A DNA stretch of 39,942 bases, taken from positions 1 to 39,942 of the forward strand of contig JAFVSI010000003.1 in assembly GCA_017503865.1 (NCBI GenBank), read 5' to 3'. How positions within the stretch are numbered: position 1 is the first letter of the stretch; each line of letters starts with the position of its first letter. The position numbers were made by a program, and so were the translations under genes. Shown piece by piece: positions 1-39,942 of the stretch. Below the pieces are notes generated by a model. That model did no database searches. It saw nothing but the letters and a program-made list of their open reading frames with translations, and had not been told where the DNA came from. The DNA is from Clostridia bacterium (GTDB taxonomy: Bacteria; Bacillota; Clostridia; Oscillospirales; CAG-272).

Positions 1-1
1 A

Positions 2-141
2 GCCGCTTTTCTTTGCGAAAAGAGGCACAAAGAAAAGCTAAGCAAAAGAAAGTGCCGTTTTCACGAGGCTCCGCCTCGAGCTCCGCGAGCTTTTGAAAAA
101 GCTCGACCAAAACTTTTCAACCACTTGCCCTAAGTCTCACC
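2..141. repeat. Dispersed 140-bp hairpin repeat, copy 1
   Basis: This 140-bp segment recurs nearly identically at 12307-12446. It contains several short hairpins, for example CTTTTC paired with GAAAAG and CGAGGC paired with GCCTCG, and an AGCT-centred pair near AAAAAGCTCG. The last 30 bases have a few mismatches between copies. I see no gene in it. The remaining bases up to 168 hold only the ribosome binding site (GAGG) of the next gene. Confidence 0.85.
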
Positions 142-168
142 CATAAATCAAAATTTGAAGAGGTAATT

Positions 169-1113
169 ATGAAAATAATCACGTTTCAAGACATAAAGAA
201 GCTTGGCATATCGCCTGCGACCTGCTACGAGTGGGTGGCACAGACGATAAGAGACAAGGACAAATATATACTTCCGCCCAAAATAAGCTTGAAGCCCCGC
301 GACGGTGTTTTCTGCAACGTAATGCCGACGATAGGTGGCTCGGTAGGCGGTGTCAAGGTCGTCACAAGGTATCCCGAAAGAGAGCCGAGCCTTGACAGCA
401 AGCTCCTTCTTATGAATGCCGACAGCGGAGAATTTCTCGCCCTTATGGACGCTGATTTCATAACCGCTATGCGTACGGGAGCCGTTGCGGCACACAGCAT
501 AAGACTGCTCGCCAAAACCGATTATTCTAACATTGGCATTATGGGACTTGGCAATACCGCACGTGCGGCACTTCTCGTTCTCCTTGAGGTCGAGAGAGAA
601 AAAAGCTTTAAGATAAAGCTCCTTCGATATAAGGACCAAGCCGAAAGCTTTGCGGAACGTTTTTCGGAATATAAGAACGTCAGCTTTGAGGTTGTCGACA
701 CACCGAGAGACATCGTGCGTGGCTCTGACGTTGTAATTTCCGCAATCACCTACACCGAGGGTGACCTCTGCTCCGATGGGGATTTTCCCGAGGGAATTCT
801 CGTCGTGCCGATACACACACGCGGATTTACAAACTGCGACCTCTTTTTCGACAAGGTTTTTGCCGACGACGAGGGGCACGTCTGCCATTTTGGTAATTTC
901 AAGAAATTCCGCTCATTTGCAGAGGTTTCGGACGTTGTAAACGGCAGAGCGAAGGGAAGGGAAAGTGACCGTGAGCGTATCTTGGCATATAATATCGGTC
1001 TTTCCATTCACGATATTTTCTTTGCCTCGAAAATTTACGAAATGCTTGCACACGCGGGGAAACCCCTTCGCGAGATAGACCTTGAAAGTCCAAATGAGAA
1101 ATTTTGGATATGA
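169..1113 (+). CDS. Ornithine cyclodeaminase / mu-crystallin family NAD(P)-dependent protein
   Basis: 314 aa, cytoplasmic. The middle carries the family signature MDADFITAMRTGAVAAHS (about residues 91-108), followed by a Rossmann segment IGIMGLGNTARAAL (about 123-136) that binds NAD(P). The N-terminal half has the GGVKVVTRYP strand with the lysine that is conserved in the family. Members include ornithine cyclodeaminase (ornithine to proline plus ammonia), alanine dehydrogenases and ketimine reductases. The exact substrate cannot be read from the sequence. ATG at 169 follows GAGG at a suitable distance. It is a single gene, and a separate promoter lies downstream for the next gene. The nucleotide-binding loop is GLGNTA rather than the more usual GxGxQA. 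Confidence 0.85.
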   Translation: MKIITFQDIKKLGISPATCYEWVAQTIRDKDKYILPPKISLKPRDGVFCNVMPTIGGSVGGVKVVTRYPEREPSLDSKLLLMNADSGEFLALMDADFITAMRTGAVAAHSIRLLAKTDYSNIGIMGLGNTARAALLVLLEVEREKSFKIKLLRYKDQAESFAERFSEYKNVSFEVVDTPRDIVRGSDVVISAITYTEGDLCSDGDFPEGILVVPIHTRGFTNCDLFFDKVFADDEGHVCHFGNFKKFRSFAEVSDVVNGRAKGRESDRERILAYNIGLSIHDIFFASKIYEMLAHAGKPLREIDLESPNEKFWI

Positions 1114-1153
1114 TTTTGTTTCGGTTTCTTAACATTTTGTATCGTTTTTTGGA

Positions 1154-1182
1154 TTGACGGCTCATTTTTGCTGTGATATACT
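1154..1182 (+). promoter_or_regulatory. Sigma-A promoter of surface protein gene 1
   Basis: TTGACG at 1154-1159, a 17-bp spacer, and TATACT at 1177-1182. It is followed by an 85-base leader that ends in AAAGGAG seven bases before the ATG at 1268. Confidence 0.75.
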
Positions 1183-1267
1183 TTTAGTGTTAAAGTATAC
1201 GTGTCTTATTTGCACAGTATTGAAGTAAGATGCGAAATAAAAACAAAAAACAAAAAGGAGAACTGGT

Positions 1268-2488
1268 ATGAAAAAGTTTCTTTCAGTAGTTTCATTGTTG
1301 CTCGTTGCAATGATGATATTTGCAATGCCCGTATTTGCTGATGAGGCAGAGGAGACGAAGCCCTTCGAGCTTCCCAAGGGAATACAGAAGTATTATGCCA
1401 ATGACGTAACAGGAAAGACTCCCAATATTGACGGTACTATCGCCGAGGGCGAGTACGGTGAGCTTACCGTAAGAGTTACCGATCCTACACCTTTCGTTGA
1501 CGCAGGCGGAGATTACATTGAGAATCCCAAGGAGTATCTCAAGTCCGAGTATATGGACATTTGGTTTGCTTATGATGCAGACAACATCTACGTTGCTGTC
1601 CATGACGCAGGCCCTGAAAAGTTTGCAGATAACGATGAGTTTACCTCCAACGACTATCCTTTCAGAAGCAACTATTTCTTTTGCTTTGACTTCACACCCG
1701 AGGACCTTACCGACTACTTCCGTTTCGGTGGATTTAACACAGTTACCGTTTGGAACCCCAATATGCAGTACTTTGAGTTCGGTAAGTCAAACCGTGCACC
1801 TATCAAGGTTGCTGAATGGGTTACTGAGTGTATTGTAAGAAAGGTTGACGTTACAACAGGTGCTGACGTTGGCTTTGGCGACCTTCTCACAACAAACGGA
1901 AACCCCAACTACTACGGCGGTGACTGGGAGCTCTTTATTGAGATGAAGCTCGACAAGAAGGCTGTTGCAAACGCTCTTAACGAGTGCTACTTTACCGATT
2001 ACGATACCGTTCCCAACGTTATGTACTTCAACTTTGGTACCAATATGTACAGAAGAACAGAGTGCAAGCTTGACGACAGTGGAAATGAAAAGGCAGTTGG
2101 TGACGGTGAGAGCCAGTACTACAGATGGCTTGGCGATACCATTATCAGAGACAACAACGCAGACTATGAGGACTACGGTCTTTACGAGGGCGGCAAGGTC
2201 AATGCTATGATGGACGCTATCATATTCGGTGACGAGAATACCGTTATCGCACCCGCTGATCCGTTCCCTGTAAGAGAGACTACAGAGCCTGTAACCGAGG
2301 CTCCCGTGACTGATAATCCCGACGTGGCTCCCACCGAGCCGGAAGAGACAGACACTCCCGCAGATGACGAGACAGCTGCTCCCGTTGCTGAAGGTGGATG
2401 CGACGGCTCCGTTTCCCTTGCAGGAATTGCTCTCGTAGCAGCTCTTGGAGCTTGCACAGCTTTTGTCGCAAAGAAAAAAGAGAACTAA
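1268..2488 (+). CDS. Secreted CBM9/DOMON-like surface protein, paralogue 1, with Cys-type C-terminal tail
   Basis: 406 aa. A Sec signal peptide (residues 1-24, MKKFLSVVSLLLVAM...VFA) precedes DEAEE. The body (about 45-320) begins TPNIDGTIAEGEYGEL and contains EYMDIWFAYDADNIYVAVHD, the pattern of carbohydrate-binding family 9-like/DOMON beta-sandwich domains. An acidic linker rich in TEP, TEAP and TDTPAD follows (about 325-372). The last 34 residues form a GGCDGS motif, a hydrophobic segment (AGIALVAALGACTAFVA) and KKKEN. This tripartite end resembles a membrane-anchoring sorting signal, but no LPXTG is present. It is nearly identical to the next gene, so the duplication is recent. A binding role (carbohydrate or another ligand) is inferred from the fold only. 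Confidence 0.85.
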   Translation: MKKFLSVVSLLLVAMMIFAMPVFADEAEETKPFELPKGIQKYYANDVTGKTPNIDGTIAEGEYGELTVRVTDPTPFVDAGGDYIENPKEYLKSEYMDIWFAYDADNIYVAVHDAGPEKFADNDEFTSNDYPFRSNYFFCFDFTPEDLTDYFRFGGFNTVTVWNPNMQYFEFGKSNRAPIKVAEWVTECIVRKVDVTTGADVGFGDLLTTNGNPNYYGGDWELFIEMKLDKKAVANALNECYFTDYDTVPNVMYFNFGTNMYRRTECKLDDSGNEKAVGDGESQYYRWLGDTIIRDNNADYEDYGLYEGGKVNAMMDAIIFGDENTVIAPADPFPVRETTEPVTEAPVTDNPDVAPTEPEETDTPADDETAAPVAEGGCDGSVSLAGIALVAALGACTAFVAKKKEN

Positions 2489-2504
2489 ACTACATATTTG
2501 AAAA

Positions 2505-2536
2505 AACGGAGAGGCAAATGCCTCTCCGCTTTTTTG
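2505..2536 (+). terminator. Intrinsic terminator of surface gene 1
   Basis: CGGAGAGGC, a short AAAT loop, then GCCTCTCCG, followed by a T run. The same hairpin, with few changes, follows gene 2 (3973) and the distant inverted paralogue (18707). Confidence 0.9.
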
Positions 2537-2643
2537 TTCTTTACCGATCAGTTTTTTAAAAATAAAGTTCAATAAACATAAGGCTTCACGGCAAAAGTTG
2601 ATAAATGTGAGCGAAAAGTCCACCTTTTTGAGCAAAAAGTGCG

Positions 2644-2672
2644 TTTTCATACGGTAGCTTTATTTGTATAAT
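2644..2672 (+). promoter_or_regulatory. Promoter of surface protein gene 2
   Basis: TTTTCA at 2644-2649, a 17-bp spacer, and consensus TATAAT at 2667-2672. A motif GTAAGATACGAAATA in the leader (2679-2693) matches GTAAGATGCGAAATA in the leader of gene 1 (1225-1239). Confidence 0.65.
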
Positions 2673-2736
2673 ATAGATGTAAGATACGAAATATCCATTC
2701 GTAATTTATCAAAATATAACAAAAAGGAGAACCGTG

Positions 2737-3954
2737 ATGAAAAAATTTCTTTCAATCATTTCATTGTTGCTTGTTGCAATGATGATATTTGCAATGCCCA
2801 CCTTTGCTGATGAGGCAGAGGAGACAAAGCCCTTCGAGCTTCCTAAGGGTATGCAGAAGTATTATGCCAATGACGTAACAGGAAAGACTCCCAATATCGA
2901 CGGTACTATTGCTGATGGCGAGTACGGTGAGCTTACCGTAAGAGTTACCGATCCTACACCTTTCGTTGACGCAGGCGGAGATTACATGGAGAATCCCAAG
3001 GAGTATCTCAAGTCCGAGTATATGGATATCTGGTTTGCTTATGACGAGGACAATATTTACGTGGCTATCCACGACGCAGGTCCTGAAAAGTTTGCAGATA
3101 ACGATGAGTTTACCTCCAACGACTATCCTTTCAGAAGCAACTATTTCTTTTGCTTTGACTTCACACCCGAGGATCTTACCGACTACTTCCGTTTCGGTGG
3201 ATTTAACACAGCTACCGTTTGGAACCCCAATATGCAGTACTTTGAGTTCGGTAAATCCAACCGTGCACCTATCAAGGTTGCTGAATGGGTTACCGAGTGT
3301 GTTGTAAGAAAGGTTGACGTTACAACAGGTGCTGACGTTGGATTTGGCGACCTTCTCACAACAAACGGAAACCCCAACTACTACGGTGGTGACTGGGAGC
3401 TCTTTATTGAGATGAAGCTCGACAAGAAGGCTGTTGCAAACGCTCTTAACGCGTGCTACTTTACCGATTACGATACCGTTCCCAACGTTATGTACTTCAG
3501 CTTTGGTACCAATATGTACAGAAGAGTTGAGTGCAAGCTTAGTGACAGTGGCGAAGAAAAGGGTGTAAGTGACGAAAGCCAGTACTACAGATGGCTTGGC
3601 GATACCGTTATCAGAGACAACAACGCAGACTATGAGGATTACGGTCTTTACGAGGGCGGCAAGGTCAATACTTTGATGGACGCTATCATATTCGGTGACG
3701 AGAATACAGTTATCGCACCCGCTGATCCCTTCCCTGTAAGAGAAGAGACCGAAGCTCCTACAACAGAGCCCGAAGTAACCGAGCCCGAGGTAACAGAGGC
3801 TCCCGTGGGTGACGTAACCGAAGCTCCCGCAGGCGAGACCAAAGCTCCCGTTGCTGAAGGCGGCTGCGGCGGCTCCGTTTCCCTTGCAGGAATTGCTCTC
3901 GTAGCAGCTCTCGGAACTTGCACAGCATTTGTCGCAAAGAAGAAAGAGGACTAA
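2737..3954 (+). CDS. Secreted CBM9/DOMON-like surface protein, paralogue 2
   Basis: 405 aa from ATG 2737. A GTG directly upstream (2734) could extend it by one residue, but AGGAG at 2725-2729 is seven bases from 2737, the same spacing as in paralogues 1 and 3. Signal peptide, CBM9/DOMON-like body, TEP/TEAP linker and tail are as in gene 1, with only a few substitutions outside the linker. The tail is GGCGGS, a hydrophobic stretch and KKKED. A 62-bp piece of the linker (3775-3836) is identical to one in paralogue 4 (6478-6539), which suggests exchange of 3' cassettes. It has its own promoter and terminator and is not in an operon with gene 1. The function is unproven, and a cell-surface ligand-binding role is inferred. 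Confidence 0.85.
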   Translation: MKKFLSIISLLLVAMMIFAMPTFADEAEETKPFELPKGMQKYYANDVTGKTPNIDGTIADGEYGELTVRVTDPTPFVDAGGDYMENPKEYLKSEYMDIWFAYDEDNIYVAIHDAGPEKFADNDEFTSNDYPFRSNYFFCFDFTPEDLTDYFRFGGFNTATVWNPNMQYFEFGKSNRAPIKVAEWVTECVVRKVDVTTGADVGFGDLLTTNGNPNYYGGDWELFIEMKLDKKAVANALNACYFTDYDTVPNVMYFSFGTNMYRRVECKLSDSGEEKGVSDESQYYRWLGDTVIRDNNADYEDYGLYEGGKVNTLMDAIIFGDENTVIAPADPFPVREETEAPTTEPEVTEPEVTEAPVGDVTEAPAGETKAPVAEGGCGGSVSLAGIALVAALGTCTAFVAKKKED

Positions 3955-3972
3955 TTAAATAGTTAAATACAT

Positions 3973-4003
3973 AGCGGAGAGGCTTATGCCTCTCCGCTTT
4001 TTT
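3973..4003 (+). terminator. Intrinsic terminator of surface gene 2
   Basis: AGCGGAGAGGC, loop TTAT, GCCTCTCCGCT, then a T run. It is nearly the same hairpin as at 2505. Confidence 0.9.
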
Positions 4004-4018
4004 GTAGGGGGGGTTTTA

Positions 4019-4085
4019 ATGCGGGTGGTTTTTTCAAAAAAACACCTGCCCCCGCATAATTAACACCCCTATAAATACCAATTTA
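4019..4085. repeat. Imperfect palindrome plus intergenic repeat type B
   Basis: ATGCGGG at 4019 pairs with CCCGCAT at 4051-4057 around a T/A-rich centre. Next comes CACCCCTATAAATACCAATT at 4064-4083, a short intergenic repeat found in similar form at 10926, 13311, 15060, 32749 and 36043, in either orientation. Confidence 0.65.
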
Positions 4086-4125
4086 TAAAAATGCAGAATT
4101 GTTATTTTTTTTGCAGTATTTGATG

Positions 4126-4154
4126 TTGAAATGTTTTAGTTGTTATGATATAAT
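4126..4154 (+). promoter_or_regulatory. Promoter of surface protein gene 3
   Basis: TTGAAA at 4126-4131, a 17-bp spacer, and TATAAT at 4149-4154 with an extended -10 TGA. Confidence 0.8.
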
Positions 4155-4213
4155 AAATCAACAAGATACAACCGTATAGTTGTAGCTTGAAAAATAACAA
4201 AAGGAGATAAGAA

Positions 4214-5425
4214 ATGAAAAAGTTTATTTCTATTATTTCGTTATTGCTCGTTACAGCGATGATATTTGCTGTGCCCGTATTTGCAGATGAAGCGGAAGAG
4301 AGCAAACCCTTCGAGCCTCCTAAGGGTATGACAACATACTATGCAAACAATGTTTCGGGAAATACTCCCAATATCGACGGTGTCATCGGTGAGGGCGAGT
4401 ACGGCGAGCTTACCGTAAGAGTTACCGATCCTACTCCCTTTGTAGATGCCGGCGGAGACTACATGGAGAATCCCAAAGAGCATCTCAAGTCCGAGTATAT
4501 CGACTTTTGGTTTGCTTATGATGAGAACAACGTTTACATAGCAATTCACGATCCGGGCCCCAAGTACAAGGACAACGGTGATGAATTCAAGCTCAATGAC
4601 GTTCCTTTCAGATACAATTATCACTTTAGTATGGACTTTACGCCCGAGGACCTTACCGACTATTTCCGTTTTGGCGGTGGTAATACCGTTACTGTTTGGA
4701 ATGCACAGATGCAGTACTTTGAGTTTGGCAAGTCCAACCGTGCACCCATCAAGGTATCCGATTGGGTTACAGAGTGCATCGTGAGAAAGGTCGATAAGTC
4801 AACGGGTGCTGACATAGCGTTCGGTGACCTAATTACAACCACAGGAAACCCCAACTTCGCTACCGGCGAGTGGGAGATGTATATGGAGCTCAAGCTCGAC
4901 AAGAAAGCTGTTGCTAAGGCTCTCAACGATTGCTACTTTACCGATTATGATACCATTCCCAACGGTATGTATTTCTCGTTTGGTACAAACGGCTTCCAGG
5001 CAATAGGAACCTATAAGGCTGACGGAAAAACGGAGAATCTCGAGCCTAACGATACACAGTATTACAGATGGCTCGGAGCTAACATTATCAGAGACAACAA
5101 CGGTGACTATGAGGAGTTTGGTCTTTACGAGGGCGGCAAGGTCAACACAATAGGTGACCTCATAATTTTCGGCGACGAGAACACAGTTTTTGAGCCTGCT
5201 GATCCTTTCCCTGTAAGAGAGACTACAGAGGCACCTACCGAGGCTCCTACAACCGAGCCCGAGGTAACAGACGCTCCCGCAGACGAGACCGAAGTTCCCG
5301 CAGGCGAGACCGAAGCTCCCGCAGATGAAGGCGGATGCGGCGGCACAGTTGCAGTTGCAGGAATTGCTCTCGTAGCAGCTCTCGGAACTTGCACAGCATT
5401 TGTCGCAAAGAAAAAAGAGGACTAA
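4214..5425 (+). CDS. Secreted CBM9/DOMON-like surface protein, paralogue 3
   Basis: 403 aa, with AGGAG seven bases before the ATG. Signal peptide to VFA (residue 24), then the CBM9/DOMON-like body starting TPNIDGVIGEGEYGEL. It is clearly homologous to genes 1 and 2 but more diverged, for example HDPGPKYKDNGDEF where those have HDAGPEKFADNDEF. The linker repeats TEAP, TEP and ADETE. The tail is GGCGGT, a hydrophobic stretch and KKKED. The last 34 residues are identical to those of the inverted paralogue at 18748-19983, yet the last 21 sense codons differ at nine synonymous positions and at no amino acid. This indicates selection on the tail peptide itself. The ligand is unknown. Confidence 0.85.
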   Translation: MKKFISIISLLLVTAMIFAVPVFADEAEESKPFEPPKGMTTYYANNVSGNTPNIDGVIGEGEYGELTVRVTDPTPFVDAGGDYMENPKEHLKSEYIDFWFAYDENNVYIAIHDPGPKYKDNGDEFKLNDVPFRYNYHFSMDFTPEDLTDYFRFGGGNTVTVWNAQMQYFEFGKSNRAPIKVSDWVTECIVRKVDKSTGADIAFGDLITTTGNPNFATGEWEMYMELKLDKKAVAKALNDCYFTDYDTIPNGMYFSFGTNGFQAIGTYKADGKTENLEPNDTQYYRWLGANIIRDNNGDYEEFGLYEGGKVNTIGDLIIFGDENTVFEPADPFPVRETTEAPTEAPTTEPEVTDAPADETEVPAGETEAPADEGGCGGTVAVAGIALVAALGTCTAFVAKKKED

Positions 5426-5458
5426 AATCTAAAAGGCATAATTATACTTAATAAAAAT

Positions 5459-5491
5459 AGCGGCAGGGACTTGCGTTTCTGCCGCTGTTTT
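5459..5491 (+). terminator. Intrinsic terminator of surface gene 3
   Basis: AGCGGCAG pairs with CTGCCGCT (5479-5486) and is followed by GTTTT. The loop contains the likely -35 element of the next gene. Confidence 0.75.
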
Positions 5492-5499
5492 GATATAAT
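5471..5499 (+). promoter_or_regulatory. Promoter of surface protein gene 4, overlapping the upstream terminator
   Basis: TTGCGT at 5471-5476 lies in the terminator loop. A 17-bp spacer leads to TATAAT at 5494-5499 with an extended -10 TGA. Confidence 0.7.
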
Positions 5500-5550
5500 G
5501 GATACATAAGGCAAAGAATTGCCAAAAAAACGATCGAAAAGGAGCTTTTT

Positions 5551-6660
5551 ATGAAAAAATTTTTACGCGTTCTTTCCCTCGCACTCGTAGTTATTATGAG
5601 TTTGGCTATGTTTTCTTTTAATGCTTTTGCAGAAGAAGCAGACGTAAACTCACAGCACAGAACCTTTTACACAGGCAAGGATTATGCCGTTAGCGATGAT
5701 GACATTATTTTCAAAAGATGGACTCCTGTTGAGGATGGCTTTGTAAAGGTTAACGATGAGCCTATCAATGCAAACATCACAAGTAAGCTTTTCAACAAGG
5801 GATGTACGCAGTCGGGTGTTGTCGTTACTCCGTCCGAGGAATATGCGATATATCCTATCGTTCCTTCCTTTGACTACTATGTAGCAAAGTCGGATACAAC
5901 TATTTACATAGTATTCGATATGCTCTACCATTCTCTTACAGAGGGCAACGGAATTGGTGTGAACGATACTATCGACGTTTGGACCAGTGACTACTATAAG
6001 TATTTCAGAATAGGTTTTAACCCGAATGACTACACACAGCAGATAATCGTTTCTACACGCGGACATGGACTTGATAACGACAGCCAGAAGGGCTTTTTCT
6101 ACATTGCCGATGGGGATAGCGCTGATGAGCTTTGGACAGGATACAACAGCCAGAGCCCCTATTACAAGTATGCAATTTGCGGAACAGGTTCAAATGTAAT
6201 TCCCGGGCACCGTATAAGAAAGTATGGCTTCGACATTGAAGAAATGAAGAAGCTTTATCTTGAGAAGTTTGGTGTAACGCTCACCGATGAGGATTTTGAT
6301 TCGATTTTTGTTTCGGGCGGACACAGATTCCGTGAGCAGGGAAAGACTTCTGCAAGTGAAAACCAGTTTAACGGAACCTACGGAACTCTTCTTACCGATG
6401 AACTTGGTAATACAACTCTCGTTCCCGACCTTATCGTATTCGGTTCTGAATTTGATGAGGAAGAGACTACCGAGCCTGTAACCGAGCCCGAGGTAACAGA
6501 GGCTCCCGTGGGTGACGTAACCGAAGCTCCCGCAGGCGACGAGACAGACGCTCCCGCAGAGGAAGGCGGCTGCGGTTCTTCCGTTACACTTGCAGGAATT
6601 GCTCTCGTAGCAGCTCTCGGTACTTGCACAACATTTGTCGCAAAGAAGAAAGAGGACTAA
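5551..6660 (+). CDS. Secreted surface protein, paralogue 4, with a divergent body and the same C-terminal tail
   Basis: 369 aa, AAGGAG six bases before the ATG. The signal peptide ends about residue 27 (NAFA). The body (about 30-300) is not alignable by eye with genes 1-3 over its full length. It does keep a DOMON-like pattern: YYVAKSDTTIYIVFDM, then YKYFRIGFNPNDYTQ, which parallels NYFFCFDFTPEDLTDYFRFG in gene 2. The linker and tail match gene 2 closely, with 62 identical bases (6478-6539 against 3775-3836), then GGCGSS, a hydrophobic stretch and KKKED. It therefore looks like a different ectodomain joined to the shared display cassette. Function unknown. Confidence 0.8.
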   Translation: MKKFLRVLSLALVVIMSLAMFSFNAFAEEADVNSQHRTFYTGKDYAVSDDDIIFKRWTPVEDGFVKVNDEPINANITSKLFNKGCTQSGVVVTPSEEYAIYPIVPSFDYYVAKSDTTIYIVFDMLYHSLTEGNGIGVNDTIDVWTSDYYKYFRIGFNPNDYTQQIIVSTRGHGLDNDSQKGFFYIADGDSADELWTGYNSQSPYYKYAICGTGSNVIPGHRIRKYGFDIEEMKKLYLEKFGVTLTDEDFDSIFVSGGHRFREQGKTSASENQFNGTYGTLLTDELGNTTLVPDLIVFGSEFDEEETTEPVTEPEVTEAPVGDVTEAPAGDETDAPAEEGGCGSSVTLAGIALVAALGTCTTFVAKKKED

Positions 6661-6672
6661 TTTTCTATATAT

Positions 6673-6702
6673 AAAAAGGCAGAGCTTCGGCTCTGCCTTT
6701 TC
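6673..6702 (+). terminator. Intrinsic terminator of surface gene 4
   Basis: AAAGGCAGAGC, a TTCG tetraloop, GCTCTGCCTTTT. Confidence 0.9.
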
Positions 6703-6765
6703 TACTTTAAATATAGTTTCAAGTTTTGATTTACGGTTTAGACAAATACCGATTTATATATCAAA

Positions 6766-6806
6766 ACAAAAAAGTGCTATTCAGCGGGGAGCTGAACAAC
6801 ACTACC
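6766..6806 (-). ncRNA. Candidate ~40-nt small RNA
   Basis: Minus-strand transcript predicted to start near 6806 (GGG), six to seven bases after a strong -10. Almost all of it is one hairpin: AGTG...TTCAGC (6803-6791), loop TCCCC, GCTGAA...CACT (6785-6773), followed by six Ts. The C-rich loop is complementary to G-rich ribosome binding sites. Alternatively this is only a terminator with a nearby promoter-like sequence. It has no coding capacity. Confidence 0.4.
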
Positions 6807-6811
6807 CTTTT

Positions 6812-6840
6812 ATTATATCACGGTTTTTTCTATTTGTAAA
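6812..6840 (-). promoter_or_regulatory. Minus-strand promoter of the candidate small RNA
   Basis: Read on the minus strand: TTTACA (6840-6835), a 17-bp spacer, TATAAT (6817-6812), with TGA as an extended -10. Confidence 0.6.
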
Positions 6841-6915
6841 GAGGGAAAATGAACAAAATGCACAATTTCTATGTAATAAACAAAAAATAATTGTAAAGTT
6901 TTTACATATTGCCTA

Positions 6916-6944
6916 TTGAAAAAGGCTTTCAAGTGTGCTACAAT
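6916..6944 (+). promoter_or_regulatory. Promoter of the candidate large non-coding RNA
   Basis: TTGAAA at 6916-6921, a 17-bp spacer, TACAAT at 6939-6944 with extended -10 TGC. Confidence 0.75.
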
Positions 6945-6949
6945 ATAAG

Positions 6950-7325
6950 TGAACAAAGGAGGAAAGGCCAATGAGAAATTAAGCTTCGGACTTTCGTAAA
7001 GGTGCAAGTGTGAGTGAGAAAAAAGTGAAATTACTTGTGTGTGAAGTTTAGGAAGTTGCATTGGTGAGTGTGTTGAAGTAGAAATCCTTTAGCGAAAGTT
7101 CAAAAAACAAAATTCGTCTTTTGCAAGGCTCAAACGAATCTAAAAACTTACGGTATTCTTGTTAAAGAAAAAATGAAAAGGTTGCGTTTTTGAGAGCGTT
7201 AAGAGAAGTAGCAAGAGATAGACAAACGAAAGAGAGGATAACAAAAGATGTTAGATATCAAGAGTGAAGCGAAATGACCCTTGACGGTGCTTAAAATGTA
7301 CGGTCAAGGGTCATTTCTTTTTTTG
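6950..7325 (+). ncRNA. Candidate structured non-coding RNA, ~375 nt, family not recognised
   Basis: The region starts at a strong promoter (6916-6944). It ends in a very strong intrinsic terminator: GAAATGACCCTTGAC (7271-7285) pairs perfectly over 15 bp with 7303-7317, followed by a T-rich run. No ORF of useful length with a normal start lies between. Three mini-ORFs have starts: AAAGGAGG (6955-6962) followed by ATG-AGA-AAT-TAA at 6971, a six-codon ORF near 7171, and a nine-codon ORF at 7249 whose stop is in the terminator stem. The RNA is purine-rich with short possible stems (CTTT/AAAG near 6990; ATTCGT/ACGAAT near 7112-7139). I do not recognise tmRNA, RNase P, 6S, SRP RNA or a riboswitch in it. 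A leader-peptide-type regulator is a weaker alternative. Confidence 0.6.
7271..7325 (+). terminator. Strong terminator closing the candidate non-coding RNA
   Basis: A perfect 15-bp stem (7271-7285 with 7303-7317), a 17-nt loop, and a T-rich run after the stem. Confidence 0.9.
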
Positions 7326-7340
7326 CTTTTTGTGCGGTGA

Positions 7341-7369
7341 TTGACACCGTGCTTTTTTTATGATAAAAT
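7341..7369 (+). promoter_or_regulatory. Promoter of the FAD-dependent dehydrogenase gene
   Basis: TTGACA at 7341-7346, a 17-bp spacer, TAAAAT at 7364-7369 with extended -10 TGA. Confidence 0.75.
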
Positions 7370-7402
7370 AGAGTTGCAAATAATTTTAATGGAGTTGATA
7401 TA

Positions 7403-8770
7403 ATGAAAAATTATGACGTTATAATCATTGGAGCCGGCCCCGGCGGAATATTCTCGGCGTACGAGCTTTCCCTGCTTGACAAAAATCTTAAGATTGCGGT
7501 CTTTGAGGCAGGACACGCTCTGGCAAAGAGAAAATGTCCTATCGACGGCGAAAAAATAAAGAGCTGTATTGGCTGTAAGTCCTGTTCTATAATGAGCGGA
7601 TTTGGCGGTGCGGGTGCATTCTCTGACGGAAAATACAATATAACCAACGATTTCGGTGGCACTCTTCACGAGTATATCGGCAAAAAACGCGCTATCGAGC
7701 TTATGAAATACGTTGACGAGATAAATATGAGATATGGCGGCGAGGGTACGAAGCTCTACACAACGGCAGGCACTGCCTTTAAGACCAAGTGTATCCAGCA
7801 CGACCTTCACCTGCTTGATGCTTCGGTGCGTCACCTCGGTACTGACATAAACTACGTTGTGCTTGAGAATCTTTATGCCGACCTCAAGGACAAGGTGGAC
7901 TTTTACTTCGACACTCCCGTTGAGCACGTTGTAAAGATTGCCGATGGCTATGAGATAAAGTGTGCGACGGAGAGCTTTTCTTGCAAGAACTGTATAATAT
8001 CGGTAGGTAGAAGCGGAAGTAAGTGGATGGAGACTGTTTGCCGCGAGCTTGGAATTTCAACCGAGTCGAGCAGAGTTGACATCGGCGTACGTGTCGAGCT
8101 TCCCGCTGCGGTCTTTGCTCACATCACCGACGAGCTTTACGAGAGCAAGATAGTTTACCGCACAAAGCAGTACGGAGACAGAGTCCGTACCTTCTGTATG
8201 AACCCGAAGGGTGCTGTCGTAAACGAGAACACCAACGGAATTATCACAGTTAACGGTCACAGCTACGAGGACCCCGAAAAGCAGACCGACAACACCAACT
8301 TCGCACTTCTCGTTGCAAAGCATTTCTCCGAGCCCTTCAAGGATTCGAACGGATACGGAGAGTCTATTGCACGTCTTAGCAATATGCTTGGCGGCGGAGT
8401 TATCGTTCAGCGTTTTGGCGACCTCATAAGAGGTAAGCGTTCGACCGAAAACAGAATCGAAGAGGCGTTTATAACGCCCACCCTCAAGGCAACTCCCGGT
8501 GACCTCAGCCTCGTTCTTCCCAAGAGAATCCTTGACGGAATTATCGAGATGATATATGCACTCGACAAGGTCGCACCCGGAACGGCGAACGACGATACGC
8601 TCCTTTACGGAGTCGAGGTCAAGTTCTACAATATGGAAGTTGACGTTGACGAAAATCTCGAGTCCTGCCACAAGGGACTGTTTGTTATCGGTGACGGTAG
8701 CGGAATTACACACTCGCTCTCTCACGCCTCTGCAAGCGGTGTCCACGTGGCGAGAAAGATAGTAGGGTAA
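7403..8770 (+). CDS. FAD-dependent dehydrogenase, COG2509-like
   Basis: 455 aa. The N-terminal FAD-binding motif VIIIGAGPGGIFSAYEL (about 6-22) is followed by a Cys cluster CPIDGEKIKSCIGCKSCS (about 45-62) and SGFGGAGAFSDGKYN, typical of the uncharacterised FAD-dependent dehydrogenases of COG2509. A C-terminal FAD-contacting segment reads GLFVIGDGSGITHSLSHASASG. It is a soluble oxidoreductase of unknown substrate. The ATG follows GGAG. It is single, with its own promoter, and a weak AAACC/GGTTT hairpin with Ts lies near 8803-8821. A perfect 14-bp palindrome AAATTACGTAATTT lies just after the stop. Confidence 0.85.
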   Translation: MKNYDVIIIGAGPGGIFSAYELSLLDKNLKIAVFEAGHALAKRKCPIDGEKIKSCIGCKSCSIMSGFGGAGAFSDGKYNITNDFGGTLHEYIGKKRAIELMKYVDEINMRYGGEGTKLYTTAGTAFKTKCIQHDLHLLDASVRHLGTDINYVVLENLYADLKDKVDFYFDTPVEHVVKIADGYEIKCATESFSCKNCIISVGRSGSKWMETVCRELGISTESSRVDIGVRVELPAAVFAHITDELYESKIVYRTKQYGDRVRTFCMNPKGAVVNENTNGIITVNGHSYEDPEKQTDNTNFALLVAKHFSEPFKDSNGYGESIARLSNMLGGGVIVQRFGDLIRGKRSTENRIEEAFITPTLKATPGDLSLVLPKRILDGIIEMIYALDKVAPGTANDDTLLYGVEVKFYNMEVDVDENLESCHKGLFVIGDGSGITHSLSHASASGVHVARKIVG

Positions 8771-8844
8771 TTTATTAGAAATTACGTAATTTTTCCTTTT
8801 TTGAAACCTTTTTCGGTTTTTTGCGACATATAGGATAGACGTTC

Positions 8845-9405
8845 ATGAATAACGAGAAAGAATTGCCAAAAAGAAAACCTACAAGGTTAAAGTATTTTGA
8901 TTATAGCTCTATTGGTGCATATTTTGTGACGATATGCACACGCGACAGAATGCAAATTTTATCCGAAATAGTCAAAACAAACTTCATTACTACCGGAGAA
9001 ACAAAGGATTCAGCGGTAGGGGAGGGGCTTGCTCCTCCCGAATTTATGGTTAGATTAAAGCCTTGCGGTGAAATTGTCAAAAAACAATTACAGTTGATAG
9101 AAAACAGATTCCCAAGTGTCACAGTTGAGGATTATGTAATTATGCCTAACCATATTCACGTAATCATATTCTTGCATGAAAATGCGGGAGGAGCAAGCCC
9201 CTCCCCTACCCTCGACGATGTTATTTGTGCATTTAAATCGTTGACCTCACGTAATTGCAAGCAAAGATTTGGAATAGAAAAAATGTTCCAACGTTCATCT
9301 GCCGAGCATATAATTCGTGACATGGAAGATTATGAAACACGAAGAAAGTACATCCACGAAAACCCTATGCGTTGGTATTATGATGAATTGTACACCGAGG
9401 AATAA
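8845..9405 (+). CDS. REP-associated tyrosine transposase (RAYT), probably inactive
   Basis: 186 aa, Y1/HUH transposase of the IS200-like superfamily (COG1943). The N-terminus KRKPTRLKYFDYSSIGAYF and the metal-binding HIH (H103, H105, in VIMPNHIHVII) are typical. The expected catalytic tyrosine, in the SxYDHIIR position about 50 residues after HIH, is alanine here (A153 in QRSSAEHIIRD). The second RAYT in the window has FYDH at the same place. Two inverted 26-bp G-rich palindromic segments lie in frame (9015-9040, 9185-9210) and encode VGEGLAPP and GGASPSPT. The start at 8845 has only a weak ribosome binding site. Confidence 0.9.
   Translation: MNNEKELPKRKPTRLKYFDYSSIGAYFVTICTRDRMQILSEIVKTNFITTGETKDSAVGEGLAPPEFMVRLKPCGEIVKKQLQLIENRFPSVTVEDYVIMPNHIHVIIFLHENAGGASPSPTLDDVICAFKSLTSRNCKQRFGIEKMFQRSSAEHIIRDMEDYETRRKYIHENPMRWYYDELYTEE
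9015..9040 (+). repeat. In-frame REP-like palindrome, left copy, in RAYT 1
   Basis: GGTAGGGGAGGGGCTTGCTC and the six bases after it form a GGGAGG/CCTCCC hairpin. The exact inverse is at 9185-9210, and the same sequence occurs in RAYT 2 at 34141-34166. Confidence 0.85.
9185..9210 (-). repeat. In-frame REP-like palindrome, right (inverted) copy, in RAYT 1
   Basis: Exact reverse complement of 9015-9040. The loop AGCAAGC and the tail CTACC also occur in the intergenic hairpin at 15091-15114. Confidence 0.85.
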
Positions 9406-9430
9406 CGTCTATCGAAAAAAGGGGGGTACC

Positions 9431-10009
9431 ATTATCAAAAAGAAAATTATTATTTTTGCAAGCATCGCACTTGCGTTTGTTTTAATTTTATTTGTGCCCT
9501 ATAGAAGAGATGCTTTTAATGATGGGGGTACGGTTGTTTATGACGCTCTTGCTTACAAGGTCGTGTCTTGGCACGTAGGACTTGATGATGATGCTTATAA
9601 AAATACGTCTGTCTATTGGTATCCCGATAATTTTAGGGATATTGACGATTTGTGGAAAATGGAAACGGATAGTATGATTTCGTGGGTAGCACCTATTGAG
9701 CAGCTTAAAAGGAAGTACCCCGAATACTTCGATTTGGGTACCTTTAAGGGCCTTGAGGTCTATATATGGCAGACGTCGAGCGGTGAATATTTGTGCGGGG
9801 TACTTCAAGGCACAAACCGCAACAAGACTGACGAGGAAATCGCAAAACTGGCGGAGAACGGTGCTACTATTGAAGAAATGAAGGTGATATTGTCCTATTA
9901 CAATATTGACAAGGAGAGCATTATTATAATTCCCGTAAAAAATCCATCGTCAAATTATGAGATAGATTTTTCGATGTTTGATACCGCGAAAGAAATCTTT
10001 TGGGGATAA
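9431..10009 (+). CDS. Hypothetical single-pass membrane protein with a non-canonical or lost start
   Basis: About 192 aa from ATT 9431. The N-terminus IIKKKIIIFASIALAFVLILFVP is a classic membrane anchor. The rest (DGGTVVYDALAYKVVSWHV..., YPDNFRDIDDLWKME) is a soluble extracytoplasmic domain that I cannot assign. There is no ATG, GTG or TTG at the natural start. A G-rich SD (AAAGGGGGG, 9418-9426) precedes ACC-ATT-ATC-AAA. If ATC (9434) were ATG the spacing would be ideal, so the start may be an AUU/AUC codon or a mutated ATG. The only upstream in-frame ATG (9317) lies inside the transposase gene in another frame. The RAYT ends 26 bases upstream and may have replaced the original promoter. It is followed by two small envelope genes. 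Confidence 0.6.
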   Translation: MIKKKIIIFASIALAFVLILFVPYRRDAFNDGGTVVYDALAYKVVSWHVGLDDDAYKNTSVYWYPDNFRDIDDLWKMETDSMISWVAPIEQLKRKYPEYFDLGTFKGLEVYIWQTSSGEYLCGVLQGTNRNKTDEEIAKLAENGATIEEMKVILSYYNIDKESIIIIPVKNPSSNYEIDFSMFDTAKEIFWG

Positions 10010-10020
10010 GGGGGATTTTT

Positions 10021-10521
10021 ATGAAAAAGCTTTTATCTTTACTATTAGCACTTGTGTTTGTATTCGGTTTGTTTGGCTGTAATAGAGGCGAGAAAAATTT
10101 TGAATCTACCGTGTCATACGTTGGATATATTGAAGGCTATGAGATTTGGCTCGGTGCTCTTAACAAGGAGACTTTTTATGAGAGCAAGGTGCGGCATCTG
10201 CCGATATTCAAATTTGACACTCTTGCCGAATTTGAGGGATTCGAGGGTGCTGTTAATGAGAATACGGCAAAATATGACGAGGCATTTTTCGAGGATAATT
10301 CCTTGCTACTCGTTTACGTAGCTGCAAGCAGCGGCAGTTACAGATATGATTTGCACAGCGTTTACCGTAACGAGAACGCACTTTGCGTTCATATCGAGCA
10401 GACAAATTCGCCCGAAATCGCTACGGACGATATGGCAGGGTGGTTTATCACCGTTGCCGTACCCGACACTTTTCTTGAGGGCTGTACCGTGTTTGACGCC
10501 GATTTGAATAATTTTAGTTAA
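10021..10521 (+). CDS. Small lipoprotein of unknown function
   Basis: 166 aa from ATG 10021, preceded by AAGGGGGA. An upstream ATG at 10000 would add seven residues before MKKLLSLLLA and overlap the previous gene, so it is less likely. The signal peptide MKKLLSLLLALVFVFG ends in lipobox LFGC (Cys 20). The mature part is acidic and about 145 residues long, with no family I recognise. It probably forms an operon with 9431-10009 (11 bases apart) and 10534-10839 (12 bases apart), giving a three-gene envelope cluster. Confidence 0.8.
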   Translation: MKKLLSLLLALVFVFGLFGCNRGEKNFESTVSYVGYIEGYEIWLGALNKETFYESKVRHLPIFKFDTLAEFEGFEGAVNENTAKYDEAFFEDNSLLLVYVAASSGSYRYDLHSVYRNENALCVHIEQTNSPEIATDDMAGWFITVAVPDTFLEGCTVFDADLNNFS

Positions 10522-10533
10522 GGAGACGTAGCT

Positions 10534-10839
10534 ATGTTTGACGTGATTACAACCCTTATTCTAATTCTATGCGTTGCGGCTGTTATAGCTTGTCAGCTTT
10601 TGCTTTGCTTTATGGTAAAGAGCAAGATACTTCGCTTGCTTCCGAGTATTGCACTTGTTATACTGACGGCATTTTTCTCATACAAGACCGCCGTAGCGGT
10701 TGGCTGGGACGGCATTGGATATTTATTCCTTGCTATGCTCAGTGCCATTATGCTCGGCGTCTCTTGCCTATGCTGGATAGCCTTTGGAATTGTAAAAATT
10801 GTGAAGAAGAGACGGAGCAAGAAAAATATAACCGAGTGA
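10534..10839 (+). CDS. Small three-helix membrane protein
   Basis: 101 aa. Hydrophobic segments at about residues 5-27, 34-53 and 62-88, with a basic cytoplasmic tail KIVKKRRSKKNITE. AAGGAG lies upstream of the ATG. It is the last gene of the three-gene envelope cluster and is followed by a strong terminator. Function unknown. Confidence 0.75.
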   Translation: MFDVITTLILILCVAAVIACQLLLCFMVKSKILRLLPSIALVILTAFFSYKTAVAVGWDGIGYLFLAMLSAIMLGVSCLCWIAFGIVKIVKKRRSKKNITE

Positions 10840-10850
10840 TAATATATAAT

Positions 10851-10887
10851 AAAAAAACCGACAGATTTTAAATCTGTCGGTTTTTTG
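10851..10887. terminator. Bidirectional terminator between the envelope cluster and the GpsA-like gene
   Basis: CCGACAGATTT pairs with its inverse (10858-10880), with A7 before and T6 after, so it can serve both convergent genes. Confidence 0.9.
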
Positions 10888-10925
10888 TTGCGGGGAATAC
10901 AAAATTTGATTTATCGGTTAGTTTT

Positions 10926-10946
10926 CACCCCGATAAATACCAATTT
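10926..10946 (-). repeat. Intergenic repeat type B
   Basis: CACCCCGATAAATACCAATT, like 4064-4085. It lies immediately after the stop codon of the minus-strand gene. Confidence 0.6.
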
Positions 10947-10952
10947 GGAGTT

Positions 10953-12002
10953 TTAAATCTCTTCTTTATAGGTAAAGCTCTCCCAGGGGATATTTACCGG
11001 CTTTTTGCCGCAGATTATCTCGTCAATATGGAGAAGAAGAGGGAAGTCGGCGGCACTGAGTCTGCCCGATGCCACGTTTTTCTTGACGGCTCTTGCCACT
11101 CTCTCGGCAACAACGAGCGATTCAAGTGTAACTCCGCGAAGCTCTGCCTTTGCCTCGTCAATATTCAATCCCTTGCCAAGCAGGATTCCTACAAGACGTG
11201 TGCGTCCGCCGTAAACTGTTACATACAGGTCTCCCGCACCTACGCAGAGATTGTTGAGGGTGAGAGCACCTTGAAAATCAAGGAGCCTATACATTTCCTT
11301 TGTCGCTTGACCAAAAACCGCCGCCTGCGAGTTGAAGTGGAGCGTGTCGTCCGCGAAATTCTTTTGATTAAGACCTATTGTGAGGGCAATGCCGAGTGCG
11401 TAGCCGTTTTTGAGAGCAACGGCACTCTCTATTCCCGTAACGTCTGTGGTGAGGCTTATGTGGTAATAATCGGTCTGCATAGCACCCTTTATGTATTCAA
11501 GCACCGCCATATCCTTGCCGCAGAAGGAGACCTCGGTCTGGTCGTGTGCCACAAGCTCGTAACTTGTGCAAGGTCCGCCGATGGCACAAAGAGGGAGCTT
11601 CTTGCAGAGCGTGTCAAGCTTCTTCTGCCAGATGTCGGGGTAGGTGAGAAGCTTTCCGTCATCGGTGTCCATAAGTCCCTTTGTGACGGTAATTACGGGC
11701 ATTCCGTCGGGAATTTTCGAGAGCACGTTGTCTGCAAACCAGTCAACGCCGAAGCTTGATACACCGCCAATGATGAAATCGGCACCCGAAATTGCCGTCT
11801 CAAGCTCCTCTATTTGATAATATTTTACGCCCTCGGGGAAATCTGTCTCGAATTTGGGGTGTCTGCCTGTCTTTTTGCAGGTGTCGATTATCTCTCGGTC
11901 AAGGTGTGTGCCTACAAGACGCACCTCGTTTCCGTTTTCTCTTGCGGGGAAGGCAAGGGCGGAGCCCATCATTCCCGAGCCTACGATTGTAATTACTGCC
12001 AT
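10953..12002 (-). CDS. NAD(P)-dependent glycerol-3-phosphate dehydrogenase-like protein
   Basis: 349 aa. The N-terminal Rossmann motif is IVGSGMMGSAL. VTKGL (about 109-113) and ALKNGYALGIALTIG contain the lysines expected for GpsA catalysis and substrate binding. GAGDLYVT and RGVTLESLVVAE match the C-terminal helical domain. The usual reaction interconverts dihydroxyacetone phosphate and sn-glycerol 3-phosphate for lipid synthesis. Some signature positions are unusual: GGPCTSYEL replaces the common SGPSFAxE, so this may be a paralogue rather than the housekeeping GpsA. AAGGAG lies eight bases before the ATG. It is monocistronic and convergent with the upstream cluster. A DeoR regulator follows on the other strand, and such regulators sometimes control glycerol phosphate genes, but that link is inference. 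Confidence 0.8.
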   Translation of the reverse strand: MAVITIVGSGMMGSALAFPARENGNEVRLVGTHLDREIIDTCKKTGRHPKFETDFPEGVKYYQIEELETAISGADFIIGGVSSFGVDWFADNVLSKIPDGMPVITVTKGLMDTDDGKLLTYPDIWQKKLDTLCKKLPLCAIGGPCTSYELVAHDQTEVSFCGKDMAVLEYIKGAMQTDYYHISLTTDVTGIESAVALKNGYALGIALTIGLNQKNFADDTLHFNSQAAVFGQATKEMYRLLDFQGALTLNNLCVGAGDLYVTVYGGRTRLVGILLGKGLNIDEAKAELRGVTLESLVVAERVARAVKKNVASGRLSAADFPLLLHIDEIICGKKPVNIPWESFTYKEEI

Positions 12003-12034
12003 TTTTCTGTCTCCTTGAAATAATTTGGAAAAGA

Positions 12035-12063
12035 TTGAAATAGTTTGAAACTTGTGTTATAAT
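12035..12063 (+). promoter_or_regulatory. Plus-strand promoter firing into the hairpin-rich intergenic block
   Basis: TTGAAA at 12035-12040, a 17-bp spacer, TATAAT at 12058-12063. The next plus-strand gene starts 525 bases downstream, so this would drive either a long leader for the DeoR gene or a non-coding RNA. Confidence 0.55.
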
Positions 12064-12125
12064 TATGCTGTGTTTGATAAATTGGTATTTGTCGAACGGG
12101 TTGGAAAAAGGATTAAAAAGTTTTT

Positions 12126-12290
12126 GCGTCTCTTTTTTCAAAAAGAGACCGCAATCCAACGCGCGTAGCGTTGGTCGCTCGTCGCAACGAGCGAAATTCC
12201 CCTATCGTTCGAAACGCCACGAAGGGTGAATTACGCCCTTTGGGCGAAAGAGGGGAACACACACGAGGGGGTTCCCCTTACTAAACATAA
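12126..12290. other. Cluster of five adjacent hairpins
   Basis: In order: GTCTCTTTTT/AAAAAGAGAC; CCAACGC/GCGTTGG; TCGCTCG/CGAGCGA; CGCCC/GGGCG; GGGGAAC/GTTCCCC. No coding potential. It joins the 140-bp repeat that starts at 12307. Confidence 0.65.
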
Positions 12291-12306
12291 ACTAATTATA
12301 CCGTTT

Positions 12307-12446
12307 GCCGCTTTTCTTTGCGAAAAGAGGCACAAAGAAAAGCTAAGCAAAAGAAAGTGCCGTTTTCACGAGGCTCCGCCTCGAGCTCCGCGAGCTTTTG
12401 AAAAAGCTCGACCAAAACTTTTCAAACACTTACCCGAAGTCTCACC
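12307..12446. repeat. Dispersed 140-bp hairpin repeat, copy 2
   Basis: Same length and nearly the same sequence as 2-141, in the same orientation. A short ORF can be read across it, but the sequence is a repeat made of hairpins, not a gene. Confidence 0.85.
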
Positions 12447-12449
12447 GAC

Positions 12450-12486
12450 AAATTACCTAAAGGTAGAAACTTCGTTTGCAAAATTT
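12450..12486 (+). repeat. Intergenic repeat type A (potential three-way junction)
   Basis: Outer arms AAATT and AATTT enclose two hairpins, TACCT-AA-AGGTA and AAAC-TTC-GTTT. Seven further copies occur in the window. Confidence 0.75.
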
Positions 12487-12587
12487 ATCAATCAAACTAA
12501 TTATATTACTATTATATTTTCAAAGCAATAGGTGGCGGAAAATATGAAAGATTTTCAAACTTTTTCAACGTTTTTTGGGGGGCTTAA

Positions 12588-13301
12588 ATGATAGTTTTTG
12601 AGAGACAGCAAGAGATAATGAAACATCTTCGCGAGAAGCGTTTTGCTACGGTCAAGGAGCTTGCAGGAGTGGTATTTGCGAGCGAGGCATCGGTAAGGCG
12701 AGACCTAAAGGCACTTGAGGCGAGGGGATTTCTTAAGCAGATATACGGGGGAGTGGTGCTTCCCGAGTACGAGAAAAGCGTTGTGCCGCTTAGCCTTCGC
12801 GATTCGTCAAACAGTGCCGTTAAAGAAGAGCTTGCCCGCCGTGCCGCTGATGAGCTTTTTGATGGAGCAACTGTTATACTTGACGGTTCCTCTACTGTGA
12901 GAAGAATTATCAAATACATTGATGGTTTTCGCGATTTAAAGATAATAACCAACAATGCACGTCTTTTTGAGGGTGACCTTCCGCAAAACGTCAAGATTTA
13001 CTGTACGGGTGGACTTTTCTTGCCGCAAAGCAATATTTTTGTGGGCAGTGCCGCCGCGAAGTATATCAGCGAGATAAATGCCGACCTTCTTTTCTTTTCG
13101 AGCCAAGCCATCTCGCTTGAAGGAGAGATAAGCGACGCCTCTGAAGAGGAGACTTCACTTCGTCAAGTAATGCTCGCTCGTGCCCGTCGCAAGATTTTCC
13201 TTTGTGACTCCACAAAGCTCGGTGAGAGTCGCACCTTCAAAGTCTGTCATAAAGACGATGTCGATAAAATAATTTGCGACGAAGCGTTGCCTTGGGAATA
13301 A
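12588..13301 (+). CDS. DeoR/GlpR-family transcriptional regulator
   Basis: 237 aa. The N-terminal winged helix-turn-helix (about 1-57) has the family pattern RQQEIMKHLREKRFATVKEL and SEASVRRDLKALEARG. The C-terminal DeoRC sensor domain starts around residue 75, with VILDGSSTVRRI and ITNNARLF, GGLFLPQSNIFVG and CDSTKLG, which bind sugar phosphates in characterised members. It is a cytoplasmic repressor. A G6 ribosome binding site precedes ATG 12588. No obvious catabolic operon is adjacent. Possible targets are itself, the GpsA-like gene or the TauE gene downstream. Confidence 0.9.
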   Translation: MIVFERQQEIMKHLREKRFATVKELAGVVFASEASVRRDLKALEARGFLKQIYGGVVLPEYEKSVVPLSLRDSSNSAVKEELARRAADELFDGATVILDGSSTVRRIIKYIDGFRDLKIITNNARLFEGDLPQNVKIYCTGGLFLPQSNIFVGSAAAKYISEINADLLFFSSQAISLEGEISDASEEETSLRQVMLARARRKIFLCDSTKLGESRTFKVCHKDDVDKIICDEALPWE

Positions 13302-13310
13302 TAATACGGC

Positions 13311-13370
13311 AAATTGGAATTTATAGGTTAGTTTGTTTGCGTTGAAATGCGGCGGGAGCAAGTCCACGCC
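13311..13370. repeat. Composite of repeat type B and a degenerate REP-like hairpin
   Basis: AAATTGGAATTTATAGG (13311) is followed by GGCGGGAGCAAGTCCACGCC (13351-13370). The same order, type B then GGCGGGAGCAAGC, occurs at 15060-15109. Confidence 0.6.
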
Positions 13371-13389
13371 GAAAAAAGAACACCCCTAT

Positions 13390-13427
13390 AAATTACCTAA
13401 CGGTAGAAACTTCGTTTGCAAAATTTG
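13390..13427 (+). repeat. Intergenic repeat type A
   Basis: AAATTACCTAACGGTAGAAA, then CTTCGTTTGCAAAATTTG. The first hairpin has one changed base; outer arms and second hairpin are intact. Confidence 0.75.
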
Positions 13428-13435
13428 AAAAATTA

Positions 13436-13464
13436 TTGATTTTTTTAAGGCGAGGTAGTATAAT
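13436..13464 (+). promoter_or_regulatory. Promoter of the TauE/SafE gene
   Basis: TTGATT at 13436-13441, a 17-bp spacer, TATAAT at 13459-13464. Confidence 0.65.
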
Positions 13465-13494
13465 GGTGAAAGTTAATGATTTGGGGGTGAAAAA

Positions 13495-14232
13495 ATGGAG
13501 CTTCACGTACTTATGCTAATAGCACTCGTGGTGCTTTGTGCGAGCTTTATACAAAGTGTAACGGGCTTTGGGTTTGGCATATTTTCTATGATATTTTTGC
13601 CGACGCTTTTCGGGGTATATACAGAGGGAAACGTGCTTTCGTCAATGCTCAGCCTATTCACGTCTCTTGCGGTCGCCCTTGCAATGTGGAAAAAGATAAG
13701 CTGGAAAAACCTTATTTTCCCCCTTGTCGGCTGTCTTTTCTCAACATATTTTGCCGTAGAATTTATCGGCACGCAGGATAACGATACGCTCATACTTCTT
13801 CTTGGAGTTTTGCTCGTTGTGCTGAGCGTCTATTTCTTCTTTTTCTCGGGCAAGCTTAGAATTAAGGCAACGTGGTACACGGGACTTTCTATGGGAATAC
13901 TGTCGGGAATTATGGACGGAATGTTCTCTATCGGCGGTCCGCCAATCGTTATCTACTATATGCAGTCTGAGGATTCTTCCGAGAATTACCTTGCTACCGT
14001 CTCGACCTATTTTGCCGTTTCGGGAATGATAAGCGTTGGCACTAAGGCGGCAAAGGGATTTATTACAACGAACGTCTGGGTCGCCTTTGCAATCGGCTTT
14101 GTTGCGATGGCTCTCGGGGCTCTTGTCGGCAAGCTTGCAAGAGACAAATGCAATTCTGCTATGATAAAAAAAGCGGTTTACGGCTTTATGGCAGTGAGCG
14201 GAATTCTCAATATAGTTACGGCTTTGATTTAA
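13495..14232 (+). CDS. TauE/SafE (TSUP) family membrane permease
   Basis: 245 aa, about eight transmembrane helices. The first half-repeat has SFIQSVTGFGFGIFSM (about 17-32). The second has GILSGIMDGMFSIGGPPIVIYYM (about 134-156), the conserved GxxG..(I/M)GGPP motif of the family. Characterised members export sulfite or move sulfonates and other small anions across the cytoplasmic membrane. The substrate is unknown here. GGGGG lies upstream of the ATG. It is convergent with the AraC gene and shares its terminator. Confidence 0.88.
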   Translation: MELHVLMLIALVVLCASFIQSVTGFGFGIFSMIFLPTLFGVYTEGNVLSSMLSLFTSLAVALAMWKKISWKNLIFPLVGCLFSTYFAVEFIGTQDNDTLILLLGVLLVVLSVYFFFFSGKLRIKATWYTGLSMGILSGIMDGMFSIGGPPIVIYYMQSEDSSENYLATVSTYFAVSGMISVGTKAAKGFITTNVWVAFAIGFVAMALGALVGKLARDKCNSAMIKKAVYGFMAVSGILNIVTALI

Positions 14233-14260
14233 AAAAGCAGGGAAATTCCCTGCTTTTTTT
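14231..14260. terminator. Bidirectional terminator
   Basis: GCAGGGAA pairs with TTCCCTGC (14237-14253), with A6 before and T7 after. It serves the TauE gene and the convergent AraC gene. Confidence 0.88.
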
Positions 14261-15026
14261 AATTAAACTGTCGAGGCGGAACGCCCGTCGCCTTTTTGAA
14301 TTCTCGGCTGAAATATGAGATGTCGGAGAAGCCCGAAAGGGTAGCGGCATCAGAAACCGAATACTCTCCCGAGAGCAAAAGCTCCTTGGCGTGAGATATC
14401 TTTAGGTCGTTTATATATTTTATTGGAGAGGAGCCGTATATCTTGCCAAAAATTCTCCTGAAATATTCGGGAGTAATATTGCACTTGCGGGCAAGCTCTG
14501 CCACAGAAAGCTCACCCTCTGTGTAATGCTCGTGAATATAGGTGACAGCGGGGGCGATAAGGTCGCTTTTCTGACTCGAGGCATACTCGGTGGCATACTC
14601 CTTTTGTAGCTGAGCGAGAATGCGGTAGAGTTTTTCCTTGCAACGCATTTTGTAGCCTTGTTTTTTGTTTTTGAAGCTTCTTTCAGCCGCCTCAAAGGAA
14701 GAAAGCATATCCCTTACGTTCTTTGTGTGAATCGTGAAGGGCTCGAACGTCGCGTCTCCCGAAATATCGAAATTTATCGCATAGCACTCACCGAGAGTTG
14801 CGGTCGTCACCGAATAATTCGAGCCCTTTGGCAGATATATGAGGTCACCGTCACGCACGGTTAGTGCTCGACCGTCATCAAATTTGTATAGCCTCTCGGC
14901 ACCTATATGCAAGGCAAGACCGTGCGAGGGACGGTCTTTATGCACAGCGTCACCCTTGCCCTTTGGCAAAAACAAGCAAAGCACAATTGTTTCAACCGCA
15001 AAATCGTATTCCATAAATTCTTTCAT
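14259..15026 (-). CDS. AraC-family transcriptional regulator
   Basis: 255 aa. The N-terminal half looks like a cupin sensor domain (ALHIGAERLYKFDDGRAL, GDLIYLPKGSNYSV). The C-terminal half (about 155-255) has two helix-turn-helix units: LSVAELARKCNITPEYFRRIFGK and YSVSDAATLSGFSDISYFSREFKKATG. GAGGTG lies upstream of the ATG. It is transcribed away from the glycyl radical enzyme gene, which starts about 450 bases to the right, and could regulate it or the TauE gene. That is inference only. Confidence 0.9.
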   Translation of the reverse strand: MKEFMEYDFAVETIVLCLFLPKGKGDAVHKDRPSHGLALHIGAERLYKFDDGRALTVRDGDLIYLPKGSNYSVTTATLGECYAINFDISGDATFEPFTIHTKNVRDMLSSFEAAERSFKNKKQGYKMRCKEKLYRILAQLQKEYATEYASSQKSDLIAPAVTYIHEHYTEGELSVAELARKCNITPEYFRRIFGKIYGSSPIKYINDLKISHAKELLLSGEYSVSDAATLSGFSDISYFSREFKKATGVPPRQFN

Positions 15027-15059
15027 ACGTCACCTCAAAAATTTTTTGTAATGTTAAAT

Positions 15060-15114
15060 AATTTGGTATTTATAGGGGAGTTTGTTTTTCGGCGGGAGCA
15101 AGCCCCGCCCTACC
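15060..15114. repeat. Composite of repeat type B and a REP-like hairpin
   Basis: AATTTGGTATTTATAGGGGA, then the hairpin GGCGGG-AGCAAGC-CCCGCC (15091-15109) and the tail CTACC. The loop and tail match the palindromes inside both RAYT genes. Confidence 0.7.
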
Positions 15115-15165
15115 GCTACCTCTCGCATCAAACAATACGTCTTCCTGCCCGTGGTGAGCACGGAG

Positions 15166-15336
15166 GGCGGAGCAAGGGCTGCGGGAGCGACTTTGATTTT
15201 TTAGGTATAATGTTTCAATATCCGCGTCCGAGCGGATATTGATGTGCCTTGATAAATAAAATGTATGAAAGTTTTGGGAGCTCGAACCCTTTTTCAAAAG
15301 GGTTCGAAAAAATAAAAACCCTAACACAAACTAACA
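15166..15336. repeat. Dispersed repeat type D, copy 1
   Basis: GGCGGAGCAAGGGCTGCG, then the hairpin CAATATCCGC/GCGGATATTG (15216-15241, loop GTCCGA), then ATGAAAGTTTTGGGAG, a second hairpin CGAACCCTTTT/AAAAGGGTTCG (15283-15306), and ACACAAACTAAC. Copy 2 is at 35864-36042. Together with the composite at 15060 it fills most of 15027-15409, where no gene is seen. Confidence 0.75.
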
Positions 15337-15409
15337 AACCCTAACACAAAAAGCACAAGACCATTATACAATTATGTTTTGAAATAATCAAGTTGTTTTG
15401 AAATATTTA

Positions 15410-15438
15410 TTGACGAATGACTTTGAAAGGGATATAAT
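15410..15438 (+). promoter_or_regulatory. Promoter of the glycyl radical enzyme operon
   Basis: TTGACG at 15410-15415, a 17-bp spacer, TATAAT at 15433-15438. It lies inside the upstream part of the open frame, which rules out starts before about 15445. Confidence 0.85.
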
Positions 15439-15472
15439 GATGGTGAAAAGCAAGAAAAGGAGACGAGCTGAA

Positions 15473-17716
15473 ATGTTGGGAACTTTTGAAAAAGACAGAG
15501 CTTGGCTTGAAAATAAATATCACAAGGTAGAGGAGTCTTTTAACCCCTACCAACGTATGGCGTATCACGGTCACGATTACGACGCGACAACGGGGCAGAG
15601 CGACGAGGAGATCCTCGAGGGACTTCGCTCGCTTGCAAAGGAGACCGAGGGGCTTTCGCACCCCATAGCAAAGGTAAAGGCTATCGAGTACGTTCTCAAA
15701 AACACACGAATTGACGTAAACGAGCACGATTATTTTATCGGTCTTTATTCTTGGAACAGACTTCTACGCGAGACAACGGTGCTAAAATGGAAGACTGAGG
15801 TCTTTGACGAAATTATCCCCGAGGTTGGCGAGTCGATGAAGGATTATAATGACTCCGGAGCTATGGCTATCTGGCCTGATTTTGACCACGTTGTACCCGA
15901 TTGGGATTCGCTTGTGAAGCTCGGCTTTTCGGGAATTCGCGAGCGTGCGAGAGAGTACAGGATAACACGCGAGGAAAAGTGCGGCCTTTCCGATAAGGAA
16001 AGAGATTTTTTTGAGGCCATCGAGCTTGAATATACGGCGATAATCGGATTTATCGACCGTCTTTATAAATATGCCTTGACTAAAAATCACGCAAAGGCAA
16101 AGCGTGTGGCGGACTGCCTATTACATCTCCGCGACGGAGCACCCACTAATATTTACGAGGCGATGCAGCTTATCTTCCTTTACTTTATGATTTCCGAGTC
16201 GGTTGACCACTATCAGGTGCGTTCTCTCGGCAACGGGCTTGATTTTACGCTTTATCCCTTCTACAAAAACGACATTGAAAGCGGTACGTTCAGCGAGGAC
16301 GAGATAAGAGAATTCCTTGCATATTTTATGTTCCAGTGGTCGGCAATAGGCAACTATTGGGGACAGCCCTTTTATCTTGGCGGAAGCGGTGAGAACGGTC
16401 AAACGCTTATAAACGAGCTTTCCTACCTTATCGTTGACGTTTACGACAAGATGTGTATTTACAATCCAAAAATACAGATTAAGTACAATAGCAATATACC
16501 CGAAAAATTCCTTTTCAAGGTTTTTGATATGATAAGACGCGGAAATAGCTGCTTTACATTTTGCTGCGAGGAGAACTATATCCGTGCGGTGATGAGCTAC
16601 GGTGCAACGTACGAGGAAGCTCGTACTATGGACATTCGCGGCTGTTACGAGACGGGAGTCAGAGCCAACGAGGTTTCGGCGGCAACGGGATATGTCAATC
16701 CCCTCAAGGCGGTTTCTTACGTTTTCTCAAACGGCTATGAGGAAAGGCTTTCGAAGCAGATAGGTGTCAAGAGCGGTGAGATAAACGACTCTTGGAGCTT
16801 TGAGGATTTCAAGGCGGCATTTTTCAAGCAGTATGCTCACATAATTGACGATGTGATTCGTCTTGCCAACGCATACGATCCCTATATGGAATACATCAAC
16901 CCCTCGTCGATGTACTCGGCGACCGTTAAAAGTAGCCTTGAAAACGCGTTTGACGGCTACGGCGGCGGAGTCAAATTTAATAATTCCTCAGCTCTGCTTT
17001 GCGGTCTTGGAACTGCGGTTGACGCAATTATGGCAACTAAATATCTCGTTTACGAGAGGGGAGAGCTTACTCTTAGCGAGCTTAAGGCGGCACTTGACGC
17101 TAACTGGCAGGGCTACGAGAGAGTACGTGCTATGGCACTTCGCTGTCCCTACAAATACGGCAACAATAGCACCGAGGCTGACGAGTGTGCAAAGGAGCTT
17201 TCAAAATTCTTTGTAGAGCGAGTTGAGGGCAAGAAGAACGGCAGAGGCGGTGTCTACAAGGCACTTTTGCACTCGGCAATGCAGTTCGTTTGGCAGGGAC
17301 AAAAGACGGGAGCAACTCCCGACGGACGCCTTGCGGGCGAGGAGATTTCAAAGAGTGCGTCTCCCACTCCCGGAATGGACAAAAATGGCGTTACTGCTCT
17401 CATTTCCTCCGTGACAAAGCTCGAGCCTTATACTTACAGCGAGGGCTTCTGTCTTGACGTGATGCTTCACCCGACGGCAGTTTCGGGCGATGAGGGACTT
17501 CAAATTATGAAATCACTCCTCGACGTATATGCGGCACGCGGCGGAATGGTAATGCAGTTTAACATTTTTGATGCTAACACCTTGCGTGATGCACAGAAAA
17601 ATCCCGAAAAATACAAGAATCTTCAGGTGCGAGTTTGCGGCTGGAACGTGCTATTCAACAATATGAGCCGTGCCGAGCAGGACGCATATATAGTAAGAGC
17701 GGAGAACGTGATATGA
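15473..17716 (+). CDS. Glycyl radical enzyme, pyruvate formate-lyase family, unknown substrate
   Basis: 747 aa from ATG 15473, chosen because AAGGAG (15457-15462) precedes it and the promoter lies just upstream. Longer versions starting before 15445 would begin ahead of the transcript. The active-site cysteine is C391 in DIRGCYETG, with E393 in the place of the usual catalytic glutamate. The C-terminal glycyl radical site is G723 in VRVCGWNVLF. The PFL-like barrel is recognisable in FTFCCEENYIRAVMSYGATY and GNYWGQPFYLGG. Most dehydratase- and lyase-type members read GCVE at the active site, so GCYE is unusual. The reaction cannot be assigned: dehydratase, C-C lyase, C-S lyase and decarboxylase are all possible. 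It needs anaerobic conditions and the downstream activase, to which it is coupled by an ATGA overlap. Confidence 0.88.
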   Translation: MLGTFEKDRAWLENKYHKVEESFNPYQRMAYHGHDYDATTGQSDEEILEGLRSLAKETEGLSHPIAKVKAIEYVLKNTRIDVNEHDYFIGLYSWNRLLRETTVLKWKTEVFDEIIPEVGESMKDYNDSGAMAIWPDFDHVVPDWDSLVKLGFSGIRERAREYRITREEKCGLSDKERDFFEAIELEYTAIIGFIDRLYKYALTKNHAKAKRVADCLLHLRDGAPTNIYEAMQLIFLYFMISESVDHYQVRSLGNGLDFTLYPFYKNDIESGTFSEDEIREFLAYFMFQWSAIGNYWGQPFYLGGSGENGQTLINELSYLIVDVYDKMCIYNPKIQIKYNSNIPEKFLFKVFDMIRRGNSCFTFCCEENYIRAVMSYGATYEEARTMDIRGCYETGVRANEVSAATGYVNPLKAVSYVFSNGYEERLSKQIGVKSGEINDSWSFEDFKAAFFKQYAHIIDDVIRLANAYDPYMEYINPSSMYSATVKSSLENAFDGYGGGVKFNNSSALLCGLGTAVDAIMATKYLVYERGELTLSELKAALDANWQGYERVRAMALRCPYKYGNNSTEADECAKELSKFFVERVEGKKNGRGGVYKALLHSAMQFVWQGQKTGATPDGRLAGEEISKSASPTPGMDKNGVTALISSVTKLEPYTYSEGFCLDVMLHPTAVSGDEGLQIMKSLLDVYAARGGMVMQFNIFDANTLRDAQKNPEKYKNLQVRVCGWNVLFNNMSRAEQDAYIVRAENVI

Positions 17717-18609
17717 GCGAAAACAAGGCAAGGATATTCGAAATAAAGCGTTTTGCCGTTCACGACGGAGACGGAATCAGAACGACGGTTTTTTTCAAGG
17801 GCTGTCCGCTCCGCTGCGTGTGGTGTCATAATCCCGAGGGAATCTCGACAAAGAGCGAGCTTGGCTTCTTTTCGCACAAGTGCAGCCTTTGCGGAGATTG
17901 CGAAAGGGTTTGCCCCGAGGGCGTGCATAAGCTCGAGGGGGGCAGACACCTGCTTGACAGGGCGAGGTGCATTTCTTGCGGCAAATGTGTCGAGGAGTGT
18001 ATGGCGGGTGCTCTTACCGTTTACGGCAAGGATATGACGGTCGACGAGCTTTTGCCGATGCTTCTTGAGGACACCGATTTTTACAAATCGTCAAATGGCG
18101 GAGTTACCCTTTCGGGCGGTGAATGTCTCTTGTGGGCGGATTTTTGTGCCGAGTTGCTCAGGGAACTTCGAAAAAAGGGAATATATACGGCAGTCGACAC
18201 CTGCGGAGACGTGCCGAGGGAGAATATTGACAAGGTCTTGCCGTATACCGACGTTTTTCTTTACGATATAAAGGCGATTGACAGTCGACTTCACGAGTTT
18301 GCAACGGGCAGACCTAACGAGAGGATTCTTGAGAACCTCAAGTATCTTGACAGTGTGGGTGCACCTTGCGAGATCCGTATTCCCTTCGTTCCCGAATTTA
18401 ACGGCGGAGAACTTAAAAAGATGGCAGAATTTTTGTCGGGGCTCTCAAATATCGTGCGAGTGCGAGTCCTTCCGTATCATAACTACGCAGGCTCTAAATA
18501 TCTTGCACTCGGACTTCGCAACACTTTGCCCGGCAAGATGCCCAGCGAGGAAGAGCTTGCCGAGGCGGAGAGCTATTTTGAAGAGATAAATATGAGGGCA
18601 ACAAAATAA
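17713..18609 (+). CDS. Glycyl radical enzyme activase (radical SAM)
   Basis: 298 aa from ATG 17713, which overlaps the stop of the glycyl radical enzyme gene (ATGA) and so implies translational coupling. The radical SAM cluster motif CPLRCVWC (CX3CX2C) lies about residues 34-41. An inserted ferredoxin-like part has CSLCGDCERVCP and CISCGKCVEECM, for two extra [4Fe-4S] clusters, as in activases of glycerol dehydratase or choline lyase type rather than PflA. GGVTLSGGE is the SAM-binding GGE motif. It uses S-adenosylmethionine to place the radical on G723 of its partner. A strong terminator follows. Confidence 0.93.
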   Translation: MSENKARIFEIKRFAVHDGDGIRTTVFFKGCPLRCVWCHNPEGISTKSELGFFSHKCSLCGDCERVCPEGVHKLEGGRHLLDRARCISCGKCVEECMAGALTVYGKDMTVDELLPMLLEDTDFYKSSNGGVTLSGGECLLWADFCAELLRELRKKGIYTAVDTCGDVPRENIDKVLPYTDVFLYDIKAIDSRLHEFATGRPNERILENLKYLDSVGAPCEIRIPFVPEFNGGELKKMAEFLSGLSNIVRVRVLPYHNYAGSKYLALGLRNTLPGKMPSEEELAEAESYFEEINMRATK

Positions 18610-18610
18610 C

Positions 18611-18639
18611 AAAAGGGCGGATAAAATCCGCCCTTTTTT
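18611..18639 (+). terminator. Terminator of the glycyl radical enzyme operon
   Basis: AAAAGGGCGGAT, loop AAA, ATCCGCCCTTTTTT. Confidence 0.92.
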
Positions 18640-18641
18640 AT

Positions 18642-18681
18642 AAATTACCCCAAGGGGTGGAAACTTCGTTTGCAAAATTTG
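18642..18681 (+). repeat. Intergenic repeat type A with a compensated stem
   Basis: The first hairpin is ACCCC-AA-GGGGT instead of TACCT-AA-AGGTA. Both sides changed, so pairing is kept. The second half AAACTTCGTTTGCAAAATTT is unchanged. Confidence 0.78.
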
Positions 18682-18706
18682 TACGTTACAAGAATTGAAA
18701 CACAAA

Positions 18707-18734
18707 AGCGGAGAGGCATTTGCCTCTCCGCTAA
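18707..18734 (-). terminator. Terminator of the inverted surface protein gene
   Basis: On the minus strand AGCGGAGAGGC, loop AAAT, GCCTCTCCGCT and a short T run. It is nearly the same hairpin as at 2505 and 3973. Confidence 0.85.
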
Positions 18735-18747
18735 GTATTAGATTAAA

Positions 18748-19983
18748 TTAGTCCTCTTTTTTCTTTGCAACGAAAGCTGTGCAAGTGCCGAGGGCTGCTA
18801 CAAGTGCGATACCTGCAACTGCAACTGTGCCGCCGCATCCGCCTTCATCTGCGGGAGCTTCTGTTTCACCTGCGGGAGCTTCGGTCTCGTCTGCGGGAGC
18901 TTCGGTTATCTCGGGCTCGGTTACCTCGGGCTCGGTCTCTTCGGGCTCGGTCTCAGGTCTTACAGGGAAGGGATCAGCAATCTGGATCTCAGTATTCTCG
19001 TCACCGAAAACGATGAGGTCGAAGAGGAACTCTCTGGTAGAGCCCTCGTAAATACCGAAATCGGTGTAAGCAGCAGGATTGTCAATGAGTATCTGACGAA
19101 TGTCAGTGTTTCCTGTCCACTTGTAGTACTGGCCGCTAGCTTCTGAATTTCTCTGGTACTGGTTGGTAGAGCAACCAAAATACATAGCGTTAGAAATGGT
19201 ATCATAGTCTGTGAAGTAACAAGCGTTAAGAGCTTGTGCAACAACGCTCTTTTCAAACTTGAATTCCATTGTCATAGCACACTGACCGTCAGCGTAGTTG
19301 GGGTTACCGTTAGAGGAGAGAAGGTCTCCAAATCCAACGTCTTCATTCTTTTCAATGTCAGTCTTTCTGATTACAGCCTCGCTGATGAGGTCGTATGCAG
19401 CGATGGGAGAAGAGTTCTTTTTACCAAACTCGAAGTAAGAGAACTCGTCCTTTGCCCACTGAACGTTGGTCTTGAAGCCCTGCATCTGGAAGTAAGAGGA
19501 AAGGTCATTAAGGTCAAATCCCATATTGAATACCCAGTTAGCTCTTGCGGGAACAAGTCTGTCGGTCTTTCCCTCAACAATTTCTATTGCCTTGGGTCCC
19601 ATCTCATAGATAGCGATGTAAACGTTGTTCTCATCATAAGCGAAGTAGAAGTCAATGTACTCGGAAACTGCGGTGGGATCGGCAACGGGCTCTGCTGTGA
19701 GATCCTGATGGTTTGAACCGTAGTTGTTGGCAGGAACAGGATCTGTGATTCTGTAAGCCTTGCCGTACTCACCCTCGGAAATCGTACCGTCGAGAAGGGG
19801 AGCCTTGCCCTCAACGTTTTCAGCGTAGTAGATCTTAATGCCTGTGGGAGCAGTCCAAGCAGATGCGGTTTCTGCCTCTTCGCCCTCAACGGGTGCTGCG
19901 TCAGCTTCCTCAGCTGCAACCATAGGAGCTGCAACCAAAAGAAGAGCAAGCATAAGAGCTATGATAGATAAGAATTTTTTCAT
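18748..19983 (-). CDS. Secreted CBM9/DOMON-like surface protein, paralogue 5 (inverted, 12 kb from the others)
   Basis: 411 aa. Signal peptide MKKFLSIIALMLALLLVAA with a likely cleavage near VAA-EE (residue 24). The body keeps the family pattern: APLLDGTISEGEYGKAYRI, then EYIDFYFAYDENNVYIAIYEMGPKA, NWVFNMGFDLNDLSSYFQMQG and a conserved LIVFGDENTEIQIADPFPVRPE near the linker. The linker is rich in TEPE, TEAP and ADETEAP. The tail GGCGGT, hydrophobic stretch and KKKED is identical in protein to that of paralogue 3 despite nine synonymous changes in the last 21 sense codons. AAGGAG is about eight bases before the ATG, and the gene has its own promoter and terminator. Probably a cell-surface ligand-binding protein. 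Confidence 0.85.
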   Translation of the reverse strand: MKKFLSIIALMLALLLVAAPMVAAEEADAAPVEGEEAETASAWTAPTGIKIYYAENVEGKAPLLDGTISEGEYGKAYRITDPVPANNYGSNHQDLTAEPVADPTAVSEYIDFYFAYDENNVYIAIYEMGPKAIEIVEGKTDRLVPARANWVFNMGFDLNDLSSYFQMQGFKTNVQWAKDEFSYFEFGKKNSSPIAAYDLISEAVIRKTDIEKNEDVGFGDLLSSNGNPNYADGQCAMTMEFKFEKSVVAQALNACYFTDYDTISNAMYFGCSTNQYQRNSEASGQYYKWTGNTDIRQILIDNPAAYTDFGIYEGSTREFLFDLIVFGDENTEIQIADPFPVRPETEPEETEPEVTEPEITEAPADETEAPAGETEAPADEGGCGGTVAVAGIALVAALGTCTAFVAKKKED

Positions 19984-20032
19984 AGTTTTTTCTCCTTTTC
20001 ATTTTTATAAAATTAAAAAATTCTACAAGGTA

Positions 20033-20062
20033 ATTTTAGCACGAATAGAGTAAATTCGTCAA
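20033..20062 (-). promoter_or_regulatory. Promoter of surface protein gene 5
   Basis: Minus strand: TTGACG (20062-20057), an 18-bp spacer, TAAAAT (20038-20033) with extended -10 TGC. Confidence 0.7.
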
Positions 20063-20218
20063 TATCCAAAAATGCTGAAAATTCTATTGTGCTTTTGTCA
20101 GGTTGTACAAAAATGTGTGGGACTTTTTGTGATAATGTGGTTTTTTTTGGGATATTACCCAAACCACCCCCAAAATGCTTGTAAATGATGGTGAAAACTG
20201 AAAATGCAAGTCAAGCTC

Positions 20219-20247
20219 TTGTAAACTCGGACGAGGTATGATATAAT
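20219..20247 (+). promoter_or_regulatory. Promoter of the SGNH hydrolase gene
   Basis: TTGTAA at 20219-20224, a 17-bp spacer, TATAAT at 20242-20247 with extended -10 TGA. Confidence 0.7.
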
Positions 20248-20266
20248 CGGGTTGAGGTGATAAATT

Positions 20267-21277
20267 ATGAAACTTTCAATAGAAAAAATAAGAGAAATAA
20301 GCACGGGAGCCGTTCGCGTATTTGAAGAAAACGGTGCTGTCGAGCTTTCGAGATTTAGCAAAGATGAGTCCGAGCTTTACAAAAGCAAGAACCCCGACCA
20401 CTATATGAAGAGCCTTGCTTCATCGGGTATGCGACTTTCGTTTAAGACCGACAGCGAGACACTTTTTATTTGTGCCGAAATGACGCTTGGCAGCTCGCGT
20501 AAATATTTTTCGTTTGACGTTTTTGTCAATGGAAAGTGCATAGGTCATCTTGATAACTTTTCCGACGTAGAACTTCCGCCGCTTTTTTCGGTGGTGAACT
20601 TTCCTCTCGGGGAGTATTCTAAGAAATTCGAGCTTGGTACGGGAGTTAAGGAGGTTACCGTTTACCTTCCCTGGTCGACAAAGACCTCGATTAAGGAGAT
20701 AAGCGTTGACGACGGTGCCTTCGTCGAGGCTGTAAAGCGAGATAAAAAGCTTGTCGCTTACGGTGATTCGATAACGCAGGGTTACGACGCACTCCGCCCC
20801 TCAAACCGTTACGTTGCAAGGCTTTGCGATGCCATCGGTGCCGAGGAGATCAACAAGGCTATCGGCGGAGAGTTCTTTTATCCGCCTCTTGCCGCTCTTG
20901 CGGGTGGAGATGAGCCCGATATTGTAACGGTTTCTTACGGAACGAACGATTGGAACCGCCTTACGCTTGAAAAATTCAAGGAACGCAGCAGGGAATTTTT
21001 TGAGAATATCAGAAAAAGCTATCCGAACGCAAAGATCTTTGCCATATCTCCCATTTGGCGTAAGGATGGGGTAGAGGAACGCCCCTTTGGTAAGTTTGAG
21101 ACAGTTCACGGACACATTGGGGAGGCTGTTGAAGGGCTTGGGATAGAGCTTGTTTACGGCTATGACCTCGTTCCCGAGGATCCGTCTCTCTTTGGCGACC
21201 TTCGTTTGCACCCGAGAGACGAGGGCTTTGAGTATTACGCAAACAACCTCTTGAAAAAGCTTGAGGGAAAGATTTGA
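20267..21277 (+). CDS. SGNH/GDSL-type hydrolase with an N-terminal beta domain
   Basis: 336 aa, no signal peptide, so cytoplasmic. The N-terminal ~155 residues look like a beta-sandwich, as in carbohydrate esterase family 2 and related two-domain esterases. The catalytic domain starts with block I VAYGDSITQGYDA (Ser in GDS), block II has the Gly of IGGEFF, block III is SYGTNDW (Asn), and block V is DLRLHPRDEGF with the catalytic Asp and His. It likely removes acyl groups from sugars or glycan fragments; the substrate is unknown. GAGGTGA lies before the ATG. It is single-gene. Confidence 0.87.
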   Translation: MKLSIEKIREISTGAVRVFEENGAVELSRFSKDESELYKSKNPDHYMKSLASSGMRLSFKTDSETLFICAEMTLGSSRKYFSFDVFVNGKCIGHLDNFSDVELPPLFSVVNFPLGEYSKKFELGTGVKEVTVYLPWSTKTSIKEISVDDGAFVEAVKRDKKLVAYGDSITQGYDALRPSNRYVARLCDAIGAEEINKAIGGEFFYPPLAALAGGDEPDIVTVSYGTNDWNRLTLEKFKERSREFFENIRKSYPNAKIFAISPIWRKDGVEERPFGKFETVHGHIGEAVEGLGIELVYGYDLVPEDPSLFGDLRLHPRDEGFEYYANNLLKKLEGKI

Positions 21278-21286
21278 TTTGTTTTT

Positions 21287-21326
21287 CAAATTTTGTAAAC
21301 CGAAGGTTTCTACCTTTAGGTAATTT
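21287..21326 (-). repeat. Intergenic repeat type A with an extended second stem
   Basis: Read on the minus strand: AAATT, TACCT-AA-AGGTA, then AAACC-TTC-GGTTT. The second stem has an extra C-G pair compared with AAAC-TTC-GTTT. Confidence 0.78.
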
Positions 21327-21410
21327 ATCGAATAGCTTGTTCCAAAAGTGAAACCTTTTGCTAAAAATGCCGACATATAGATTGAAAGGGCAATTTTAGG
21401 GGGTGGAAAA

Positions 21411-21818
21411 ATGAAAAAATCTAAAAAAACAAGGATTTTGAGGCTATTTGTAGTCTTGGCAACACTCATTTTTGAAATATTACCTTACGGGGCTGTATGC
21501 AATTTTGCTACGTCCGAGGGGAGTATCAGGAGATATTATTCATATTTCTCGTTAGTTCCTTACGGCTATGCAAACTTTGCACCGCTTATATGTGCCGTAC
21601 TTAGCTGTGCCTTGGCGGTCTTGGTGACAGTATCACTTTTTTCGGACAACGCAAGAGTAGAGAGGGCAATTCTTTTTGTGTCCTTCTTTGCCGCACTAAT
21701 TTCTCTTTTGCCGTTGCTTCTCGGAGTTAGGTTTTTCTCAGTGATCGGTGCGATAATATCCTTGCTCCTTTTCGCCGCCCTTGCCCTAAGCTTTAATTGG
21801 AGGTGGAAAAATGAGTAA
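21411..21818 (+). CDS. Hypothetical four-helix membrane protein
   Basis: 135 aa. Basic start MKKSKKTR followed by four hydrophobic segments (about 11-30, 51-77, 84-103 and 107-127). GGGGGTGG lies before the ATG. It overlaps the next gene by eight bases, and a third envelope gene follows, so the three are likely co-transcribed. No family recognised. Confidence 0.7.
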   Translation: MKKSKKTRILRLFVVLATLIFEILPYGAVCNFATSEGSIRRYYSYFSLVPYGYANFAPLICAVLSCALAVLVTVSLFSDNARVERAILFVSFFAALISLLPLLLGVRFFSVIGAIISLLLFAALALSFNWRWKNE

Positions 21819-22254
21819 AAGATACGTTTCGGGAATAATTCTCGTTATTATTTTGGCACTTCTTGTGGTGGCATTGTCTCTTCTCGGAGCTTGGTATTTC
21901 ACACCGAAGGTGTTTTTAAAAGGAGTTGACGCCGACGAGGTCGATAGAATTGAGGTCTTTGACGGCGGTACGGGGAAGCGGTTTTTCGTCGATAGGGATT
22001 CCGATATTTTAGCAATAGTTGAGAGCATTAAAAGTATCGAAATGAAACGCGGCAAAATATCGTCAAATTACGACGGATTTGCCTTTAGCCTCAAATTCCT
22101 TGACAAAGATGGAAAAGTGATAGATTCCTTTATTATAAACAGCCTTAATACGATACGGGACGATCCTTTCTTCTACCACACAGGAGAGGGAGTGCTTCCG
22201 TATGAGCATCTTGCAGAGCAAGAGAGGCAATATTTTATGGAGGACGGTCAGTAA
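21811..22254 (+). CDS. Hypothetical membrane-anchored protein
   Basis: 147 aa. One N-terminal transmembrane segment (about 6-28), then an extracytoplasmic domain that starts ADEVDRIEVFDGGTGKRFFVD and resembles small regulator or inhibitor-like domains in Clostridia envelope clusters. I cannot name the family. It overlaps the upstream gene, and GGAGG precedes the ATG. It is the middle gene of a three-gene cluster. Confidence 0.72.
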   Translation: MSKRYVSGIILVIILALLVVALSLLGAWYFTPKVFLKGVDADEVDRIEVFDGGTGKRFFVDRDSDILAIVESIKSIEMKRGKISSNYDGFAFSLKFLDKDGKVIDSFIINSLNTIRDDPFFYHTGEGVLPYEHLAEQERQYFMEDGQ

Positions 22255-22255
22255 A

Positions 22256-23092
22256 ATGAAAAATAAAAAATGGCTCCTGCCCACCTGCATTGTGCTTGGA
22301 ATTATAATTTTTCTCGTTGTTTCCTTCTTTATATTCGCTGTTGTTATGACCGAAAAGGGATACGGAATGACCGTCGGTCGTGCCCTTTACGCAAAGGACG
22401 GCTCCTGCATGCTCATTGAGGACGAAAACTCGCCTATAAGAATGTCCGATCTAAGCGACGGTAAAAATCTTTTTGACGGCATCTCAACGGGAGACAAGAT
22501 ACTCGTTATCCACACGGGGATTGCCGAGAGCTATCCCGCACAAACGGGGGCATATTGGCTCTTGAAGTTGTCTGACGGTGACCGTGACGATATTCCCGAC
22601 AAAATAATCGAAGACCTTTCAAGTATGGGCTGGCTCTCGCATATTTACAGCGACAAATATTCCTTTAGTCTCAGATTCAACACGTACGGAGAGAGCTTTT
22701 ACGACTCGGAGAGCGGAAAGCTCGTCAAGACGACTAATGCAACCGATCCCTCGAAGTACGAAACGAAATACTATATGAGCGAGGACGAGTTTGATACCGT
22801 TTTAAATATGATATGGGCTATGGATATAAGTGCATATCCCTCGGAGTATGACCCGATAAATCCGCCCGATGCCAAAGAAAAGCTGATGTCGGAGCCCCAC
22901 GATACGATAGTTTTGACGTATAGGGCAGGCGACTATGAAAAGGTCATCACCTGCGAAGAGGTCGCGTTTGCCGCAGGCGGCTATGACGATAGGTCACGGG
23001 CATTTCTCGAGCTTTGCGACTATATCGAAAAAACGGTAACAAGCAGCGAGGCGTGGAACTCTCTGCCTGCCCCCGAGTTTTATTATGAATGA
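22256..23092 (+). CDS. Hypothetical single-pass membrane protein
   Basis: 278 aa from ATG 22256, one base after the stop of the preceding gene. Longer in-frame starts would sit inside that gene and place 18 extra residues before the basic MKNKK start. A transmembrane helix covers about residues 6-31. The outer domain contains KDGSCMLIEDENSP, LFDGISTGDKILVIHTGIAESYPAQTG and a C-terminal part with MIWAMDISAYPSEYDP. No recognised family. It ends the cluster and is followed by a terminator. Confidence 0.72.
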   Translation: MKNKKWLLPTCIVLGIIIFLVVSFFIFAVVMTEKGYGMTVGRALYAKDGSCMLIEDENSPIRMSDLSDGKNLFDGISTGDKILVIHTGIAESYPAQTGAYWLLKLSDGDRDDIPDKIIEDLSSMGWLSHIYSDKYSFSLRFNTYGESFYDSESGKLVKTTNATDPSKYETKYYMSEDEFDTVLNMIWAMDISAYPSEYDPINPPDAKEKLMSEPHDTIVLTYRAGDYEKVITCEEVAFAAGGYDDRSRAFLELCDYIEKTVTSSEAWNSLPAPEFYYE

Positions 23093-23098
23093 TACCTA

Positions 23099-23132
23099 TA
23101 AAAAAGCAGACAACGCAAGTTGTCTGCTTTTT
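23099..23132. terminator. Bidirectional terminator
   Basis: AAAAAGCAGACAAC, loop GCAA, GTTGTCTGCTTTTT. It serves the convergent membrane cluster and the GNAT gene. Confidence 0.9.
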
Positions 23133-23134
23133 GT

Positions 23135-23623
23135 TTATATATTTCTGAAATTTAAAAGATAAAACAGCTCGGTGCCGTTTTTGCATACGCCTTTGCAGAC
23201 AAAGCCTGCACTTTCGTAGAGCGTTTGTGCACGGAGATTTGCAACGTGGGTGGTGAGCTGAAGTCCGCCCTTGCCCTCGTCCTTTGCCATATCCCTTGCA
23301 AGCGAGATAAGATGAGTGCCTATCCCTTTACCCGCGAGGTCATCACGAACGGCAATGCCAAGCTCGGGAATTGACGAGTCATAATCAAGGAAGAAGAAAT
23401 AAGCGGCTATCTCGCCGTCAAGCTCTGCGGCATAGTAGCGTCTCGTATTGTCGGGACGGACAATAAACTTTAGCACGCCGCGGCGGTTATAATCGCGGCG
23501 GTTGAAGACCGAACGGCTCTCGGGCCCCATTTTGTCAAAAAAATCTTCGATTTTTTTGGTGTCGTCGGCATTTATCTCACGTACGGTGAGGGAGTTTATC
23601 AGATTTTTGTCAACGTTAGCCAT
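23135..23623 (-). CDS. GNAT-family N-acetyltransferase
   Basis: 162 aa. Motif A of the acetyl-CoA site is VRDDLAGKGIGTHLISLA (about 92-109), followed by the usual C-terminal strand and helix (LRAQTLYESAGFVCKG). It transfers an acetyl group from acetyl-CoA to an unknown amine, in the cytoplasm. Its ATG overlaps the stop of the DegV gene by one base, so the two form an operon. Confidence 0.88.
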   Translation of the reverse strand: MANVDKNLINSLTVREINADDTKKIEDFFDKMGPESRSVFNRRDYNRRGVLKFIVRPDNTRRYYAAELDGEIAAYFFFLDYDSSIPELGIAVRDDLAGKGIGTHLISLARDMAKDEGKGGLQLTTHVANLRAQTLYESAGFVCKGVCKNGTELFYLLNFRNI

Positions 23624-24483
23624 TACTTTTCACCCAAGCTTTTGCGAATGAAGAGTACACCGAGGGTGTTTCTTCCGCAGTGTGAGGATATAGTACAGCC
23701 CGCACGGGTAATATGTACCTCGTCAAAGGGTGCGATTGACTTGACCTGTTCGACGCACTTTTCGTATATCTCGGTGTCGCATCCCGCGTGCGTTACGAAA
23801 ACGTGGCGGGGAACTACGTCAGAGCCGTCGCCAAGTCTCTCGGCAACGTAGCTTTCGAGTACCTTTTTGAAGGTTCCTCTATATTTCTTCGCAACGCCCA
23901 TTTTTCCGTTTGATACGGTGATGCAGGGCTTTAGCTGGAGAAGATTTGCACCGAATGCCGCAACGGCAGAGCAGCGTCCGCCCTTGTGGAGAAATTCGAG
24001 GTCGTCGACTATAAACGACGCGTCAACGTAGGGGGTAAGCTCCTCGCATTTCTTTGCGATAGACTCGGCACTCTCTCCCGCTTCTGCCAGCTCTGCCGCA
24101 GTCAGCACGAGAAGTCCGCCGCCCGTAGAAAGATTTTTGGTGTCTACAACAAAAACGTTCGGAAACTCCTCTGCCGCAAGGCGTGCGTTGTTATAGGTAC
24201 AGGACATCTCGGCACTTATGGTAAAGAAGACCACCGACGAGCCGTCCTTAGTATGCTCCTTAAAAAATTCCTCGAAATCGGTAAGACTTGGTGCGGCAGT
24301 CTTGGGAAGCTCGCCCGTTGCCTCGTAATGTGCATATATCTTTTCGGGATCAATATCAACTCCGTCGATATAATCCTTCCCGCCAAGACCGACCGAGAGG
24401 GGAACTATCTTTATTCCGTATCTTTCTATAAGCTCGGGGGAAAGGTCCGAGGTGCTGTCACTGCCGATAATTACTTTGCTCAT
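23623..24483 (-). CDS. DegV-family fatty acid-binding protein
   Basis: 286 aa. The N-terminal GSDSTSDLSPELIERYGIKIVPL and central FFTISAEMSCTYNNARLAAEE are the family hallmarks. FIVDDLEFLHKGGRCS, LQLKPCITVSNGKM and the C-terminal GRNTLGVLF complete the two-domain lipid-binding fold. In Firmicutes such proteins (FakB) present fatty acids to the kinase FakA; no FakA gene is in the window. It is the first gene of an operon with GNAT. Confidence 0.93.
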   Translation of the reverse strand: MSKVIIGSDSTSDLSPELIERYGIKIVPLSVGLGGKDYIDGVDIDPEKIYAHYEATGELPKTAAPSLTDFEEFFKEHTKDGSSVVFFTISAEMSCTYNNARLAAEEFPNVFVVDTKNLSTGGGLLVLTAAELAEAGESAESIAKKCEELTPYVDASFIVDDLEFLHKGGRCSAVAAFGANLLQLKPCITVSNGKMGVAKKYRGTFKKVLESYVAERLGDGSDVVPRHVFVTHAGCDTEIYEKCVEQVKSIAPFDEVHITRAGCTISSHCGRNTLGVLFIRKSLGEK

Positions 24484-24534
24484 AACAGAATTTTACTCCT
24501 TTTTATGAATATATGTTGTCATCTCAACAATATT

Positions 24535-24563
24535 ATTGTAGCAAATAATTGTGAATAATTCAA
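24535..24563 (-). promoter_or_regulatory. Promoter of the DegV-GNAT operon
   Basis: Minus strand: TTGAAT (24563-24558), a 17-bp spacer, TACAAT (24540-24535) with extended -10 TGC. Confidence 0.7.
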
Positions 24564-24607
24564 GTTGTTTTTTTTAACATAGTGTCACACTAAACCAAAA
24601 GTTCGAC

Positions 24608-24650
24608 AATTTGGTATTTGAAGGGGTAGAAATTTCGTTCGCAAAATTTG
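24608..24650 (+). repeat. Degenerate type B/type A repeat
   Basis: AATTTGGTATTTGAAGGGG (type B-like) merges into GTAGAAATTTCGTTCGC and AAAATTTG (type A-like). Confidence 0.55.
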
Positions 24651-24664
24651 ACTTTTATTTAGTG

Positions 24665-24693
24665 TTGACAATTTTTCTTATTAGTAGTATAAT
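24665..24693 (+). promoter_or_regulatory. Consensus sigma-A promoter of mntP
   Basis: TTGACA at 24665-24670, a 17-bp spacer, TATAAT at 24688-24693. Both boxes are perfect. The leader is only about 30 bases, so there is no room for a manganese riboswitch. Confidence 0.9.
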
Positions 24694-24726
24694 ATCGCTA
24701 CTGTAGTTTTAGAATTAGGAGTTTTT

Positions 24727-25308
24727 ATGGGTGGACTTATATTAAGTAGCGTTGCGTTTGGAGTGGCACTTGCGATGGACGCTTTTTCGGTGTCACTTGC
24801 AAACGGTCTCAACGAGCCCTGTATGAAAAAACGAAAAATGCTTGGCATTGCGGGTATTTTCGCAATATTTCAGGGAATTATGCCTCTTATAGGGTATATA
24901 CTTATCAAGGTCGCAGAGCATTATTTCTCGTGGTTTAAGCCGCTTATCCCCTGGATAGCTCTCATTCTTCTCGGCATTATCGGTGGAAAAATGATATACG
25001 AGGGAATTACTTCGGATAGCGACTGCCCTTGCTCACAAACGGGACTCGGCTTCGGTGCACTTATAGTGCAGGGAATAGCGACCTCTATAGATGCTCTTTC
25101 TGCGGGTGTCGATATGGAAAAATATATTTTCCCTCACGCACTTGTAGCTGTGGTAATTATTGCGGTACTCACCTTTGCTATTTGTCTTGCGGGAATTTTA
25201 ATCGGCCGCAAGGGTGGCTCGATTATGGCGGGCAAGGCGGGAATCCTCGGCGGAGCTATTCTCGTAATAATAGGTCTTGAGATATTTATAGGCAGTTTTT
25301 TTAAATAA
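24727..25308 (+). CDS. mntP: Manganese efflux pump MntP
   Basis: 193 aa, six predicted helices in two inverted halves. Each half carries the conserved acidic motif: ALAMDAFSVSLANG (about 15-28) and QGIATSIDALSAGV (about 117-130). The aspartates in these helices are needed for Mn(II) export in characterised members. It is monocistronic with a perfect consensus promoter and a terminator. TTAGGAG precedes the ATG. Confidence 0.9.
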   Translation: MGGLILSSVAFGVALAMDAFSVSLANGLNEPCMKKRKMLGIAGIFAIFQGIMPLIGYILIKVAEHYFSWFKPLIPWIALILLGIIGGKMIYEGITSDSDCPCSQTGLGFGALIVQGIATSIDALSAGVDMEKYIFPHALVAVVIIAVLTFAICLAGILIGRKGGSIMAGKAGILGGAILVIIGLEIFIGSFFK

Positions 25309-25310
25309 AA

Positions 25311-25342
25311 AGAGGCGGAGAGAAATCTCCGCCTGTTTTTTT
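25311..25342. terminator. Terminator after mntP
   Basis: AGGCGGAG (25313-25320), loop AGAAAT, CTCCGCCT, then T7. It may also serve the convergent channel gene. Confidence 0.88.
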
Positions 25343-25349
25343 GTGAAAA

Positions 25350-26549
25350 TTACTTATTTTCAAGATCCTTTGAACAGTTGTCGATCTTTTCGTCAACTCT
25401 GTCGAGAGTTTTCTTGGCAAAGTCCTTGCCTCCGAGACCGAATGCGATAGCAAACGCAACAGCAATAGCTGCGAGTATAACTACAAATGCTGTATTAACT
25501 ATCTTCGATGCGATATTGAGCTGACTAAGTATCATAAAGCCCGCAAGTGTAAATATGGCAACCTTAACTATCTTTGCAAGGTGAGCTGCCTTTTCGTTAG
25601 CCTTGACGATAACTGCTTCAAGCATATTTGCACCGACAAAAGCAACAACGAGAATGAGGGCTGCCTTGACAACCAAGGGAAGGTAGGAAAGAAGAGCGGA
25701 AACTATCATTGTGAGGATCGGAAGATTGAGAGCCTCAATTCCTTGTGCCGCAACAAAGATAATAATTATAGTTCTTACGAGATTAACTGTTGTCTTTGTG
25801 GCAGAAGCCTTGAACTGCGGAACTACCTTCTTTACGGCATTGTCAAAGTTTGTAGCGATAAGCACGTTATAGAGAAGACCGCAAGCGAGGCTTGCAACGA
25901 AGACGCCAACGGTAACTACGACGATGGCAAGAATAATAGAGGGAATTGCTCCGAAAATAGAGTTGACTATTGAGAGAGCGGGAGCGGAAACAGCCTCTAT
26001 ATCAAGAACGAGAAGAGCTTGAACGATGGTGACGAGGATAATTACTCCCATAAGTACTTTAACGAGGACATCGGAGATAAGAACTGTTTTTCTTTCCTCT
26101 TCATCAACTCTCTTTATGAGGTTGTCGATCTTGGTTTTCTTGAGAAGAACAGCAACTATTTGTCCAAGTATTTGTGCAACGAGGACTCCTACGTAAACGA
26201 GGATAATTGCCGCAATGATATTGGGAAGATAGCCTATAAATGACGAAACGAAGCCTTCGATTGGACCGGAAACACTGTTAATTCCAAGTGCCGAGAGGGC
26301 AGAGGGAAGAAAGAGAAGGAAAACTATGAGATAAACAAGCTTTCCAATAAAAGACATAGATGTACCGAGCTGTCCTTCGTTCACTCCCCATTTATCAAGC
26401 TTTGAATCAAGCTTGATGAGCTTGAGAAGCTTTACAACGAGCCAACTTGAAAGTCCTGCGGCAAGAAAAGCAAGTGCAAGAAAGACGATAAACTGAACGA
26501 GACCTATTGACCAGATGTCTCTGATGTAACCCATAATTGTGTCGAACAT
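25350..26549 (-). CDS. Mechanosensitive-channel-like protein with conserved TM-helix repeats
   Basis: 399 aa, very hydrophobic. Three internal repeats of the conserved TM helix (PF05552-like) start with LPNIIAAIILVYVGVLVAQ, IPSIILAIVVVTVGVFVAS and LPLVVKAALILVVAFVGANM. The end, AFAIAFGLGGKDFAKK, matches the segment that in MscS-type channels leads into the beta domain, but here the protein stops soon after with a charged tail. It is therefore probably a CmpX-like membrane protein without the full MscS gate. AAAGGAG lies before the ATG. Single gene. Confidence 0.82.
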   Translation of the reverse strand: MFDTIMGYIRDIWSIGLVQFIVFLALAFLAAGLSSWLVVKLLKLIKLDSKLDKWGVNEGQLGTSMSFIGKLVYLIVFLLFLPSALSALGINSVSGPIEGFVSSFIGYLPNIIAAIILVYVGVLVAQILGQIVAVLLKKTKIDNLIKRVDEEERKTVLISDVLVKVLMGVIILVTIVQALLVLDIEAVSAPALSIVNSIFGAIPSIILAIVVVTVGVFVASLACGLLYNVLIATNFDNAVKKVVPQFKASATKTTVNLVRTIIIIFVAAQGIEALNLPILTMIVSALLSYLPLVVKAALILVVAFVGANMLEAVIVKANEKAAHLAKIVKVAIFTLAGFMILSQLNIASKIVNTAFVVILAAIAVAFAIAFGLGGKDFAKKTLDRVDEKIDNCSKDLENK

Positions 26550-26722
26550 AACATTTCTCCTTTACTTAATTTAATTTTAGGGGTTATAATAATTATAACA
26601 TAAAGATTTTTGTATTTACAATAAATTACTCTCAATATTTTCAAAAAGTTCATAATAATCGGTGTTATAACAAGGAGAAACAAAAAATTTTTTAATTGTT
26701 TATTTTATTTACAAGATTTTTA

Positions 26723-26751
26723 TTGCAAATCAAGAAAAAAAGTGATATAAT
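26723..26751 (+). promoter_or_regulatory. Promoter of purC
   Basis: TTGCAA at 26723-26728, a 17-bp spacer, TATAAT at 26746-26751 with extended -10 TGA. The 36-base leader holds no purine riboswitch. Confidence 0.8.
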
Positions 26752-26787
26752 AAACATTGGAATTTTTGCAAAAGGAGCAATAAAACA

Positions 26788-27486
26788 ATGAAAAAGCTTT
26801 ATACAGGCAAGACAAAGGACGTTTACGCACTTGACAACGGCAACGTGCTTCTCAAGTTCAAGGATGACTGTACGGGTAAGGACGGAGTGTTCGATCCCGG
26901 TGAGAACACGGTAGGACTTACTATTGACGGCATCGGAAAGGCTAACCTTGAGACCTCGGTCTACTATTTCGAGATGCTCAAGAAGGCAGGAGTTAAGACT
27001 CACTACATAAGTGCAAATCTTGATGATGCTACTATGGAAGTTCTCCCCGCAGAGTGCTTCGGCAAGGAGCTTGGCGGTGGCGGACTTGAGGTTATCTGCC
27101 GTCTCGTTGCTACGGGTAGCTTTATCCGCAGATACGGCGAGTACATCAAGGACGGTACACCTCTTGAGGGCGGCTACGTTGAGTGCACCTTCAAGAATGA
27201 CGAGAAGGGCGATCCGCTCGTAACAGGCGAGGGACTCGTTGCTCTTAAGGTTATGACCGAGGAGATGTTCAAGTCTCTTAAGGAACAGACACTTAAGATC
27301 ACAAAGATAGTTGCAGACGACCTCAAGACCATAGGTCTTGACCTCTGGGACATCAAGTTTGAGTTCGGTTATAACAACGGCGAGGTGGTTCTTATTGACG
27401 AGATCGCTTCGGGAAATATGCGTGTCTATAAGGACGGCGTTATCGTTCCCCCCGTTGAGCTTACAAAGCTTATCAACAATAGATAA
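26788..27486 (+). CDS. purC: Phosphoribosylaminoimidazole-succinocarboxamide synthase (SAICAR synthetase)
   Basis: 232 aa, usual length. ATP-binding start [13 protein letters not shown], then [17 protein letters not shown] (the substrate-binding signature) and [16 protein letters not shown] near the end. It joins CAIR and aspartate with ATP in purine synthesis. It stands alone with its own promoter and terminator and not in a pur operon. AAAGGAG precedes the ATG. Confidence 0.95.
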
Positions 27487-27489
27487 AAC

Positions 27490-27531
27490 AAAAAATACTC
27501 CGCTTGAAATTCAAGCGGAGTATTTTTTTAA
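27490..27531. terminator. Bidirectional terminator after purC
   Basis: AAATACTCCGCTTGAA pairs with TTCAAGCGGAGTATTT, with A-rich and T-rich flanks on either side. It serves purC and the convergent secreted-protein gene. Confidence 0.92.
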
Positions 27532-28166
27532 CTTGTGTGACGCTGTTGCCAACGGGTAACGTCTATTGATTTGCCAATATCGGAATTGCTTATCGCAATT
27601 ATTGGTGCATCGCCAATATAGCTTCTGTCTGCATCCCAAATACCGTCAATCTTAAGAAGTATAGTCTTGTATGCTAAAATAGAATCCTGTCCTATAGTTG
27701 CGGCATCCAGGGCAGCCAAAGAGAAGGTGTAGGCAATATATTCGACGTCGCTGACTTTTTCTATGGCGAAATACAACTTATTAACGGGATCGTTGTCGTC
27801 AAGCATAAACTTTAGATGACCGCCCGTTGTGTGCTGGTCACAATAAACTACGTCACCCGGATTTTTGAGATAAGTGTGGACTATCGGTTTTTTGTTTATA
27901 TTAAGACCGTATCCCTTATCATTCTCATTTAAAATAAGAGTAACGAGCGACAAATGGTTTGTGCCAAGCTCGGTATCCTGTTCGTCGTCAGGTAATACTT
28001 CTTCGGGAGCATAGTGAAAGTCACCCATAGCTCCGCCGTGTTTCGTGTGGGATACAGGCTCGGTCGGTTGAAAATATATCCAAGAGCCGAATACGCCCGA
28101 CGATATTGAGAGTGACAGCATCAGCAATAATGCCGTCAAAAAGAATATTGATGTTAGCTTTTTCAT
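27528..28166 (-). CDS. Secreted protein, probable second substrate of the SipW-type peptidase
   Basis: 212 aa. The N-terminus is a long hydrophobic signal (MKKLTSIFFLTALLLMLSLS) followed by ISSGVFGSWIYFQPTEPV. The glycine-aromatic-Trp context resembles that of SipW-dependent signal peptides, such as IGGVYAAWVYP in the TasA-like gene upstream. The mature protein has no family I recognise and looks beta-rich, with a single Cys in VYCDQHT. It lies 44 bases after the signal peptidase gene and ends the operon. Confidence 0.75.
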   Translation of the reverse strand: MKKLTSIFFLTALLLMLSLSISSGVFGSWIYFQPTEPVSHTKHGGAMGDFHYAPEEVLPDDEQDTELGTNHLSLVTLILNENDKGYGLNINKKPIVHTYLKNPGDVVYCDQHTTGGHLKFMLDDNDPVNKLYFAIEKVSDVEYIAYTFSLAALDAATIGQDSILAYKTILLKIDGIWDADRSYIGDAPIIAISNSDIGKSIDVTRWQQRHTS

Positions 28167-28210
28167 AACTCTTGTACCTTTGTTTCGTTACTGTTGAACG
28201 GTATGCTTTA

Positions 28211-29011
28211 TTATTCGTCAGTCTCTGCCGTTTCTTCCTTCGGTAAGATTTTTGCGAGTCTTTCTTCGGAGACTTTAGATAATTTCTTTTCAATAAAGGG
28301 AAGAACTCCCATAGCAAAAACGGTAAGTAGCATACACAATCCGCCCGCAAAGGTTCTCATAAAATATATGAAGCTTCCGACAAATGGGATTTTTATCCCG
28401 CTGTAAATACTCTTCATTTGGCTGTATCTTACGGGAAATCTGTCCCTGAGGTCATTTGCATCTCCCTGTAAAACGAAATATCTTTCGTTTGGGTGCGATT
28501 TGTTCGGCTCCTCTATATCGACAATACGATGAATTATCATATTTCCGTCCACCTCGTAAACGACAATGTCGTAAACCTTGAGGTCTTCTTCCCTCGGAAG
28601 CTCTTTTAGAACAACGAGGTCAAATGTGTCTATTTGGTTTGTGACGTTATCGCGTATAAGGTGTGTGTTTTTTTCACTTATCGTTGACATTGAAGGGCTG
28701 ACGACGACTTTAAGCACAGGGAGCTTGCCTACTCGTCCGTCCTCGGTGACGGCAATAATCGTGGAAAAGACAAATAATCCAACAAGTAAAATGCAAAAGA
28801 ATGCGGGAAGCACTGAACCGAAAAAGATAGACCAACGACTGCGTTTTTCTTTTCTTTTTTCGGCATCCGCCTTTATTTGTTCGTCTTCGATTCCGAGTCT
28901 TATCGCACGCAATTGCATTTTTATCATAGAAGTCAACATAAATGAAAAGACGGCTACGAGCGATACAAATACAAAAATGCAGAGGATAAGAACGTAAATA
29001 TCAAAATTCAT
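28211..29011 (-). CDS. SipW/ER-type signal peptidase I
   Basis: 266 aa. A membrane helix near the N-terminus (about 5-30), then a charged linker and a second helix (about 60-86). VSPSMS carries the catalytic serine (about residue 109). NMIIHRIVDIE carries the histidine that replaces the bacterial lysine and marks the archaeal/ER (SipW) type. LQGDANDLRD matches the conserved GD box. A C-terminal helix follows. It cleaves precursors of biofilm-fibre proteins in Bacillus. No clear ribosome binding site precedes ATG 29011, so the start is uncertain; an internal ATG is possible. It lies between its two probable substrates. Confidence 0.87.
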   Translation of the reverse strand: MNFDIYVLILCIFVFVSLVAVFSFMLTSMIKMQLRAIRLGIEDEQIKADAEKRKEKRSRWSIFFGSVLPAFFCILLVGLFVFSTIIAVTEDGRVGKLPVLKVVVSPSMSTISEKNTHLIRDNVTNQIDTFDLVVLKELPREEDLKVYDIVVYEVDGNMIIHRIVDIEEPNKSHPNERYFVLQGDANDLRDRFPVRYSQMKSIYSGIKIPFVGSFIYFMRTFAGGLCMLLTVFAMGVLPFIEKKLSKVSEERLAKILPKEETAETDE

Positions 29012-29058
29012 AACAAACGCTTGTTTATTTTAAAGCTTCGATTGCCTACTAAAAAACG

Positions 29059-29694
29059 TTATACGGTTGCGGGTGCTTCAGAGATGGTAAACGTGAAATT
29101 ATAGGAAGAGAGTGCGTTGTCGAAAAGAACGTTCTCTGCGTGTGTTTCGAGCGTTACGTCTGTGTCTTCACAGAAGGTAAGGCAGTCAAGCACCTCTTGT
29201 GCGGTGAGTGTGTACCAGAAGTTTCCGTCACCCTTCGAGGAATCGAGGTCTTCTTCGGAAACGAGTATTGTAGAGTATGCTACGGTAAAGATAGAAACGT
29301 CATTTCCTTCATCGTTTTCAACCTTTGTTCCTGAGGTTACCGCTATTGTGATCTGAAGGTCAATGCCGTCGAGATATTCGGTAGCCGCACCCTCTGCGGG
29401 GGTGAAGTAGAAATCGAAGGAGCCATCGGCAATAGGCATTGCAAGGTAGTTTGCTCCGCCGTGATTTCTTGCATCGTCTATCTTAATGGTGAAGTCGTCG
29501 GACGCGGAATCAACGTGGATAGTACCGTTTGATATACCCGATGTTTCAACTGAGAACATATCGGAGGTGTAGGTCTTGTCCGCTGTTCCTATTGCGGCAT
29601 TGTTGCTGGGGTAAACCCAAGCTGCATATACTCCGCCGATGGTAACAACGAGAGCGAGAGCAACAAAGAGGCTGATTTTTTTCAAGAATTTCAT
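29059..29694 (-). CDS. TasA/CalY-like secreted protein with a SipW-type signal peptide
   Basis: 211 aa from ATG 29694, because AAGGAG lies nine bases upstream; an earlier in-frame start would add 35 residues that precede the promoter. The signal MKFLKKISLFVALALVVTIG ends in GVYAAWVYPSNNAAIG, the pattern of SipW-dependent substrates (compare GGTYAxW in TasA and camelysins). The mature part is acidic and beta-rich with Ser, Thr and Asp. In Bacillus such proteins form extracellular fibres; here that is inference. First gene of a three-gene operon with the signal peptidase and a second substrate. Confidence 0.82.
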   Translation of the reverse strand: MKFLKKISLFVALALVVTIGGVYAAWVYPSNNAAIGTADKTYTSDMFSVETSGISNGTIHVDSASDDFTIKIDDARNHGGANYLAMPIADGSFDFYFTPAEGAATEYLDGIDLQITIAVTSGTKVENDEGNDVSIFTVAYSTILVSEEDLDSSKGDGNFWYTLTAQEVLDCLTFCEDTDVTLETHAENVLFDNALSSYNFTFTISEAPATV

Positions 29695-29769
29695 AATTGC
29701 AATCTCCTTTTTTAAAAAATTTTTAATGATGTGTTTCAAAAGACAATTCGATCTACGAACTGCAAGAAA

Positions 29770-29799
29770 ATTATACCATACCAAAAAAATAGCTGTCAA
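29770..29799 (-). promoter_or_regulatory. Promoter of the TasA-like/SipW operon
   Basis: Minus strand: TTGACA (29799-29794), an 18-bp spacer, TATAAT (29775-29770) with extended -10 TGG. Confidence 0.8.
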
Positions 29800-29842
29800 T
29801 ATTTTTTGAGAAATTTTCTACGGCCAAATTTATATAAATCCA

Positions 29843-29870
29843 TTGACAAAAAAGAGGGGTTTGGTATAAT
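29843..29870 (+). promoter_or_regulatory. Promoter of the acyltransferase gene
   Basis: TTGACA at 29843-29848, a 16-bp spacer, TATAAT at 29865-29870. Confidence 0.8.
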
Positions 29871-29913
29871 TAGATAGGAGTGTTATTGCCATATTTTAAT
29901 ACTGAAAGGAAAA

Positions 29914-31158
29914 ATGGAAATGAGACCTACGATAAGTGAGCTTATGACGTCTCTTGGCTGCACAAAATGGCCTGAGCGTTGGGCAGAGATATACGACGGC
30001 ATAATGGACCAGTACGAAAAGTACGGCTGTGAGTTTGCCGATCCTATCTTCTATGACAAACTTGGTGACAGATACAACTGTCTTAAGGATTACAGGGAGT
30101 ATTATAAAGAGGCTGCGGCGGAAATTGCAAAGGACGACAATCTTTGCCGTTTGCTTATGCTTCTTTGCACTGTTGCAAAGGACAGAGGACACGCTCCGAG
30201 TGAGTTCGAGCAATTTACGCCCCCCGTCGCCCCCGGTGGCAAGCGTGAGATAAAATACGATATGCTAACAGGTCTCGTTATGTGTGCGACGTACGACTAT
30301 ACTTACGGACTTCTTACGGCACATCACGTTCCCGAGAAGCATATAAACTACATAATGAACATATATTCTGCGATGATCTCGACCTTCAAGGCACGTAACA
30401 ACGGTGCTCCCGGTGCTATGTCCTGGACTTGGTATCAGCGTACGGCAGTTGAGGCAATTCTTTACCGTACCGGCAGACTTGAGATAGAGATAAACCTCAA
30501 GTTTTCGCAGAGAGCTATGGTCTTCCGCAATCTTGCCGATAAGGATACGCTTGTTACTCTTGCAGCGGCAGGAAAATTCCACAGAGACGGACATCTTCTC
30601 GGTTCAAAGTATTTTGAGGACGAGGAAGGCTCGTTTGAGGGTGTTGTTGAAGAGAGTGATGACGCCTATATAGGCTATCCCTATGATGAGCGTGGTCTTG
30701 TCGTCAACAAAAAGAGAACGCTTAAGAAGAGTGAGTGGGAGAAGTACATCGAGCCGGGCGATCCCGTTGTCGGACTTCACATTCCCCCCGGAGGCGGAAT
30801 GACACCCGAAAAGGTTGACGAGGCGTTCAAGGAAGCAAAGGAATTTCTTGATACCTGCTATCCCGACTTTAAGTACAAGGCAATTACTTGTGCGAGCTGG
30901 CTTATGGATCCCCAGCTTTGCACCATTCTCGGAGAGGACGCAAATATATCCAAGTTTATAAGAAGATTTATTCCTCTCTGCCACAAGAGCATGGGACGTG
31001 GGGTTATGAGCTTCGTGTTCCTTCAGCCAAAGCCAGCTGAGGCAGTTATTGAAAATCTCCCCGAGGAGACCTCGCTTCAGCGTAAGATAAAGCAGCATTA
31101 CCTTAATGGCGGCTGTGTTTACGAGTGGGGCGGATTTATCCCAAAGGATAGAATTTAA
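29914..31158 (+). CDS. GNAT-like two-domain acyltransferase family protein
   Basis: 414 aa. An N-terminal helical region (about 1-150; ISELMTSLGCTKWPERWAEIYDGI) is followed by a GNAT-like second half: VVGLHIPPGGGMTPEKVDEAF and TCASWLMDPQLCTILGEDANI, which match the acyltransferase domain-containing family (NAT_N plus GNAT_C type) that is widespread in Clostridia. The substrate is not known. It starts with ATG 29914; a second ATG two codons later (29920) is also possible. Two bases separate it from a small gene, so they are co-transcribed. Confidence 0.75.
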   Translation: MEMRPTISELMTSLGCTKWPERWAEIYDGIMDQYEKYGCEFADPIFYDKLGDRYNCLKDYREYYKEAAAEIAKDDNLCRLLMLLCTVAKDRGHAPSEFEQFTPPVAPGGKREIKYDMLTGLVMCATYDYTYGLLTAHHVPEKHINYIMNIYSAMISTFKARNNGAPGAMSWTWYQRTAVEAILYRTGRLEIEINLKFSQRAMVFRNLADKDTLVTLAAAGKFHRDGHLLGSKYFEDEEGSFEGVVEESDDAYIGYPYDERGLVVNKKRTLKKSEWEKYIEPGDPVVGLHIPPGGGMTPEKVDEAFKEAKEFLDTCYPDFKYKAITCASWLMDPQLCTILGEDANISKFIRRFIPLCHKSMGRGVMSFVFLQPKPAEAVIENLPEETSLQRKIKQHYLNGGCVYEWGGFIPKDRI

Positions 31159-31159
31159 G

Positions 31160-31351
31160 ATGTTTGCGGTAGTTCACAAGGAATACGGAGAGGGATATGC
31201 CATCTGTTTTCGTGAAAAGGGAGACAAGACCTTTATCGTAGTCGATTTTGGCGAGGATAAAAGGGAATTCGCCTTTCCCGATGACTTCTCGGACAAGCTT
31301 GTGGCAAAGGATGAGGAGATACAGAAGGATATTCTTTCGGAAATTAAATAA
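31160..31351 (+). CDS. Small SH3/tudor-like protein
   Basis: 63 aa from ATG 31160, which begins one base after the stop of the acyltransferase gene. An upstream in-frame ATG (31106) would overlap that gene heavily. The sequence VVHKEYGEGYAICFREKGDK, then FIVVDFGEDKREFAFP, resembles the small barrel domain found at the ends of some UvrD- and RecQ-type helicases and CarD-like proteins. Here it stands alone. It may bind nucleic acid or partner with the acyltransferase; both ideas are speculative. Confidence 0.6.
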   Translation: MFAVVHKEYGEGYAICFREKGDKTFIVVDFGEDKREFAFPDDFSDKLVAKDEEIQKDILSEIK

Positions 31352-31386
31352 AAAATGGGCGGTCAATTTTGACCGTCCGTTTTTAT
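31352..31386 (+). terminator. Terminator of the acyltransferase operon
   Basis: CGGTCAA pairs with TTGACCG (31360-31375), extended by a GGG/CCG partial match and followed by T5. Confidence 0.75.
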
Positions 31387-31400
31387 TTCCCGAAAATTGC

Positions 31401-31429
31401 TTGACAAAAAGGAACATTGGTGATATACT
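31401..31429 (+). promoter_or_regulatory. Promoter of the OPA-type transporter gene
   Basis: TTGACA at 31401-31406, a 17-bp spacer, TATACT at 31424-31429 with extended -10 TGA. Confidence 0.82.
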
Positions 31430-31478
31430 TTCGCATAGTGTTGTTAAGGATATTATATTATTGAAAGGTAGTTCGAAA

Positions 31479-32714
31479 ATGACTGCTAATGCAAAAAAGG
31501 CGATAAAGATTGGAAGTCTTTGCTTTCTCGCTTACCTCGCAGTTTATATTGCGAAGAACATACTCGGAACGGTAACTCCTTCTATGATGAGTGCGGGCTT
31601 TACCGACAGTGCGATACATACTGCCAAGGCGGTGTATTTCTATACTTATGCGGTAGGTCAGCTTATAAACGGAGCTATTGGTGACAAGATTAAGGCAAAG
31701 TATATGATGTCCTTTGGTCTTGCTTTCGCAGGTATAAGCAATTTTGCTTTTGCCGAGATATGCTCAAAAAGTGACGTTATAGGCACTGTACCCCTTGCTG
31801 CATACGTTGCTTACGCTTGCACAGGATTTTTCCTTGCGATGATATACGGACCTATGACCAAAGTGGTTTCGGAGAATACCGAAATGCCTTATACCACACG
31901 TTGCTCGCTCGGCTACACGATAGCGTCCTACCTCGGCTCTCCCGCCGCAGGTATCTTTGCGTCGATTTGGGCTTGGCACAAGGCGTTCTCCGCAAGTAGC
32001 ATAGCCCTTGTCGTTATGGCTGCGGTAGTTTTCTTCTTCTTCACCTTGTTTGAGAAAAAGGGATTTATCGTTTACGGTCGCTTTAAGGCTAAAAAGAAAT
32101 CAGAGGGCGGAAAGGGAAAGATCAAGCAGCTTTTCGAGCGTCAGATAGTAAAGTTTGCTATTATCGCAATGATTACGGGAACTATAAGAACGACGCTCGT
32201 TACAAATCTTTCAGAGTATTTTGCAACACGCCTTTCCTTCTCGGAGGAAGCGGCTCCTCTTGCTTTTTCACTTGCAACTCTCGGAATAGCAAGCTCGTCC
32301 TTCATAGTAATATTCTTGTACGAAAAGCTCGGTCACAATCTTGATAAGATCTTGCTTATAATGTTTACAAGCGCGGCTATATTCTTCTCGCTTACCTATT
32401 TCGTAACCTTCAATCCTTACGTAAATATAGTGCTTATAGTCCTTTCGATAATGTCCTCAAACGGTGCGGCAACTATGCTCTGGAGCAGATATTGCCCGAG
32501 CCTTCGTGACACAGGTATCGTTTCGGGTGTTACGGGCTTCCTCGATTTCCTTTCCTATATTGCGGCAGGTACTATGGACCTTGTCACGCCCCATATAATT
32601 CACAGTATAGCTTGGGATGGAATGATGCTCGTTTGCCTTGGCTTTATGCTCATTGGTATTACGATTTCTCTCCCCTGGAAAGCGATCAAAAAAATGTTTT
32701 ACAAACACGCATAA
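31479..32714 (+). CDS. Major facilitator transporter, organophosphate antiporter (OPA) type
   Basis: 411 aa from ATG 31479, preceded by AAAGGT. In-frame sequence further left would cross the promoter and terminator, so it is not translated. About 12 helices. Residues about 20-30 (YLAVYIAKNILG) and KAVYFYTYAVGQLINGAIGDKIKAKYMM match the GlpT/UhpT subfamily pattern, which exchanges phosphorylated sugars or glycerol 3-phosphate for phosphate. The substrate here is not proven. It is monocistronic with its own promoter and terminator. Confidence 0.82.
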   Translation: MTANAKKAIKIGSLCFLAYLAVYIAKNILGTVTPSMMSAGFTDSAIHTAKAVYFYTYAVGQLINGAIGDKIKAKYMMSFGLAFAGISNFAFAEICSKSDVIGTVPLAAYVAYACTGFFLAMIYGPMTKVVSENTEMPYTTRCSLGYTIASYLGSPAAGIFASIWAWHKAFSASSIALVVMAAVVFFFFTLFEKKGFIVYGRFKAKKKSEGGKGKIKQLFERQIVKFAIIAMITGTIRTTLVTNLSEYFATRLSFSEEAAPLAFSLATLGIASSSFIVIFLYEKLGHNLDKILLIMFTSAAIFFSLTYFVTFNPYVNIVLIVLSIMSSNGAATMLWSRYCPSLRDTGIVSGVTGFLDFLSYIAAGTMDLVTPHIIHSIAWDGMMLVCLGFMLIGITISLPWKAIKKMFYKHA

Positions 32715-32719
32715 ATTTT

Positions 32720-32746
32720 AGCGGCAACCGAGGTTGCCGCTTTTTG
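32720..32746 (+). terminator. Terminator of the transporter gene
   Basis: AGCGGCAACC, loop GA, GGTTGCCGCTTTTT. Confidence 0.9.
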
Positions 32747-32748
32747 AT

Positions 32749-32810
32749 AAATTGGTGTTTATAGAGGTGTCTATGATAATGCGGGGAAGAAACTTCGTTT
32801 GCAAAATTTG
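32749..32810 (+). repeat. Composite of type B and the right half of type A
   Basis: AAATTGGTGTTTATAGAGGT is followed 20 bases later by GAAACTTCGTTTGCAAAATT. The TACCT/AGGTA hairpin of type A is missing here. Confidence 0.65.
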
Positions 32811-32813
32811 AAA

Positions 32814-32842
32814 TTGACAAAGCAATTAAAATATAGTAATAT
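32814..32842 (+). promoter_or_regulatory. Promoter of the aldo/keto reductase gene
   Basis: TTGACA at 32814-32819, a 17-bp spacer, TAATAT at 32837-32842. Confidence 0.6.
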
Positions 32843-32870
32843 AAAAGCAGTAAAAATGGGGGGTATGACA

Positions 32871-33977
32871 ATGGCATTTGATGAAAAAATAAAGAACAGG
32901 CTCGGGTTTGGCTGTATGCGTCTCAAGATGAACGGAGATGAGGTCGATTACGAGGAATTTAATAAGATGATAGATGCATTTATCGGTGCGGGCTTTAATT
33001 ATTTTGATACGGCACACGGATATATTGACGGCAAGAGCGAGACGGCAATTCGCGATTGTCTTTCTGCAAGATACAAAAGAGAGGATTTCGTGCTTGCCGA
33101 CAAGCTCACCGAATGGTTTGTTAAGGACGAGAGTGAGATTATTCCGTTTTTTGAGAGTCAGCTAAAGCTTTGCGGAGTTGATTATTTTGACTTCTATCTC
33201 GTTCACACTGTAACGAGAAATAATTACGATAAATACAAGGCGATCAATGCCTTTGGTACGCTCGAAAAACTCAAAAAAGAGGGCAGGATAAGGCATATCG
33301 CTATGTCTTTTCACGATAACGCCGAGTTTCTTGACAAGGTGCTTTCGGAGCAAAAGGCGGTTGAGGTCGTTCAGCTTCAGATAAATTATCTTGATCACGA
33401 TGATCCCGGAATAGAGAGCAAGGCGTGCTACAAGGTTGCCGTAAAGCACGGCAAGAAGGTCATCGTTATGGAGCCCGTGAAGGGCGGCATGCTCGCAAAT
33501 CTTCCCGAGAGAGCAGCGGCAGCGCTCGATGAGCTTGGTGGGGGCAAGAGCTACGCCTCGTATGCAATTCGCTATGCGGCGAGCTACCCCGAGGTGATAA
33601 TGGTGCTTTCGGGTATGGGAAGTGTGGAGATGATGAACGATAACCTTTCTACAATGCGAGATTTTGTGCCGCTTGACGAAAAAGAAAGAGCGGCAACCGA
33701 CCGCGTGCGAGAGATAATACGCGAGGTCAATCAAATTCCTTGTACCGCGTGCAATTACTGTGCCGAGGTTTGCGGAATGTCCATAAAGATTTCGCAAATA
33801 TTCGATGCCTATAACGGCTTTGTGTCGGCAAAAACTACACGCGGCGAGGCAAAGGGCAAGATGCCGCCCACAGGCACGGCAGCCGATTGCATCGGCTGCG
33901 GCAGATGCGAAGAAGTTTGCCCGCAGGGAATTGAGATAAGAGAAAAGCTCAAGGTTATTGCGAAGAGGATTAAGTAA
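32871..33977 (+). CDS. Aldo/keto reductase with a C-terminal 2x[4Fe-4S] ferredoxin domain
   Basis: 368 aa from ATG 32871, seven bases after a G6 ribosome binding site; ATGs at 32856 and 32865 are in frame but badly spaced. The TIM-barrel part has the AKR catalytic pattern: NYFDTAHGY (Asp and Tyr), VLADKL (Lys) and FYLVHTV (His). The C-terminal part has two cluster motifs, CTACNYCAEVC and CIGCGRCEEVCPQGI. Such ferredoxin-fused AKRs are common in anaerobes and probably couple carbonyl or alcohol chemistry to ferredoxin-type electron carriers. The substrate is unknown. The RAYT gene begins on the last base of its stop codon. Confidence 0.9.
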   Translation: MAFDEKIKNRLGFGCMRLKMNGDEVDYEEFNKMIDAFIGAGFNYFDTAHGYIDGKSETAIRDCLSARYKREDFVLADKLTEWFVKDESEIIPFFESQLKLCGVDYFDFYLVHTVTRNNYDKYKAINAFGTLEKLKKEGRIRHIAMSFHDNAEFLDKVLSEQKAVEVVQLQINYLDHDDPGIESKACYKVAVKHGKKVIVMEPVKGGMLANLPERAAAALDELGGGKSYASYAIRYAASYPEVIMVLSGMGSVEMMNDNLSTMRDFVPLDEKERAATDRVREIIREVNQIPCTACNYCAEVCGMSIKISQIFDAYNGFVSAKTTRGEAKGKMPPTGTAADCIGCGRCEEVCPQGIEIREKLKVIAKRIK

Positions 33978-34531
33978 TGGAAAAAGACCTGCCGCAAAGA
34001 AAACCTACAAGGTTGAAAAATTTTGACTACAATAAGATAGGGGCATATTTTATAACGATATGCACGGAAAACCGCAGGCAAATACTTTCCCGCATTGAAA
34101 AAACAAAATTTGCATTTGGCGAGATGGTTGTCGATTGCACGGTAGGGGAGGGGCTTGCTCCTCCCGAATATTTGGTAAAATTAAGACCTTGTGGTGAGGT
34201 AGTAAAGGAACAATTGTTGGCACTTGAATCAAGGTATAAAAACGTAACGGTCGAAGATTACGTTATTATGCCAAATCATATTCACGCAATTATATTTTTA
34301 CACGAAGAAGCGGGAGGAGCAAGCCCCTCCCCTACGTTGATTGATGTGGTTTCTGCGTTTAAATCGTTGACCTCTCGCATATGTAAGAGGTGTTGCGGAA
34401 TAGAAAAAATTTTCCAACGTTCATTTTACGACCACATCATTCGCGACCGTGAGGATTACGAGGAGCATCTTCGGTATATCCACGAAAATCCTATGCGGTG
34501 GTTTTATGATGAATTGTATACGGAAGAATAA
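33977..34531 (+). CDS. REP-associated tyrosine transposase (RAYT), catalytic residues intact
   Basis: 184 aa. Start PQRKPTRLKNFDYNKIGAYF, HIH (H101, H103) in VIMPNHIHAII, and the expected catalytic tyrosine Y151 in QRSFYDHIIRD, so all HUH/Y1 residues are present. The ATG overlaps the stop of the reductase gene by one base and uses AGAGGA in its 3' end, so translation is coupled to it. In-frame inverted REP-like segments (34141-34166 and 34311-34335) encode VGEGLAPP and GGASPSPT, as in the first RAYT. A terminator follows. Confidence 0.92.
   Translation: MEKDLPQRKPTRLKNFDYNKIGAYFITICTENRRQILSRIEKTKFAFGEMVVDCTVGEGLAPPEYLVKLRPCGEVVKEQLLALESRYKNVTVEDYVIMPNHIHAIIFLHEEAGGASPSPTLIDVVSAFKSLTSRICKRCCGIEKIFQRSFYDHIIRDREDYEEHLRYIHENPMRWFYDELYTEE
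34141..34166 (+). repeat. In-frame REP-like palindrome, left copy, in RAYT 2
   Basis: Same sequence as 9015-9040, with a GGGAGG/CCTCCC stem. Confidence 0.85.
34311..34335 (-). repeat. In-frame REP-like palindrome, right (inverted) copy, in RAYT 2
   Basis: Reverse complement of 34142-34166, 25 matching bases. Confidence 0.85.
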
Positions 34532-34536
34532 TAAAG

Positions 34537-34565
34537 AAAATGGCGGACTTTGTCCGCCATTTTTC
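34537..34565. terminator. Bidirectional terminator
   Basis: AAAATGGCGGAC, loop TTT, GTCCGCCATTTTT. It serves RAYT 2 and the convergent lipoprotein gene. Confidence 0.9.
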
Positions 34566-34574
34566 GTTATATAA

Positions 34575-35564
34575 TTACTTTTTGAAAAGTCCTTCGGGTA
34601 CCTTCGGGGGCTCCTTAAGGTCTTTCCAGGACGCGTCCGAAAGTTCGAGTGCGTCGACAACTACTGCCGAAACGTCGCGGAGGATCATCGGGAAGTCCTT
34701 AACGTTGTTTACGGTCTTTCCTCTGAATCCGAGCGTTATCGTGAGTGCGGGCTCGGTATACGTGTCGCCGTGCTTTGTGCCGTCTCCACCGTGGTCGGTC
34801 GCAAGAACGAAGAGAGTATCGTCAAGCATTCCCTTAGCCTCGCAAGCATCGAATATCGCACCGAGACCTTCGTCGCATTCCTTGAGTGCGGCGTTATACT
34901 CAGCACTGCCCCAGCCCTTCTTGTGTCCCGTTGAGTCGGGCTCGATATAATAAACGAAGGTGAACGAGGGCTTTGAAGTGTCAAGTCCTTCGATATACTT
35001 TAGGGCTCTTTCGGTATTTTCCTTGGTCGCCCACCACTCTTTGTAGTCCATTTCCTTATAGATGTAGTCGGCGTCCTCGACCATAGGATTCTGCCAATCG
35101 GCATAGCCCGTTATCGAGGCAACGCTTGCGTCGGGATACTTTTCGTGGAAAAGTCTGAAGAGAGTAGGATATTTGTCGCGTGCTCTTACGTATTTTTGAG
35201 CGGCTCTCTGGTCGGTGCTTACGTTAACTGTGAGTCCCATAACCTGAGGGTCTGCACCTGTGAGAAGTGACATCCAGCAGGGGCCCGATGCTACAGGTCT
35301 GTAGGTCTGTGCCACGTTTGTAAGGGCATAGTCGGCAAAAATTCTATCGATGTTAGGTGTGTCGGTAGTCTTGTGGTATGTGCCCATACCGTCGATTCCA
35401 ACTATAACTACGTGCTTATATCCGAGATTCTCGGCTGCGGGAGTATTGGTCTCGTCCGCTGTGTTTGACGAATCGAGTGTCTCGTCGTCGGGCGTCTTTT
35501 CTGTGCAAGCGGCAAGGCTCAAAACGAGAGTAATGAGAAGTAGAAGAGCAACAAGTCTTTTCAT
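34575..35564 (-). CDS. Alkaline phosphatase-superfamily lipoprotein (phosphodiesterase/phosphatase-like)
   Basis: 329 aa. Lipoprotein signal MKRLVALLLLITLVLSLAAC (lipobox LAAC, Cys 20), then an acidic spacer. The metal-dependent hydrolase fold has VIVGIDGMG (metal Asp), the nucleophile region ASGPCWMSLLTG (Ser or Thr), YIEPDSTGHKKGW (Asp and His) and LATDHGGDGTKHG (Asp, His, His). This order matches nucleotide pyrophosphatase/phosphodiesterase and sulfatase relatives. It likely cleaves phosphate or sulfate esters outside the cell. AAGGAG lies before the ATG. Confidence 0.85.
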   Translation of the reverse strand: MKRLVALLLLITLVLSLAACTEKTPDDETLDSSNTADETNTPAAENLGYKHVVIVGIDGMGTYHKTTDTPNIDRIFADYALTNVAQTYRPVASGPCWMSLLTGADPQVMGLTVNVSTDQRAAQKYVRARDKYPTLFRLFHEKYPDASVASITGYADWQNPMVEDADYIYKEMDYKEWWATKENTERALKYIEGLDTSKPSFTFVYYIEPDSTGHKKGWGSAEYNAALKECDEGLGAIFDACEAKGMLDDTLFVLATDHGGDGTKHGDTYTEPALTITLGFRGKTVNNVKDFPMILRDVSAVVVDALELSDASWKDLKEPPKVPEGLFKK

Positions 35565-35741
35565 TTTCTTGTCTCCTTGTGTTATTTTGTGGTTTTTTAT
35601 TACAAAATAATTTTACCACAAAAATCCACACAAGTAAATAGTCAAAAGTTTATAAATTTCAAAGGGAGCGTTTCAACAAAATGACAAGAAGTCCAAGTGA
35701 AAATGGTGAATTTTTCACTTGGACTCCACAAATCTATCTTT

Positions 35742-35781
35742 CAAATTTTGCAAACCGAAGGTTTCTACCTTTAGGTAATTT
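35742..35781 (-). repeat. Intergenic repeat type A
   Basis: Minus strand: AAATT, TACCT-AA-AGGTA, then AAACC-TTC-GGTTT and CAAAATTTG. The same extended second stem as at 21287-21326. Confidence 0.78.
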
Positions 35782-35863
35782 ATCGGTGAGTTGTTTGTGG
35801 TGTGAAACGGACCGTCGAGGACGCCGGTCCCTACACGTCTTAATGCCCGCCCGGAGCCTGTAA

Positions 35864-36042
35864 GGCGGAACAAGGGCTGCGTTAGCGACTTTGCTTGTTG
35901 CTATATTTCATCTCAATATCCGCGTCCGAGCGGATATTGACGCTCTTTCCTCATATTTGTTGAAATCCAATATATGAAAGTTTTGGGAGTCCAGAGACCT
36001 TTTTTAAAAGGTCTTTGGAAAATATCTTAACACAAACTAACA
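35864..36042. repeat. Dispersed repeat type D, copy 2
   Basis: GGCGGAACAAGGGCTGCG, then CAATATCCGC/GCGGATATTG (35914-35939), then ATGAAAGTTTTGGGAG, a second hairpin AGACCTTTT/AAAAGGTCT, and ACACAAACTAAC. The second hairpin differs in sequence from copy 1 (15283-15306) but keeps the stem. With the type A copy at 35742 it occupies much of 35565-36059, where no gene is seen. Confidence 0.75.
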
Positions 36043-36064
36043 CACCTATAAATACCAATTTAGG
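36043..36064 (-). repeat. Intergenic repeat type B next to a stop codon
   Basis: CACCTATAAATACCAATTTA. Its end overlaps the stop codon of the minus-strand gene at 36060. Confidence 0.6.
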
Positions 36065-37679
36065 AAAGGTAGGTTACGTATTTTTCTCTCTTTGCAACTA
36101 CCTGAGAAATGCGGTTAAAATCGTTGGTGAGGATAACGTCGATACCCATATCGAGGAACTTTTCGGTCTCCTCCTCGTTGTCAGACCAAAAAACGTTGCA
36201 GATGATGCCGTTCTCGTGTGCCTTATCGACCATTTCCTGCGTGAAATGTCCCTTGACGAGCTGCACCTTCTTACAGCCGTACTTTATAGCACGTTCAACT
36301 ATCGTTCTGCGGCCCTCGTCTGTACCGCCGCCTCCGCAGCAGCGAGCTATCTCGGGATATTCGGTCTGAAGTCTCGCAAGAAGCTTGTCGCTTCCCGTCA
36401 TAAAGTAAACGTATTTTTCGCAGTCGTATTTCCTTATGAGCGACACGACCTTGTCAAGATATTCGGGCTTTTCTCCCGCTGTCTTAAGGTGAATATTCAT
36501 AACGCAGTGGCAGGAGAATTTTTTGAGTATTTCCTCAAAAGTAGGAATCTTCATTCCCGCAAAGCACTCGCCCTTCTTTATACCAAAGTCAAGCTCACGA
36601 AGCTCTGCAAGTGTGTAGTCTCCAATCTTGCCCGTGCCGTTTGAAACTCTGTCGAGTACGGGATCGTGGATAGACACTACCTCGCCGTCACTTGTGTACC
36701 AGATGTCGAATTCTATCTCCTCGGCACCGAGAGCCACCGCTGCACCGTATGCGGCAAGGCTGTTTTCGGGAGCTACCTTGTTAAATCCTCTGTGAGAGCA
36801 GGTGCGGGGGTAGGGCATTATCTCGTCGTGACGGACTATAGCACTTCCCGCAGGGCGATATTTCCAGGGACGGCGTCCCTTTTCGATGTACTCGTAGTGA
36901 GCCGCAGGGGGATTGCCAAAGCCTGCGGGCTTGAAGTATTTTTTGTCGGGATCTATCTCGATTGTCTCGATGCCGACGCGGCTCTTCATATTTACAAGAA
37001 CCTCGCCGTTTGGTGCTACTACCATCGAAGCACCGCCGATGTCGGAATTTTCGTCCATCGATACTGACGAACGAAGCACGTACGTATTTGAGTTGTACGC
37101 AAGTGTCTGCGAGAAGATCTCAAGAGCAAGGTGTGTGTCACTTCTTTGGTGTGAGCAAACAATAACGAAATCAAGGTTTTGACGAGCCATATTTGCAAAC
37201 GCCTCATAGAAATAGCAGTCATAGCAAACGAGGAAGCCGAAGCGGTAGCCCTCAAGCTCAATTACGGTGGGCTCTGAAAATTCAAAGCCGTAATCGCTGT
37301 CAAGGCGGGTTCTCGTTACCTCTCCGGGCGTGAGATGCTGCTTGAAATACTTGCCTGCAACGTTACCCTCGCGGTCAAATGCGTAAGTCGTGTTGCGGAG
37401 CCCCGTCTCTTCGAGTGAACGGGCATTTACAAAAATCATAGCGTGGCAACGCTTTGCGGTTTTTGATACCTCGTCAAGAAGGCGTTTGTTGTATTTTTCG
37501 TATGAAGCATAGGAAAGCTCTCGGGTTTTTGCAAGGCAGGGAACGTCACACGACTCGGGCATAATTATCATATCCATACTCTCGTCGCACTGATTAAGCA
37601 GCTTTAGCTGCTCCTCAAAATAAAGGTCGGATTTTTCATAGTCGGTCGAATATGCCGGCTGTATGAGACAAATTTTCAT
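36060..37679 (-). CDS. Nitrilase-superfamily hydrolase fused to a glycerophosphodiester phosphodiesterase
   Basis: 539 aa. Residues about 1-260 are a carbon-nitrogen hydrolase with the Glu-Lys-Cys triad E42 (MPES), K113 (YFKQHLTPGE) and C152 (LVCYDCYF). Residues about 290-535 are a GDPD barrel: CSHRGFNKVAPENSL (H296, R297, E305), EEIEFDIWYTSDG (E323, D325) and SIHDP (H338). The catalytic residues of both halves are present, so both may work. Nitrilase-type enzymes cleave amides and GDPDs cleave glycerophosphodiesters. One protein acting on an amide-containing lipid head group is an attractive but unproven idea. No signal peptide. It lies 20 bases after the glycerate kinase gene. Confidence 0.88.
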   Translation of the reverse strand: MKICLIQPAYSTDYEKSDLYFEEQLKLLNQCDESMDMIIMPESCDVPCLAKTRELSYASYEKYNKRLLDEVSKTAKRCHAMIFVNARSLEETGLRNTTYAFDREGNVAGKYFKQHLTPGEVTRTRLDSDYGFEFSEPTVIELEGYRFGFLVCYDCYFYEAFANMARQNLDFVIVCSHQRSDTHLALEIFSQTLAYNSNTYVLRSSVSMDENSDIGGASMVVAPNGEVLVNMKSRVGIETIEIDPDKKYFKPAGFGNPPAAHYEYIEKGRRPWKYRPAGSAIVRHDEIMPYPRTCSHRGFNKVAPENSLAAYGAAVALGAEEIEFDIWYTSDGEVVSIHDPVLDRVSNGTGKIGDYTLAELRELDFGIKKGECFAGMKIPTFEEILKKFSCHCVMNIHLKTAGEKPEYLDKVVSLIRKYDCEKYVYFMTGSDKLLARLQTEYPEIARCCGGGGTDEGRRTIVERAIKYGCKKVQLVKGHFTQEMVDKAHENGIICNVFWSDNEEETEKFLDMGIDVILTNDFNRISQVVAKREKYVTYLS

Positions 37680-37699
37680 GATGTTCCTCTTTTGTGTTT

Positions 37700-38842
37700 T
37701 TATTTTTCAAAGGCCGCTATAAGCCTTGCGATTTCTTCTGCTGTGGAAGTAAGATTTTTCTTGGCGGTGGATTTCTCCATAGCCGCCTCGAGAGATATCG
37801 GCGTGCGAACGGCGGGGAAGATTGCATCGATTCCGTGCTCGTGGCAAAGAGTAGCGTCGTCCTTTACACCGCCGCCAATGGCTATTGTAGGAATACCGTA
37901 TTTTTTGGCAAGTCTTGCGACTCCTGTAGGAGCTTTTCCCATCGCGGATTGCGAATCTATCCGTCCTTCACCCGTGATTACAAGCGACGAGCCTTTGACG
38001 TGCCTCTCAAGGTCGGTTTCCTTGATTACTATATCAATTCCCGAAGAGAGAGTGGCACCAAGATAAGACATAAATGCAAAGCCGAGTCCGCCTGCCGCAC
38101 CCGCACCCTTTGCACAAGCATCGGAGAGGGGAAGAATTTGCTTTGTCAGCTCAGCATAACGCGCAAGATACGAGTCCATTTCTTTGACCGTCTTTTCGTC
38201 AGCACCCTTTTGCGGACCGTAGACCGCACTTGCACCGTTCTCGCCGCAAAGAGGATTCTTTACGTCGCAAGCGACGGAGAATTTGCAATCACTAAGCTCG
38301 CGGGGCATACCGTCAAGCGAGATTTTTGCGAGGTCTTTGAGACCTATCGCACCGTTTTCTATCTCCAAGCCGCGAGAGTCAAGAAATTTTACACCGAGGG
38401 CTTTGAGCATTCCAGCTCCGCCGTCGTTCGTGGCACTGCCGCCAATTCCAATGACAAAGCTTCGGCAGCCCTCACCAATTGCATCAAGAATAAGCTCGCC
38501 CACGCCAAAGGTTGTTGTATAGAGTGGATTTCGCTCACTTTCGGGAATAAGGGTAAGTCCCGCCGCACGTGCCATTTCTATTATAGCAGTGCCGTCAGCA
38601 TCGATTATACCGTACTCGGCAGATATTTTTCTACCAAGGGGGTCGCTGACGCTTACAGTTTTTATTCTTCCGTTTCTTGCCGAGATTATGGCATCAAGCG
38701 TTCCCTCGCCGCCGTCGGCAAGGGGCGAGACACAAATTTCGGCATCGGGGAAAATTCTCGAAAATCCCTCACCTACAGCCTCTCCCGCCTCGGTCGTCGA
38801 GAGAGAGCCCTTGAAAGAGTCGATTGCAATCGTAATTTTCAC
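37700..38842 (-). CDS. Glycerate kinase (GlxK/GarK family)
   Basis: 380 aa, usual length. The start codon is GTG (38842-38840), with AGAGGA seven bases upstream. Family motifs: TIAIDSFKGSLS, SPLADGGEGT, GIGGSATNDGGAGML, PLCGENGASAVYGPQKGA, AKGAGAAGGLGF and ITGEGRIDSQSAMGKAP. It phosphorylates D-glycerate with ATP in the cytoplasm. It is the first gene of a two-gene operon with the nitrilase-GDPD fusion, which suggests that glycerol or glycerate units are salvaged from lipid head groups. That link is inference. Confidence 0.93.
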   Translation of the reverse strand: MKITIAIDSFKGSLSTTEAGEAVGEGFSRIFPDAEICVSPLADGGEGTLDAIISARNGRIKTVSVSDPLGRKISAEYGIIDADGTAIIEMARAAGLTLIPESERNPLYTTTFGVGELILDAIGEGCRSFVIGIGGSATNDGGAGMLKALGVKFLDSRGLEIENGAIGLKDLAKISLDGMPRELSDCKFSVACDVKNPLCGENGASAVYGPQKGADEKTVKEMDSYLARYAELTKQILPLSDACAKGAGAAGGLGFAFMSYLGATLSSGIDIVIKETDLERHVKGSSLVITGEGRIDSQSAMGKAPTGVARLAKKYGIPTIAIGGGVKDDATLCHEHGIDAIFPAVRTPISLEAAMEKSTAKKNLTSTAEEIARLIAAFEK

Positions 38843-38870
38843 AGTTTTGTCCTCTTTTAATTTTGGTATT

Positions 38871-38913
38871 CAAACCTTGCAAACAAAGTTTCTACCTTTA
38901 GGTATTTTATCGG
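38871..38913 (-). repeat. Intergenic repeat type A, partly decayed
   Basis: CAAACCTTGCAAACAAAGTT, then TCTACCTTTAGGTATTTTATCGG. The TACCT/AGGTA hairpin is intact; the outer arms are weakened. Confidence 0.65.
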
Positions 38914-38919
38914 TGTTTT

Positions 38920-39744
38920 TTAATTAAAAAAACACTCGTTTATGTATTTTATGGCGTGCTCCTCGTTTGAGCAGATTATCTCGTCGCAGATGACTTTGAG
39001 TTCGTCCATTGCATTGGAGACACCGAGCCCGAGCCCTGCCGCCTCTATCATCGTAAAATCGTTGAGGCTGTCGCCAACGGCAATAGTCTCGCCTCTGTCA
39101 ATGCCGAGCTTGTCGGCAAGCAGGTGGAGAGCCCTGCCTTTTCCTGCATTTACGCTAAAGATTTCAAGTCCCTTGGGCGGGAATTTTGCACTCTTGAGCC
39201 TCTTGTCAGCATCTATTCTCGCACAGCACGCGGCAAATTCTGCCTCGTTACCGAAGAATACCGAAAAATCCTCGACGTGTAGAGCGGTGCTGAGCCACTC
39301 TCTAAAGTTTTCCACAGGAATAGCATAATTTTCCAGACAGTTTACGTGTGCATCGGTGAATCCGTAGTGCTTCGCAAGAGATGTGTCGAGCTTGTCCGAA
39401 GGAACGTAAAAATTTCCGTTAGCACGAATTCCTATGTGTGAGTCATACTCTGAGAGCAGGTCGAAAATCTCGAGAGCAAGTGCATTGTCAATGCAATTGT
39501 AAATGTGCTCTCCCGTCTTTTTATCGTGAATTACCGAGCCGTTTGTGTGCATAATAAAGCGGATATGGTCGTTATTCTTAAGCTCGGGAAGGACCTCTCT
39601 GAAGGTGCGTCCCGTTGATGGCACGAAGAATATTCCTTTTTTGTCAAGCTCGGCAATGGCCTTCTTATTTTCCTCGCTGAGCTGAGAATTGTTGTTAAGC
39701 AGAGTGCCGTCAAGGTCACTCGCTACTATTTTGTATTTATACAT
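38920..39744 (-). CDS. Cof-type HAD-superfamily phosphatase
   Basis: 274 aa. Motif I is VASDLDGTLLN (nucleophile Asp), motif II STGRT, motif III in KGRALHLLADKLG and motif IV AVGDSLNDFTMIEAAG. The C2B-type cap lies between motifs II and III. It dephosphorylates small metabolites such as sugar phosphates or pyridoxal phosphate. GAGGTGAT precedes the ATG. Single gene with a strong promoter. Confidence 0.92.
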   Translation of the reverse strand: MYKYKIVASDLDGTLLNNNSQLSEENKKAIAELDKKGIFFVPSTGRTFREVLPELKNNDHIRFIMHTNGSVIHDKKTGEHIYNCIDNALALEIFDLLSEYDSHIGIRANGNFYVPSDKLDTSLAKHYGFTDAHVNCLENYAIPVENFREWLSTALHVEDFSVFFGNEAEFAACCARIDADKRLKSAKFPPKGLEIFSVNAGKGRALHLLADKLGIDRGETIAVGDSLNDFTMIEAAGLGLGVSNAMDELKVICDEIICSNEEHAIKYINECFFN

Positions 39745-39762
39745 AATATCACCTCACGGAGT

Positions 39763-39791
39763 ATTATAGCATATCAAAAAAATATTTGCAA
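39763..39791 (-). promoter_or_regulatory. Promoter of the HAD phosphatase gene
   Basis: Minus strand: TTGCAA (39791-39786), a 17-bp spacer, TATAAT (39768-39763) with extended -10 TGC. Confidence 0.78.
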
Positions 39792-39804
39792 GGTAATGAA
39801 CAAA

Positions 39805-39942
39805 AGTCATGACCACCAGCCGTGCTGGTGGCTTGCGATAGCCCCCTTGGGGCATTCCACACGCTGAAGCCTATAGGCTCGTCGAAAAAAACGCCACTTG
39901 CGGTAATTGCCCTACCACTATTGAAATAGTAAATATCTATAG
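39805..39942. mobile_element. Probable end of an IS200/IS605-type element (continues beyond the window)
   Basis: The subterminal hairpin CCACCAGC-CGT-GCTGGTGG (39813-39831) next to TCATGAC, followed inward by GCTTGCGATAGCCCCCTTGG and further short inverted repeats (GCCTATAGGC), resembles the right ends of tnpB-carrying elements. The transposase or tnpB gene would lie beyond 39942. No ORF is visible here. The exact family is unverified. Confidence 0.5.

Follow-up and report, generated by a model that had tools for sequence, protein, structure and literature searches.

The DNA analysed here, a stretch of 39,942 nucleotides from a Clostridia bacterium (contig JAFVSI010000003.1) that is referred to below as the window, encodes five secreted proteins with a common C-terminal tail consisting of GGC[GD], a hydrophobic helix and KKKE[DN]. 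The question raised by this locus is whether the tail is a protein-sorting signal and, if so, which enzymes act on it. Our reading, to which a probability of about 0.76 is assigned, is that the tail acts as a Cys-type signal for C-terminal surface sorting and is served by two enzymes of its own, an Lgt paralogue (Lgt2) and a CPBP-type protease (CPBP3), which would give rise to C-terminal lipoproteins.

The five proteins were delimited by open reading frames and alignment. Four are encoded on the forward strand, at 1268..2488 (protein 1, 406 aa), 2734..3954 (protein 2, 405 aa counted from the ATG at 2737), 4214..5425 (protein 3, 403 aa) and 5551..6660 (protein 4, 369 aa), and the fifth on the reverse strand at 18748..19983 (protein 5, 411 aa). 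The reading frame of protein 2 starts with a GTG at 2734, which is followed by the ATG at 2737. The C-terminal signals, located by alignment and profile search, lie on the same strands as their proteins at 2390..2485 (EGGCDGSV..KKKEN), 3856..3951 (EGGCGGSV..KKKED), 5327..5422 (EGGCGGTV..KKKED), 6562..6657 (EGGCGSSV..KKKED) and 18751..18846 (peptide same as in protein 3). The common Cys tail and the absence of LPXTG from all five tails agree with the sequence-only reading that preceded this analysis. Protein 1 consists of a signal-peptide-like N-terminus (judged by eye), an ectodomain, a T/P/E linker and the Cys tail, and matches no Pfam or NCBIfam family above the cut-off. In the alignment, protein 5 is 51% identical to protein 1, and protein 4 is 32% identical to it overall with the tail conserved. 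The window ectodomains match no Pfam family above the cut-off. When CBM9 tail proteins of another genome were compared with them by profile, the probability was 90.7 over 96 columns; because these columns include the signal peptide, it is only a guess that the ectodomains are CBM9-like.

The five tails align without gaps, 25 of the 35 columns being invariant. The last 34 residues of proteins 3 and 5 are identical, and recomputation for their last 21 codons returned the nine synonymous and zero nonsynonymous differences from which strong selection on the peptide had earlier been concluded. The 14 codons preceding these 21 are identical in DNA, so that part of the tail was probably shared between the two genes by recombination, and this pair taken by itself supports selection only weakly. 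Better evidence comes from the 27 tails found by profile search in the genome of the window. That the tail exceeds chance is seen from a profile of the five window tails, which matched 26 in this 2.14-Mb genome with E values up to 0.0034, the next match being at E = 4.1; in all 26 the open reading frame ends with the tail. The cargo varies across the proteins.

An ordinary stop-transfer helix, left unprocessed and with the Cys incidental or in disulfides, would likewise be hydrophobic with a basic end, as all the tails are, and 24 of 38 tails sampled from a wider set resemble the NPXTG sortase-tail model, with weak scores. Against this stand several constraints seen in all 38 tails, with the caveat that these were found with a Cys-containing profile: the first Cys is present though the helix varies, the distance from Cys to the basic end is 22 to 24, and the neighbours of the Cys include G at -1 and I/V/L/M at +4. 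Together with the co-occurrence of the tail with a protease and Lgt2 described below, this makes an unprocessed helix very improbable. The second Cys (LGTCT) had been counted as part of the signal; it is present in 22 of the 25 distinct tails of the window's genome and in only 15 of the 38 in the wider set, and that part of the earlier description is given up.

The tail was profiled in 256 genomes of the family with two cut-offs, E ≤ 1e-4 (61 tail genomes) and E ≤ 1e-3 (71 tail genomes). The broad profile used was built mostly from members of the genus and is therefore most sensitive close to those clades in which the enzymes occur as well. In an order-wide search with it, the matches outside the family begin no earlier than model position 5 and, judged from the coordinates, leave the Cys uncovered, so that they were rejected, with the exception of G137. 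An order-wide search with a narrow profile matched eight other genomes, of which the sequences as read leave only G137 and G156 with real Cys tails. G137, the only genome beyond the family with a convincing tail, is without Lgt2 and CPBP3. A scan of named genomes added one distant relative (L088, Oscillospiraceae bacterium SIG681).

The tripartite layout resembles that of LPXTG proteins, the linker is rich in Pro and Thr, and a sortase is present in 28 of the 71 tail genomes, which might suggest anchoring to the cell wall by a sortase that recognises an unusual motif. However, no PF04203 sortase was matched in the draft genome of the window (95% complete), and across the family sortase is anti-correlated with the tail (28/71 tail genomes vs 112/185 others, p = 0.003). 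For these two reasons the tails are rejected as sortase substrates: a sortase does not track the tail. Ten tails, from window proteins 1 to 4 and six others, were also scanned with printed cut-offs; protein 5 was omitted, as its 32 residues are the same as those of protein 3. All ten fall below the cut-offs of the NPXTG and LPXTG models, one of them narrowly (L060, with 14.7 of 15.9 bits), and a sortase anchor is the least credible of the readings considered, with hardly any probability left to it. None of the ten exceeds the printed cut-off of a known CTERM family. The tails do not fit the MYXO-CTERM models either: these, for which printed cut-offs are not given, match only 1/38 tails (TIGR03382, E = 0.007) and 3/38 tails (NF045522, best E = 0.026), and the JDVT-CTERM, Synerg-CTERM and CGP-CTERM models are not among the 25 listed of the 26 families matched by the 38 tails.

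An intramembrane protease, in contrast to sortase, does track the tail. CPBP3 of the window's genome matches PF02517 with 62.1 bits (cut-off 22.4), and the motifs EExxxR and FxxxH and a second His are kept in 59/59 CPBP3 proteins. CPBP3 occurs in 53 of the 61 tail genomes (E ≤ 1e-4) vs 2 of the 195 others, and in 53/71 vs 2/185 at E ≤ 1e-3; the corresponding values for Lgt2 at E ≤ 1e-4 are 52/61 and 2/195. The score cut is sharp for CPBP3 (84 vs 51 bits) and not sharp for Lgt2 (190.9 vs 188.9 bits). The enzymes profiled were CPBP3, Lgt2 and sortase, so that the result places CPBP3 above sortase and not above rhomboid proteases or the three other CPBPs of the genome. Eight tail genomes (E ≤ 1e-4) are without CPBP3 (G243, G249, G276, G365, G372, G389, G393 and G436), about as many as incompleteness predicts (5.8 expected, P for at least eight = 0.21), and CPBP3 is present in 43 of the 45 tail genomes of at least 90% completeness. 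Among the eight, G436, G365 and G249 have 13, 10 and 6 tails, respectively; completeness is 92% for G243 and 90% for G249. Ten further genomes with weak tails (E between 1e-4 and 1e-3) also lack CPBP3, and CPBP3 is found without a detected tail in G252 (52% complete) and G408 (94%). In the window's own genus (n = 30), 16 genomes have both tail and CPBP3, three the tail only (G198, G213, G220), one CPBP3 only (G224), and ten neither.

The enzymes might act on something else in the same genomes, their co-occurrence with the tail reflecting shared ancestry. Fisher tests on such counts ignore relatedness, and the 55 CPBP3 genomes represent 16 genera. On the other hand, presence and absence of tail and CPBP3 agree within genera: shuffling within genera, a test for which only four to five genera are informative, equalled the observed agreement in 6 of 100,000 trials (26 of 100,000 at E ≤ 1e-3). 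Moreover, a tail gene lies next upstream of the lgt2-cpbp3 gene pair in 17 of the 60 loci examined, in seven genera, which greatly exceeds even a generous chance expectation with the loci taken as independent. Shared ancestry without a functional link is thus considered improbable. A lack of any co-occurring processing enzyme had been named beforehand as the outcome that would refute a sorting signal; since CPBP3 tracks the tail, this is not what happened, and the profiling proposed at that time did find one CPBP-type intramembrane protease. As far as sequence can tell, the sorting-signal reading is supported.

Beyond the pairing of signal and protease expected earlier, the present analysis adds an Lgt paralogue encoded beside the protease. 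Lgt2 lies directly upstream of CPBP3 on the same strand in 53 of the 54 genomes with both, with a gap of -17 to 242 bases. Besides these two genes, any recurring gene cluster is confined to at most 12 of the 60 neighbourhoods, and seven scanned of the 17 upstream tail proteins carry differing cargo (Ig-like, F5/8, CBM9). In the genome of the window, a tail gene does not adjoin the pair. Lgt2 of this genome matches PF01790 with 111.7 bits (cut-off 24.9) and stays below the NCBIfam Lgt equivalog cut-offs (126 of 334 and 70.2 of 118.9 bits), and in the tree Lgt2 forms a single clade of 60 with a support of 100/100. By inspection, no CPBP or tail gene was seen among the listed neighbours of 12 other GCC-type Lgt genes.

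The Lgt signature GRxGNFxNGE is replaced in Lgt2 by GRxGCxxxGCC. All 60 of 60 Lgt2 sequences retain the residues that correspond in the alignment to R143, Y235, R239, E243 and R246 of E. coli Lgt, and Cys occupies the positions of N146 and E151, with a third Cys adjacent, also in 60/60. As N146 of E. coli Lgt is reported to be essential (PMC13251419), the Cys at these positions suggest that donor or chemistry may differ from those of true Lgt. It is conceivable, then, that CPBP3 cuts the tail while Lgt2 has another task, such as another kind of lipid or thiol modification or an assisting function, and that the Cys either stays free or receives its modification from the housekeeping Lgt. A canonical Lgt is indeed encoded on another contig of the window's genome, and PMC11980579 describes a myxosortase that cleaves its substrate in E. 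coli without a dedicated partner. The retention of the four charged residues among those listed, and the pairing of Lgt2 with CPBP3 in differing neighbourhoods, argue against such another role, which we regard as unlikely, though less so than the other alternatives.

For the topology, the lipidation and kind of lipid, the order of steps, the cleavage site and the final location, the preferred reading of a surface-sorting signal served by Lgt2 and CPBP3 leads us to infer the following scheme. After export, the tail protein would be retained through its C-terminal helix, with the N-terminus outside and the Lys-rich end inside. Lgt2, a divergent prolipoprotein diacylglyceryl transferase paralogue, would act at the outer face of the membrane and put a lipid on the invariant Cys, and CPBP3, a glutamic (Rce1-type) intramembrane protease, would then cleave on the helix side of the lipidated Cys, so that the product would be anchored through a C-terminal lipid. 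From the membrane outward, the tail reads as an inverted lipobox (I/V/L, small, small, Gly, Cys). The more specific proposal of a C-terminal-lipoprotein pathway, in which the three-Cys Lgt paralogue lipidates this inverted lipobox and a CPBP does the work done elsewhere by LspA and sortase, is given even odds.

Such a pairing of tail, Lgt2 and CPBP3 would supply the missing lipidating enzyme in a recently described protein-sorting pathway. Because the Lgt-paralogue and CPBP pair co-occurs with the signal and lies beside a substrate gene in several genera, the question of the lipidating enzyme becomes directly testable. Among the titles and abstracts of the literature matches listed, in which subscription journals are thinly covered, no pairing of an Lgt paralogue with a CPBP is described for C-terminal signals. 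If true, the scheme would explain the display of many surface proteins in these bacteria, some of which are without sortase, and would account for what some of the second-copy Lgt proteins do. A divergent Lgt-like group is reported to include Myxococcales (PMC13251419); this and other Lgt-like paralogues would then be candidates for lipidating other Cys-type sorting signals.

Among known systems, the bench-studied MYXO-CTERM signal of Myxococcus xanthus, with 35 substrates, is the Cys-type signal whose protease, myxosortase MrtX, is known, and the enzyme that first lipidates the Cys is not identified in PMC11980579; Lgt has been proposed there, because cleavage occurs in E. coli too. Both systems have a CPBP-family glutamic intramembrane protease and many secreted substrates per genome (PMC11980579). 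They also share a tripartite signal of invariant Cys, helix and basic end, the parallel drawn in the sequence-only reading. The present system differs in that it occurs in other bacteria, the tail ends in Lys/Glu/Asp and not in an Arg-rich stretch, and the protease gene has that of an Lgt paralogue as its neighbour. CPBP3 is also far under the cut-off of each Mrt model matched in NCBIfam (MrtJ, 21.7 bits with a cut-off of 75; Mrt core, 18.7 with 100; MrtP, 12.2 with 250).

The Synerg-CTERM and CGP-CTERM signals also carry an invariant Cys, and CGP-CTERM is paired with the CPBP partner MrtA; in these features they, and Synerg-CTERM with its partner MrtS, resemble the system described here. The same likeness is seen in JDVT-CTERM and its CPBP partner MrtJ, which, according to PMC11980579, adjoins a single target gene, just as a tail gene adjoins the pair here in 17 of the 60 loci. 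Unlike all three, the present system has many substrates per genome and an extra Lgt gene.

In the bacterial lipoprotein pathway, Lgt and then LspA act around a Cys beside a membrane helix, with a Gly before the Cys. The likeness lies in an Lgt-superfamily enzyme and an intramembrane protease at a helix-adjacent Cys preceded by Gly. In contrast, the helix here is C-terminal, so that the topology is inverted and the lipid would sit at the C-terminus; a CPBP stands in for LspA, and the Lgt signature is altered. In eukaryotic CaaX processing, as outlined in PMC11980579, a C-terminal Cys is lipidated by a prenyl transferase and an Rce1-type cleavage follows behind it, an order of events like that proposed here. 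The difference is that the present processing is predicted to be extracytoplasmic, with a helix replacing aaX and an Lgt-superfamily enzyme replacing the prenyl transferase.

The five tail-protein ORFs of the window lie at 1268-2488, 2734-3954, 4214-5425 and 5551-6660 on the forward strand (proteins 1 to 4) and at 18748-19983 on the reverse strand (protein 5). All share a signal-peptide-like N-terminus (judged by eye), an ectodomain, a Thr/Pro/Glu linker and the tail, and 25 of 35 columns are invariant in the alignment of the five tails; the ORFs and this alignment bear out the claim of five secreted-looking proteins with one common Cys tail. Pfam and NCBIfam scans of the five ectodomains gave no match over the cut-off, and protein 4 is 32% identical overall to protein 1. 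The genes at 1268-6660 form a tandem array, in which the 92% identity of proteins 1 and 2 suggests a recent duplication or conversion. The count from which strong selection on the tail of proteins 3 and 5 had been argued (nine synonymous and no nonsynonymous differences in the last 21 codons) is exact, but the preceding 14 codons are identical in DNA, and part of this tail was therefore probably shared through recombination. Elsewhere in the window, 15398-18609, adjoining protein 5, encodes a glycyl radical enzyme like pyruvate formate-lyase, together with a radical SAM protein resembling its activase, and 36060-37679 (reverse strand) a 539-residue protein joining carbon-nitrogen hydrolase and glycerophosphodiester phosphodiesterase domains.

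The window makes up all of contig 23 in a draft genome of 2.14 Mb, in which the five-tail profile found 26 tails at E ≤ 0.0034 (next match, E = 4.1), each at the end of its ORF. A profile from 25 of these gave 27 matches, the extra one being read individually. The two Cys were weighted equally in the five-row query, because both occur in every row. The first is present in 25/25 distinct tails of this genome and in 38/38 tails of this and other genomes, and the second in 22/25 and 15/38, respectively; the second Cys, which the sequence-only reading had included in the signal, is thus not general. The distance from Cys to the basic residues is 22-24 in all 38. Of ten further tail proteins of this genome that were compared with Pfam, nine have a family: cohesin, LamG with calcineurin-like phosphoesterase (three proteins), a purple-acid-phosphatase type, another phosphoesterase, heparinase II/III-like, CHAP and MBG/CBM_X2. 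One tail protein, L238, carries two cohesin matches and is possibly a surface-held scaffold.

Tails occur in 19/30 genomes of the genus (narrow profile, E ≤ 0.01) and, in an even sampling of 256 family genomes, in 71 at the looser cut (E ≤ 1e-3) and in 61 at the stricter one (E ≤ 1e-4). The latter counts come from a broad profile, most sensitive near its source clades, which was built from this genome, its genus, genomes G137 (another family) and G156 and the distant relative L088, with enzyme data not used. A search of 197 genomes of the order turned up a single convincing tail beyond the family, in G137 (protein L035); that genome is without Lgt2 and CPBP3.

This genome has four CPBP proteases, and a search of the draft for sortase (PF04203) gave no match. 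The start of CPBP3 falls inside the last codons of the gene for Lgt2, which scores 112 bits against PF01790; the canonical Lgt, on another contig, scores 242. Because of this overlap with a second Lgt gene, CPBP3 and Lgt2 were profiled across genomes. CPBP3 orthologues are sharply set apart (55 family genomes at ≥84 bits, next 51 bits), and 55 non-family genomes, including G137, have none (best 46.7 bits). The proposed link between the tail and a CPBP-type protease holds for CPBP3, the one protease, and the one of the four CPBPs, that the comparison covered: CPBP3 is found in 53/61 tail genomes versus 2/195 others at E ≤ 1e-4, and in 53/71 versus 2/185 at E ≤ 1e-3 (Fisher p = 1e-43 and 1e-36, relatedness ignored). 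When CPBP3 was shuffled within the 27 genera having tail or CPBP3 (members being genomes with a genus label among those listed), the observed agreement was reached in 6 of 100,000 runs, or 26 at the looser cut, with five and four informative genera, respectively. In the own genus, 16 genomes have both, 3 the tail only, 1 CPBP3 only and 10 neither (p = 9e-5). Eight tail genomes (E ≤ 1e-4) lack CPBP3, versus 5.8 expected from the incompleteness of these drafts; it is also missing from all ten genomes with a weaker tail match (E between 1e-4 and 1e-3, by profile score alone). Among 78 separately tested genomes (the 55 non-family ones and 23 further genus members), CPBP3 is present in 12 of the 23. 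Lgt2 occurs in 54 family genomes (cut at 190 bits; an excluded 189-bit score comes from an additional copy in one of the 54), every one with CPBP3.

In 53 of the 54, Lgt2 lies upstream of CPBP3 in the same orientation, with a spacing of -17 to 242 bases; in G368 they occupy different contigs. In G287, where Lgt2 was not found, CPBP3 begins 150 bases from the contig end. Neighbourhoods were examined in 60 of the 67 genomes that carry CPBP3, alone or paired with Lgt2 (54/55 of the family sample and 6/12 further genus members). Besides the pair, any gene cluster recurs in at most 12 of the 60. A tail-protein gene is immediately 5' of Lgt2 in 17/60 loci from seven genera (15 by profile; L186 and L197 by reading the upstream ORF); at generous rates, chance would give this with P = 3e-18, loci being assumed independent, or P = 4e-8 when counted by genera (6/16). 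Seven of the 17 proteins were compared with Pfam: three have Ig-like repeats, one has F5/8 type C, one CBM9, and the remaining two reach no family cut-off.

Since the tails were found by a Cys-containing profile, sampling favours Cys. A Cys-blind selection among ORFs of the 60 neighbourhoods gave 31 anchored, secreted-looking proteins; according to a script, 19 have Cys where the helix begins, and by reading 18 have this tail, nine a PxTG sortase-type tail and four neither. The nine, most ending like PATGFATVAIALAAVGSGAYIVSKKRH, lie within a few kb of the pair in genus g8 (loci L206, L208, L210 and L219), where Cys-tail and sortase-type anchoring seem to coexist.

The 60 Lgt2 proteins form a single clade (support 100/100) that excludes 12 other GCC-type Lgt proteins. 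These (L246-L257, 12 contexts) represent a second GCC-motif paralogue type, Lgt3, about 36-41% identical to Lgt2; inspection of neighbour lists showed no CPBP or tail gene near them. Seven genomes with only Lgt3 (161-182 bits) all lack CPBP3, and one has a weak tail match.

In an alignment with E. coli Lgt (5azb), all 60 Lgt2 proteins retain the counterparts of R143, Y235, R239, E243 and R246 and carry Cys at the N146 and E151 positions, plus a third Cys. In one study, R143, R239, E243, R246 and E151 variants did not complement in E. coli (PMC4728403). A later study gives E151 and E243 as dispensable and N146, R143 and R239 as essential; it also notes distant Lgt proteins in which Cys replaces N146 and either Cys or Asp replaces E151, as well as a divergent group including Myxococcales (PMC13251419). 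The Rce1-type motifs of CPBP3 are kept in 59/59.

Lipoproteins have a lipobox pattern around their Cys. The residues flanking the tail Cys (Gly before in 38/38, Gly after in 35/38, I/V/L/M at +4 in 38/38) read like a mirror-image lipobox, which would suit an Lgt-fold enzyme facing a helix that runs the opposite way. If the myxosortase model (PMC11980579) is taken as the analogy, the tail Cys would be lipidated, and after CPBP cleavage the protein would stay anchored by a lipid at its C-terminus. The parallel with MYXO-CTERM drawn at the outset is well supported as to how the tail works, although neither the tail nor the protease qualifies as a member of the MYXO-CTERM or Mrt families. Compared with the myxosortase system as described in PMC11980579, what is new here is an Lgt paralogue gene beside the protease gene.
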